Part shown: piece after piece, positions 1-38,723 of the stretch
How the letters are laid out: each line of letters opens with the position of its first letter
How positions within the stretch are numbered: position 1 is the first letter of the stretch
Assembly: GCA_945901795.1 (NCBI GenBank)
Contig: CAMDLP010000028.1
Coordinates: forward strand, 1 to 38,723
Source of the DNA: Akkermansia muciniphila
Lineage (GTDB): Bacteria > Verrucomicrobiota > Verrucomicrobiia > Verrucomicrobiales > Akkermansiaceae
DNA: 38,723 nucleotides
Direction of reading: 5' to 3'
The notes under the pieces: model-generated
What the model was told of the DNA's origin: nothing
Seen by the model: the letters and a program-made list of their open reading frames with translations, nothing else
Database searches by the model: none
Translations under genes and position numbers: made by a program

Positions 1-1244
<1,244 letters not shown>

Positions 1245-1376
1245 GCGGAGGATGTAATGGAGGAGCGGGCGGGGGGCAAGAAATTCGACAGGGAGCCGCC
1301 GCCATCAGGAAAATCCGCTATTGACCTTGACGGGGCGGGGGGGCGGCGGGCTTTATAGCGCATCCTTCCTACAAGC

Positions 1377-3737
1377 ATGCGATTCCCTACAGCTCCCTCA
1401 CTCCTCATGCCGCGCGGCGTGGGTCAATTTGCCGCCCTCACCTCCCTCGCTTTTGTGACGCTTGCAGGGACCATGCACGCGCAGGATTTCGAGGGGAAAA
1501 ACATTTCCGAAGTGGCGATCCGCTATCAGGGAGCAAAGACGGTGGACGAGGCCCGCTTGCGCAACCTCATGGCATCCAAGACCGGCACGCCCTATCGTTC
1601 TGAGAATCTGGATAACGACATCAAGTCGCTTTACGAGTCCGGCCTGGTGGACGACGTGCGTTTCCTCGCCGAGCCCGTGGGCGACAGCGTGAAGTTGATC
1701 GCCGAGGTGACGACGCGTCCGGCGCTCGGTGGCGTGGGATTCGTCGGAAACTCGATTTTCACGGATCAGAAGCTGGCCAAGGAATCGAAAATCAAGGCCG
1801 GCGGCGCGCTCAGCGACGAGCAGATCCTCGAAGCGCGGCGCAACATCGAGAAATACTACCAAGGCTACGGCTACCCGGACGTGACGGTCACCCACCGCAC
1901 ACAAGCGACCGGCCAGGCGGGATTGTCCGACCTGATTTTCGTCATCGACGAAGGACAGAAGAACGAGGTTCGTAAAATTATTTTCGAAGGAAACAACGCG
2001 TTCACCGACCTGGAACTCCGCAAGGAGATGAAGGTGAAGGAAAAAGGCTGGTTCTCGTGGCTCACCAAGTCCGGCCGTTTCGAATCGAACGAGTTGGATT
2101 CCGATCTCGACAAGGTTCTGGATTACTACCGCAACAAAGGCTATCTCCGTGCGAGCTGCCCCGGCATCAACCGCGTCCCCGTGGGGGACGGCAGCGTGGA
2201 TCTGGTGATCCCGATCAACGAGGGCGAGCGCTACACCGTCGCGGGTGTCGGCTTCGGCACAATGACCGTTTTCAAACCCGAGGAACTCTATCCGTCACTC
2301 ACTCTGGTCGGGAATTCCGCCTACTCGTCGAAGAAGATGCGTGACGACATGACCATGATCCGCAGCTTTTACGGCTCGCGCGGTTACGCCGATGTCTTGG
2401 TGACGCCGGATATCCGCGACGCCGGCCCTAACCGGGTGAACATCGTTTACCGCGTGACCGAGGGTGCCCGCTTCAAGGTGGGCCGGGTGAACATCGCGGG
2501 CAACACCAAGACCCAGGACAAGGTGATCCGCCGAGAAATCCCCCTTCAGCCGGGTGACATGTTCAACTCCGTTGAGCTGGAAACCACCAAGGCTCGTCTC
2601 ACCAACCTGCAATATTTCAGTGACGTCCAGACCACCGGCTCGCCGGGCGGTGCCGGATATCGCGACGTGAACGTGCTCGTCGAGGAAAAGGCGACTGGCT
2701 CGGTGGGCGTGGGCGCGGGCTTCAGCTCGATCGACAGCATCGTGGGCTTCGTCACGCTGGAGCAGACGAACTTCGACTTGTTCAACCCATGGAATTTCAC
2801 CGGCGGCGGCCAGCGCTTCGGGATGAATCTGCGTGCGGGTGCCGAGCGCTCCGAATTCAGCGTCTCGCTGGTGGAGCCGTGGTTCATGGACCAGCAGCTG
2901 TCCTTGGGCGGCGAGCTTTTCTTTAAGGAATCGTCCTATTTCAGCGACTACTACGACCAGACCAACATCGGTGCCGCGATCTCTCTCAGAAAGCCTCTCG
3001 GCGCGAAGAGCTCGATCAAGGGCGAGTATCGCCTGGAGCAGGTCGAAATCGACTCGGAAGTGGATGGCAGCGATTATAGTGGGAGCGGCGCCAACTCGGA
3101 ACTTTCCGAGGAGAAAATCGGCGGCGACTACCTGCGCAGCGCCCTGTCGGTGAACTACCTTTACGATAGTCGCGACAGCAGCATCCAGCCTCGCAGCGGC
3201 CATAAGGTTGACCTTGGCCTCACCTATGCCGGTTTGGGCGGCGACGTCGATACCTTCACGCTTTCCGCGCAAGGCCAGAAGCATTGGAACTTGAAATGGG
3301 ATACCATCCTTTCGTGCAGCGGGGAGCTTGCCTTCGTGGACAGCATTGATGGCGAGGTTCCGATTTTCGAGCGGATGTTCCTTGGCGGTGGTCGGACGCT
3401 CCGCGGATTCGAGTTCCGCGATGTGGGACCGCGTGACACGGGCTACACTGACGAGGTTTACGGCGGCAACTCGCTGGGTTACCTCACGGTCGAATACACG
3501 ATTCCGATCATCGAAAACATCCGCGCTGCGGTGTTCTCCGACACGGGCTTCGTGAATGCCGACAGCTGGGATCCGAGCCCGAGCGATATCTATAGCGACG
3601 TGGGTATCGGCATCCGCTTGAAGCTGCCGATCAGCCCGCTGCCGCTGGCACTCGACTACGCGATTCCGATTTCATCGCCGGATGACGGGGCGGACAAGGG
3701 CGGTCAGTTCAACTTCTCGCTCAGCTCGCAGTTCTAA
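1377..3737 (+). CDS. bamA: Outer membrane protein assembly factor BamA (Omp85)
   Basis: BamA is the central pore of the machinery that folds beta-barrel proteins into the outer membrane. The 786-residue length is normal for the family. An N-terminal signal peptide is followed by an Ala-rich hydrophobic stretch ending GTMHA-QD. About five POTRA repeats span residues 40-430 (for example the VKLIAEVTTRPALGGVGFVGN and FKVGRVNIAGNTKTQDKVI regions, each strand-helix-helix-strand). A C-terminal 16-strand barrel begins near 440. The conserved loop-6 motif appears as LGGGRTLRGFEFRDVGPR at about residue 668, and the protein ends in the aromatic FNFSLSSQF expected of outer membrane proteins. No Shine-Dalgarno is visible before the ATG. 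A TATAGC at 1354 is a possible -10, but no well-spaced -35 is evident. A strong terminator follows the gene. Confidence 0.95.
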   Translation: MRFPTAPSLLMPRGVGQFAALTSLAFVTLAGTMHAQDFEGKNISEVAIRYQGAKTVDEARLRNLMASKTGTPYRSENLDNDIKSLYESGLVDDVRFLAEPVGDSVKLIAEVTTRPALGGVGFVGNSIFTDQKLAKESKIKAGGALSDEQILEARRNIEKYYQGYGYPDVTVTHRTQATGQAGLSDLIFVIDEGQKNEVRKIIFEGNNAFTDLELRKEMKVKEKGWFSWLTKSGRFESNELDSDLDKVLDYYRNKGYLRASCPGINRVPVGDGSVDLVIPINEGERYTVAGVGFGTMTVFKPEELYPSLTLVGNSAYSSKKMRDDMTMIRSFYGSRGYADVLVTPDIRDAGPNRVNIVYRVTEGARFKVGRVNIAGNTKTQDKVIRREIPLQPGDMFNSVELETTKARLTNLQYFSDVQTTGSPGGAGYRDVNVLVEEKATGSVGVGAGFSSIDSIVGFVTLEQTNFDLFNPWNFTGGGQRFGMNLRAGAERSEFSVSLVEPWFMDQQLSLGGELFFKESSYFSDYYDQTNIGAAISLRKPLGAKSSIKGEYRLEQVEIDSEVDGSDYSGSGANSELSEEKIGGDYLRSALSVNYLYDSRDSSIQPRSGHKVDLGLTYAGLGGDVDTFTLSAQGQKHWNLKWDTILSCSGELAFVDSIDGEVPIFERMFLGGGRTLRGFEFRDVGPRDTGYTDEVYGGNSLGYLTVEYTIPIIENIRAAVFSDTGFVNADSWDPSPSDIYSDVGIGIRLKLPISPLPLALDYAIPISSPDDGADKGGQFNFSLSSQF

Positions 3738-3761
3738 GGGCTGCTGAATAGAAACTTCATC

Positions 3762-3796
3762 AAACCGGTCCTCCGTTCGCGGCGGGCCGGTTTTTT
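3762..3796 (+). terminator. Rho-independent terminator of bamA
   Basis: A long hairpin has AAACCGG at 3762-3768 pairing with CCGGTTT at 3787-3793. An inner CCTCCG/CGGCGG stem (one mismatch) is closed by a TTCG tetraloop, and the hairpin runs into six T residues at 3791-3796. It lies 25 bases after the bamA stop. The T tract also forms the first base pairs of the stop codon of the convergent FAD gene, so the two genes share this end. Confidence 0.9.
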
Positions 3797-5372
3797 ATTT
3801 CGACGCACAGGCCGCGTCTGCGATGCGCAGGCCGTCCAAAGCCGCGCTGACGATGCCGCCGGCGTACCCCGCGCCCTCGCCGCAGGGGTAGAGGCCTTGG
3901 ATTTCCGGGTGCTCGAGGGTGTCGTCCCGGCGGGGGATTCTCACCGGGGAGCTGGTGCGGGTTTCAAATCCTAGCAGCAGCGCCTCGCTAGAGACGTAGC
4001 CCTGGATCTGGCGGCCGAACAGGTGGAGTCCCTCGCGCATCCGGTTGGTGATCCACTGCGGCAGCAGGTCGTGCAGCGGCGCGGATTTGGTGCCGGGAAA
4101 ATAACTGGTATCCGGCAGGCTTGAGGAAATTTTGCCATCGAGGAAATCGGTGACACGCTGGCCGGGAGCGACCTGTCCGCCGCCGCCGGCAATCTTGGCG
4201 GTGCGCTCGAGTTCCTTTTGGAAAACCAACCCGGCGAGCACGCCGTGTTCCTTGACGAGTTGCTGCAAGTCCTCGGGCTCGACGGTGGAGACCATGCCGG
4301 AGTTCGCGAACGGCGAGTCGCGGCGCGAGAGGCTCATGCCGTTGACGACCACCTCGTCATTCTCGGTGGACGCCGGGACGATCCAGCCGCCGGGGCACAT
4401 GCAGAACGAATGCACGCCGCGGTCACGGATCTTGGTCGCTAACCGGTAGCGCGCGGCGGGTAGCAGCCGCGGGCGTTCCTGGCCGAAGTTGAGATGATAC
4501 TGCGTGCGGTCGATGAACGGCTGCGGGTGCTCGATGCGGAAGCCGACGGCGAAGGGCTTGGGCTCTAGCAGGATGTTCCTCGCCGCCAGCAGCCGGTAAA
4601 TATCGCGCGCCGAGTGGCCGGTCGCGAGGATCACCGAGTCCGCCAGGATTTCCTCGCCGGATACGGTGAGCACGCCGCGGATGTGGTTTCCGCTGATCAG
4701 GAAATCGGTGACCTTGGTTTGGAAACGGACTTCGCCGCCGGCGGCGAGGATCGAGTGGCGGATCGCCTTGACGACGTTGGGTAACAGGTTCGAGCCGATG
4801 TGCGGGTGGGCGTCGGTGAGGATTTCCTCCGGCGCGCCGTGGGCGACGAGGACCTCGTAAACCTTGGCGACCGGTCCGCGCTTGGTGGCGCGGGTGTAGA
4901 GCTTGCCATCGGAAAAAGTGCCGGCACCGCCCTCGCCGAAGCAGTAGTTGGACTCCTCGATCACCCGGCCCTCGCGGAGCAGGGGCGCGAGGTCGAAGCG
5001 CCGGGCGCTGGCGTCCTTGCCGCGTTCCAACAGGATCGGCTTCAGTCCGTTTTCGAGGCAGCGCAGCGCGGCGAACATTCCCGCCGGGCCGCAGCCGACG
5101 ATGATGACCGGCCGGGCGTTAGGCGAAAGGGCGGGCGCGGACCACTGCGGTTTCTTGTCCGGGGGCAGGAGACCGTCCAACGCGACATCCAGCCGGAGCT
5201 GCACCTTGACGGCGCGTTGGCGGGCATCGATCGAATGCTTGCGGAGCTTGATTCCGCCGATGCGCGCGACCGGAACGCCGAGCTTGATCGCGGCGGCTTG
5301 GCGGCGGGCGGCATCGTCCTCGGATTTCTCCAGGGGAAGGACGACATCGACGGTTTCTATCAAAGGTTCCAC
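3795..5372 (-). CDS. FAD-dependent dehydrogenase/oxidoreductase, COG2509-like
   Basis: This is a 525-residue flavoprotein of the uncharacterised FAD-dependent dehydrogenase group (COG2509 type). An N-terminal domain of about 85 residues contains KLRKHSIDARQ. It is followed by a classical Rossmann FAD motif, VIIVGCGPAGMFAALRCLENG, near residue 90, ending in an acidic LLERG. Later motifs typical of the group are EGGAGTFSDGKLYTR and CMCPGGWIVPAS. A C-terminal GEGAGYAGGIVSAALDG closes the FAD fold. There is no signal peptide or membrane segment, so the protein is cytoplasmic. Substrate and partner are unknown for the family. The start is a GTG with no Shine-Dalgarno. The gene is last in a minus-strand run and lies 18 bases after the thioesterase gene. 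Confidence 0.85.
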   Translation of the reverse strand: MEPLIETVDVVLPLEKSEDDAARRQAAAIKLGVPVARIGGIKLRKHSIDARQRAVKVQLRLDVALDGLLPPDKKPQWSAPALSPNARPVIIVGCGPAGMFAALRCLENGLKPILLERGKDASARRFDLAPLLREGRVIEESNYCFGEGGAGTFSDGKLYTRATKRGPVAKVYEVLVAHGAPEEILTDAHPHIGSNLLPNVVKAIRHSILAAGGEVRFQTKVTDFLISGNHIRGVLTVSGEEILADSVILATGHSARDIYRLLAARNILLEPKPFAVGFRIEHPQPFIDRTQYHLNFGQERPRLLPAARYRLATKIRDRGVHSFCMCPGGWIVPASTENDEVVVNGMSLSRRDSPFANSGMVSTVEPEDLQQLVKEHGVLAGLVFQKELERTAKIAGGGGQVAPGQRVTDFLDGKISSSLPDTSYFPGTKSAPLHDLLPQWITNRMREGLHLFGRQIQGYVSSEALLLGFETRTSSPVRIPRRDDTLEHPEIQGLYPCGEGAGYAGGIVSAALDGLRIADAACASK

Positions 5373-5390
5373 GGCGATTTGGAATAAGCT

Positions 5391-5738
5391 TCAGCCACGG
5401 ATAGCGCGCTTCTGGCCCGCATCATCGACGCTGACGAAGGTCACCCGCGTCGAGAAGATGGGCATTGATCCGGACTTTTCGTCGATGACTTTCACCGCGT
5501 AGGTGACGCTGGTGTTGCCTTCGCGTTCACGATCGCAGGAAATTCTCAGGATCGTGCCGTCGCGCACGCTGTGGTGGAATTCCACGGTGTCCATCGCCAC
5601 GGTGACGAACTGGCAATGCGGGTAGTCGAGGCTCGCGGCGATCCATGACGCCTCGTCGATCCACGCGAGCATGCGGCCGCCGAAGAGGAATCCGTAGTGA
5701 TTCAGGTCGCCGGGAAGGACAAGTCGGTGCGTTTCCAT
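5391..5738 (-). CDS. Acyl-CoA thioesterase, hotdog fold
   Basis: This 115-residue single hotdog-domain protein resembles the YciA/BFIT acyl-CoA hydrolase group, which cleaves acyl-CoA to free acid and CoA. The N-terminal LPGDLNHYGFLFGGRMLAWIDEASWIAA carries the family's N-x-x-G-x-x-FGG-x-x-x-x-x-D pattern, with the asparagine and aspartate in their catalytic positions. The central helix-to-strand segment FVTVAMDTVEFHHSVRDGTIL is typical. The start is one of very few here with a plausible Shine-Dalgarno (GGTGAG about 4 bases upstream). The gene is 4 bases from the DoxX gene and is probably co-transcribed with it. The acyl chain specificity cannot be read from the sequence. Confidence 0.85.
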   Translation of the reverse strand: METHRLVLPGDLNHYGFLFGGRMLAWIDEASWIAASLDYPHCQFVTVAMDTVEFHHSVRDGTILRISCDREREGNTSVTYAVKVIDEKSGSMPIFSTRVTFVSVDDAGQKRAIRG

Positions 5739-5742
5739 GATC

Positions 5743-6213
5743 TCACCAGCGGCGGCGCTTGCTCTCCTTGTAAATGGCGGCGTCTAGCGAGTAACCGCCG
5801 GCTCCTGATAGGATGATGACGATCACCGGGATCAAATACATCAGCGCCAGCTCCTTCGATCCTCCGGGTCCGCCGGAGAACCACGGGTCCGCCGCGTGCG
5901 CGCCGAAAGCGGCGACCACCATCGCGAAGCCGAACACGAACGCCGCGGGGCGCGTCATCAGCCCGAGCACCAGCAGTGCCGAGGCCACGACTTCCGCGCC
6001 GATGAGCATCAATAGGCCGACCTGCGGCGACATCAGGCTGAGAGGAAACACTTCCGATTGATAGAACCCCTTTTTGAGGATCGCCTGGAAATTCTGGATT
6101 TTCGGAATGCCGTGGCCGCCGAGCATCATCAGTCCCACCATCACGCGGAGTGCTAAAAACCCGAGCGATGCGGTCGCGTCACGGGTGCCGCAGTCAAAGA
6201 ACAATTTTTTCAT
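5743..6213 (-). CDS. DoxX family inner membrane protein
   Basis: This is a 156-residue integral membrane protein with four predicted transmembrane helices, at about residues 15-35, 62-84, 88-108 and 123-143. The LALRVMVGLMMLGGHGIPKI start is characteristic of DoxX/DoxD-like proteins, whose roles are poorly known and have been linked to thiosulfate or redox metabolism. The ATG overlaps the stop of the preceding khpB gene by four bases (ATGA arrangement), so the two are likely to be translationally coupled. The C-terminus is short and basic (KESKRRRW), consistent with a cytoplasmic tail. Confidence 0.85.
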   Translation of the reverse strand: MKKLFFDCGTRDATASLGFLALRVMVGLMMLGGHGIPKIQNFQAILKKGFYQSEVFPLSLMSPQVGLLMLIGAEVVASALLVLGLMTRPAAFVFGFAMVVAAFGAHAADPWFSGGPGGSKELALMYLIPVIVIILSGAGGYSLDAAIYKESKRRRW

Positions 6214-6680
6214 GAGGCCGATGAGGGTGCTTGTTTTGCGGAAATCGTGATTCGTTTGAGCCGGTCATCCCCTTGCGGCGAATGCGAGACGATCAGCGGA
6301 TCGTCGGCGAGGATATTGTGAACCAAGCGCCGGTAGTAAGCATTGAGCGGACGCATCTGGAACGACTTGCCGGTGGCTTTCACGCGCTCGGCGATGCCCT
6401 TGATTTCCCCGGCCAGGTGGTCTTCCTGGATGGACCGGAAATGCTCGCAGTCCACCTTGATGCGCTCCGCCTTGGGGGCGTGCCGGCGGACGATCCGGTT
6501 GACGAGGTATTGGAGGTCGTCGAGGCGGTCTCCGTCCTTGCCGATGATCGCCTCGCTGTCTCCCGAGTGAATTTGCAGGCATGGGCCGTCATGGGTTTCC
6601 TGAAGCTCGATTGTCGCCGTGAAGCCAAGGTGCCCGAGCATCGTGTCGAGCACCTTGTTTGCTGATTCCACCGTGGTCAT
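6210..6680 (-). CDS. khpB: KH/R3H RNA-binding protein KhpB (Jag)
   Basis: This 156-residue protein has the two RNA-binding modules of KhpB/Jag. A KH-II domain centres on SEAIIGKDGDRLDDLQYLVN at about residues 42-62 (GKDG is the GxxG loop). An R3H domain follows near residues 110-125, with MRPLNAYYRRLVHNIL. In other bacteria KhpB pairs with KhpA to bind RNA and affect cell envelope growth. The N-terminal Jag domain found in Firmicutes is absent, which is usual outside that group. The gene heads a four-gene minus-strand run (khpB, doxX, thioesterase, FAD protein). It is not next to yidC/rnpA in this window, unlike the common arrangement. Confidence 0.88.
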   Translation of the reverse strand: MTTVESANKVLDTMLGHLGFTATIELQETHDGPCLQIHSGDSEAIIGKDGDRLDDLQYLVNRIVRRHAPKAERIKVDCEHFRSIQEDHLAGEIKGIAERVKATGKSFQMRPLNAYYRRLVHNILADDPLIVSHSPQGDDRLKRITISAKQAPSSAS

Positions 6681-6710
6681 GGCGGGAGGTTAATCACATC
6701 CTCGGCCGGG

Positions 6711-7163
6711 TCAATCACCCCGGGCTTCTTTGTGCTCGAAATGCCCGCCGATTTCCGCCGCGAAGTCCGCCAACTGGTGCTTTTCCGCCGCCGTGAACTC
6801 GTAAGGCGCGAACTTCCCGATCCCGAGCGTGCCGATGACCTTGCTGGACGCTTTCGAGAAAACCGGCACTGCGAGCGAGCCTGACACGCCGGTTTTCCGC
6901 GCGTCGGGCTTGGCGACTCCGCCGAGGTCCTGCTGGAGGTTGCAGAGCTCGACCGGCTCCCCGCGCTCGGCGGCGGCTCCGGCGATGCCCTTGCCGAAGG
7001 GAATCGTCGAGATTTTGTCCATCAGGCTCTCCGGGACGCCGGTCTGGCAGACGAGCGTCAGGAATTTCCCATCAGCTGCGGCTTGGTGGATGGTTCCGGT
7101 TTGGCAGCCGAAGTCGGCTAAAATGGAATCCAGGATTGCCTGCCAGTCGGGATGGTTCGTCAT
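6711..7163 (-). CDS. GAF domain protein
   Basis: This is a single GAF domain of about 150 residues, containing FGKGIAGAAAERGEPVELCNLQQD and the closing strand-helix SLAVPVFSKASSKVIGTLGIGKF. GAF domains bind small molecules or act as redox or signal sensors, but no output domain is attached here. I took the ATG at 7163 (MTNHPDW, preceded by AAAGG). A start further upstream at 7319 would add a non-conserved tail and overlap the divergent epimerase gene. Free methionine-R-sulfoxide reductase has a similar size and fold, but the conserved catalytic cysteine pattern is not seen, so that function is not assigned. Confidence 0.75.
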   Translation of the reverse strand: MTNHPDWQAILDSILADFGCQTGTIHQAAADGKFLTLVCQTGVPESLMDKISTIPFGKGIAGAAAERGEPVELCNLQQDLGGVAKPDARKTGVSGSLAVPVFSKASSKVIGTLGIGKFAPYEFTAAEKHQLADFAAEIGGHFEHKEARGD

Positions 7164-7262
7164 GGCCTTTGAACTATCACGGCTGGGCGGCTTCGTCATC
7201 ATCCAATTGGGTGGAGAATTACGCTTGGCAGCGCCCCCTATCTTGTCCAAAGCTCCCGCCGC

Positions 7263-8402
7263 GTGAGGAAACCCAAACCATTTGTCCTCGCTCTTGTAGC
7301 CTGCGTGCTCGCTTTCCAATCAATCACCGCAATGGCCGCCGGAACTGAAATCAAAGAGGAGCATTATGGATCGATGCCCGACGGCCGAAAAGTGAGGGTT
7401 TTCACGCTCACCAACCCAAGCGGACTGCGGGCCAAGGTCACCGAATACGGAGCGATCCTGGTCTCGATGGAAACCCCCGACAAATCCGGGAAACCCGCGG
7501 ATCTGACCCACGGTTATGATAGTTTGGAAGGCTGGTTGACCAACACATCCTATTTCGGCGCGACGGTGGGGCGTTTCGGAAACCGCATCAAGGACGGCAA
7601 GTTCAAGCTCGATGGCAAAAATCACACTCTCGCCACTAACAACAACCCCGGCGGCATCCCGTGCCACCTGCATGGCGGTTTGACCGGCTTCGACAAGGTG
7701 CTGTGGTCCGGGAAGATCACCGGCGAAAACCAAGTCGAGTTCTCCTACACCGCCAAGGACGGCGAGGAAGGCTATCCCGGAAACCTCGCGGTCAAAGTCA
7801 CCTACGCTCTCACCGACGACAACGAGCTCAAGTGGGAGGCGCGCGCGACCACCGATGCGCCGACGATCATCAACCTCGTCCATCACACCTATTGGAACCT
7901 CGCGGGCGATCCCGCCAAGTCGATCATCGACCACGTCCTGATGCTTGATGCGGACGCGTATCTTCCCACCAACGCCGGCCTCATCCCGACCGGGAAAATC
8001 GATCCCGTGGCCGGGACTCCCATGGACTTCACCAAGTCGGCGACCATCGGTGATCGCATCGACGCCGACTTCGAAGCCCTGAAATTCGGTGGTGGTTACG
8101 ACCATGCGTGGGTGCTGAAAAAAGGCGGTGGAGTGCGTCTCGCGGCGAGATTGAAGGACCCCAAGAGCGGGCGGGTGATGGAGGTCTTCACCGACCAGCC
8201 AGCCATCCAGTTCTACGCTGGAAATTTCCTCGATGGCAAAGCCATCGGCAAGGGCGGCGTCGCATACGCCCGCCGCACCGCGCTCTGCCTGGAGACCGAA
8301 GGATTCCCCGACTCCCCTAACCAGCCGTCATTCCCGTCTCCGGTTCTCCGTCCCGGCGAGACCTACAAGCACACGATGATCCACAAGTTCTCCGCCGAGT
8401 AA
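7263..8402 (+). CDS. galM: Aldose 1-epimerase (mutarotase), exported
   Basis: This enzyme interconverts the alpha and beta anomers of aldoses. The 379-residue protein opens with a signal peptide (hydrophobic LALVACVLAFQSI, cleavage near AMAA), so it probably acts in the periplasm. Family motifs are EYGAILVSMETPD, ATVGRFGNRIKDGKF, a substrate-binding CHLHGG, VHHTYWNLAG with the catalytic histidine, GYDHAW, and a C-terminal ALCLETEGFPDSPN with the catalytic glutamate. The start is GTG with no Shine-Dalgarno. A sugar symporter gene follows 86 bases downstream, so the pair plausibly handles uptake of one sugar. The identity of that sugar is not shown by the sequence. Confidence 0.92.
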   Translation: MRKPKPFVLALVACVLAFQSITAMAAGTEIKEEHYGSMPDGRKVRVFTLTNPSGLRAKVTEYGAILVSMETPDKSGKPADLTHGYDSLEGWLTNTSYFGATVGRFGNRIKDGKFKLDGKNHTLATNNNPGGIPCHLHGGLTGFDKVLWSGKITGENQVEFSYTAKDGEEGYPGNLAVKVTYALTDDNELKWEARATTDAPTIINLVHHTYWNLAGDPAKSIIDHVLMLDADAYLPTNAGLIPTGKIDPVAGTPMDFTKSATIGDRIDADFEALKFGGGYDHAWVLKKGGGVRLAARLKDPKSGRVMEVFTDQPAIQFYAGNFLDGKAIGKGGVAYARRTALCLETEGFPDSPNQPSFPSPVLRPGETYKHTMIHKFSAE

Positions 8403-8488
8403 CCTCGGTCCACCCCGTCGCTCGGACTTTGATCACCCCAACGCATCCTGTCTCCTCCCAAAACCCCAAGTAGAAACCTGATATTAAT

Positions 8489-10288
8489 ATGTTGAATTCA
8501 TTCGTTGTGCCTTTCATCGCCTCAGTCAGCGGCAGCGGTGGTGCCCTGGGAAGTGGCCTCAAGTTTGATCTCGATCTGGTCGATTGGGTGATCCTCGCCA
8601 TCTATCTGGTGTTTGTCATCGGCATCGGCTTCGCGCTGAAACGCCAATCCAAAACGGCGGAGGATTTCCTGCTATCAGGCCGTTCGATTCCGGGTTGGAT
8701 CACCGGTCTCGCCTTTATTTCCGCGAACCTCGGGGCACAGGAACTCATCGGCATGGCGGCGTCCGGCGCCGAGTATGGCATCATGACCTCTCACTTCTAC
8801 TGGGTGGGGGCGATTCCGGCGATGGTGTTCCTCGGCATTTTCATGATGCCGATGTATTATGGGTCCAAGGCCAAATCGGTGCCTGAGTATTTGAAAATGC
8901 GCTACGACGAGCGCACCCGCGTTTTCAACTCGGTCTCGTTCGCATTCATGACGATTTTTTCCTCCGGCATCTCGATGCACGCGCTCGCCGATTTGCTCAC
9001 CACGCTGGTCGGGTGGAATTACTATGGCTGGCTTGTCGTCACTTCGGTGATCGTCCTAGCCTATGTCCTGAAGGGTGGCTTGAGCTCGGCGATCTATAAC
9101 GAAGTGCTGCAATTCTTCATGATCGTCTTCGGCATCGCGCCGCTGGCCTATCTGGCCCTGAAAAATGTCGGTGGTTGGGACGGCCTCGTCGCCAAGCTGC
9201 AGGCATCCCCGCTCGGTGATGGAGCCATTCATTCGTGGGCGCAAACCGCCACTGGCGACAACCCGATGGGTGTGCCGTGGTATGGCATCATCTTCGGCCT
9301 CGGCTTTGTTCTTTCCTTCGGTTACTGGACCACGAACTTTGCAGAAGTGCAGCGCGCACTGGCAGCGAACTCGATGGGAGCTGCCCGCCGCACGCCCATC
9401 GTCGGGGCGATTCCGAAAATGTTGTTCCCGGCGATCGTCATCCTTCCCGGCATGATCGCCTACGCGCTCACCTTGGACGGCGCCTCTAGCGGCTACGCGA
9501 TTCCTGCGAAGCTTGATGCAAATGGTGTTGCCATGCTCGACAGCGCGGGCAGAGCGGTGATGAATTACAATCAGGTATTGCCTTCGATGATTCTTCACTA
9601 TTTCCCGAACGGGCTGTTGGGACTCGCGCTCACTGCACTGATGGCCTCCTTCATGTCGGGCATGGCGGCAAACGTAACCGCCTTCAACACCGTGTGGACC
9701 TACGACCTCTACTCGCAGATGACAGGCGGCAAAAAGACCGACCGGCAGCTTTTGAATATGGGCAAGGTCGCCACCATCGCCGGCATCATCTTGGCCATGG
9801 GCTGCGCGCTGATTGCCGCGAAGTATAACAACATCATGGCCATTTTGCAGTTGGTGTTCGGTTTCGTGAACGCGCCGTTGTTCGCGACATTCCTGCTGGG
9901 AATGTTCACCAAGCGTTCCAACAATGCGGGGGCGTTCTGGGGCCTGTTGATCGGCACCGGCACCGCAGTGGTTTTCCATGGTTTGTCATGGGTCACCGGC
10001 AATGCGTCTGGAGTCAAAGGCGCATGGATTTCCCAAGTCTTCGAGTATCCAAAGGACCTCTCGCAAAGCTTCATGGTGGCCATTGTCGCCTTCAGCGTTA
10101 CCTTTGCGATCAACGCCGGGCTCTCGCTCACCTCCGGGCGCAACAAGACGGATGAGGAGCTTGCCGGCCTGGTTTATTCTCTCACACCCAAACAACTATC
10201 CGGTCACGAAGCATGGATCATGCGACCAGCGGTCCTTGGCACCATCGTCATGATCGCTGCGATCATTCTCAATTATATCTTCTGGTAA
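8489..10288 (+). CDS. Sodium:solute symporter (SSS family), probable sugar transporter
   Basis: This 599-residue polytopic inner membrane protein belongs to the sodium/solute symporter (SGLT-like) family. About 14 transmembrane helices can be drawn. The N-terminal region has LKRQSKTAEDFLLSGRSIPGWITGLAFISANLGAQELIG, which fits the family signature for sugar transporters. GFGYWTTNFAEVQRALAANS-type and ALMASFMSGMAANVTAFNTVWTYDLY segments, near the Na+-binding region of TM8, are also present. The gene lies between an exported mutarotase and a small membrane protein, which supports a sugar substrate. Given the adjacent BMC locus the substrate may be a deoxysugar, but this is inference. The ATG has no Shine-Dalgarno and follows an AT-rich GATATTAAT. 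Confidence 0.88.
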   Translation: MLNSFVVPFIASVSGSGGALGSGLKFDLDLVDWVILAIYLVFVIGIGFALKRQSKTAEDFLLSGRSIPGWITGLAFISANLGAQELIGMAASGAEYGIMTSHFYWVGAIPAMVFLGIFMMPMYYGSKAKSVPEYLKMRYDERTRVFNSVSFAFMTIFSSGISMHALADLLTTLVGWNYYGWLVVTSVIVLAYVLKGGLSSAIYNEVLQFFMIVFGIAPLAYLALKNVGGWDGLVAKLQASPLGDGAIHSWAQTATGDNPMGVPWYGIIFGLGFVLSFGYWTTNFAEVQRALAANSMGAARRTPIVGAIPKMLFPAIVILPGMIAYALTLDGASSGYAIPAKLDANGVAMLDSAGRAVMNYNQVLPSMILHYFPNGLLGLALTALMASFMSGMAANVTAFNTVWTYDLYSQMTGGKKTDRQLLNMGKVATIAGIILAMGCALIAAKYNNIMAILQLVFGFVNAPLFATFLLGMFTKRSNNAGAFWGLLIGTGTAVVFHGLSWVTGNASGVKGAWISQVFEYPKDLSQSFMVAIVAFSVTFAINAGLSLTSGRNKTDEELAGLVYSLTPKQLSGHEAWIMRPAVLGTIVMIAAIILNYIFW

Positions 10289-10309
10289 ATCCACCAACCC
10301 ACTACTTCC

Positions 10310-10504
10310 ATGGACCTTCGACTTCCCATTGGCATCATCTTCACCCTCTACGGCCTGATCCTAACTGGATACGGGTTGGTCACCAAAGGGAGCAAGATTT
10401 ATGATAAATCGCTCGGCATCAACGTCAATATCTCTTGGGGAATCTTGCTGTTGGTCTTCGGTCTAACCATGTATTACTTCGCCAAACGTGGTAAAAAATC
10501 CTGA
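10310..10504 (+). CDS. Small two-helix membrane protein, function unknown
   Basis: This 64-residue protein has two hydrophobic helices (about residues 5-24 and 41-59) separated by a short polar loop, GSKIYDKSLGINVN, and ends in a basic tail, KRGKKS. It starts 21 bases after the symporter stop and is on the same strand, so it is likely co-transcribed. I do not recognise a family. The placement suggests an accessory or stabilising peptide for the transporter, which is inference only. Confidence 0.6.
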   Translation: MDLRLPIGIIFTLYGLILTGYGLVTKGSKIYDKSLGINVNISWGILLLVFGLTMYYFAKRGKKS

Positions 10505-10522
10505 GGTCGAATCGCCGCGCTT

Positions 10523-11131
10523 GTGAAGATTTCCCTCTACACTGGCGGCATGGTCCAGACGAACGGCTACCTCGTCGAAACTCCCGACGGCAATCTCCTC
10601 ATCGATGCCCCCGAGGGAGTCGCCGAGTGGATCACCCGCCGCGGCGTGCGGGTCGATGACGTGCTGCTCACCCACCAGCACTACGACCACGTCACCGACG
10701 CCGCGGCGCTCAAGGCGTTGGGTGCCCGGCTTCACGCTTATGCCGACTATTCCAAGGATCTCACCTTGGAATCGATGGCCCGCTCGTGGGGGCTGCCGAT
10801 CTCGGTGACTCCCTATGAAATCGACCGGCTTTTCGTCATGACCGAGCCGCTGCGGATCGCGGGGCTGGAAATCTCCCTCGCCCACGTCCCCGGTCACTCG
10901 TCCGACAGTGTGACGTTCTATCTGGCGGATCACGGGGTTGTGTTCTCGGGTGACACGCTTTTCGCCGGTTCCATCGGCCGGACGGATCTTCCCGGCGGCA
11001 GCACCACGCGGTTGCTAGACGGCATCGCCAGCCACCTGATGACCTTGCTTTCCGAGACGCGCGTGCTGCCGGGGCACGGGCCGGGCACGACCATTGGCGA
11101 GGAAGCGATGGGAAATCCCTATCTGGATTGA
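10523..11131 (+). CDS. MBL-fold metallo-hydrolase (glyoxalase II-like)
   Basis: This is a 202-residue metallo-beta-lactamase-fold protein with a complete metal site: THQHYDH (H51, H53, D55, H56), H125 in HVPGHSSDS, D144 in FSGDTLF and H185 in LPGHGPGT. The SGDTLFAGSIGRTDLPGG segment is typical of the glyoxalase II/YcbL-like group, which hydrolyses thioesters. The substrate is unknown. The GTG start follows the small membrane protein gene by 18 bases, so it may be the last gene of the epimerase-symporter transcript. The gene converges on the PLP enzyme, and a REP-like hairpin lies between the two stops. Confidence 0.85.
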   Translation: MKISLYTGGMVQTNGYLVETPDGNLLIDAPEGVAEWITRRGVRVDDVLLTHQHYDHVTDAAALKALGARLHAYADYSKDLTLESMARSWGLPISVTPYEIDRLFVMTEPLRIAGLEISLAHVPGHSSDSVTFYLADHGVVFSGDTLFAGSIGRTDLPGGSTTRLLDGIASHLMTLLSETRVLPGHGPGTTIGEEAMGNPYLD

Positions 11132-11134
11132 GGC

Positions 11135-11158
11135 TCCCGACTGAGACAGTCGGGACAC
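11135..11158 (-). repeat. REP-like palindromic element A
   Basis: A perfect 9-bp stem, TCCCGACTG, is closed by AGA with its complement CAGTCGGGA (11135-11155). On the minus strand it is preceded by GTGT. The asymmetric unit GTGTYYCGRCTGTCTCAGYC recurs at 27681 and 27740, which shows a dispersed family rather than a chance hairpin. It sits between two convergent genes, a classic REP location, and has no T tract after it, so it is not a standard terminator. Confidence 0.75.
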
Positions 11159-11166
11159 ATTCCGGT

Positions 11167-12303
11167 TCACAGCGCGGCGGCGATTTTCTCCAGGCCTTCG
11201 AGCATCCGCGCGCGCGGGCAGCCGAAGTTGAAGCGGATCCAGCCGGGCCAGCCGAAGTAGGCTCCGTCGGATAGAAAGAGCCCGGCCTTTTTCTCGAAGT
11301 GCTGCGCGGGGTTCTCCACGCCCATGCCGCGCGCGTCGATCCAGGCGAGGTAGGTGGCCTCGCCGGCCTGCACGGACAAGCCCGGGCAGCGGGTGGTGAT
11401 GAAATCGACGAGGAGGCCGCGGTTGGCTTTCAGATAGTCCATCAGCTCCAATCGCCACGGTTCGCCATCGCGGTAGGCGGCCTCGGCGGCGTAATAGGAG
11501 AGGGCGTTGATCTCGGAAAGCGTGTGGCCGCGGACGGCGGCGAACTTGCGCCGGATGCCGTCGTCCGGGATCACGGCGAAGGCGTAGCCGAGGCCGGCGA
11601 TGTTCCATGTCTTGCTCGGGGAGAGTAGCGTGATCGTGCGCTTGGCGAGGTTTTCCGGCAGGTTCAAAGCGGAGAAGTGCGGGGTGGCGGTCTCGTCGAA
11701 AACCAGGTCGCAGTGGATCTCGTCGGAGACGAGCACGAGGTCGTGTTTCTCGCAGAAGACGGCGAGTTTCTCCACCTCCGCGGCGGAGAAGACGCGGCCT
11801 AGCGGGTTCTGCGGGTTGCACAGCAGGAAGACCTTCGTTTCCGGAGTCACTGCTTTTTCCATGGCCTCCCAGTCGAAGCTCCATCGACCATCGGCGAGCG
11901 AGTGATCGACAGTGATGAGCGAGACATGCGCGTCGTGATGGACGCCGATGAATGGCGGATAAACCGGGGTGCAGGTCATCACCGCGTCGCCGGATTGGCA
12001 GAATGCCCGTGCGGCGAGCGAAAGCGCGGGCACTAGGCCGCCAAGGTGGATGACGTGCTCCAGCGGCACGCTCGCTCCACGGCGGTCTCGCAGATAGGTG
12101 ATGACGGCTTCGTTCAATCCCACATGCGGCTGGGCATAGCCGAAGACGCCATGGTCCACGCGCTTGTGCAGAGCGTCGAGGATCGCGGGGGCGGAGGCGA
12201 AATCCATGTCGGCGACCCAGAACGGATCGAGCTCCGGGCGGCGGTCGTATTTGATACAGCCGGTCCCGCGGCGTTGGATCAGGGAGTCGAAGTCGAAATG
12301 CAT
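11167..12303 (-). CDS. PLP-dependent aminotransferase/C-S lyase, MalY/PatB type
   Basis: This 378-residue fold-type I PLP enzyme resembles cystathionine beta-lyase MalY/PatB. The PLP lysine is K231 in SPSKTWNIAGLGYA, the pyridine-nitrogen aspartate is D194 in LVSDEIHCDL, and the active-site asparagine is in LCNPQNPLG. The N-terminal DPFWVADMDFASAPAI is characteristic of MalY/PatB. The predicted reaction is beta-elimination of cystathionine or cystine to a thiol, pyruvate and ammonia. The ATG at 12303 (MHFDFDSL) is chosen because the longer in-frame extension is low-complexity and runs through the deoR gene. The gene lies downstream of deoR on the same strand with a 112-base spacer. Confidence 0.88.
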   Translation of the reverse strand: MHFDFDSLIQRRGTGCIKYDRRPELDPFWVADMDFASAPAILDALHKRVDHGVFGYAQPHVGLNEAVITYLRDRRGASVPLEHVIHLGGLVPALSLAARAFCQSGDAVMTCTPVYPPFIGVHHDAHVSLITVDHSLADGRWSFDWEAMEKAVTPETKVFLLCNPQNPLGRVFSAAEVEKLAVFCEKHDLVLVSDEIHCDLVFDETATPHFSALNLPENLAKRTITLLSPSKTWNIAGLGYAFAVIPDDGIRRKFAAVRGHTLSEINALSYYAAEAAYRDGEPWRLELMDYLKANRGLLVDFITTRCPGLSVQAGEATYLAWIDARGMGVENPAQHFEKKAGLFLSDGAYFGWPGWIRFNFGCPRARMLEGLEKIAAAL

Positions 12304-12415
12304 GGCGCGGGACTTGTGGCGGTGCGGCGGGAAAGTTTCAAGTCCGGGGTTTTTGGTGGGAGGATGGGCGATGGGATGGTGAAGCGCGAGCCGGGTCGCT
12401 AACATATCATACCGG

Positions 12416-13177
12416 TCACTCGCCTTGCAGCACCTCGACTCCGCGCCCTTGGAGTTTCTCGATGAACTCCTTGTCAGCGGCTTTGTCAGTGACAAGGCAA
12501 CTGAGGTCCGCGACTTCCGCGAAGAAGAAGGCGGCCTTTTGACCCAGTTTGGAATGGTCGGCGAGGAACACCACGTCCTCCGAGTTGGCGATGACCCGCT
12601 CTTTAAAAGCTGCCTGCCGGGCGTTGCTCTCGCTGGCACCGCGTTCGAGATGGAGCCCGTTTCCCGAGAAGAACATCCGGTGGATGTTATAGCGTTGCAG
12701 GGACTTTTCGGCCGTCAGTCCGATGAACGAGCGCGACTTGGAGTCAAACAGGCCGCCGGTGCAAATCACGTCGAGATTCGGCCGGTCCGCCAGCGCGGTG
12801 AACACGTTGAGCGCGTTGGTCAGGATGGTGAGTGGCAGGTCCGGCAGGAATTCCGCGAGCGTCAACACCGTCGAACTCGCATCGAGGAAAATCGTCTCGT
12901 TCGCCTGGATCCGGCTCGCGGCCAGACGGGCGATCGCCTGCTTTTCCTCCCGCCGGATCGCCTGGCGCTCGGTGAAGGGAAGTTCTCCGCGGATTCGCTC
13001 CGGGCGGCTCGCCCCGCCATGGGTCCGGATTAGCTCGCCGCGTTTCTCGAGGATTTCGAAATCCTTGCGGACGGTTTCATCCGTGACTCCAAGATCCGCC
13101 GCGGTCTCCATGGTGCGCAAAGATCCCGTTCCGTTGAGGAGTTCTAAAATCCGGCGTTGGCGGTCGATGGCGAGCAT
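12416..13177 (-). CDS. DeoR/GlpR-family transcriptional regulator of the BMC locus
   Basis: This 253-residue regulator has an N-terminal DeoR winged helix-turn-helix (residues 6-58, recognition region VTDETVRKDFEILEKRGELIRTHGGA). A C-terminal sugar-phosphate sensor domain of the DeoRC type follows, with IFLDASSTVLTLAEFL, LTILTNALNV and ADHSKLGQKA. Family members usually repress and are released by a phosphorylated sugar. It is transcribed away from pduL, with 85 bases between the two starts, an arrangement common for PV-type BMC loci. That spacer holds an imperfect inverted repeat that may be its operator. The effector may be a deoxysugar phosphate or DHAP-related intermediate (inference). 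Confidence 0.88.
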   Translation of the reverse strand: MLAIDRQRRILELLNGTGSLRTMETAADLGVTDETVRKDFEILEKRGELIRTHGGASRPERIRGELPFTERQAIRREEKQAIARLAASRIQANETIFLDASSTVLTLAEFLPDLPLTILTNALNVFTALADRPNLDVICTGGLFDSKSRSFIGLTAEKSLQRYNIHRMFFSGNGLHLERGASESNARQAAFKERVIANSEDVVFLADHSKLGQKAAFFFAEVADLSCLVTDKAADKEFIEKLQGRGVEVLQGE

Positions 13178-13190
13178 GATTCGGAAAAAT

Positions 13191-13256
13191 CTTTGTTTCG
13201 TTGGGAATTTTTGGTTTTTTAAGTTGACTTGTCAATCATATCCAACAAAAACAAAG
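13191..13256. promoter_or_regulatory. Divergent control region between deoR and the BMC operon
   Basis: The 85-base spacer is AT-rich compared with its surroundings. It contains an inverted repeat: CTTTGTTTCGTTGG at 13191-13204 and CCAACAAAAACAAAG at 13242-13256, matching in all but one substitution and one extra base. The arms are separated by 37 bases that include a -35-like TTGACT at 13224. The repeat flanks both likely promoters, as expected for an operator bound by a DeoR-type dimer or tetramer. No clear -10 with good spacing could be identified. Confidence 0.55.
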
Positions 13257-13262
13257 CCACAG

Positions 13263-13943
13263 ATGGCCGCACCGATCTCCCAATCCACGCCCCGCGCAGT
13301 CGTTGAACACCTTGTTCGGGAACAAGTTTACGCCAGCATGGGGCTCTCCCTGCCAGCCGCGTCGAAGGCTCCCAACGCGTTGCTGGTCAACATTTCCGCC
13401 CGCCACTGCCACCTGACGCAGGCCGCCGTTGAAGCGCTTTTCGGCCCCGGACACCAGCTCACGCCGATGAAGGGCCTCTACCAAAATGGCCAATACGCCG
13501 CCAAGGAGTCCATCACCCTCATCGGCCCGCGCAGCCGGATCATTTCCAATCTCCGCATCCTCGGTCCCTGCCGCGATCTCAACCAGGTCGAGCTCGCTTA
13601 CACCGATGCGATTTCCCTCGGCTTCAACATTCCGGTCGCTATGTCCGGCGCGATCAAGGGCACGCCCGGCTGCATGCTGATGGGCCCGCACGGTTATTTC
13701 CAAATGGACGAGGGCGTCATCCGCGCCCAGCCGCACGCGCACATGCATCCGGACGACGCCGCTTATTATGGAGTGAAACATCTCGATACCATGAAACTGA
13801 AAGTCCACGGCCCGCTCGCCATGACTTTCGACAAACTCATCGTCCGCGTGGATCCCTCGTTCAAACTCGAAGTCCACATCGACACCGACGAGGGCAACGC
13901 CTGCGGTCTCAAGCCCGACACTTTCTGCGAACTGATCAAATAA
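13263..13943 (+). CDS. pduL: PduL-type phosphate acyltransferase (BMC core enzyme)
   Basis: PduL moves an acyl group from CoA to phosphate inside the microcompartment, regenerating CoA. In this locus the expected substrate is lactyl-CoA. The 226-residue length is normal. Metal-site histidines are visible in ISARHCHL (H48, H50) and AQPHAHMHP (H158, H160, H162), and a conserved EVHIDTDEGNA lies near the end. The first 25 residues form an amphipathic helix (PRAVVEHLVREQVYASMG) followed by a Pro/Ala linker, typical of an encapsulation peptide. The frame is open further upstream through the antisense deoR gene, but the ATG at 13263 gives the natural N-terminus. It is the first gene of the BMC operon. 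Confidence 0.93.
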   Translation: MAAPISQSTPRAVVEHLVREQVYASMGLSLPAASKAPNALLVNISARHCHLTQAAVEALFGPGHQLTPMKGLYQNGQYAAKESITLIGPRSRIISNLRILGPCRDLNQVELAYTDAISLGFNIPVAMSGAIKGTPGCMLMGPHGYFQMDEGVIRAQPHAHMHPDDAAYYGVKHLDTMKLKVHGPLAMTFDKLIVRVDPSFKLEVHIDTDEGNACGLKPDTFCELIK

Positions 13944-13976
13944 TCTCAATCCAATCCCATATCACCAAACAACACC

Positions 13977-14249
13977 ATGAGCACCGCACTCGGCATGATC
14001 GAAACCAAAGGCTACGTCGGCAGCGTCGAAGCCACCGACGCAATGGCCAAAGCCGCCAACGTCCAAATTGTTAGTCAAATTCAAATCGGCGGGGCGTTCC
14101 TCACCGTTCTCGTCAAAGGCGACGTCGGCAGCGTGAAAGCCGCTGTTGATGCCGGAGCCGAAGCCGCCGGCCGTGTTGGCGAGCTTGTTGCCGCCCACGT
14201 CATCGCCCGTCCGCATCCCGAGCTCCTCAGCCAGTTCGGCATCGCCTGA
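13977..14249 (+). CDS. BMC-H shell protein 1
   Basis: This 90-residue single Pfam-BMC-domain protein forms a hexameric shell tile. It has the typical start ALGMIETKGYVGSVEATDAMAKAANV and the closing strand HVIARPHPELLSQ. The loop that lines the central pore reads QIGGA (residues 36-40). There is no N- or C-terminal extension. It lies 33 bases after pduL. The small-residue pore differs from those of the other two BMC-H proteins here, so this tile may pass a different metabolite. Confidence 0.93.
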   Translation: MSTALGMIETKGYVGSVEATDAMAKAANVQIVSQIQIGGAFLTVLVKGDVGSVKAAVDAGAEAAGRVGELVAAHVIARPHPELLSQFGIA

Positions 14250-14271
14250 GATCCTTCTGACCATTAACCAT

Positions 14272-14292
14272 CAACTCTCAACTCTCAACTTC
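14272..14292. repeat. 7-bp tandem array CAACTCT before BMC-H 2
   Basis: Three consecutive heptamers, CAACTCT, CAACTCT and CAACTTC, lie 8 bases before the start codon at 14301. They are preceded by a related CCATTAACCAT. The array fills the spacer between the first two BMC-H genes and is low in GC compared with the flanking genes. It belongs to the set of heptamer arrays seen next to start codons in this window. Confidence 0.7.
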
Positions 14293-14300
14293 CTACTACC

Positions 14301-14579
14301 ATGGCTAAACAAGCAATCGGCATCATCGAAACCAAGGGATTCATCTCCCTAGTTGAAGCCTCAGACGCGGCTCTCAAGTCCGCCGACATCCGAATGACCG
14401 GCTGGGAAAAAATCGGTTCCGGTCTCGTCACCGGATTCTTCACCGGCGACGTCGCCGCGGTCAAAGCCGGCCTCGACGCCGCCGCTGCCGCCGCATCCAA
14501 GCTCGGCACTGTCAGTTCCGTGCAAGTCATCCCGCGTCCGCACGACGATTTGTCCAAGCTCGGCGGTTGGATCGGCTAA
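14301..14579 (+). CDS. BMC-H shell protein 2
   Basis: This is a 92-residue BMC-H hexamer subunit (AIGIIETKGFISLVEASDAALKSAD, closing VQVIPRPHDDLSKLG). The pore loop KIGSG (residues 37-41) is the common form seen in many BMC-H proteins. An Ala run at residues 60-65 belongs to the second helix. It lies between BMC-H 1 and the acetate kinase gene and is probably the major shell tile, but expression cannot be judged from sequence. Confidence 0.93.
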   Translation: MAKQAIGIIETKGFISLVEASDAALKSADIRMTGWEKIGSGLVTGFFTGDVAAVKAGLDAAAAAASKLGTVSSVQVIPRPHDDLSKLGGWIG

Positions 14580-14623
14580 TTTTTCCAGCGTTCCGGATTC
14601 CCAATATTTCAGCTTCTATCAAG

Positions 14624-15799
14624 ATGCTCGTCCTCGTCGCCAACCTCGGCTCGACCTCGTTCAAGTACCGTCTCTTCCGCATGGACGGGAACGGTGGCGA
14701 GGTGATTGCCAAGGGCGGCTACGAACGGGTGACCGACTACGCCGCGGTGATTGATGACGCCTTGACCGCGCTTCAGCGCGACGGCGTCATTGCCAGCCCG
14801 GAAGAAATCGAAGCGGTAGGTTTCAAGACCGTTCTTGGCAAGGATCTCAGCGGCTGCGTGATGGCCGATCAAAAGGTCATCGCCGCGCTCGAAGGATTCA
14901 CCGCCGTCGCACCGGCTCACAATCCGCCGTATGCGGCAGGCATCGCGCAGTTCGAGAAATCACTGCCGAACGCCCGCCTTGTCGCACTTTTTGAAACGGC
15001 CTTCTATCAGTGGACAAGCCCGGCGTCCTACTCTTACGCCATTCCCCGTGCATGGCGTGATATCGGCATCCGCCGTTATGGATTCCACGGGGCGAGTCAC
15101 AAGTTCATCGCCGAGCGTTCTGCCGAGCTCTGCGGTCGCGAGGACGTGGCCCGAATCGCCCGCCGCCTCTATCTGGACGGCCCGCAGCCGGTTGTTGGAA
15201 ATCCGCTCCGCGTCGTTTCCTGCCATCTTGGCGGATCGAGTTCCGTGACCGGCATCCGCAACGGTGTCGCCATCGGTTCCAGCATGGGCTTCTCGCCGCA
15301 AAGCGGGCTTCCTCAAAACAACCGCGTCGGCGACCTTGATTCCGGTGCCATTCCCTACGCCATGCGGACTCTTGGCATCTCGCTGGATGAGGCCGAGCGC
15401 CAACTGACCAAGGAATCCGGCCTGCTAGGCATCTCCGGTGTTTCCAATGACATTCGCGACGTGAACGCCGCGTCCCAGGAAGGAAACCCCGACGCACAAC
15501 TCGCTGTCGACTCGCTCGTTCATTCGATCCGCCACTGGACCGGCGCATTCCAATTCGAGCTCGGCGGCCTTGACGCCCTCGTGTTCACCGCCGGTATCGG
15601 CGAAAATGGCGCCGCCACCCGTGCCGCGGTCTGCAAGGACCTCGAAGCATTCGGGATCCATCTTGATCCTGCGAAAAACGAGGCCTGCCGCGCCACCGAG
15701 TCCGTTATCAGCACCGACGACTCACCCGTGAAAATCATCGTCATCCCGGCGAACGAGGAGCTCGTTCTTGCCCGCGAGGTTTATCGCAAGCTTTCCTGA
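14624..15799 (+). CDS. ackA: Acetate (propionate/lactate) kinase homologue
   Basis: This 391-residue ASKHA-fold kinase converts acyl-phosphate plus ADP to the acid plus ATP. Family motifs are NLGSTSFKYRLF at the N-terminus, GFHGASHKFI, HLGGSSSVTGIRNG, SSMGFSPQSGLPQNNRVGDLD and GIGENGAATRAAVC. Within PV-type BMC loci it is expected to use the acyl-phosphate made by PduL (lactyl-phosphate for fucose or rhamnose). The ATG at 14624 (MLVLVANLGS) is chosen because a start at 14567 would overlap the BMC-H 2 gene. No targeting peptide is obvious, so it may act outside the shell. Several motifs depart from textbook acetate kinase (LGST for AGSS, HLGGSSS for HLGNGAS), in line with a divergent, compartment-linked subfamily. 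Confidence 0.9.
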   Translation: MLVLVANLGSTSFKYRLFRMDGNGGEVIAKGGYERVTDYAAVIDDALTALQRDGVIASPEEIEAVGFKTVLGKDLSGCVMADQKVIAALEGFTAVAPAHNPPYAAGIAQFEKSLPNARLVALFETAFYQWTSPASYSYAIPRAWRDIGIRRYGFHGASHKFIAERSAELCGREDVARIARRLYLDGPQPVVGNPLRVVSCHLGGSSSVTGIRNGVAIGSSMGFSPQSGLPQNNRVGDLDSGAIPYAMRTLGISLDEAERQLTKESGLLGISGVSNDIRDVNAASQEGNPDAQLAVDSLVHSIRHWTGAFQFELGGLDALVFTAGIGENGAATRAAVCKDLEAFGIHLDPAKNEACRATESVISTDDSPVKIIVIPANEELVLAREVYRKLS

Positions 15800-15847
15800 T
15801 AGCCCTTCATTCTCATCTCTCACCACTCACACCAAACAAATACTACC

Positions 15848-16156
15848 ATGGCCAAACAAGCAGTTGGACTCCTCGAAACCCGCGGCCTCGCCTGTCTCGT
15901 CGTCGGCGTTGACGCGATGCTCAAATCCGCAAACGTCGAACTCGTCGGACCGATGAAGCAAATCGGAAACGCAATGTGCAATGCGGTCGTCACCGGCGAT
16001 GTCGCCGCAGTGAAAGCCGCGCTCGATGCCGGCGCCGCCGCCGCTTCCGAATCCGGCGAAGTCATCAGCGCCCATGTCATCGCCCGCCCGGACGATGCGA
16101 TCGACGGCGTCCTGCCCAAGGATGCCGGTGCCGCAGCCCGCGCTCCACGCAAGTAA
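15848..16156 (+). CDS. BMC-H shell protein 3
   Basis: This is a 102-residue BMC-H hexamer subunit (AVGLLETRGLACLVVGVDAMLKSAN, closing HVIARPDDAID). Its pore loop is QIGNAM (residues 38-43), bulkier than the loops in the other two paralogues. A Met and a Cys follow. A C-terminal tail of about 15 residues (KDAGAAARAPRK) is basic and Ala-rich and is absent from the other two. The gene sits 48 bases after ackA. Low-complexity spacer (CTCATCTCTCACCACTCACACC) precedes the ATG. Confidence 0.92.
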   Translation: MAKQAVGLLETRGLACLVVGVDAMLKSANVELVGPMKQIGNAMCNAVVTGDVAAVKAALDAGAAAASESGEVISAHVIARPDDAIDGVLPKDAGAAARAPRK

Positions 16157-16217
16157 TTTCCCAACGCCCCGTCCGTGATCCTAACCGGTCGCGGGCGGGG
16201 CCTACCCTCAAGCCCAG

Positions 16218-16526
16218 ATGTTTCTCGCAGAAGTCATCGGACAAGTCGTATCCACGAAAAAAGACGAGCTCATGGTCGGAAGGAAACTTCTCCTGCTCCG
16301 TCCCAAGCTCGTTGACGACAAGGATCCGTCCAAGTTCAAGGACGGCCAGAACACCATTGTCGCGATCGACACGGTGGGTGCCGGTGAGGGCGAACTCGTG
16401 CTTTTCTGTCAGGGCAGCTCGGCCCGTGCCGCGCAAGGGCTGAAACTCATCCCGGTGGACGCTGCCATCGTCGCGATCATCGACCGCGTCGAAGTCCTCG
16501 GCAAAACCGTTTACAAAGGCGGTTAG
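16218..16526 (+). CDS. BMC-P shell vertex protein 1 (EutN/CcmL family)
   Basis: BMC-P proteins form pentamers that cap the shell vertices. This 102-residue protein begins MFLAEVIGQVVSTKKDELMVGRKLLLLRP. It contains the hallmark AIDTVGAGEGELVLFCQGSSAR and ends with PVDAAIVAIIDRVEV, the full EutN/CcmL beta-barrel pattern. It is one of three BMC-P genes in the operon and lies between BMC-H 3 and the aldehyde dehydrogenase gene. It is the most canonical of the three. Confidence 0.93.
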   Translation: MFLAEVIGQVVSTKKDELMVGRKLLLLRPKLVDDKDPSKFKDGQNTIVAIDTVGAGEGELVLFCQGSSARAAQGLKLIPVDAAIVAIIDRVEVLGKTVYKGG

Positions 16527-16586
16527 TCCCGCCTGTCGATTTAACCGACAAGGCCTCGTGCCATTTTTACAATTTCAATTTCACGC

Positions 16587-18062
16587 ATGAAAACTCTCGA
16601 TCCAGAAACCCTTCGCTCCGTCGTCGAATCGGTCATCTCCCGTCTAGCAACCACCGGTGTGCAGACCGCAGCGGCGCCCGCCGCCGCCAAGTCATCCTCC
16701 TGCGGCTGCGGTTGCAGTGGTGAGTCCGGCCAGCGCGGGGTTTTCACCTGCGTTGACAAAGCCGCCCACGCCGCCACCGACGCCCACCTCCAGTTGAAAA
16801 AACTCGGCGTCGCGGGTCGCTCCAAGGTGATCGAAATCGTCAAAGGCATGGCCGTCGCAAACGCCGAGCCATGGGGCCGCTTCGAGATGGAGGAGACCAA
16901 GATCGGCCGCATCGACCACAAGATCGCCAAGCTCCAGATCACCAAAAACGTCCCCGGCACCGAGTGGCTCCAGCCTTACGCGATGAGCGGCGATGGTGGC
17001 ATCACCCTCGAGGAATACGCGCCCTTCGGTGTCATCGGCGCGATTCTGCCAGTCACTCACTCGGTCCCCACTCTCACCGGCAATGTCATCAACATGGTGG
17101 CCGCCGGAAATTCCATCGTCTTCAATCCGCATCCCGGTGGGGCCCGCAGCGCCGCCATGGCCGTGCGCGCCTACAACGAAGCGATCTTCCGCGAGATCGG
17201 AATTGATAACATCATCACCACTATCGAGTCGCCGAGCATCGAGTCCTTCGATCTGCTCTGCAAAAATCCGCTCGTCAACCTGCTCGCCATCACCGGCGGC
17301 CCGGCGGTCGTCAACGCGGCGATGAAATCCGGCAAGCGCGCAATCTGCGCCGGTCCGGGAAATCCCGTCGTCGTCGTCGATGCCACCGCCGACCTTGCCC
17401 GCGCGGCCCGCAACGTCATCGAAGGCGGCGCGTTCGATAATAACCTGCTTTGCATCGGTGAAAAGGTCGTCTTCGTCGTCGGATCCGTGTTCAATAAATT
17501 CTGTGAGGAACTCACCAAGGCGGGTGCCGCCCGCATCAACTCGCAGGAGCTCGAGCGCCTCACCGCCGCCGCGTTCACGTTCAAGCCCGGCGAAGGCGGT
17601 GGTTGCTCGCACGCCTCCGTCAACCGCGCTCTCGTCGGTGCCGATCCAAGCGTCCTCGCCCAGCACGCCGGAGCTAACATCCCCGCCGGCACCCAGCTTC
17701 TCTTCGCTGAGACCGATGCCGACCATCCTTTCGTCCAGGAAGAGCAAATGATGCCGATGATGCCGATCGTTTCGGTGCCCGACTTCGAAACCGGCGTCCG
17801 CGAGGCCAAACGCGCCGAGCACAACTACCGCCACTCCGCCATCATCCACACCAAGGACGTCGATCACATGACCTACATGGCCAAGGAAATGGACACCACC
17901 ATCTTCGTCAAGAACGGCGCTTCGGTCGCCGGCCTCGGCCTCGGTGGCGAGGGCTATCTTTCTTACTCCATCGCCACCACCACAGGCGAGGGGATCACCA
18001 CTCCCAAGACCTTCACCCGCGTCCGCCGCTGCGTGCTCGTCGAAAACCTCCGCATTATCTGA
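16587..18062 (+). CDS. CoA-acylating aldehyde dehydrogenase (PduP/EutE-like), BMC-targeted
   Basis: This core enzyme oxidises the aldehyde (expected L-lactaldehyde) to acyl-CoA with NAD+. The 491-residue protein starts with an amphipathic helix of the encapsulation-peptide type (PETLRSVVESVISRLATTG, residues 6-24) and an Ala-rich linker. An unusual CGCGCSG cluster follows (C39, C41, C43). The catalytic domain includes PFGVIGAILPVTHSVPT, NPHPGGARSA, ICAGPGNPVVVVD and the catalytic cysteine C289 in NNLLCIGEK. KNGASVAGLGLGGEG near the C-terminus is typical of acylating, compartment-associated enzymes. It lies between BMC-P 1 and BMC-P 2. The ATG has no Shine-Dalgarno. Confidence 0.92.
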   Translation: MKTLDPETLRSVVESVISRLATTGVQTAAAPAAAKSSSCGCGCSGESGQRGVFTCVDKAAHAATDAHLQLKKLGVAGRSKVIEIVKGMAVANAEPWGRFEMEETKIGRIDHKIAKLQITKNVPGTEWLQPYAMSGDGGITLEEYAPFGVIGAILPVTHSVPTLTGNVINMVAAGNSIVFNPHPGGARSAAMAVRAYNEAIFREIGIDNIITTIESPSIESFDLLCKNPLVNLLAITGGPAVVNAAMKSGKRAICAGPGNPVVVVDATADLARAARNVIEGGAFDNNLLCIGEKVVFVVGSVFNKFCEELTKAGAARINSQELERLTAAAFTFKPGEGGGCSHASVNRALVGADPSVLAQHAGANIPAGTQLLFAETDADHPFVQEEQMMPMMPIVSVPDFETGVREAKRAEHNYRHSAIIHTKDVDHMTYMAKEMDTTIFVKNGASVAGLGLGGEGYLSYSIATTTGEGITTPKTFTRVRRCVLVENLRII

Positions 18063-18083
18063 TTTCAGTTTTCAGCTTTTCAG
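18063..18083. repeat. TTTCAGY heptamer array before BMC-P 2
   Basis: TTTCAGT, TTTCAGC and TTTTCAG follow directly after the aldehyde dehydrogenase stop, with a further ATTTCAGC at 18085-18092. They fill most of the 40-base spacer before the BMC-P 2 start at 18103. The phase is less exact than in the nuo spacers, but it fits the same pattern of 7-base units next to a start codon. Confidence 0.55.
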
Positions 18084-18102
18084 AATTTCAGCTTTTACCC
18101 CA

Positions 18103-18357
18103 ATGTTTCTCGCTCAAGTCGTCGGCCACGCGGTCAGCAGTCATTCCCATCCCTCCCTCAAGGGACACAAGATGATGCTTTGCCAGGCCATCGACCCGGA
18201 GCTCGGACTGATCGGCGCGCCGATGGTCGCCATCGACCTCTTCGGAGCCGGCCTTCACTCGAAGGTCATAGTTTCCACCGACGGTCTCGGTGCCCGCCAC
18301 ATCGTCCACGACGACAAATCTCCCATCCGCAATTTCATCCAAGGCATCGTTGATTAA
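18103..18357 (+). CDS. BMC-P shell vertex protein 2, short form
   Basis: This is an 84-residue EutN/CcmL-type pentamer subunit (MFLAQVVGHAVSSHSHPSLKGHKMMLCQAID, then VAIDLFGAGLHSKVIVSTDG). It is about 20 residues shorter than BMC-P 1 and 3 and lacks the last strand and tail. The usual GAGEGE vertex motif is GAGLHSK, and four histidines lie in the first 22 residues. I chose the ATG at 18103. A longer frame from 17944 would overlap the aldehyde dehydrogenase gene in another frame and adds nothing recognisable. It lies 9 bases before BMC-P 3, so the two are surely co-transcribed. Confidence 0.88.
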   Translation: MFLAQVVGHAVSSHSHPSLKGHKMMLCQAIDPELGLIGAPMVAIDLFGAGLHSKVIVSTDGLGARHIVHDDKSPIRNFIQGIVD

Positions 18358-18366
18358 ACTTCCATC

Positions 18367-18678
18367 ATGCGCGTAGCCCAAGTCATCGGTCGAGTGACCC
18401 TGAGTATCCAAGACCCCTCCTTCAAAGGCGGTCGCTGGCTCATGGTCAATCCGCTGGACGCCGGGCAATTCAACGACGCCTGCCAGAACGCACCGGCCCT
18501 AACCAGCCAGTCCACCCTCGTCGCCTACGACAACATGGGTGCCGGAGACGGCGACATCGTCGGCATCGTCGAGGGTGCCGAAGCCACCGCGCCCTTTGAT
18601 TTTCCAATCCCCATCGACGCCATCACCGTCGCCGTTTTCGACTCGCTTTCCTACGAACCGCCTTCACCTAACCTCTGA
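18367..18678 (+). CDS. BMC-P shell vertex protein 3
   Basis: This is a 103-residue EutN/CcmL-family protein (MRVAQVIGRVTLSIQDPSFKGGRWLMVNPLD; vertex motif YDNMGAGDGDIVGIVEGAEA; end PIPIDAITVAVFDSL). PV-type loci typically encode three different BMC-P proteins, as here. The spacing to BMC-P 2 (9 bases) and to the aldolase (5 bases) is the tightest in the operon. Confidence 0.92.
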   Translation: MRVAQVIGRVTLSIQDPSFKGGRWLMVNPLDAGQFNDACQNAPALTSQSTLVAYDNMGAGDGDIVGIVEGAEATAPFDFPIPIDAITVAVFDSLSYEPPSPNL

Positions 18679-18683
18679 ACCAC

Positions 18684-19772
18684 ATGAGCAACAAAGTCTT
18701 CACCGCCGCTGATATCGAAGCCCACCTGAAATCCGGGAAAACCGCTGCTGATCTTCCGAAAGGCTCGGTTCTCACGCCATCCGCCAAGGACGTCCTCCGC
18801 GACGGCATCGGCCCGGTCCGCGCCGGTGGCTCATCCGCCAGTTCGTCCGCGCCAGCCACCTACTCCGAGCCGATCCTTCCCGACTACGAGTTCAAGTGGA
18901 CTCCCGGCAAGGACCCGAAGACCCCGGCCGAGATCCACGCGTTCTTCCACTCACCGGCCATCGTCGAGCTCAAGCAGCGGATGGTCGACATCGGCAAGCG
19001 CATGTGGGCCCGCGAATACACCGACGGCAATGGCGGCAACCTTACCATTCGCGTCGGCGACAATCTCGTGCTCTGCACCCCGACTCTCGTGTCCAAGGGT
19101 TTCATGACGCTCGAGCAAATGTGCCTCGTGGACATGGAAGGCGTGCAACTCGCCGGCAAATACAAGCGCACCTCCGAGTGCATGACCCACCTTGCGATCA
19201 TGAAGCGCCAGCCCAAGGCCAAGGCCTGCTGCCACGCCCACCCGCCGCATGGCACCGCTTTCGCCGTCGCCGGTGTCCAGCCACCGACCTGCATGATTCC
19301 CGAAGCCGAGGTCTTCCTCGGTCAGATCGGCCTGTCCAAATATGAAACCCCCGGCACGCCCGCGAATGCGGTGGCTGTTGGAGATGCTGCCGTCGATCAC
19401 ATGGCAGTTCTGATGGTCAACCACGGTGTCATCACCTGGGGCAAGGACATTGAGGATTCCTATTGGAAGATGGAAAACGTCGAGTCCTACTGCAAAACCA
19501 TCTGGGTCGCCTCGCAGCTCAACGGTGGCAAGCTTCTCACCATCACCGGTGGCCAGGCCAAGGAACTCATCGCGCTTCGCAAGGTGCTCGGCATGGAAGA
19601 CAAGCGCGCGAACTGGCAGGAATGCCAGCTCTGCGACAACGCCGAATTCAGCCCCGGCACCGTCTGCCAGATTCCTGACAAGTCCGCTCCATCCGGCGGC
19701 GGCAAGCTCGATCCTGAAGCTGAAAAACTCGTCCAAATGCTCACCGAGCAAATTCTGGCTGCGGTGAAATAG
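18684..19772 (+). CDS. Class II aldolase (L-fuculose/rhamnulose-phosphate aldolase type), BMC-targeted
   Basis: This is the signature enzyme of PV-type compartments. It splits a deoxyketose 1-phosphate into DHAP and L-lactaldehyde. At 362 residues it is far longer than the roughly 215-residue E. coli FucA. The fold lies at about residues 85-300, with [10 protein letters not shown] for phosphate binding, E165 in TSECMTHL, Zn ligands H184 and H186 in CCHAHPPHG, and H247 in VNHGVITWG. The added parts are an N-terminal region (residues 1-80, [13 protein letters not shown] and [14 protein letters not shown], then a Ser/Ala linker) and a Cys-containing segment (C314, C317, C328). After a GGG linker comes a C-terminal amphipathic helix (residues 342-361, ending [16 protein letters not shown]), the likely encapsulation peptide. 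Which sugar phosphate is used is not certain. Confidence 0.9.
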
Positions 19773-19794
19773 TAAATCAGCTTCACCACTTCTC

Positions 19795-20784
19795 ATGAAA
19801 ACTCCCATTACCGTCTCCATCACCGGCGCGGCTGGCCAGATCGGCTACGCGCTTCTTTTCCGCATCGCATCCGGCTTCGTCTTCGGCCCGGATCAACCGG
19901 TCAATCTCCGCCTGATCGAAATCGAACCCGGCATGGCCGCGCTCCAAGGCGTGATGATGGAGCTCGATGACTGCGCGTTCCCGCTCCTCAACGAAGTCGT
20001 CGGCACCTCGGATCTCAACGAAGGATTCAAGGGAACCAACTGGGCTCTGCTCGTCGGCTCCGTGCCGCGCAAGGCCGGGATGGAACGCGCCGACCTGCTC
20101 GGCATCAACGGCAAGATTTTCACCGGCCAGGGCAAGGCGATTGCAAGAAACGCCGCGAGGGACGTCCGTGTGTTAGTGGTCGGAAATCCCTGCAACACCA
20201 ACGCGCTCATTGCCATGAACAACGCCGAGGGAATTCCGAAGGACCGCTTCTTCGCGATGACCCGGCTCGATGAAAACCGCGCCAAAAGCCAGCTCGCCAA
20301 GAAGGCCAGCGTCCATCAGTCGAAGGTCACCAACCTTTGCATCTGGGGCAACCACTCGGCCACCCAGTATCCGGATTTCACCAACGCCAAGATCAACGGC
20401 CGTCCCGTCACCGATGTGATTTCCCACGTCGCGTGGCTCAAGGGCGACTTCATCAGCACCGTCCAACAGCGCGGTGCCGCCATCATCAAGGCCCGCGGCG
20501 CATCCTCCGCTGCCTCCGCCGCGAACGCCGCGCTCGACACCGTGAAAAGCCTGATCACCCCGACTCCGGTCGGCGACTGGCATTCCGTCGCGGTCTGCTC
20601 GGACGGTTCCTACGGCATTGAAAAAGGTCTCATCGCCTCAATGCCGATCCGCACCATCGAGAACGGCAAATGGGAAGTCGTGCAAGGCCTGCCCATCGAC
20701 GCGTTCAGCCAGGAGAAGATCGATCTCACCATCAGCGAGCTCAAGGAAGAGCGCGACGCGGTGAAGCACCTGATTCCCGGCTGA
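19795..20784 (+). CDS. mdh: NAD-dependent malate dehydrogenase
   Basis: This 329-residue dehydrogenase is of the cytosolic/bacterial type 2 MDH group and interconverts malate and oxaloacetate. It shows the NAD motif TGAAGQIGY, substrate arginines R92 and R98 in PRKAGMER, N131 in GNPCNTNA, D159 and R162 in [13 protein letters not shown], and catalytic H187 in WGNHSATQ. The two mobile-loop arginines mark malate rather than lactate specificity. The gene follows the aldolase by 22 bases, so it is probably the last gene of the BMC transcript. No targeting peptide is visible, so it likely works in the cytosol, perhaps balancing NADH. It converges on menG with only 12 bases and no terminator between them. 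Confidence 0.92.
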
Positions 20785-20796
20785 TACCAACGCGAT

Positions 20797-21468
20797 TCAG
20801 CGGGTGCCTTCGTAAATGGTGACCACGCCGAGGGTGACCGGGGTGAAGTCGGTTTTTCCGAAGCCGCAGGTTTCCAACAGATCGGTCATCGCCTTGCCTG
20901 ATGGAAACTGCTCGATCGAGCCGCCGAGGTATTCGTAGGCGTCCTTCTGGCCGGTGAGCCAGCCCGCCATGTGCGGCAGGACGTGGTGGAGATACCAACG
21001 GTAGGGTCCGCGCAGGATACCGTCGGGCAGGGAGAAATCCAGGATGACGAGGCGGCCGCCGGGCTTGAGGACGCGGTGCATTTCGCGCAGCGCGGCGGGG
21101 TAGTCCGCCATGTTGCGCAGGCCGAATGCGACGGTGACGACATCGAATTCCGCGTCTTTGAAAGGCAGCTGCAACGCGTCTGCAACGATGGTTTTCGCGA
21201 TGCCGCGGCTGGCGGCGTGGGCGAGCATTTCCGCGCAGAAGTCGGAGGCGATGACCTCGCACTGCGGGCACTCGTCCTGGATTTCCAGGGCGAGGTCGCC
21301 GGTGCCGCTGGCGACGTCGAGCAGGCGGGCGGGTTTCCATTTCCGGATGCGGGCGGTGACGACCTTGCGCCACCAGATGTCCATGCCGCAGCTCAGCACG
21401 TGATTGGTGAGCACGTAGCGGTCGGCGATTCTCGCGAAGGCATCATGGACGTAAACGGCATCGGGCAT
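20797..21468 (-). CDS. menG: Demethylmenaquinone/2-methoxybenzoquinol methyltransferase (UbiE/MenG)
   Basis: This is a 223-residue SAM-dependent methyltransferase of the UbiE/MenG family, catalysing the C-methylation step of menaquinone (or ubiquinone) synthesis. Motif I is LLDVASGTGDLAL near residue 50. The UbiE signatures VTVAFGLRNMADYPAALREMHRVLKPGGRLVILDFS and YEYLGGSIEQFPSGKAM are both present. The menaquinone role is inferred from the likely phylum. It diverges from rpmI and provides quinone relevant to the complex I genes nearby. Confidence 0.9.
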   Translation of the reverse strand: MPDAVYVHDAFARIADRYVLTNHVLSCGMDIWWRKVVTARIRKWKPARLLDVASGTGDLALEIQDECPQCEVIASDFCAEMLAHAASRGIAKTIVADALQLPFKDAEFDVVTVAFGLRNMADYPAALREMHRVLKPGGRLVILDFSLPDGILRGPYRWYLHHVLPHMAGWLTGQKDAYEYLGGSIEQFPSGKAMTDLLETCGFGKTDFTPVTLGVVTIYEGTR

Positions 21469-21610
21469 GCGGGATGGGTAAACCGGATGGAATTTCCGAC
21501 AAGCGCGAATTGAGGGCGGGATGAGATCCCGCTTTTCCGGCGCGCCGGGCCTTGGAAATATCCTATTTTCCTCTTGCCAAGAGGGTGCCGATCCCTAGTT
21601 TGCCCGTCCC

Positions 21611-21823
21611 ATGCCAAGAGTCGGAGGAAAAGCAAAAACACGGAAAGCCGTTGCCAAGCGTTTCAAAGTCACTGGGACAGGGAAAATTCTGCGTCGGAAA
21701 CAAGGGGCTCGCCACTTGTTGCAAGGCAAGAACAGCAAACGCAAGCGTCGTCTTGGCCAAGCTGCTCTCGTCTCCGATGCTGACCTTAGAAACGTCAGAG
21801 AGAATCTTCCTTTTTCCCGGTAA
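21611..21823 (+). CDS. rpmI: 50S ribosomal protein L35
   Basis: This is a 70-residue highly basic L35 protein ([20 protein letters not shown], then [27 protein letters not shown]). The length is as expected, and it is followed by rplT as in almost all bacteria. infC, the usual upstream partner, is absent, and the divergent menG gene lies upstream instead. The 5' spacer has a TTGCCA (21574) and TAGTTT (21596) pair 16 bases apart that could be a promoter. If so, the leader would be only a few bases long. Confidence 0.93.
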
Positions 21824-21850
21824 CCTGGAAATCGCAGCAACGAACAATAG

Positions 21851-21950
21851 TCCCGTCCGCTTATCGGACGGCCTTTACATAGCCTGATCCCGCGAGGGAG
21901 ACACGAACAGTCGAGACTGTGGAAGGAAATGAAATCAACGGTCTGTTCAA
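21851..21950 (+). promoter_or_regulatory. Structured rpmI-rplT spacer, possible L20 autoregulatory leader
   Basis: The 143-base gap before rplT contains a perfect 7-bp hairpin, CCGTCCG/CGGACGG, with loop CTTAT (21853-21871), not followed by a T tract. A second hairpin is ACAGT/ACTGT with loop CGAG (21907-21920). Part of the second stem (GAACAG, 21905-21910) can pair instead with CTGTTC at 21943-21948, giving mutually exclusive structures. In E. coli and Bacillus, L20 represses its own operon by binding leader RNA that mimics 23S rRNA. A similar role here is inferred from position and structure only. Confidence 0.4.
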
Positions 21951-21966
21951 ACTGAAATAATACCAA

Positions 21967-22347
21967 ATGCCACGTGCCACCAATTCACCGGCCAGCCGGG
22001 CCCGCCGCAAGCGGACTCTGCTTCGTGCCAAGGGATTCCGCGGTTTCCGCTCGAAACTCTTCCGTTACGCCAAGGACGCTGTCCGCAAGGCGATGACGTA
22101 TGAATATCGCGACCGGAAGCGGCGCAAAGGTCAGTTCCGCCGTCTGTGGACCCAGCGTATCAACGCTGCCGTCCGCAACGAGGACATGACCTACTCGCGC
22201 TTCATCGAAGGCCTGAAAGCCGCCGGTATCGAAGCTGACCGCAAGATCCTCTCGGATCTCGCGATCACCGATGCCGCCGCCTTCTCCGCCATCGTCGCCC
22301 AGGCGAAGAAAGCCCTCGAAGCGAAACACGCTTCGAAGGTTGCCTGA
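21967..22347 (+). CDS. rplT: 50S ribosomal protein L20
   Basis: This is a 126-residue L20 (MPRATNSPASRARRKRTLLRAKGFRGFRSKLFRYAKDAVRKA, then RKRRKGQFRRLWTQRINAAVR, then the C-terminal globular part). It binds early in 50S assembly and is often its own translational repressor. The unusually long structured spacer before it is noted separately. A strong terminator follows. Confidence 0.95.
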   Translation: MPRATNSPASRARRKRTLLRAKGFRGFRSKLFRYAKDAVRKAMTYEYRDRKRRKGQFRRLWTQRINAAVRNEDMTYSRFIEGLKAAGIEADRKILSDLAITDAAAFSAIVAQAKKALEAKHASKVA

Positions 22348-22371
22348 ACCTGAGAGACCAGAAACATCCAC

Positions 22372-22406
22372 ACGCCGTCCGGCTTCATGCCGGGCGGCGT
22401 TTTTTT
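22372..22406 (+). terminator. Rho-independent terminator of rpmI-rplT
   Basis: A near-perfect 12-bp GC-rich stem, ACGCCGTCCGGC (22372-22383), pairs with GCCGGGCGGCGT (22389-22400; one G-T wobble). The loop is TTCAT, and a run of seven T residues follows. It lies 25 bases after the rplT stop and 8 bases before the stop of the convergent cbpA-like gene. Confidence 0.92.
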
Positions 22407-22413
22407 GTGAGTT

Positions 22414-23370
22414 TCAATCGGCGGGATTACGCGGGTTGAATTTCGAAATCCCGCGGAGTTTCTCCCAGATTTCGAGTTCTTCGGCGCTGGACTGGGTCGG
22501 CAGGTGTACGGTGATGGTGGCGTGGAAATCCCCGCGCTCGCCGGTCTTCCCCTTGGGCAGGCCGCGGCCGCGGACACGGAGCTGCTGGCCGTTCTCGCTG
22601 CCGGCGGGGACGCGGAGTTTGATCGGGCCGTCCAAGGTCGGCACGCTGAGCTGGGTGCCTAGCACGGCTTCCCACGGCGCGAGGTCGAGATCGTAATAAA
22701 GATCCGATCCCTCGGTGTGGAAATCCGGGTGGGCGGCATGGCGCACCCGCAGATAGAGATCGCCCGGCGGACCGCCGCCGCTACCGGCCTCGCCCTGGCC
22801 AGGGACGCGGATGCGTTTGCCTGAAATGACGCCCAGCGGAATGCGGACTTGGAAGGAGCGTGTCTCGGCCTTGCCGGTGCGCGGGTTGGTGATCTGGAGG
22901 GTAATCGGCCGGACGTCGCCAATCATGATTTCCTCCAAGGTGACGAGGATGTCGCCCTCGATGTCGTTGCCGCGGCGCTCGCGGGCGGTTGGGGCGGGTC
23001 CGGCTTCCGGAAATCCGTAGCGGCTGCCACCGCTGAAGAACTGCTCGAAAAAGTCGCTGAAGCCGGTGCCGCCGAAGTTGACCTCGCGTTCCTGGAACGG
23101 TGCTCCGCCCCGCCGCCGCCCGCCGGCAGCGGCGTAGGGATTTTCCCAATCCGCCCCGAGACTGTCGTATTTCTGGCGCTTTTCGGAATCGCTCAGCACC
23201 TCGTTGGCCTCGTTGATTTCCTTGAATTTCGCCTCGGCGGCCTTCTTGTCCGTGGCGACGTCCGGGTGATGCTTCCGCGCCAGTTTGCGGAAAGCCTTCT
23301 TGATGTCGGCGGCGCTGGCGTCGCGCGGCACACCGAGAGTGGCGTAGTAGTCTTTGAATTCGGCGGACAT
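22414..23370 (-). CDS. cbpA: DnaJ-family co-chaperone, CbpA-like
   Basis: This is a 318-residue class B J-protein. An N-terminal J domain (residues 5-75) has [31 protein letters not shown] with the intact HPD motif that stimulates DnaK. A Gly/Phe-rich linker follows ([17 protein letters not shown]), then two C-terminal substrate-binding beta domains ([60 protein letters not shown]). The zinc-finger region of true DnaJ is absent, which points to CbpA. A TATAAC at 23400-23405 on the same strand may be its -10. The HTH regulator gene lies upstream on the same strand. Confidence 0.9.
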
Positions 23371-23448
23371 GGCGGTTTTTGGGGGAGTCGGACGACTTCG
23401 TTATAAGCCTGCTCCCGCCGGGTGTCGAGTCCGCAAGATTGCCCGGGC

Positions 23449-23478
23449 ATCGCGCACATGTGCCCATACATCGCGCAC
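23449..23478. promoter_or_regulatory. Possible operator upstream of cbpA: 21-bp-spaced ATCGCGCAC repeat
   Basis: ATCGCGCAC occurs at 23449-23457 and 23470-23478, exactly 21 bases apart, about two helical turns. A perfect 10-bp palindrome, GCACATGTGC (23454-23463), overlaps the first copy. The site lies about 80 bases upstream of the cbpA start and just downstream of the HTH gene's stop. Function is unproven, and it could be a regulator binding site. Confidence 0.35.
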
Positions 23479-23512
23479 GGGCACCCAACCATGAGGCGCG
23501 CTGTTTTCCTCT

Positions 23513-23914
23513 TCAGCGCCCGCCGCGCTCCTTGTTCGCCAGAATCCCCTCCGCCCGCTCCAGGATCGCCGCCCGGCAGAACTCCGTCAGGCTCTCCGCC
23601 TTCGCCACCCGGCTCGCCCGGTCCGCCTTGTCGAACTCCTCCGCCGTCCGGAAAATCACGTTCCACGGCGGTGCTTCGGGCTGGGTCTCGCGTTGCCGCG
23701 CCGCTTCCAAAGTAAGCGCCCGCTCGATCTCGTCCATGAATTCGACCGTACGTTTGCCTTTCGGGCCAAGATACTGGCGGATCGTGTTGTCGCTCAACTT
23801 TAACTGCTTCGCGAGCCAACGCCGGTCCTTGCCAAGTGTCGCCAGCAGACGTGGAATATCCTCATAATCAATCACCTTTCCAGAATAGGGGATGTCTGGA
23901 GGAGCGGAAATCAT
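23513..23914 (-). CDS. HTH regulator with a second, possibly ribbon-helix-helix-like, C-terminal region
   Basis: This 133-residue cytoplasmic protein has an apparent helix-turn-helix at residues 18-55 (IPRLLATLGKDRRWLAKQLKLSDNTIRQYLGPKGKRT), resembling Cro/CI-type domains. The C-terminal part (WNVIFRTAEEFDKADRASRVAKAESLTEFCRAAILERAEGIL) has the strand-helix-helix look of ribbon-helix-helix antitoxins. I do not recognise a named family. It diverges from the SNF2 helicase gene across a 143-base AT-rich spacer, so it may regulate that locus. Base composition of the spacer differs from the flanks, consistent with acquired DNA. Confidence 0.65.
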   Translation of the reverse strand: MISAPPDIPYSGKVIDYEDIPRLLATLGKDRRWLAKQLKLSDNTIRQYLGPKGKRTVEFMDEIERALTLEAARQRETQPEAPPWNVIFRTAEEFDKADRASRVAKAESLTEFCRAAILERAEGILANKERGGR

Positions 23915-24057
23915 GAGTTCAATTTGTCGAATATATGTCTTTTGGGTATTTCAATAAATAACGTTTTGTCATTTATTTTGCTATTATCACCAAGATGTCA
24001 TCGCTGCTTGCCTGACAAAAAAATGTCTTACTAGTCTATCGCTAGCAAAGACTGCCG
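23915..24057. promoter_or_regulatory. AT-rich divergent spacer with repeated TGTC motifs
   Basis: This spacer between the HTH gene and the helicase gene is far more AT-rich than the rest of the window. TGTC occurs several times: in ATGTCTTTT, TTTTGTCATTT, AGATGTCATC, and the inverted pair GACA-A6-TGTC at 24014-24027. These could be binding sites for the neighbouring HTH protein. A TATTAT at 23982-23987 resembles a -10, but no well-placed -35 was found. Confidence 0.35.
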
Positions 24058-26973
24058 ATGACCCCCTACCACGCGAAATACTACGCCCACGAACTCAGCC
24101 GCACCGGCGGCGAGGGCGTGGATCGCTTGGGACGCGCGCTTTTCGACGCCACCGTCGAACTCAATCCCCACCAGATTGAAGCCGCCATGTTTGCGCTGCG
24201 GTCGCCGCTCTCCAAAGGCGTCTTGCTCGCCGATGAAGTCGGCCTCGGCAAAACTATCGAAGCAGGACTCGTCCTCTGCCAGTCCTGGGCAGAAAACCGC
24301 CGCAAGCTGCTCGTCATCACCCCCGCCTCCCTGCGGAAACAGTGGGCCTTGGAGCTTGAGGAGAAATTCAACCTCCCATCCGTCATCCTTGATGCCCACT
24401 CCTTCCGCGGGTTTCAGCGGGACGGCCACGCCTCGCCCTTCGAGCAAAACCAAATCGTTATCTGCTCGTATCACTACGCCGCCCGCATGGCCGGGGTGAT
24501 CCAGCCGATTCCGTGGGACCTCGTCGTGATGGATGAGGCCCACAAGCTCCGGAACTGCTACCGCGAGAGCAACCGCCTCGGTCAGGCGATCCGGAGCGCC
24601 ACCGAAGGCCGCAAGAAAATCCTCCTCACCGCCACCCCGCTCCAAAACTCGCTCGTCGAACTCTACGGCCTGTCCACCCTGATCGATGATCGCCTCTTCG
24701 GCGACCTCCCATCCTTCCGCACCCAGTTCGCAAACGCCGGCGGCGACTTGGCTGCCCTGCGAGAGCGGCTTGCCACCTTCTGCCACCGCATGCTCCGCAG
24801 CGAGGTCCTTGAGTATGTCAAATACACCCAGCGCCGCCTGCTCGCCCGCCCGTTCACCCCCAGCGAGCAGGAGCACAAACTTTACGAAACCGTCTCCAGC
24901 TACCTCCAGCGCGAGGACAGCTACGCCATGCCGCAGCGGCAGCGCCATCTCATCGTCCTGCTCGTTCGTAAGGTGCTCTCATCCTCGCCCCGCGCCCTTG
25001 CCGGGACCTTGGAAATGATGCGCGACCGCCTTCTCCGCATTCAGGAGGACGCAAGAAACAACTCCAACCTCTTCGACCAACTCATCGCCGGCGACGACCT
25101 CGACGCCGAGTTGCTAGACGAACTCCTCGAAGACGCGGAAGACGCCGAAGTCACAGCGGACAATGCCGAAGTGACGGCGGACGATGCCGAAGCCCCGGAG
25201 GAAAATCCCGCCGCCGCAGAGCCGATCGACCCGGTGAAGCTCAAAAAGGAAATCGCCGAGCTCGAAGATTACATCCGCTGGGCGCGCAGCATCGGCGTGG
25301 ACACCAAGAGCCATGCCTTGCTGAAAGCCCTCGAAATCGGCTTCGCGCAGATGGTGGCGATGAGCCCGCCCGCCCCGCAGAAAGCCGTCATTTTCACCGA
25401 GTCCCGCCGCACCCAGACCTTTCTCAAGGAATTCCTCGAAGCAAACGGCCACCACGGAAAAGTCGTCATTTTCAACGGCTCCAACAACGATCCCGATTCC
25501 AAGAAAATCCACGAATCCTGGGCCGCGCGCAACCGCGAGACCGGCCGCATGACCGGTTCCCGCGCCGTCGATTCCCGCACCGCCATCATCGACGCCTTCC
25601 GCGACTCCTCCGAAATCCTCATCGCCACCGAAGCCGCCGCGGAAGGCATCAACCTCCAATTCTGCGCTCTCGTCGTGAACTTCGACCTGCCGTGGAACCC
25701 GCAGCGCATCGAGCAACGTATCGGCCGCTGCCATCGCTACGGCCAGGAGCACGACGTGGTGGTCATCAATTTCCTCAACCAGCGCAACGAAGCCGACCTT
25801 CGCGTCCACGAACTCCTCGAAACCAAGTTCCACCTGTTCTCCACGCTCTTCGACACCTCCGACGACATTCTCGGCCTGGTCGATGGCACCATCGACTTCG
25901 AGCGCCGCGTGCTTGAGATCTATCAACAGTGCCGCTCCTCCGAGGAAATCAAAGCCGCCTTCGAACAGCTCCGGGAGGAACTCGACCAACAAATCCAGTC
26001 CCGCATGAGCGAGACCCGGCAGATGCTGCTCGATCACTTCGACGAAGACGTCCACGAGCGCCTCAAGGTCCGGTTGGAAGGCGCGCGGTTGCAACTCGAC
26101 CGCATCGGCCGGCTTTTCTGGGCGCTCAGCCGTTTCGAACTGCAAGATTCCGCCGCTTTCGATGACGACGCACTCGCCTTCGAGCTCCGCGAGTCGCCGA
26201 TCACCGCCGCGCGCCCGGGCCACTACCGGCTCATCCAAAAAGGCCGCGCCAACATCCCCGGCGAGTTTCTCTATCGCCTGAATCATCCGCTCGGCGAGCA
26301 CACCGTCGCACAGGGAAAAGGCCACCCGTGCCCGCTGGCGGAGGTCGTCTTCGACATCACCCGCCATCCCACGAAAGTCAGCGTCGTCGAGCAGCTCAAG
26401 GGGAAATCCGGCTGGCTCACCCTCCAGCAGCTCCGCATCGACTCGTTGGAGCGCGAGGAATACCTGCTCTTCTCCGCCTTCGATGACGAGGGCCACGACC
26501 TCGATCAGGAAACCTGCGAAAAACTCTTCAGCGTAGCTGGGACTTCCAGTCCCAGCTCATCTTTTCCCGAGTCTCCACAACGCCTCGCCGCCGAGGCGAA
26601 ACGCCACGTCGCCGCCACGCTCAACCGTTCCCTCGAAACCAACCACCGCCATTTCCAGCTGGCCCGCGACCAGCTCGACCAATGGGCCGAGGACATGGAG
26701 CTCGCCTCACAGAAACAGCTCGAAGATCTGAAACGCCAGATCCGCGATCTCCAGCGCCGCTCCCGGCAAGCCCCCACGCTCCAGGAGGAAAAGGCGATGC
26801 AGGACCAGATCCTCAAGCTCGAACAAGCCAAGCGCCGCCAGCGCCAGCGCATCTTTGAGATCGAAGATGAGATCGAGGACAAGCGCAAAACCCTCGTCGC
26901 CGCGCTGGAATCCCGCCTCCAGCAGAAAACCCAAACCAGCAACCTCTTCACCATCCGGTGGGCAGTGATTTGA
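24058..26973 (+). CDS. SNF2/HepA-type DEAD-like helicase of a DNA-modification/defence locus
   Basis: This is a 971-residue superfamily 2 ATPase. Motif I is ADEVGLGKT (residues 58-66) and motif II is VVMDEAHKLRN (near 157). TATPLQNS is motif III. Helicase lobe 2 ends with TEAAAEGINLQ and PWNPQRIEQRIGRCHRYGQ (motifs V-VI, about 523-565). The C-terminal third is charged and coiled-coil-like (SQKQLEDLKRQIRDLQRRSRQ, residues 880-950). Similar SNF2 helicases occur beside large adenine methyltransferases in type III-like and DISARM-like loci, and here a methyltransferase fragment follows 43 bases later. Oddities are an acidic 7-residue repeat at 363-383 and an in-frame REP-like hairpin at about residues 826-834. 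The frame is intact, but its partner is broken. Confidence 0.85.
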   Translation: MTPYHAKYYAHELSRTGGEGVDRLGRALFDATVELNPHQIEAAMFALRSPLSKGVLLADEVGLGKTIEAGLVLCQSWAENRRKLLVITPASLRKQWALELEEKFNLPSVILDAHSFRGFQRDGHASPFEQNQIVICSYHYAARMAGVIQPIPWDLVVMDEAHKLRNCYRESNRLGQAIRSATEGRKKILLTATPLQNSLVELYGLSTLIDDRLFGDLPSFRTQFANAGGDLAALRERLATFCHRMLRSEVLEYVKYTQRRLLARPFTPSEQEHKLYETVSSYLQREDSYAMPQRQRHLIVLLVRKVLSSSPRALAGTLEMMRDRLLRIQEDARNNSNLFDQLIAGDDLDAELLDELLEDAEDAEVTADNAEVTADDAEAPEENPAAAEPIDPVKLKKEIAELEDYIRWARSIGVDTKSHALLKALEIGFAQMVAMSPPAPQKAVIFTESRRTQTFLKEFLEANGHHGKVVIFNGSNNDPDSKKIHESWAARNRETGRMTGSRAVDSRTAIIDAFRDSSEILIATEAAAEGINLQFCALVVNFDLPWNPQRIEQRIGRCHRYGQEHDVVVINFLNQRNEADLRVHELLETKFHLFSTLFDTSDDILGLVDGTIDFERRVLEIYQQCRSSEEIKAAFEQLREELDQQIQSRMSETRQMLLDHFDEDVHERLKVRLEGARLQLDRIGRLFWALSRFELQDSAAFDDDALAFELRESPITAARPGHYRLIQKGRANIPGEFLYRLNHPLGEHTVAQGKGHPCPLAEVVFDITRHPTKVSVVEQLKGKSGWLTLQQLRIDSLEREEYLLFSAFDDEGHDLDQETCEKLFSVAGTSSPSSSFPESPQRLAAEAKRHVAATLNRSLETNHRHFQLARDQLDQWAEDMELASQKQLEDLKRQIRDLQRRSRQAPTLQEEKAMQDQILKLEQAKRRQRQRIFEIEDEIEDKRKTLVAALESRLQQKTQTSNLFTIRWAVI
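25144..25206 (+). repeat. In-frame 21-bp tandem repeat encoding AEVTADN/AEVTADD/AEAPEEN
   Basis: Three 21-base units within the helicase gene encode a 7-residue acidic repeat (residues 363-383). The third unit is diverged. It lies in the linker between the two helicase lobes, where extra acidic sequence is tolerated. It probably arose by slippage and could vary in copy number between strains. Confidence 0.7.
26535..26557 (+). repeat. REP-like palindromic element B, inside the helicase frame
   Basis: A perfect 10-bp inverted repeat, AGCTGGGACT/AGTCCCAGCT, has a TCC loop. The sequence reads GTAG at its left foot (26533-26536), like the GTAG/GGAG tetranucleotide that marks REP elements mobilised by RAYT transposases. 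It is read through as VAGTSSPSS in a linker region of the helicase without breaking the frame. Confidence 0.6.
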
Positions 26974-26984
26974 GGAAATTCATC

Positions 26985-27005
26985 ATTCAAAATTCAAAAT
27001 TCAAA
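26985..27005. repeat. 7-bp tandem array ATTCAAA before the methyltransferase fragment
   Basis: Three exact ATTCAAA units are followed by a partial fourth, 11 bases before the ATG at 27017. The array fills the short spacer after the helicase stop. It is one of the heptamer arrays found beside start codons in this window. Confidence 0.75.
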
Positions 27006-27016
27006 ATTTCTTCCCC

Positions 27017-27680
27017 ATGTCCGCCTTCTCCGATCTCCGCAAAAAACTCGCCGAACTCTTCCAGCTCGATGCCGCCGCCGAACTCGACTTCGGCATCTAT
27101 CGAATCCTCAACGCCCGCCGCGTGGAAATCGAAGGCTTCCTCGACAGCCTGGAACCGCAGGTGGAAGCCATCCTCGACGAGGCCCTGCAAACCGGAACCG
27201 GCGAGCTGATCGCGGAACTCGAAAAAGTGGAGGCCGGTCTCCGTGCCGGTGGTTTCGATGACGCAATGATTTCCACCGCGCCCAAGGTGAGGGAACTCCG
27301 CGACAAAATCGCCAGCGCCGGTGGCGATCCCACCGCCATCACCCACGAGATCTTCTCCCTGCTCACCACCTTCTTCGGCCGCTATTACAAGGACGGCGAT
27401 TTCCTCTCGTTGCGCCGCTACAAGAAAGACACCTACGCCATTCCCTACGAAGGCGAGGAGGTGAAACTCCATTGGGCGAACGCCGATCAATACTATATCA
27501 AGTCCGCCGAAACCTACCGCGACTATAGTTTCAAACTCGGCCCTGCGCCCAAGGACGAAAAACCCGACACCCGGCCGACCGTCACCTTCAAACTCACCGA
27601 AGCCGACGCCGAAAAGGACAACAACAAGGCCGTCGCCGGCCAGGAACGCCGCTTCGTCTATCAAGGAGTCGTCGAAGAAA
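27017..27680 (+). pseudogene. Truncated site-specific DNA methyltransferase (type III Mod-like), N-terminal fragment
   Basis: About 220 residues match the N-terminal part of large (roughly 1000-residue) site-specific adenine methyltransferases: ELDFGIYRILNARRVEIEGFLDSLEP, LTTFFGRYYKDGDFLSLRRYKKDTYAIPYEGEEVKLHWANADQYYIKSAE, and a following FKLTEADAEKDNNKAVAGQERRFVYQ. Recognisable sequence ends near 27676. The catalytic DPPY and SAM-binding motifs are absent. The frame stays open to 28048, but only by reading a REP pair and then the antisense of nuoN. The partner restriction subunit is also missing. The fragment therefore cannot methylate DNA. An assembly join at the repeats is an alternative to a true deletion. 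Confidence 0.75.
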
Positions 27681-27704
27681 GTGTTCCGACTGTCTCAGTC
27701 GGAA
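27681..27704 (+). repeat. REP-like palindromic element C (family of element A)
   Basis: TTCCGACTG/CAGTCGGAA forms a 9-bp stem with a TCT loop (27684-27704), preceded by GTGT. It matches element A at 11135 in stem, loop and flank. It begins exactly where methyltransferase similarity stops. Confidence 0.75.
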
Positions 27705-27719
27705 AAAGCCTGGGAAATG

Positions 27720-27740
27720 CGGCTGAGACAGCCGAAACAC
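27720..27740 (-). repeat. REP-like palindromic element D, inverted relative to C
   Basis: CGGCTG/CAGCCG has a 3-base loop. On the minus strand it reads GTGTTTCGGCTGTCTCAGCC, the same unit as elements A and C. With C it forms a head-to-head pair 15 bases apart, like the paired REPs (BIMEs) of enterobacteria. It lies 5 bases after the nuoN stop. Confidence 0.72.
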
Positions 27741-27745
27741 ATGGG

Positions 27746-29215
27746 TTATTTCAACAGTGCCCAGATCGGCTGCGGCCAGAAGCCGAGGACGAGCGTGGCG
27801 ATGGTGAGCACGGCGATGCAGAGCTTGCTGATGCAGGGCAGGACGATGGCCTCGGCATCGGCGGCGTCGCTCCACCACATGGCGCGGATGACCTTGAAGT
27901 AGTAGTAAAATCCGGCGGCCGCGGCGACGAAGGCGATGCCGACGCCGAACCAGAGCTTGGCCTCGACGGCGAGCGAGAAGACGAGGAACTTGCCGATGAA
28001 TCCGGCGGTGAGCGGCACGCCGGCGAGGGCGGCGAGCAATACGGTTAGGGCGAGCGCGAGCTGCGGGTTGGTTTTTCCGAGGCCGTTGAAATCGCTGATC
28101 ATTTCGCCGTCGCGCTGGATGCGGACTTGGGCGAGCACGAAGAAGACGCCGAGCGTCATGAGCAGATAGGTGGCGAGGTAGAAGGAGACGACCTTGACGG
28201 AACCTTCGGAAACGGCGGTTTCCGGCTTCCAGGCGGCGAGTGCGAGGAGGAGGAATCCGGCGTGCGCGATGGAGGAGTATGCGAGCAGGCGTTTGAAGTT
28301 GGTCTGCGGGATGGCGGCGAGATTTCCGAACAGCAGGGTGGCGCAGGCGAGGATGAGCAGCAGCGTGAGGACCGGGCCGCGGGTGAGCTCGCTGGCGAGG
28401 AAGGGCTCGAGGAAACGGATGGTGAGGATGAAGCCGGCGGCTTTGGAGCCGACGGAGAGGAAGGCGGTGACCGGTGTGGGCGCGCCTTGATAGACGTCGG
28501 GGATCCAGACCTGCATCGGCACGGCGCCGATCTTGAAACCGAGGCCGACCATGACGAGGGCGATGCCGAAAAGCAGCGGGGTGGAGTGGGTGATGTGGGT
28601 GAGGCGCTCGGGCATTTCCGCGAGGCTCATGGTGCCGGTGGAACCGTAAACCCAGGCGATGCCGTAAACGAGGAAGCCGGTGCTGAGCGCGCCGAGGATG
28701 AGGTATTTCACGCCGGCTTCGAGCGAGCCGACGTTGCGGCGCATGTAGGCGACGAGGATGTAGAAGGTGACGGTGACGAGTTCGAGGGCGACGAAGGCTC
28801 CAGCCAGATCCTTGGCGGAGGCGAGCCACATCATGCCGGCGCAAGCGAAGATGGGGAGGCAGTAGAATTCGCCGGTGCCGGCTTCGGAGTCGGGCGTTTC
28901 AGTGAAGCGGGAGAGGATTTTCCGGTAATCGACGGCGAGCAACAGGACGAGGATGGTGGTGACGAGGGCGAAGATTTTATAGAATTTCGCGAGGCCGTCG
29001 AAGTTGTAGAAGTTCCACAACGGCCACTTGGCCCAGGCTGCATCGGGCTTGGCATCCGGTCCGATCGCGAGGCAGGTGAGGCCGAGGATGACCACCAGGC
29101 CGACGGCGGCGGAGATGCCGACCCAGGCTTTGCTTTTGCACGAGCAAAAGGTCTCGGCCATCAGCAGGACGATGCCGAGGGTGACGGTGAGGGCTTCTAA
29201 GTAGTAGGCGGGCAT
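27746..29215 (-). CDS. nuoN: NADH-quinone oxidoreductase subunit N
   Basis: This 489-residue antiporter-like membrane subunit of complex I takes part in proton pumping. About 14 helices are expected. Typical stretches are LVTVTFYILVAYMRRNVGSLEAGVKYLILGALSTGFLVYGIAWVYG, with the conserved glutamate and lysine, and KIGAVPMQVWIPDVYQGAPTPVTAFLSVGSKAAGF. The C-terminus is complete (FWPQPIWALLK). It is the last gene of the nuoG-N run, and its stop lies next to the REP pair and the truncated methyltransferase gene. Confidence 0.95.
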   Translation of the reverse strand: MPAYYLEALTVTLGIVLLMAETFCSCKSKAWVGISAAVGLVVILGLTCLAIGPDAKPDAAWAKWPLWNFYNFDGLAKFYKIFALVTTILVLLLAVDYRKILSRFTETPDSEAGTGEFYCLPIFACAGMMWLASAKDLAGAFVALELVTVTFYILVAYMRRNVGSLEAGVKYLILGALSTGFLVYGIAWVYGSTGTMSLAEMPERLTHITHSTPLLFGIALVMVGLGFKIGAVPMQVWIPDVYQGAPTPVTAFLSVGSKAAGFILTIRFLEPFLASELTRGPVLTLLLILACATLLFGNLAAIPQTNFKRLLAYSSIAHAGFLLLALAAWKPETAVSEGSVKVVSFYLATYLLMTLGVFFVLAQVRIQRDGEMISDFNGLGKTNPQLALALTVLLAALAGVPLTAGFIGKFLVFSLAVEAKLWFGVGIAFVAAAAGFYYYFKVIRAMWWSDAADAEAIVLPCISKLCIAVLTIATLVLGFWPQPIWALLK

Positions 29216-29221
29216 GATGGA

Positions 29222-29249
29222 AAATTCTAAATTCTAAATGCTAAATTCG
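29222..29249. repeat. 7-bp tandem array AAATTCT upstream of nuoN
   Basis: Four heptamers in exact phase (AAATTCT, AAATTCT, AAATGCT, AAATTCG) begin 6 bases upstream of the nuoN start. On the coding strand the unit reads AGAATTT. Confidence 0.8.
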
Positions 29250-29294
29250 AAACGGAAGAGGGAGAAAAGAGGCGCAAAGTTGGATTCTTTGTTT

Positions 29295-29322
29295 AGAATT
29301 TAATGCTTAAGATTTAATGCTT
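29295..29322. repeat. 7-bp tandem array AGAATTT/AATGCTT at the nuoM stop
   Basis: Four heptamers (AGAATTT, AATGCTT, AAGATTT, AATGCTT) end at the first base of the nuoM stop codon. Together with the array at 29222 they occupy much of the 106-base nuoM-nuoN spacer. Confidence 0.7.
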
Positions 29323-30755
29323 TATTTCAGCAGATTGAGCAAAAGGTTCGGATAGAGACCGACGGCGAAGAGCGCGAGAACCAGCAGCGTCGCCGGGATG
29401 CGGTCTGCCAGAGTGAGGTCTGCGGCGGACGCGGTGGATTTCACGGCCGGGCCCTGGAAGATGTTCCGATAGGCGCGGAGCATGTAAACGGCGGAGATGA
29501 CTACGCCCCAGATGGAGAGGATGCACGCGATCTGCACCGGGCCGAGGCCGGTGGTGCCGTTGTAGCTCTTGAAGGCGGCGAGGAAGACGAGGATTTCGCC
29601 GGAGAAATTGGCGAGGCCGGGAAGTCCGATAGACGCCATGGCGGCGATGCCGAACAGGAAGGCAAGGCCGGGCGCGGATTTGGCGAGGCCGCCGAGGTCC
29701 TGGAGGTCGAGCGAGCCGGTGTTGCGCTCGATGCGGTCGGCGAGGCCGAAGAGCAGGGCGATGGAAATGCCGTGGGCGAACATCAGGATGATGGCGGCGG
29801 AGCGGGCGAGCGGGTTCTCCGGGAAGGAGATGAGCGCGGCGATGGCGAGGAAGATGTAGCCCATGTGCATCACCGAGGAGTTGCCGAGCATCAGGTCGAG
29901 GCGCTTCTGGGAAATCGTGACCCAGCCGACCCACAGGATGTTGCCGAGCAGCAGGACGAGCAGGGGAGTGAGCCAGAATTGCAGGCCCTCGGGGACGAGC
30001 GGGATGGCGAGGCGCAGCAGGCCGTAGAGGCCGAATTTTTTCAGGACGCCGGCGTGCAGCATGGCGACCGGAGCGGGCGCGCTAGCATAAGCCGGAGCGG
30101 CCCACGAGTGGAACGGGAAGAGCGAAACGAGCGTGCCGAAGCCGACGATGAGCAGCGCGGCGATGCCTTTCTGCGAGGCGGGATCAATGGACCCGGCGGC
30201 GGCGACCATTTTCACCATGTCGTAGGTGCCGGTAAGGTTGGCGAGCCAGACGAGACCGGCTAGCAGGACGATGGAGCCGAGGCCGAGGTAGATGGTGATT
30301 TTCCAAGCGGCCTCGCGGCGGTCGCCACGGCCGAGGATGCCGATCATGAGGAAGGTCGGGATGAGCGCGAGTTCGTGGAAGGCGAAGAAGAAGAATAGGT
30401 CGGTCGCGGCGAAGGCTCCAAGCGCGCCGCCGGAGATGAGGAGCGATGAGCCGTAGTAGAGTTTTTCCCTGCCTTCTGGAGCCTTGCCGGAGAGCACGGC
30501 GGCGAGGGTGACGATCACGGAAAGCAGCACCATGATGACGCTCATGCCGTCGATGAAGCCGAAGGCGAGGTTGAGCGCGGGCTTTTCGAGGACGGGCACG
30601 GAGAACGACCAGCAGGTGCATTTCCAAGTGAACGCGGCGTAGATCCCGAGTGCGAGATTGAGTGCGGAGGCGGCGATGGCGGTGAGCCGGGCGGGTGCGC
30701 CTAGCAGGATCGCGATGAAGGCGACGATGGGTAAGAAAATGATGAAGGCGAGCAT
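29322..30755 (-). CDS. nuoM: NADH-quinone oxidoreductase subunit M
   Basis: This 477-residue antiporter-like complex I subunit carries the conserved HELALIPTFLMIGILGRG segment with the essential glutamate. It also has FPFHSWAAPAYASAPAPVAMLHAGVLKKFGLYGLLRL and the discontinuous-helix region near SSVMHMGYIFL. The length is close to the family norm. It lies between nuoL and nuoN, as in the standard operon. Confidence 0.95.
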   Translation of the reverse strand: MLAFIIFLPIVAFIAILLGAPARLTAIAASALNLALGIYAAFTWKCTCWSFSVPVLEKPALNLAFGFIDGMSVIMVLLSVIVTLAAVLSGKAPEGREKLYYGSSLLISGGALGAFAATDLFFFFAFHELALIPTFLMIGILGRGDRREAAWKITIYLGLGSIVLLAGLVWLANLTGTYDMVKMVAAAGSIDPASQKGIAALLIVGFGTLVSLFPFHSWAAPAYASAPAPVAMLHAGVLKKFGLYGLLRLAIPLVPEGLQFWLTPLLVLLLGNILWVGWVTISQKRLDLMLGNSSVMHMGYIFLAIAALISFPENPLARSAAIILMFAHGISIALLFGLADRIERNTGSLDLQDLGGLAKSAPGLAFLFGIAAMASIGLPGLANFSGEILVFLAAFKSYNGTTGLGPVQIACILSIWGVVISAVYMLRAYRNIFQGPAVKSTASAADLTLADRIPATLLVLALFAVGLYPNLLLNLLK

Positions 30756-30770
30756 GGGATGAAGTTTTGA

Positions 30771-30798
30771 GTGATCAGTGATCAGTGATTAGTGATCA
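30771..30798. repeat. 7-bp tandem array GTGATCA upstream of nuoM
   Basis: Four heptamers in exact phase (GTGATCA, GTGATCA, GTGATTA, GTGATCA) lie 16 bases upstream of the nuoM start. The same unit recurs before nuoL and nuoJ. Confidence 0.82.
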
Positions 30799-30818
30799 GA
30801 GGGAGGATGCTCTCTCGG

Positions 30819-32639
30819 TCAGAAGGCGGTGAAATAGACGACAAGAATGACGCCGAGGCCGAAGGCGAAGGCGTAGCCCTGCAGGCTGCCGGACTGGACT
30901 TTGCGGAAGAGGTTGCCGGAGGATTCTGCGGCACGGCTGAGACCGCCGACGAGCAGGCCGTTGATGATGAACTCGTCGAAGAAGGCGATGATTGCGGCGA
31001 AGGCGTCTTGGAAATAACGGACGAGGAAATTGTCGTAGATGCCGTCGATGTAGAAGCGGTTTTGCAGGAGCGGGATCGAGATGGGGTCCTTTTCCTTGCC
31101 GGCGTAGAGGGCGAATCCGGCGATCACACCGGTGAGAAGCGCGCCGATGGAGATGTAGGTGACGAAGCCGAGGTGGATGAGGTGCTCCGGCTGATGATAG
31201 GCCGGAGCGAACTTGCTGGCGACGAACGGGAAACCGGCGATCACGCCGAGGATGGCGAGGAGCACGAGCGGACCGGACATCAGCGGGCCGACTTCATGGG
31301 CGTGCGAGGCGTTTTCGGAACGGTTTTTTCCGAGGAAGGCGACGACGTAAAGGCGGGTCATGTAAAACGGAGTGAGCACCGCGACGGCGGCGGCGATCCA
31401 GAAGAGGATGGGTTCCTTCTGATGGGCGGCCTCGAGGATTTGCTCCTTGGAGAAGAATCCAGAGGTGAACGGCACTGCGATCAGCGCGGCGAATCCGATG
31501 AGGAAGGTGAATCCGGTGATCGGCATTTTCTTGAGTAGGCCGCCCATTTTCCAGATGTCCTGTTCGTGGTGGCAGGCGAAAATGACCGCGCCGGAGCCGA
31601 GGAAGAGCAGGGCCTTGAACCAGGCATGGGTGAAAAGGTGGAACATGCCCGACTCGCCGGAAACGAGGCCGACGGCCATGACCATGTAGCCGAGCTGGGA
31701 GAGGGTGGAGTAGGCGAGCACGCGCTTGATGTCGTCTTGCTGGGTGGCCATCAGCGCGGCGACGAGGGCGGTGATGCCGCCGGTCCAGGCGATGACGGCG
31801 CTGGCTTGGAGACCTTCGAAGACTTCGAAACCGAGCGTGAATTGCAGCCGGAACAGCATGTAAACCCCGGCGGCGACCATGGTGGCGGCGTGGATCAGCG
31901 CGGAAACGGGCGTCGGGCCTTCCATGGCGTCCGGCAGCCAGACGTGGAGCGGAAGCTGGGCGGATTTTCCAACAGCCCCGCAGAAGATGCAGAATACGGC
32001 GGCGGAGAGCACGCCGCCGAAGATCGCGGGATTGGCGGCTTGGAACGCTTCGAGACCGCCCTTCATTTGGTCGAAAGCAAGATGGCCGGTGATGCCCCAC
32101 AGCATGAGGATGCCGACCATGAAGCCGAAGTCGCCGATGCGGTTGCAGAGGAATGCCTTCTTCGCGGCGTCCGCGGCGGAGTCCTTCTGATACCAGTGGC
32201 CGATGAGCAGATAGGAACTGAGTCCGACCAACTCCCAGAAGATGAAGGTCATGATGAAATTGTCCGCCAGGACGATGCCGGTCATCGAGAACATGAAAAG
32301 TGATAGGCCGGTGAAGTAGCGCGCTTTGGCATCGTCGTCCTTCATGTAGGCGAGCGAGAAAACGTGGACCAACAAGCCGACGCCGGTGACGACGATCATC
32401 ATGCCGGTGGAAAGCTGGTCGAGTTTGATGCCGATATTGATGGAGAAATCGCCGATGGTCGCCCAAGCAAAGTCAGATGACTCGTTTCTGCCCAACAGCA
32501 TCAAGGCGATCACGAAGGTCGCCAGCGCGGAGGCCACCGAGACGATCGGCGTGAGCCCGGGTTTTTTCAGGACGAGTTGGTTCACCGCAGCGACGGCGAG
32601 CGGGAGGAAGAGGAGGATCCAGGCGAGATTCATTGGCAT
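30819..32639 (-). CDS. nuoL: NADH-quinone oxidoreductase subunit L
   Basis: This is a 606-residue antiporter-like complex I subunit with the long C-terminal lateral helix region. Motifs are FWELVGLSSYLLIGHWYQKDSAADAAKKAFLCNRIGDFGFMVGI, AQLPLHVWLPDAMEGPTPVSALIHAATMVAAGVYML, and AYSTLSQLGYMVMAVGL, which are the conserved proton-channel residues of NuoL. The N-terminus begins MPMNLAWILLFLPL. Two ATG codons compete as start, and the upstream one is listed. Confidence 0.96.
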   Translation of the reverse strand: MPMNLAWILLFLPLAVAAVNQLVLKKPGLTPIVSVASALATFVIALMLLGRNESSDFAWATIGDFSINIGIKLDQLSTGMMIVVTGVGLLVHVFSLAYMKDDDAKARYFTGLSLFMFSMTGIVLADNFIMTFIFWELVGLSSYLLIGHWYQKDSAADAAKKAFLCNRIGDFGFMVGILMLWGITGHLAFDQMKGGLEAFQAANPAIFGGVLSAAVFCIFCGAVGKSAQLPLHVWLPDAMEGPTPVSALIHAATMVAAGVYMLFRLQFTLGFEVFEGLQASAVIAWTGGITALVAALMATQQDDIKRVLAYSTLSQLGYMVMAVGLVSGESGMFHLFTHAWFKALLFLGSGAVIFACHHEQDIWKMGGLLKKMPITGFTFLIGFAALIAVPFTSGFFSKEQILEAAHQKEPILFWIAAAVAVLTPFYMTRLYVVAFLGKNRSENASHAHEVGPLMSGPLVLLAILGVIAGFPFVASKFAPAYHQPEHLIHLGFVTYISIGALLTGVIAGFALYAGKEKDPISIPLLQNRFYIDGIYDNFLVRYFQDAFAAIIAFFDEFIINGLLVGGLSRAAESSGNLFRKVQSGSLQGYAFAFGLGVILVVYFTAF

Positions 32640-32648
32640 GAGTGGAAA

Positions 32649-32669
32649 GTGATCAGTGAGCAGTGATCA
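32649..32669. repeat. 7-bp tandem array GTGATCA upstream of nuoL
   Basis: Three heptamers (GTGATCA, GTGAGCA, GTGATCA) start 9 bases upstream of the nuoL ATG and end just before the nuoK stop region. The unit is the same as before nuoM and nuoJ. Confidence 0.78.
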
Positions 32670-32677
32670 GAGAAAAA

Positions 32678-32998
32678 TCAGCCCTTCAGGCTGGTCAGCT
32701 CGTCGGTGTGGATGGTTTGGCGGGCGCGGTAGAGGGCGACGATGATCGCGAGGCCGACGGCGACTTCTGCGGCGGCGACGGTGATGACGAAGAAGACGAG
32801 TATCTGGCCGTTGTAGTCGGGCAGTCCGTTAGCGGAGACATGGAAGCGGGAAAACGCGACCAGCGTGAGGTTCGCCGCGCTGAGCATCAGCTCGAGGCAC
32901 ATGAAGACGATGATGATGTTCCGGCGCAGCACCACGCCCGCGAGGCCGATGGCGAAGAGAAGTCCGGAGACGAGGAGGTAGTCGTTTAGTGAAGCCAT
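32678..32998 (-). CDS. nuoK: NADH-quinone oxidoreductase subunit K
   Basis: This is a 106-residue, three-helix complex I membrane subunit ([45 protein letters not shown]). It contains the conserved membrane glutamates in CLELM and [11 protein letters not shown], and the length is normal. Confidence 0.95.
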
Positions 32999-33019
32999 AA
33001 ATCTTAAGTTCTAAATTCT
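32999..33019. repeat. 7-bp tandem array AAATTCT abutting nuoK
   Basis: Three heptamers (AAATCTT, AAGTTCT, AAATTCT) begin at the base adjoining the nuoK start codon and fill most of the 33-base nuoJ-nuoK spacer. The unit matches the array before nuoN. Confidence 0.7.
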
Positions 33020-33031
33020 AAACGAAGAGGG

Positions 33032-33595
33032 TCAGCCGGCCTGGCGCTTTGAGAGGACGACGACGCCGACGGTGGCGACGAGGAGGAGGACGCCGAGGAT
33101 CTGGAGCGGAAGATTGTAGTCGGTGAAAAGCGTGTGGCCGATGAGGTGGACGTCGGGGAGTTTTCCTTGGGTGAGCGTGGTGGCGATCTTGCTGGTGGAG
33201 GGAAATCCGCTGGCGGCTGCGGCGAGGGTTTCCTTGTTGAGGTCCGGTGCGATCACGTTTGGCGTGCGGGAAAGGATGCCGATGAGTTGCACCATGAAAG
33301 CAGCGACCAGCGCGATGCCGGCGGCGATGGGGAGCAGGGGCTTGGCGGCTTTTTCCTCATCCTTTAGATCGAGCAACATGATGATGAAGAGGAACAACAC
33401 CATCACCGCGCCGGTATAGACGAGGATCTGGATGACGCCGACGAAGAAGGCGCTGAGGCCGATGAACAATCCGGCGAGGCCGACGAAGCAGGTGACGACT
33501 GATAGTGCGCTGGAAACCGGATTGCGGAAGGCGATCACGGAGATCCCGCCGATGAGCATCACGGTGGAGAAGAGCCAGAAGAGGTAGGAGGGCAT
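33032..33595 (-). CDS. nuoJ: NADH-quinone oxidoreductase subunit J
   Basis: This is a 187-residue complex I membrane subunit with five helices. Typical segments are NPVSSALSVVTCFVGLAGLFIGLSAFFVGVIQILVYTGAVMVLFLFIIMLLDL and a C-terminal GVLLLVATVGVVVLSKR. The family's VQxLVYxGAxxxLFLF signature is present as IQILVYTGAVMVLFLF. Confidence 0.94.
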   Translation of the reverse strand: MPSYLFWLFSTVMLIGGISVIAFRNPVSSALSVVTCFVGLAGLFIGLSAFFVGVIQILVYTGAVMVLFLFIIMLLDLKDEEKAAKPLLPIAAGIALVAAFMVQLIGILSRTPNVIAPDLNKETLAAAASGFPSTSKIATTLTQGKLPDVHLIGHTLFTDYNLPLQILGVLLLVATVGVVVLSKRQAG

Positions 33596-33610
33596 GGGAA
33601 GAAGTGGAAA

Positions 33611-33631
33611 GTGATCAGTTAGCAGTGATCA
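33611..33631. repeat. 7-bp tandem array GTGATCA upstream of nuoJ
   Basis: Three heptamers (GTGATCA, GTTAGCA, GTGATCA) lie 16 bases upstream of the nuoJ start, in the 47-base spacer after nuoI. The flanking GTGGAAA is shared with the nuoL spacer, so the whole spacer sequence looks duplicated between the two places. Confidence 0.78.
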
Positions 33632-33642
33632 GTGGGAGAAGG

Positions 33643-34209
33643 TTACTTGAGCTCATTCCACTTGTTCACGAGGCCGACGCGGGTGCCGCCGATTTCGTAG
33701 AGGCGCTTTTTGTCGTGGACCATGTCGGAGCGCTTGAGGCCGGTGATGAGGTAGTCCTTGCGCAGATAGATCGCCTGCTCGGGGCAGACTTCCTCGCACA
33801 TGCCGCAGTAGATGCAGCGGATCATGTCGATTTCGAATTCGAGCGGGCGCTTTTCCACCTTGGCCCATGGATCGTCGGAAGGAATTTCGCTGGGGACGAT
33901 CTTGATGGCCTTGGGCGGGCAGATGAATTCGCAGAGCTGGCAGGAAACGCAGCGTTCGCGGCCTTGCTCGTCGGTGACGAGGGCGGGGGCGCCGCGGTAG
34001 TATTCGGGAAGATGCTCGTCCCAGCGTTGTTCGGGGAACTGCATGGTCACGCCGAGGCCGGAGGAGGCGAGTTCTTCGGCTCCCACGGATTTCCCGCGCA
34101 GCGTTTTCACGGCGTGGGTCAGGGTGAGGAAAAATCCCTTGATGAGGGCTCCGAAGTAGATTTTCTCACCGAAATTGAGCTTCGGGCGTTGGAGTTTGAC
34201 GACGGCCAT
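33643..34209 (-). CDS. nuoI: NADH-quinone oxidoreductase subunit I (2x[4Fe-4S] ferredoxin type)
   Basis: This 188-residue subunit of the complex I peripheral arm passes electrons toward the quinone site. Two complete CxxCxxCxxxCP cluster motifs are visible: CVSCQLCEFICP (C87, C90, C93, C97) and CIYCGMCEEVCP (C132, C135, C138, C142). The N-terminal 40 residues include a helix that rests on the membrane arm. The position between nuoH and nuoJ is standard. Confidence 0.96.
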   Translation of the reverse strand: MAVVKLQRPKLNFGEKIYFGALIKGFFLTLTHAVKTLRGKSVGAEELASSGLGVTMQFPEQRWDEHLPEYYRGAPALVTDEQGRERCVSCQLCEFICPPKAIKIVPSEIPSDDPWAKVEKRPLEFEIDMIRCIYCGMCEEVCPEQAIYLRKDYLITGLKRSDMVHDKKRLYEIGGTRVGLVNKWNELK

Positions 34210-34233
34210 GGAGGAAAATGTTAGAAGTTTGAG

Positions 34234-35484
34234 TTAGGCGCGAAGGACTTTGGGCGTCTCCTCGGAGACCTTGGCGACCCAGATCACCGCGGCGGTGACG
34301 ATGACGAGTAGGACGGCTCCGATGCCGATGATGGTTTTTTCGAGCTGCGGAGCGGCGACGATGAGCGCGGCGAGGAAGACGTTGATGAGCGCGGCTTCGA
34401 AGAACACGACCCAGCCGAGTTTCATGAGCTGGTCATATCGGAACCGCGGCACGGTCCAACGGACGAGGATGAAGAACAGGATGAAGGCGATCAGCTTGGT
34501 GAGGAAACAGCCCATGTGGATGAGCCCGCCATAGTAGAAGTCGCCGATGTGGAGCTTGGCGACCATGGCATCGAGGCCGAAGCCGATCGACCAGCCGCCG
34601 AGGAAAAGCGTGATGATGAGCGCGGAGCCGATGACCATGGCGGCGTATTCGCCCATGAAGAACATCGCGAATTTCATCGAGGAATATTCGGTGTGATAGC
34701 CGCCGACGAGTTCGGTTTCGCACTCGGGAAGGTCGAAGGGCATGCGGTTGGTTTCCGCGAAGATGGAGATGGTGAAAATCAGGAACGCGATCGCGGCGGG
34801 AAACCAGAAGAGCAGTTTACTGGTGAGCGTGTGGTCCGCGTCGTGGCCCCAGAGCGGGAGGAGTAGCCAGCCGTGGTCGGCTTGCTGTTGGACGATGGTG
34901 CTGAGGTTGAGATCGCCGAAATACATCAGCACCGGGATGATCGAAAGGCCGAGGGCGATTTCGTAGGAAATCATCTGCGCGGTCGAACGCACGCCGCCGA
35001 TGAAGGGGAACTTCGAGTTAGACGACCAACCGGCGAGGGTGATTCCATAGACGGATAGAGAGGCTACGGAGAAAATGAACAGTGGTCCAATGTCGAGATC
35101 CGCGATGACGAGTTTTTCTTCGTGGCCGAAGATATTGAGCGGCGAGCCGAAGGGGACGACGCAGACGGTGATGAGCGCAGGGACAACGGTGAGCGCGGGA
35201 GCCATCCAGTAGAACGCCTTGCGGACGTGGGCGGGAGTGAAGTCTTCCTTGAGGAAAAGTTTGAGGCCGTCGGCGATCGGTTGGATGAGTCCGAAGAGGT
35301 GGAAGTCCTTTTTGAATCCGAACAAGGTCAGCGGGATGCCGACGCGGTTAGGTCCAACACGGTCCTGAATGACGGCGGAGAACCGGCGCTCGAAGTAAAC
35401 GGAAACGGGCACCAGCGGCAAGACCACCATGAAGGTGAGCACGATGATTTTGACAATGATGATGGCAATCTGAATAAGATCCAT
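34234..35484 (-). CDS. nuoH: NADH-quinone oxidoreductase subunit H
   Basis: This 416-residue membrane subunit forms the quinone-binding site with the peripheral arm. It carries VYFERRFSAVIQDRVGPNRVGI, GLKLFLKEDFTPA, STAQMISYEIALGL, and TNRMPFDLPECETELVGGYHTEYSSMKFAMFF, the strongly conserved NuoH loops. The open frame extends far upstream through the antisense of nuoG. The ATG at 35484 (MDLIQIAI) is chosen because it gives the normal first helix. It is about 70-90 residues longer than E. coli NuoH, partly from an extended loop near residues 180-210 (YFGDLNLSTIVQQQADHGWLL). Confidence 0.95.
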   Translation of the reverse strand: MDLIQIAIIIVKIIVLTFMVVLPLVPVSVYFERRFSAVIQDRVGPNRVGIPLTLFGFKKDFHLFGLIQPIADGLKLFLKEDFTPAHVRKAFYWMAPALTVVPALITVCVVPFGSPLNIFGHEEKLVIADLDIGPLFIFSVASLSVYGITLAGWSSNSKFPFIGGVRSTAQMISYEIALGLSIIPVLMYFGDLNLSTIVQQQADHGWLLLPLWGHDADHTLTSKLLFWFPAAIAFLIFTISIFAETNRMPFDLPECETELVGGYHTEYSSMKFAMFFMGEYAAMVIGSALIITLFLGGWSIGFGLDAMVAKLHIGDFYYGGLIHMGCFLTKLIAFILFFILVRWTVPRFRYDQLMKLGWVVFFEAALINVFLAALIVAAPQLEKTIIGIGAVLLVIVTAAVIWVAKVSEETPKVLRA

Positions 35485-35504
35485 GGAGGAGAGGAGTGGG
35501 GAGA

Positions 35505-37274
35505 TTAACCGTTGATGAGTCCGGCGGCTTTGCGGGCGCGTTCGTTTTGGAGCAGCGCGATCTGATAGCCGGTTTCGACGACCTGCGTGCCTTGATGGCC
35601 GATTTTCGAGAGCGTGAGGCCGTTGAAGGCGGCGACGTTTTCGGCGAGCGCCTTGAAGACGTCCTCGATGTGATGGACTTCGTTTTTCCCGCCGGAGAGG
35701 GCGAGGATCAGGTCGCGGAGGATTTCCCAATCGTCGTGCGCCAGGCCTTGCGGTTCGACGGCGCGGTTGAGGCGCTGGAGGCGGCCGGCGAGGTTGACCA
35801 TGGAGCCGCGCTTTTCGGCGAAGGCGGCGGAGGGGAGGACGATGTGCGCTTGCTCGGCGGTGGGGTTGGCGAGGACGCTGGTTTGCAGGAGGAAATCGAG
35901 TTTTCCGAGGTCTTCGGCGGTGAATCCGGCGTCGGTGATGAGGTCGTCGCCGAGGACGATGAGCGATTTGATCGAGCCGTTGCGGACGCCGTCTCGGATC
36001 GAGTTGAGATTCGCGAATGGATCTTCGGTGCCGAGGACGAGCTTCGCGCCGGTGGTGTTCGGGTTGCGGTCGGCGGCGATGAGCTGGGCGTCGGCCTCGG
36101 CGAAACGGGGAACGAGCGAGAGTTGGCTGGTGCCGATTTCCGCGGCGAGCGCGCGGGCGAGGAAGAGCTCCTCGTTGGTCATGCGGCCGGAGGCGATGAT
36201 CGCGGTCTGCGCTGCGGGGATGGCCTTGATTTCGGCGGCGGCGGAGGCGATGGCAGTGGACCATGCAACGGGCTGGAAACTCGTGGGCGAGACGCCCACG
36301 CTCCTTGAAAGTGGCTCGGTGAGGCGCGACTCGCTGTCGATATAGTGAAAATTCAGGCGGTGCGAATCGGGCATCCAGGCGGAGTTCACCTCGTCGTTCA
36401 GGCGCGGGGTGATGCGGTGGATTTTGTTTTCCCGGGTCCAGATGACGATGTTGGTGCCGGTGCCGCAATTCACGTCGATGCTCGGGGTTTCCTTGAGGAA
36501 CCAGACGCGCATTTGGAAGCGGAAGTCATTGGATGTCAGTGCGCCGACCGGGCAGATGTCGGCGGTGTTGAGCGAGTAGTTCGAGTCGAGCAGGCGGTCC
36601 GGGTGGACGGTGAGCGTGGTGTGGGTGCCGCGCTGGGTGAAGCCGAGCACCGGATCGCCGGCGACTTCGTCCATGAAGCGGATGCAGCGGCTGCACATGA
36701 TGCAGCGCTCGTCGTCGAGGCGGATGCGCGGGCCGATCTCGACGTTTTTCGGCTTTTTCACCTTCATGTCCACGAAGCGCGAGACGCCGCGGCCGTGCTG
36801 GACGGATTGTTCCTGGAGGCGGCATTCGCCGGCTTGGTCGCAGATCGGGCAGTCGAGCGGGTGATTGATCAGGAGAAACTCCATCACGCCCTCGCGGCAT
36901 TTTTCCACCAGCTCGCCGGTGGTGCGGATGCCCATGTTTTCGCCGATGGTGTTGGCGCAGGCGATGACGGGGCGGGGGATCCAGCCGATGATTTCGTAGC
37001 CGTTCTCGTCGCGCTGGGGCTCCTGGCCGGGCGTGGGGCGCGGCGGCATGCCCATTTGCACGAGGCACATCCGGCAATTTCCGGGCGAGCTGAGCTTCGG
37101 GTGGTAGCAGTAGTGGGGGACGATGACCTGTGCTTGGCGGCAGGCCTCGATCATCCGTGTGCCTTTGGGAAATTGGTGCCAGACGCCGTCGATCTGGACG
37201 TTGACCAGGCCTTTTTCGGCGGCTTGGTCTTTGGGCAGTTTCAGTTCCGCAGTCGCCGAAGGTGTGTCGCTCAT
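35505..37274 (-). CDS. nuoG: NADH-quinone oxidoreductase subunit G
   Basis: This is the iron-sulfur subunit of the complex I peripheral arm. An N-terminal [2Fe-2S] domain has C56, C67 and C70 (HYCYHPKLSSPGNCRMCLVQMG). It is followed by CANTIGENMG, the His-Cys motif HPLDCPICDQAGECRLQE, and a [4Fe-4S] site CIMCSRCIRF with a later CPVGAL. The rest is a molybdopterin-oxidoreductase-like domain. At 589 residues it is shorter than E. coli NuoG (about 900), through a reduced C-terminal part. A REP-like hairpin is read in frame at about residues 324-331 (SVGVSPTS). It is the first nuo gene on this strand. nuoA-F are not in the window. Confidence 0.94.
   Translation of the reverse strand: MSDTPSATAELKLPKDQAAEKGLVNVQIDGVWHQFPKGTRMIEACRQAQVIVPHYCYHPKLSSPGNCRMCLVQMGMPPRPTPGQEPQRDENGYEIIGWIPRPVIACANTIGENMGIRTTGELVEKCREGVMEFLLINHPLDCPICDQAGECRLQEQSVQHGRGVSRFVDMKVKKPKNVEIGPRIRLDDERCIMCSRCIRFMDEVAGDPVLGFTQRGTHTTLTVHPDRLLDSNYSLNTADICPVGALTSNDFRFQMRVWFLKETPSIDVNCGTGTNIVIWTRENKIHRITPRLNDEVNSAWMPDSHRLNFHYIDSESRLTEPLSRSVGVSPTSFQPVAWSTAIASAAAEIKAIPAAQTAIIASGRMTNEELFLARALAAEIGTSQLSLVPRFAEADAQLIAADRNPNTTGAKLVLGTEDPFANLNSIRDGVRNGSIKSLIVLGDDLITDAGFTAEDLGKLDFLLQTSVLANPTAEQAHIVLPSAAFAEKRGSMVNLAGRLQRLNRAVEPQGLAHDDWEILRDLILALSGGKNEVHHIEDVFKALAENVAAFNGLTLSKIGHQGTQVVETGYQIALLQNERARKAAGLING
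36282..36304 (-). repeat. REP-like palindromic element E, inside nuoG
   Basis: On the minus strand, GGAG is followed by a perfect 8-bp stem, CGTGGGCG/CGCCCACG, with a TCT loop. GGAG or GTAG at the foot of a hairpin is the mark of RAYT-associated REP elements. It is translated in frame as SVGVSPTS between the [4Fe-4S] region and the molybdopterin-like domain of NuoG. Confidence 0.6.
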
Positions 37275-37656
37275 GGCTAAATAAGAGCGCCGGACGCTTG
37301 TGCAAGAAGAGCCCGGCGGTGTTCGGGCGGGAATATGGCCATCCGGGGTGGACCGGGCAAGCGTGCTTTGTGAAAAGTTTCACAAGCGTTTTTTGGGAAA
37401 CCCAAAGGTTTTGGGGTCGCTCAAGTTCATCGCAAACCCGGATCCACGCCCGGCTGGGCCAGCTCCCGTTTGAAGAAACTGCCGAGCTGGCTGCTGATCA
37501 TCTGGTGGACTTCCGCTGAAGGCCGCGTGCCGACGCGGGCAAGCCAGGGAATCCGGCAGGTAAAGATGCGATCCGTGAAGGCGGGGTGGAGTGTTCCATC
37601 TAGGGTCACCCGGAACCGGTCGGGTTTCTCCATGGCTCTGCGGATGCGCATCTCCG

Positions 37657-37684
37657 ACTGCAAGGAATTTACTGCAAGGAATTT
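37657..37684. repeat. 14-bp perfect tandem duplication
   Basis: ACTGCAAGGAATTT is present twice in a row (37657-37670 and 37671-37684). Its length is not a multiple of three, so it shifts the frame of the minus-strand open reading frame that crosses it. It looks like a recent slippage event. Confidence 0.85.
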
Positions 37685-37745
37685 GCTTTCTGCGGGAGGC
37701 CCCTGCAAGAGCCATTGGATCGGACCGGCCTGCCTGTCGTCTTGT

Positions 37746-37805
37746 CCGCCGTAGATTTAGTGAAGGAGGAAGCCTTCCTGACCTCCATAGCCTCGGCGAC
37801 GGAGG
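37746..37805. repeat. Pair of diverged 24-bp palindromic repeats
   Basis: Copy 1 (37746-37769) and copy 2 (37782-37805) fit the pattern CCKCCRTAG-N5-6-GYGAMGGAGG. Each starts with CCKCC and ends with GGAGG, so each can fold into a short hairpin. They are 12 bases apart and both lie on the same strand. They look like a second dispersed repeat family, distinct from elements A, C and D. Confidence 0.6.
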
Positions 37806-37845
37806 CGGCGTAGACTGGAGGGCGGGGAAATGGGGGTTGGTCCAT

Positions 37846-38346
37846 TTAATCGACTATGGGATGTAAAGGCTCGAAAATACCAGCGGCCTTGTTTTTTTGA
37901 ACGTTGTCCCACGGGAACACGTGGCCGTTCATGGCAACGTAGACACCTGACGCTAGAGACTGCACGAACGCGAGTGCGGCACCAAGATTGAAGAGCCCGT
38001 CCGAGCTGCCGAATTTGTAGGGGACCATGGCTCCCGTTAGGACGATGGTCTTATCTAAACCACTGCGTCCAAGGGCGGCAGCGGTATCAGTCATGGTATC
38101 GGTTCCGTGAGTAATCACGATTCGATCTGCCGCGACCGTCCGGCAGCATTCGACAATGCGCACACGGTCATCAGGAGTCATCTGCAAGCTGTCGACCATC
38201 ATCAGGGTCTGGATCTCCGTCTTCAGGCCGCTGCGACCCAGACTCAGCATCTCTGGCACATGCGTGTTCTTAAAATACAATTCACCATTCAGCTCGTTGT
38301 ATTCCTTATCAAAGGTGCCGCCGGTGACGATGATGTGAATGTTCAT
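37846..38346 (-). CDS. Small asparaginase-domain protein
   Basis: This 166-residue protein corresponds to the N-terminal domain only of L-asparaginase (full enzymes have about 330 residues). The nucleophile loop VTGGTFDKEY (T11) and the second catalytic motif THGTDTMTDTA (T82, D83) are present, as is a loop serine in VDSLQM (S53). The C-terminal domain that completes the intimate dimer is missing. Free-standing N-domain homologues are annotated in other bacteria, so this need not be a truncation. The activity is uncertain, either amidohydrolase or ligand binding. It ends in FEPLHPIVD. Neighbouring genes give no context. Confidence 0.8.
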   Translation of the reverse strand: MNIHIIVTGGTFDKEYNELNGELYFKNTHVPEMLSLGRSGLKTEIQTLMMVDSLQMTPDDRVRIVECCRTVAADRIVITHGTDTMTDTAAALGRSGLDKTIVLTGAMVPYKFGSSDGLFNLGAALAFVQSLASGVYVAMNGHVFPWDNVQKNKAAGIFEPLHPIVD

Positions 38347-38723
38347 GTGATGAATCTCCGCTCATCGTTGGTGAAATTCATCGCCGGTTCAATGCCATGA
38401 ATTTGCTTTTTTCACCCAGCGGGGAGAAAACGGGGGGTGTTGGTTGGTTGGGGACGGGAAGGCGGGATAACATGCGGGAAAATCGTGTTTGATACAGGGT
38501 ATCCTGAGTCGTTCGGCGGCAAGTTATCCCCTCCATCGAAACCCGCAAACATTCTTTTCATGCGGTTTTCCTTGCAGGCTGTCCGTGGAATCCGGTGGTT
38601 TTTCCTTCAAGCGATGGAGAGGTCGAGTTTGCCAAGGAAGAACAAGACCCGGATGCGAAGGGCGGCGAACGTCCGCAGCCCCCTCGCATTCGCGATGATC
38701 CGGGCAACCAGTGAATTCATCCC
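38347..38723. other. Right-end region with nested palindromes and a possible minus-strand gene end
   Basis: GGGATAAC at 38464-38471 and GTTATCCC at 38523-38530 form an 8-bp inverted repeat. Between them GATAC-AGG-GTATC (38491-38503) forms a tight hairpin. On the minus strand an open frame ends at 38607 and runs up to the window edge (last residues RIRVLFFLGKLDLSIA). It could be the end of a gene lying to the right or a 37-codon reading frame from an ATG at 38720. The plus-strand frame at 38489-38698 looks random. No convincing gene can be called. Confidence 0.4.

Follow-up and report, generated by a model that had tools for sequence, protein, structure and literature searches.

Heptameric tandem repeats lying between genes are known in cyanobacteria as STRRs, and the class of long simple sequence repeats comprises simple repeats without conserved flanks. 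In the accessible part of the work on marine Beggiatoaceae, direct repeats of TAACTGA are reported from these organisms and from some Cyanobacteria and Bacteroidetes (MacGregor 2015, PMC4679880). They form short intergenic sets, mostly in the sense orientation and a few nucleotides upstream of start codons, in leaders that mostly lack a Shine-Dalgarno sequence, and some reverse copies lie near stop codons (PMC4679880). The accessible text on Xanthomonas and Nostoc describes GGGAATC and GGGGA(T/C)T heptamers that are G-rich and quadruplex-forming, and cites a Calothrix STRR case (PMC4692102); that on Geobacter metallireducens describes dispersed element families made of four or five tandem heptanucleotides (PMC2700814). 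A literature search whose coverage did not extend to most subscription papers returned no prior report of such repeats in Verrucomicrobia.

Here we analyse a stretch of 38,723 nucleotides (the window) whose nuo operon carries heptad arrays, together with related nuo loci (handles L) and with genomes of the same genus (handles G). The arrays are intergenic repeat modules with a 7-nt phase, common in one freshwater Akkermansiaceae genus and its near kin.

Results

Arrays of the window

Repeats in seven-base phase were found in five of the six nuo spacers tested, the nuoI–nuoJ spacer being borderline (Table 1), when the best lag-7 score of each spacer was compared with 2000 first-order-Markov simulations of that spacer; the H–I spacer, which is the nuoI leader, has no array (P=0.42). 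Tandem Repeats Finder made no call for the arrays in the nuoK spacer and at the nuoM stop, which can both be seen in the sequence, and the latter aligns with nine relatives. The window arrays are real and most of them are imperfect. Two further arrays of this kind lie outside the interval 29222–33631 (Table 1). An earlier note on this DNA had called them exact, which is true of the seven-base phase but not of the arrays, as units match at 77–91% and exact 21-mers are rare or absent: three exact GTGATCA units are present at a single place in the whole genome, which is on a different contig, and three exact AAATTCT units are absent from it. The shared flanking sequence of the nuoL and nuoJ spacers that it pointed out is confirmed, with 29 of 30 bp in common. 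NuoG and NuoH are NCBIfam best hits only, below curated cut-offs, and Rfam models gave no match in the window at the gathering threshold, hence no known structured RNA family.

Table 1. Arrays and nuo genes of the window (TRF, Tandem Repeats Finder run on the window, all calls of period 7; P, lag-7 test)
Feature	Position	Strand	Context and evidence
TCAACTC array	14271..14290	+	ends 10 nt before second of two BMC shell genes
ATTCAAA array	26976..27008	+	ends 8 nt before ATG at 27017, after DrmD-like helicase gene
nuoN	27746..29215	-	NCBIfam, above curated cut-off
Start-proximal heptad array, sense TTTAGAA family	29222..29252	-	6 nt before nuoN start codon; TRF AAATTCT, 4.4 copies, 87% matches; M–N spacer P<0.0005
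Central nuoM–nuoN spacer, CTCTTCC beside start-side array	29253..29290	-	sequence
Stop-proximal array, sense AGCATTAAATCTTAAGCATTAAATTCTAAAC, period 7/14	29291..29321	-	directly after nuoM stop
nuoM	29322..30755	-	NCBIfam, above curated cut-off
Start-proximal heptad array, sense CTGATCA family	30770..30799	-	14 nt before nuoM start codon; TRF AGTGATC, 4.3 copies, 91% matches; L–M spacer P<0.0005
nuoL	30819..32639	-	NCBIfam, above curated cut-off
Start-proximal heptad array, CTGATCA family, nuoL upstream	32648..32670	-	TRF AGTGATC, 3.3 copies, 87% matches; K–L spacer P=0.004
nuoK	32678..32998	-	NCBIfam, above curated cut-off
Degenerate TTTAGAA-family array abutting nuoK upstream, CTCTTCG before it	32999..33023	-	J–K spacer P=0.02
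nuoJ	33032..33595	-	NCBIfam best hit, below curated cut-off
Degenerate CTGATCA-family array, nuoJ upstream	33610..33634	-	TRF AGTGATC, 3.6 copies, 77% matches; I–J spacer P=0.058 (borderline)
nuoI, leader without array	33643..34209	-	NCBIfam best hit, below curated cut-off

Period, position and orientation

In the best-matching relatives (loci L042–L092, Akkermansiaceae and kin, other genera included), 32 of 124 nuo spacers carry a period-7 array for 0.5 expected; the same spacers gave no array of period 4–6 or 10–13, one of period 8, six of period 9 and 25 of period 14, which is a harmonic. The period is thus seven, less often nine, regardless of the unit. The 80 named loci were split at L092 by score rank, an analyst's choice; nuo starts were set by homology and the nearest plausible start codon, nuo spacers of at least 400 nt or overlapping by at least 20 nt were left out, and array counts leave out spacers shorter than 18 nt (26/150 in the near set, 50/116 in the far set).

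Position and orientation are also constrained. Over all 80 loci, 16 of the 24 arrays in nuo spacers of at least 80 nt end within 20 nt of the start codon, for 6.0 expected, and none of 20,000 random placements reached this figure. For CTGAAAA and ACTGATC, the two units followed genus-wide, arrays with a sense end no more than 25 nt from a gene boundary point to a start in 23 cases and to a stop in 6 (P=0.002). For each word this count rests on 28 loci read out of 30, two overlapping ones being skipped each time, among the matches listed (80 for CTGAAAA and a similar number for ACTGATC, with each overlapping match counted). In nuo spacers and for these two units, arrays tend to end about 25 nt or less before starts, in the sense orientation.

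By the earlier note, a lack of enrichment of heptamer arrays near start codons genome-wide would refute its reading. The outcome is no refutation, though not a clean confirmation either: heptads are enriched in codirectional spacers of the genome samples, and the two chosen units lie before starts across the genus, but when all arrays of the samples are taken and the window is left aside, 7/12 are on the start side for 4.4 expected (P=0.056). In the G000 sample, 11 of 281 codirectional spacers have arrays, and three of these spacers belong to the nuo operon; in G003 none of 139 has one, and in G017 3 of 12 convergent spacers do. Gene starts in these samples come from a codon-score gene caller that misses some genes, such as the ORF after the array at 26976. 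When autocorrelation at lag 7 is added up across all codirectional spacers of G000 that were sampled, it is hardly elevated (0.271, with lags 4–11 at 0.258–0.280), so that the signal is confined to few spacers. Within the 705 genes called in G000 there are 7 period-7 matches, and 0–2 for periods 4, 5, 8, 10, 11 and 13.

Turnover and copying of the units

The letters of the repeats change quickly. At least six word families, one of them a 9-mer, occur at the same nuo spacers across relatives; the alternation of two units along the operon, as described earlier, is correct for the window. All loci sampled yield 35 distinct start-side units, averaging 13% G. The first 60 nt of nuoN in the window and in L042, L096 and L043 are identical at 56–58 positions, and the nuoM–nuoN spacers of these four loci carry three different repeat families. 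Close species, even near sisters, thus have different units in the same orthologous spacer.

The CTGAAAA pattern is present in 25 of 73 genomes of the genus (its reversed control in 3) and the ACTGATC pattern in 19 of 73 (control in 0); G001 and G060 strongly favour the former, G038 and G076 the latter, and other genomes hold both. Among 26 ACTGATC sites with dissimilar flanks, CGGCACT comes next in ten, TCTTCC stands before the array in seven, and both are present in six (five genomes). All nine sites read in G076 continue with ACTCGGCACT, two of them having common flanks. CTGAAAA sites share little, CTAGCAAACT being common to 4 of 27 only, two of these probably orthologous. The shared last heptads, CGGCACT included, are in heptad phase. 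These counts exclude one locus of each word because its flanks were similar, and a further ACTGATC locus because it lay at a contig end. Because some unrelated sites have the same divergent last heptad and the same preceding TCTTCC, the sequences support copying of modules between sites, perhaps by a homogenising mechanism such as the one proposed earlier.

These data bear on neutral slippage, in which the replicative polymerase would slip most readily by 7 nt and spacers would select little against the products. Period 7 dominates whatever the unit, some convergent spacers have arrays, the I–J spacers of the close species L065 and L069 differ in copy number by whole units, and in most of the genomes surveyed by Mrazek et al. 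2007 (via the accessible parts of PMC4679880 and PMC4692102) no long simple repeats were more common than heptanucleotides. Copy number thus varies between close species, and it might tune translation, as the earlier note suggested. However, random placement fails to give either the start-side position in nuo spacers or the sense-to-start excess, a common divergent last heptad with TCTTCC at unrelated sites does not fit, and spacer lengths in close species do not differ by multiples of 7 more often than expected (11 of 82 unequal comparisons, which are not independent, or about the chance level of 1 in 7). We regard this explanation as unlikely.

Inverted partner arrays

About a third of the long nuo spacers have a second, inverted array after the upstream stop codon. 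Inverted complementarity exceeds z=3 in 17 of 47 nuo spacers of 60–160 nt and is at or below it in 30, and in spacers with two detected arrays the second matches the reverse complement of the first at 6/7 positions or more in 7 of 10 cases (null 5%). In the window, the array after the nuoM stop shows partial complementarity to the one on the nuoN side (z about 2.6), and the I–J, J–K, K–L and L–M spacers have short stems only.

Such pairs could be the terminal inverted repeats of a REP- or MITE-like element inserting between stop and start, with single arrays as remnants, as shared ends at unrelated sites and wholesale differences between near sisters would also suggest. We find this distinctly unlikely: units vary between families whereas transposon termini should be conserved, and arrays prefer starts. 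Dispersed copies with shared borders, as such elements have, are seen for ACTGATC modules rather than for the window's own units, and inverted partners are present in a minority of spacers.

The pairs could also form an intercistronic RNA hairpin that couples translation, a terminating ribosome melting the stop-side arm and freeing the start-side arm. Strong hairpins are predicted in single spacers (L060 I–J, L070 I–J, L080 M–N) and complementarity is kept across spacers with different unit families, but most long spacers and the window's I–J, J–K, K–L and L–M spacers fall short of this, and a conserved hairpin in the M–N spacer is rejected, as the consensus fold of ten one-family spacers reaches only -0.89 kcal/mol with a covariation term of -0.07 (double change in 3 of 10 pairs), which makes coupling quite improbable. 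The ribbon-helix-helix omega protein binds heptads, WATCACW, and the arrays might be operators for such a DNA- or RNA-binding protein stepping by 7 nt; the strict phase, the resemblance of the unit GATCACT to this heptad and the strong preference of some genomes for one unit (others hold both) would agree with it. We consider it highly improbable, as a sequence-specific protein would hardly tolerate six or more word families in the same spacer across species, and the sites lie between cistrons, near start codons. An insulating barrier, in which three copies of a heptamer with one stop codon would place stops in all three frames, has next to no chance of being correct: 19 of the 35 distinct start-side units hold a sense-strand stop, letter-permuted units average 17.2 (P=0.29), and the antisense strand likewise gives 19/35.

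Leaders and operons

A Shine-Dalgarno core is present at -18..-3 in 7.8% of 586 ATG leaders of G000, versus 8.2% at -48..-33, and in 1 of 150 nuo starts of L042–L092, versus 10 of 150 further upstream. There is no Shine-Dalgarno signal in this genome or at the nuo starts of its relatives; a search for the anti-Shine-Dalgarno pattern gave no match in G000 and was unspecific in seven relatives. Array leaders contain 9% G at -35..-1, against 18% in leaders without arrays, and are weakly folded, in line with the earlier proposal that arrays keep leaders unstructured. A role of the 7-base order in this is not supported: accessibility is 0.64 for the arrays and 0.64 once their letters are shuffled, with a small difference in folding energy (MFE -3.4 for arrays vs -4.1 kcal/mol for shuffles, P=0.0017), and array-free leaders of nuo and atp/rplB genes are open to about the same degree. 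Openness therefore comes from composition, which suffices.

Arrays are present in 11 of 21 nuoM spacers (16 same-genus genomes), 14 of 79 atpA spacers and 1 of 82 rplB spacers (19 same-genus genomes each), where a spacer counts if it lies no more than about 1.5 kb from the gene in question. Compared with rplB, P=2e-8 for nuoM and 2e-4 for atpA, spacers being treated as independent though the genomes are related; the atp loci L254 and L269 carry one identical array, and rplB spacers are shorter (median 30 nt vs 44–48). Outside nuo and atp, arrays are uncommon in the G000 and G003 samples.

Discussion

The likeness to published bacterial heptamer repeats holds as a resemblance, and by comparison with the accessible part of PMC4679880 the best-documented parallel is the TAACTGA repeats of Beggiatoaceae, from which the present arrays appear to differ in units and turnover. 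Both are tandem heptamers in intergenic DNA, in the sense orientation just upstream of starts, which is weaker genome-wide here. The window units are of CTGATCA and TTTAGAA types; a TAACTGA-like run was seen in one relative (L058 M–N), and three tandem TAACTGA in 1 of 145 genomes of this phylum, G000 being the sole member of this genus among them. In the accessible part of PMC4679880 a single heptamer prevails and its one-base variants seldom form repeats, whereas here distinct units abound and families replace each other at one spacer; TAACTGA is found in some ribosomal-protein operons, where the rplB spacers studied here are nearly array-free. Shared last heptads, in-spacer inverted partners and nuo/atp enrichment have no counterpart in that part of the paper. 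As far as the available text of PMC4692102 goes, the Xanthomonas and Nostoc heptamers are likewise intergenic, vary in length and sequence between close strains and include some inverted pairs, but are G-rich, unlike the start-side units here. The Geobacter metallireducens elements are also dispersed and made of tandem heptanucleotides; in the accessible text they have a fixed consensus per family, GGACCGG occurs also within genes, and a regulatory role is proposed (PMC2700814). Over-representation of 7 nt relative to other unit lengths, as in the long simple repeats of Mrazek 2007 (known to us via later papers), is found here; as for flanks, which that class does not conserve, ACTGATC sites have some sequence in common, CGGCACT being in heptad phase, and CTGAAAA sites have little. 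The likeness to cyanobacterial STRRs, tandem heptamers between genes, is by description only.

The reading we favour, tentatively and at a little under an even chance, is that of a dispersed, slippage-prone repeat module serving as a G-poor leader in Shine-Dalgarno-free translation. Modules would spread between spacers by copying, through recombination, gene conversion or a mobile mechanism, would gain and lose units by slippage, and would be retained where the leader becomes G-poor and weakly folded. On such leaders 30S subunits could land without Shine-Dalgarno pairing, retention mainly concerning operons that encode large complexes (nuo, atp), and composition and position would weigh more than the exact heptamer; the arrays may thus be a generic landing strip for ribosomes. 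Several points speak against this: rplB spacers are nearly array-free, although translation of those genes poses the same problem, inverted arrays on the stop side would pair back with the leader, array order adds little openness, arrays are uncommon outside nuo and atp, the genome-wide start-side excess is weak, and G017 has arrays in convergent spacers. We hold the leader reading no higher, and slippage no lower, because the ends that sites share keep the heptad phase and are weak for CTGAAAA, and because rplB spacers are shorter.

An improbable extension is that, in bacteria without Shine-Dalgarno pairing, the signal lies in the 7-nt phase as such. A factor that binds RNA, associated with the ribosome or not, would read leaders in 7-nt steps and make loose demands on sequence, any G-poor heptamer run ahead of a start codon would work, and copying would resupply the spacers of operons for large energy complexes, thereby setting the ratios of subunits. 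The start-codon heptamers of Beggiatoaceae would then be explained likewise. The arrays bear on two matters, how starts are marked without Shine-Dalgarno pairing, which is an open question in bacteria, and the excess of heptanucleotides among long bacterial repeats, for which polymerase slippage is so far the guess in the accessible literature. Among close relatives, the orthologous spacers of an essential operon retain period and place while their letters change; period and position can therefore be separated from sequence, and the leader hypothesis is directly testable.

Heptad arrays in the nuo operon

The window contains the 3' part of the nuo operon, nuoI to nuoN, on the minus strand. The earlier note had claimed exact 7-bp tandem arrays in most nuo spacers; period 7 holds in five of the six spacers tested, but nuoH-nuoI has no array and most arrays are imperfect. 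TRF detects four of the six arrays named there, and support for period 7 against 2000 Markov simulations is strong for nuoL-nuoM and nuoM-nuoN, good for nuoK-nuoL, moderate for nuoJ-nuoK and borderline for nuoI-nuoJ. The sequence said to be common to the nuoL and nuoJ spacers is indeed there (29 of 30 bp identical), and is the only trace of copying inside the window. Its 120 contigs and its closest named relatives by NuoM suggest that the genome is an Akkermansiaceae MAG.

Further arrays, neighbouring genes and a dispersed repeat in the window's genome
Position	Strand	Feature	Remarks
window 13977-15799	+	two bacterial microcompartment (BMC) shell genes and an acetate kinase gene	TCAACTC array between the shell genes
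window 14271-14290		array	between two BMC shell genes
window 24058-26973	+	971-aa SNF2-type helicase ORF	immediately upstream of ATTCAAA array; best matches are DISARM DrmD models, below curated cut-offs
window 26976-27008		array	directly upstream of the ATG at 27017
window 27017-28048	+	343-aa ORF	starts 8 nt past ATTCAAA array; overlaps 3' end of opposite-strand nuoN; no Pfam match
locus L007, 9876-10356		dispersed repeat
locus L017, 10153-11340		dispersed repeat
locus L030, 16720-17084		dispersed repeat

Searching named genomes with NuoM yielded 80 loci, whose labels read Akkermansiaceae, Verrucomicrobia or a genus within that group. In the best-scoring relatives (L042-L092), lag-7 arrays occupy 32 of the 124 spacers of at least 18 nt where 0.5 were expected, and lag-9 arrays six (0.3 expected), with one array at period 8 and none at periods 4-6 and 10-13; the lower-scoring loci (L093-L121) have lag-7 arrays in 3 of 66 spacers. 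At least one array is present in 24 of the 48 loci with a measurable spacer. A permissive word test assigned the 48 nuoM-nuoN spacers to the 9-mer GACCTATAA type (13, two of them also with CTGATCA words), TTTAGAA-type words (12), CTGATCA words (4 more), a TAAC type (3), CTGAAAA (1) and other heptads (2); nine have no repeat words and four are shorter than 30 nt.

Near sisters display repeat turnover at this spacer. The first 60 nt of nuoN match the window at 57, 56 and 58 positions in relatives L042, L096 and L043, while the spacer measures 106 nt in the window and 45, 45 and 37 nt in these loci, and the repeat is TTTAGAA in the window, GAATCTG in L042 and L096 and GACCTATAA in L043. The last 60 nt of nuoM match at 52 positions in L042 and L096 and at only 23 in L043, because the L043 repeat has brought in a new stop codon. 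Nine-base arrays include or supply the upstream gene's stop in the nuoJ-nuoK spacer of L070 and in nuoM-nuoN of L043, where the NuoM C-terminus is altered. Some of the arrays look older, as judged from CTGATCA words that the window shares with L052, L057 and L061 in the nuoK-nuoL spacer. The nuoI-nuoJ spacers of L085, L091 and L095 are 211-221 nt long and appear to contain a small similar ORF.

Distribution among spacers and operons

The sample of the window's genome, made up of the window and 40 other stretches, came to 839 kb out of 3.28 Mb. Period 7 reaches a score of at least 10 in 11 of the 281 codirectional spacers, where 0.6 would be expected, in none of the 62 convergent ones and in one of the 87 divergent ones; the remaining periods from 4 to 13 yield 0 to 3 matches in codirectional spacers. 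Three of the 11 belong to the window's nuo operon, which is a heptad hotspot and not typical of the genome, and other sites have different units (AATCAAA, AATCTCA, AAAATCG, CAACTCT, ATCAACC and others). The samples of four relatives gave 0/139 (G003), 1/82 (G008), 2/47 (G017) and 1/67 (G012) codirectional spacers with period 7, and 3 of 12 convergent spacers of G017 carry arrays.

To contrast operons, arrays with a score of at least 9 were counted in the spacers up to about 1.5 kb from a chosen gene. Within the genus (16 genomes for nuoM, 19 each for atpA and rplB), arrays were found in 11 of 21 spacers around nuoM, 14 of 79 around atpA and 1 of 82 around rplB, and in other families in 1 of 13, 1 of 45 and 0 of 25, respectively. 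Spacers are shorter around rplB, with a median of 30 nt where the two other sets have 44 and 48 nt, but the contrast persists per base: 1 array in 3.1 kb for rplB, 14 in 4.6 kb for atpA and 11 in 1.7 kb for nuoM. The BMC shell operon of the window is an additional carrier, and the array-bearing operons (nuo, atp, BMC shell) may have in common that they build large assemblies of uneven stoichiometry.

Position, orientation and translation context

Enrichment near start codons is clear in the longer nuo spacers (80 nt or more), where 16 of 24 arrays finish no more than 20 nt from the start codon and 6.0 would be expected to, but is a weaker trend in the genome samples, with 11 of 16 arrays on the start side (7.2 expected, P=0.013) when the window is included and 7 of 12 (4.4 expected, P=0.056) when it is left out. 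Orientation was read at 28 loci per word: CTGAAAA arrays face a start at 19, a stop at 7 and a contig edge at 1, with one more located within a called gene, and ACTGATC arrays face a start at 22, a stop at 5 and a contig edge at 1. For both words together, arrays within 25 nt of a gene boundary point toward a start in 23 cases and toward a stop in 6 (P=0.002).

In the window's genome, Shine-Dalgarno (SD) cores are present at -18 to -3 in 7.8% of 586 ATG leaders, against 7.7-8.2% further upstream. The rates in four relatives (7.6-10.4%) are near those at -48 to -33 (8.4-9.6%), so any SD excess is marginal, and among 150 nuo starts one has an SD core, against 10 at -48 to -33. PMC10783764 places Akkermansia among SD-scarce organisms that retain CCUCC. 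Array leaders are G-poorer in their last 35 nt than leaders without arrays (9% against 18%) and are predicted to be less folded (-3.4 kcal/mol for 55 array leaders, -8.4 kcal/mol for the 669 others), but the difference is not significant within nuo or within the atp/rplB loci. By these predictions, arrays look like one source of open leader sequence and no prerequisite for it.

Among the 47 nuo spacers that measure 60-160 nt, inverted complementarity exceeds z = 3 in 17. Two arrays were detected in each of ten spacers, and in seven of these one array is an inverted copy of the other, with at least 6 of the 7 positions matching (null 5%). The consensus fold of ten nuoM-nuoN spacers of one family is weak, however, and four of the window's five spacers form no more than short stems.

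Probable copying of modules and possible origins of the arrays

We compared 26 ACTGATC sites with dissimilar flanks and 27 CTGAAAA sites. The ACTGATC array is continued at 19 of 26 sites by an in-phase divergent last heptad, NNNCACT (exactly CGGCACT in 10, TTCCACT in 4), and preceded at 7 by TCTTCC; TCTTCC and CGGCACT occur together at six sites in five genomes, and outside these two elements information is at background level. In one genome (G076) all nine sites read go on with ACTCGGCACT, CGGCACT itself being repeated in some, and two of the nine have common flanks. These common ends (CGGCACT, TCTTCC, ACTCGGCACT) argue that the ACTGATC copies descend from one another, by a putative copying process. 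The picture is more mixed for CTGAAAA: of the 27 sites, 6 go on with GCAAACT and 4 with CTAGCAAACT, and two of these four are apparently orthologous.

Two heptamer families can adjoin in one array region, as do ACATCGA and CTGAAAA at site L355 (genome G001) and GGATCTT and ACTGATC at L326 (G057). The window's genome also has a longer dispersed intergenic repeat that is not built of heptads (Table), with matches of 158-208 bp at 82-90% identity.

Heptanucleotides upstream of start codons are described in Beggiatoaceae, where the single unit TAACTGA dominates (PMC4679880), and G-rich heptamers in Xanthomonas and Nostoc (PMC4692102); from Geobacter, dispersed elements made of heptanucleotides have been published (PMC2700814). 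Our literature search, chiefly of open-access papers, found no report of such repeats for Verrucomicrobia. Among 145 genomes sampled across the phylum, with the window's genome as sole member of its genus, TAACTGA x3 occurs in one and the CTGAAAA word in two, the window's genome being one of them. In a pattern search of the genus, CTGAAAA was found in 25 of 73 genomes (reversed control in 3) and ACTGATC in 19 of 73 (reversed control in 0); the CTGAAAA word is concentrated in the genus, since 25 of 73 compares with 2 of 145.

In conclusion, the heptad phenomenon is real and richer than first described: period, place and orientation are kept, sequence is not. Two main rival explanations were weighed. 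Neutral slippage seems rather unlikely to us, and a MITE-like origin of the repeats slightly less likely again. The reading that we tentatively favour is that of a dispersed, slippage-prone module, which would be kept as a putative leader for SD-free translation.
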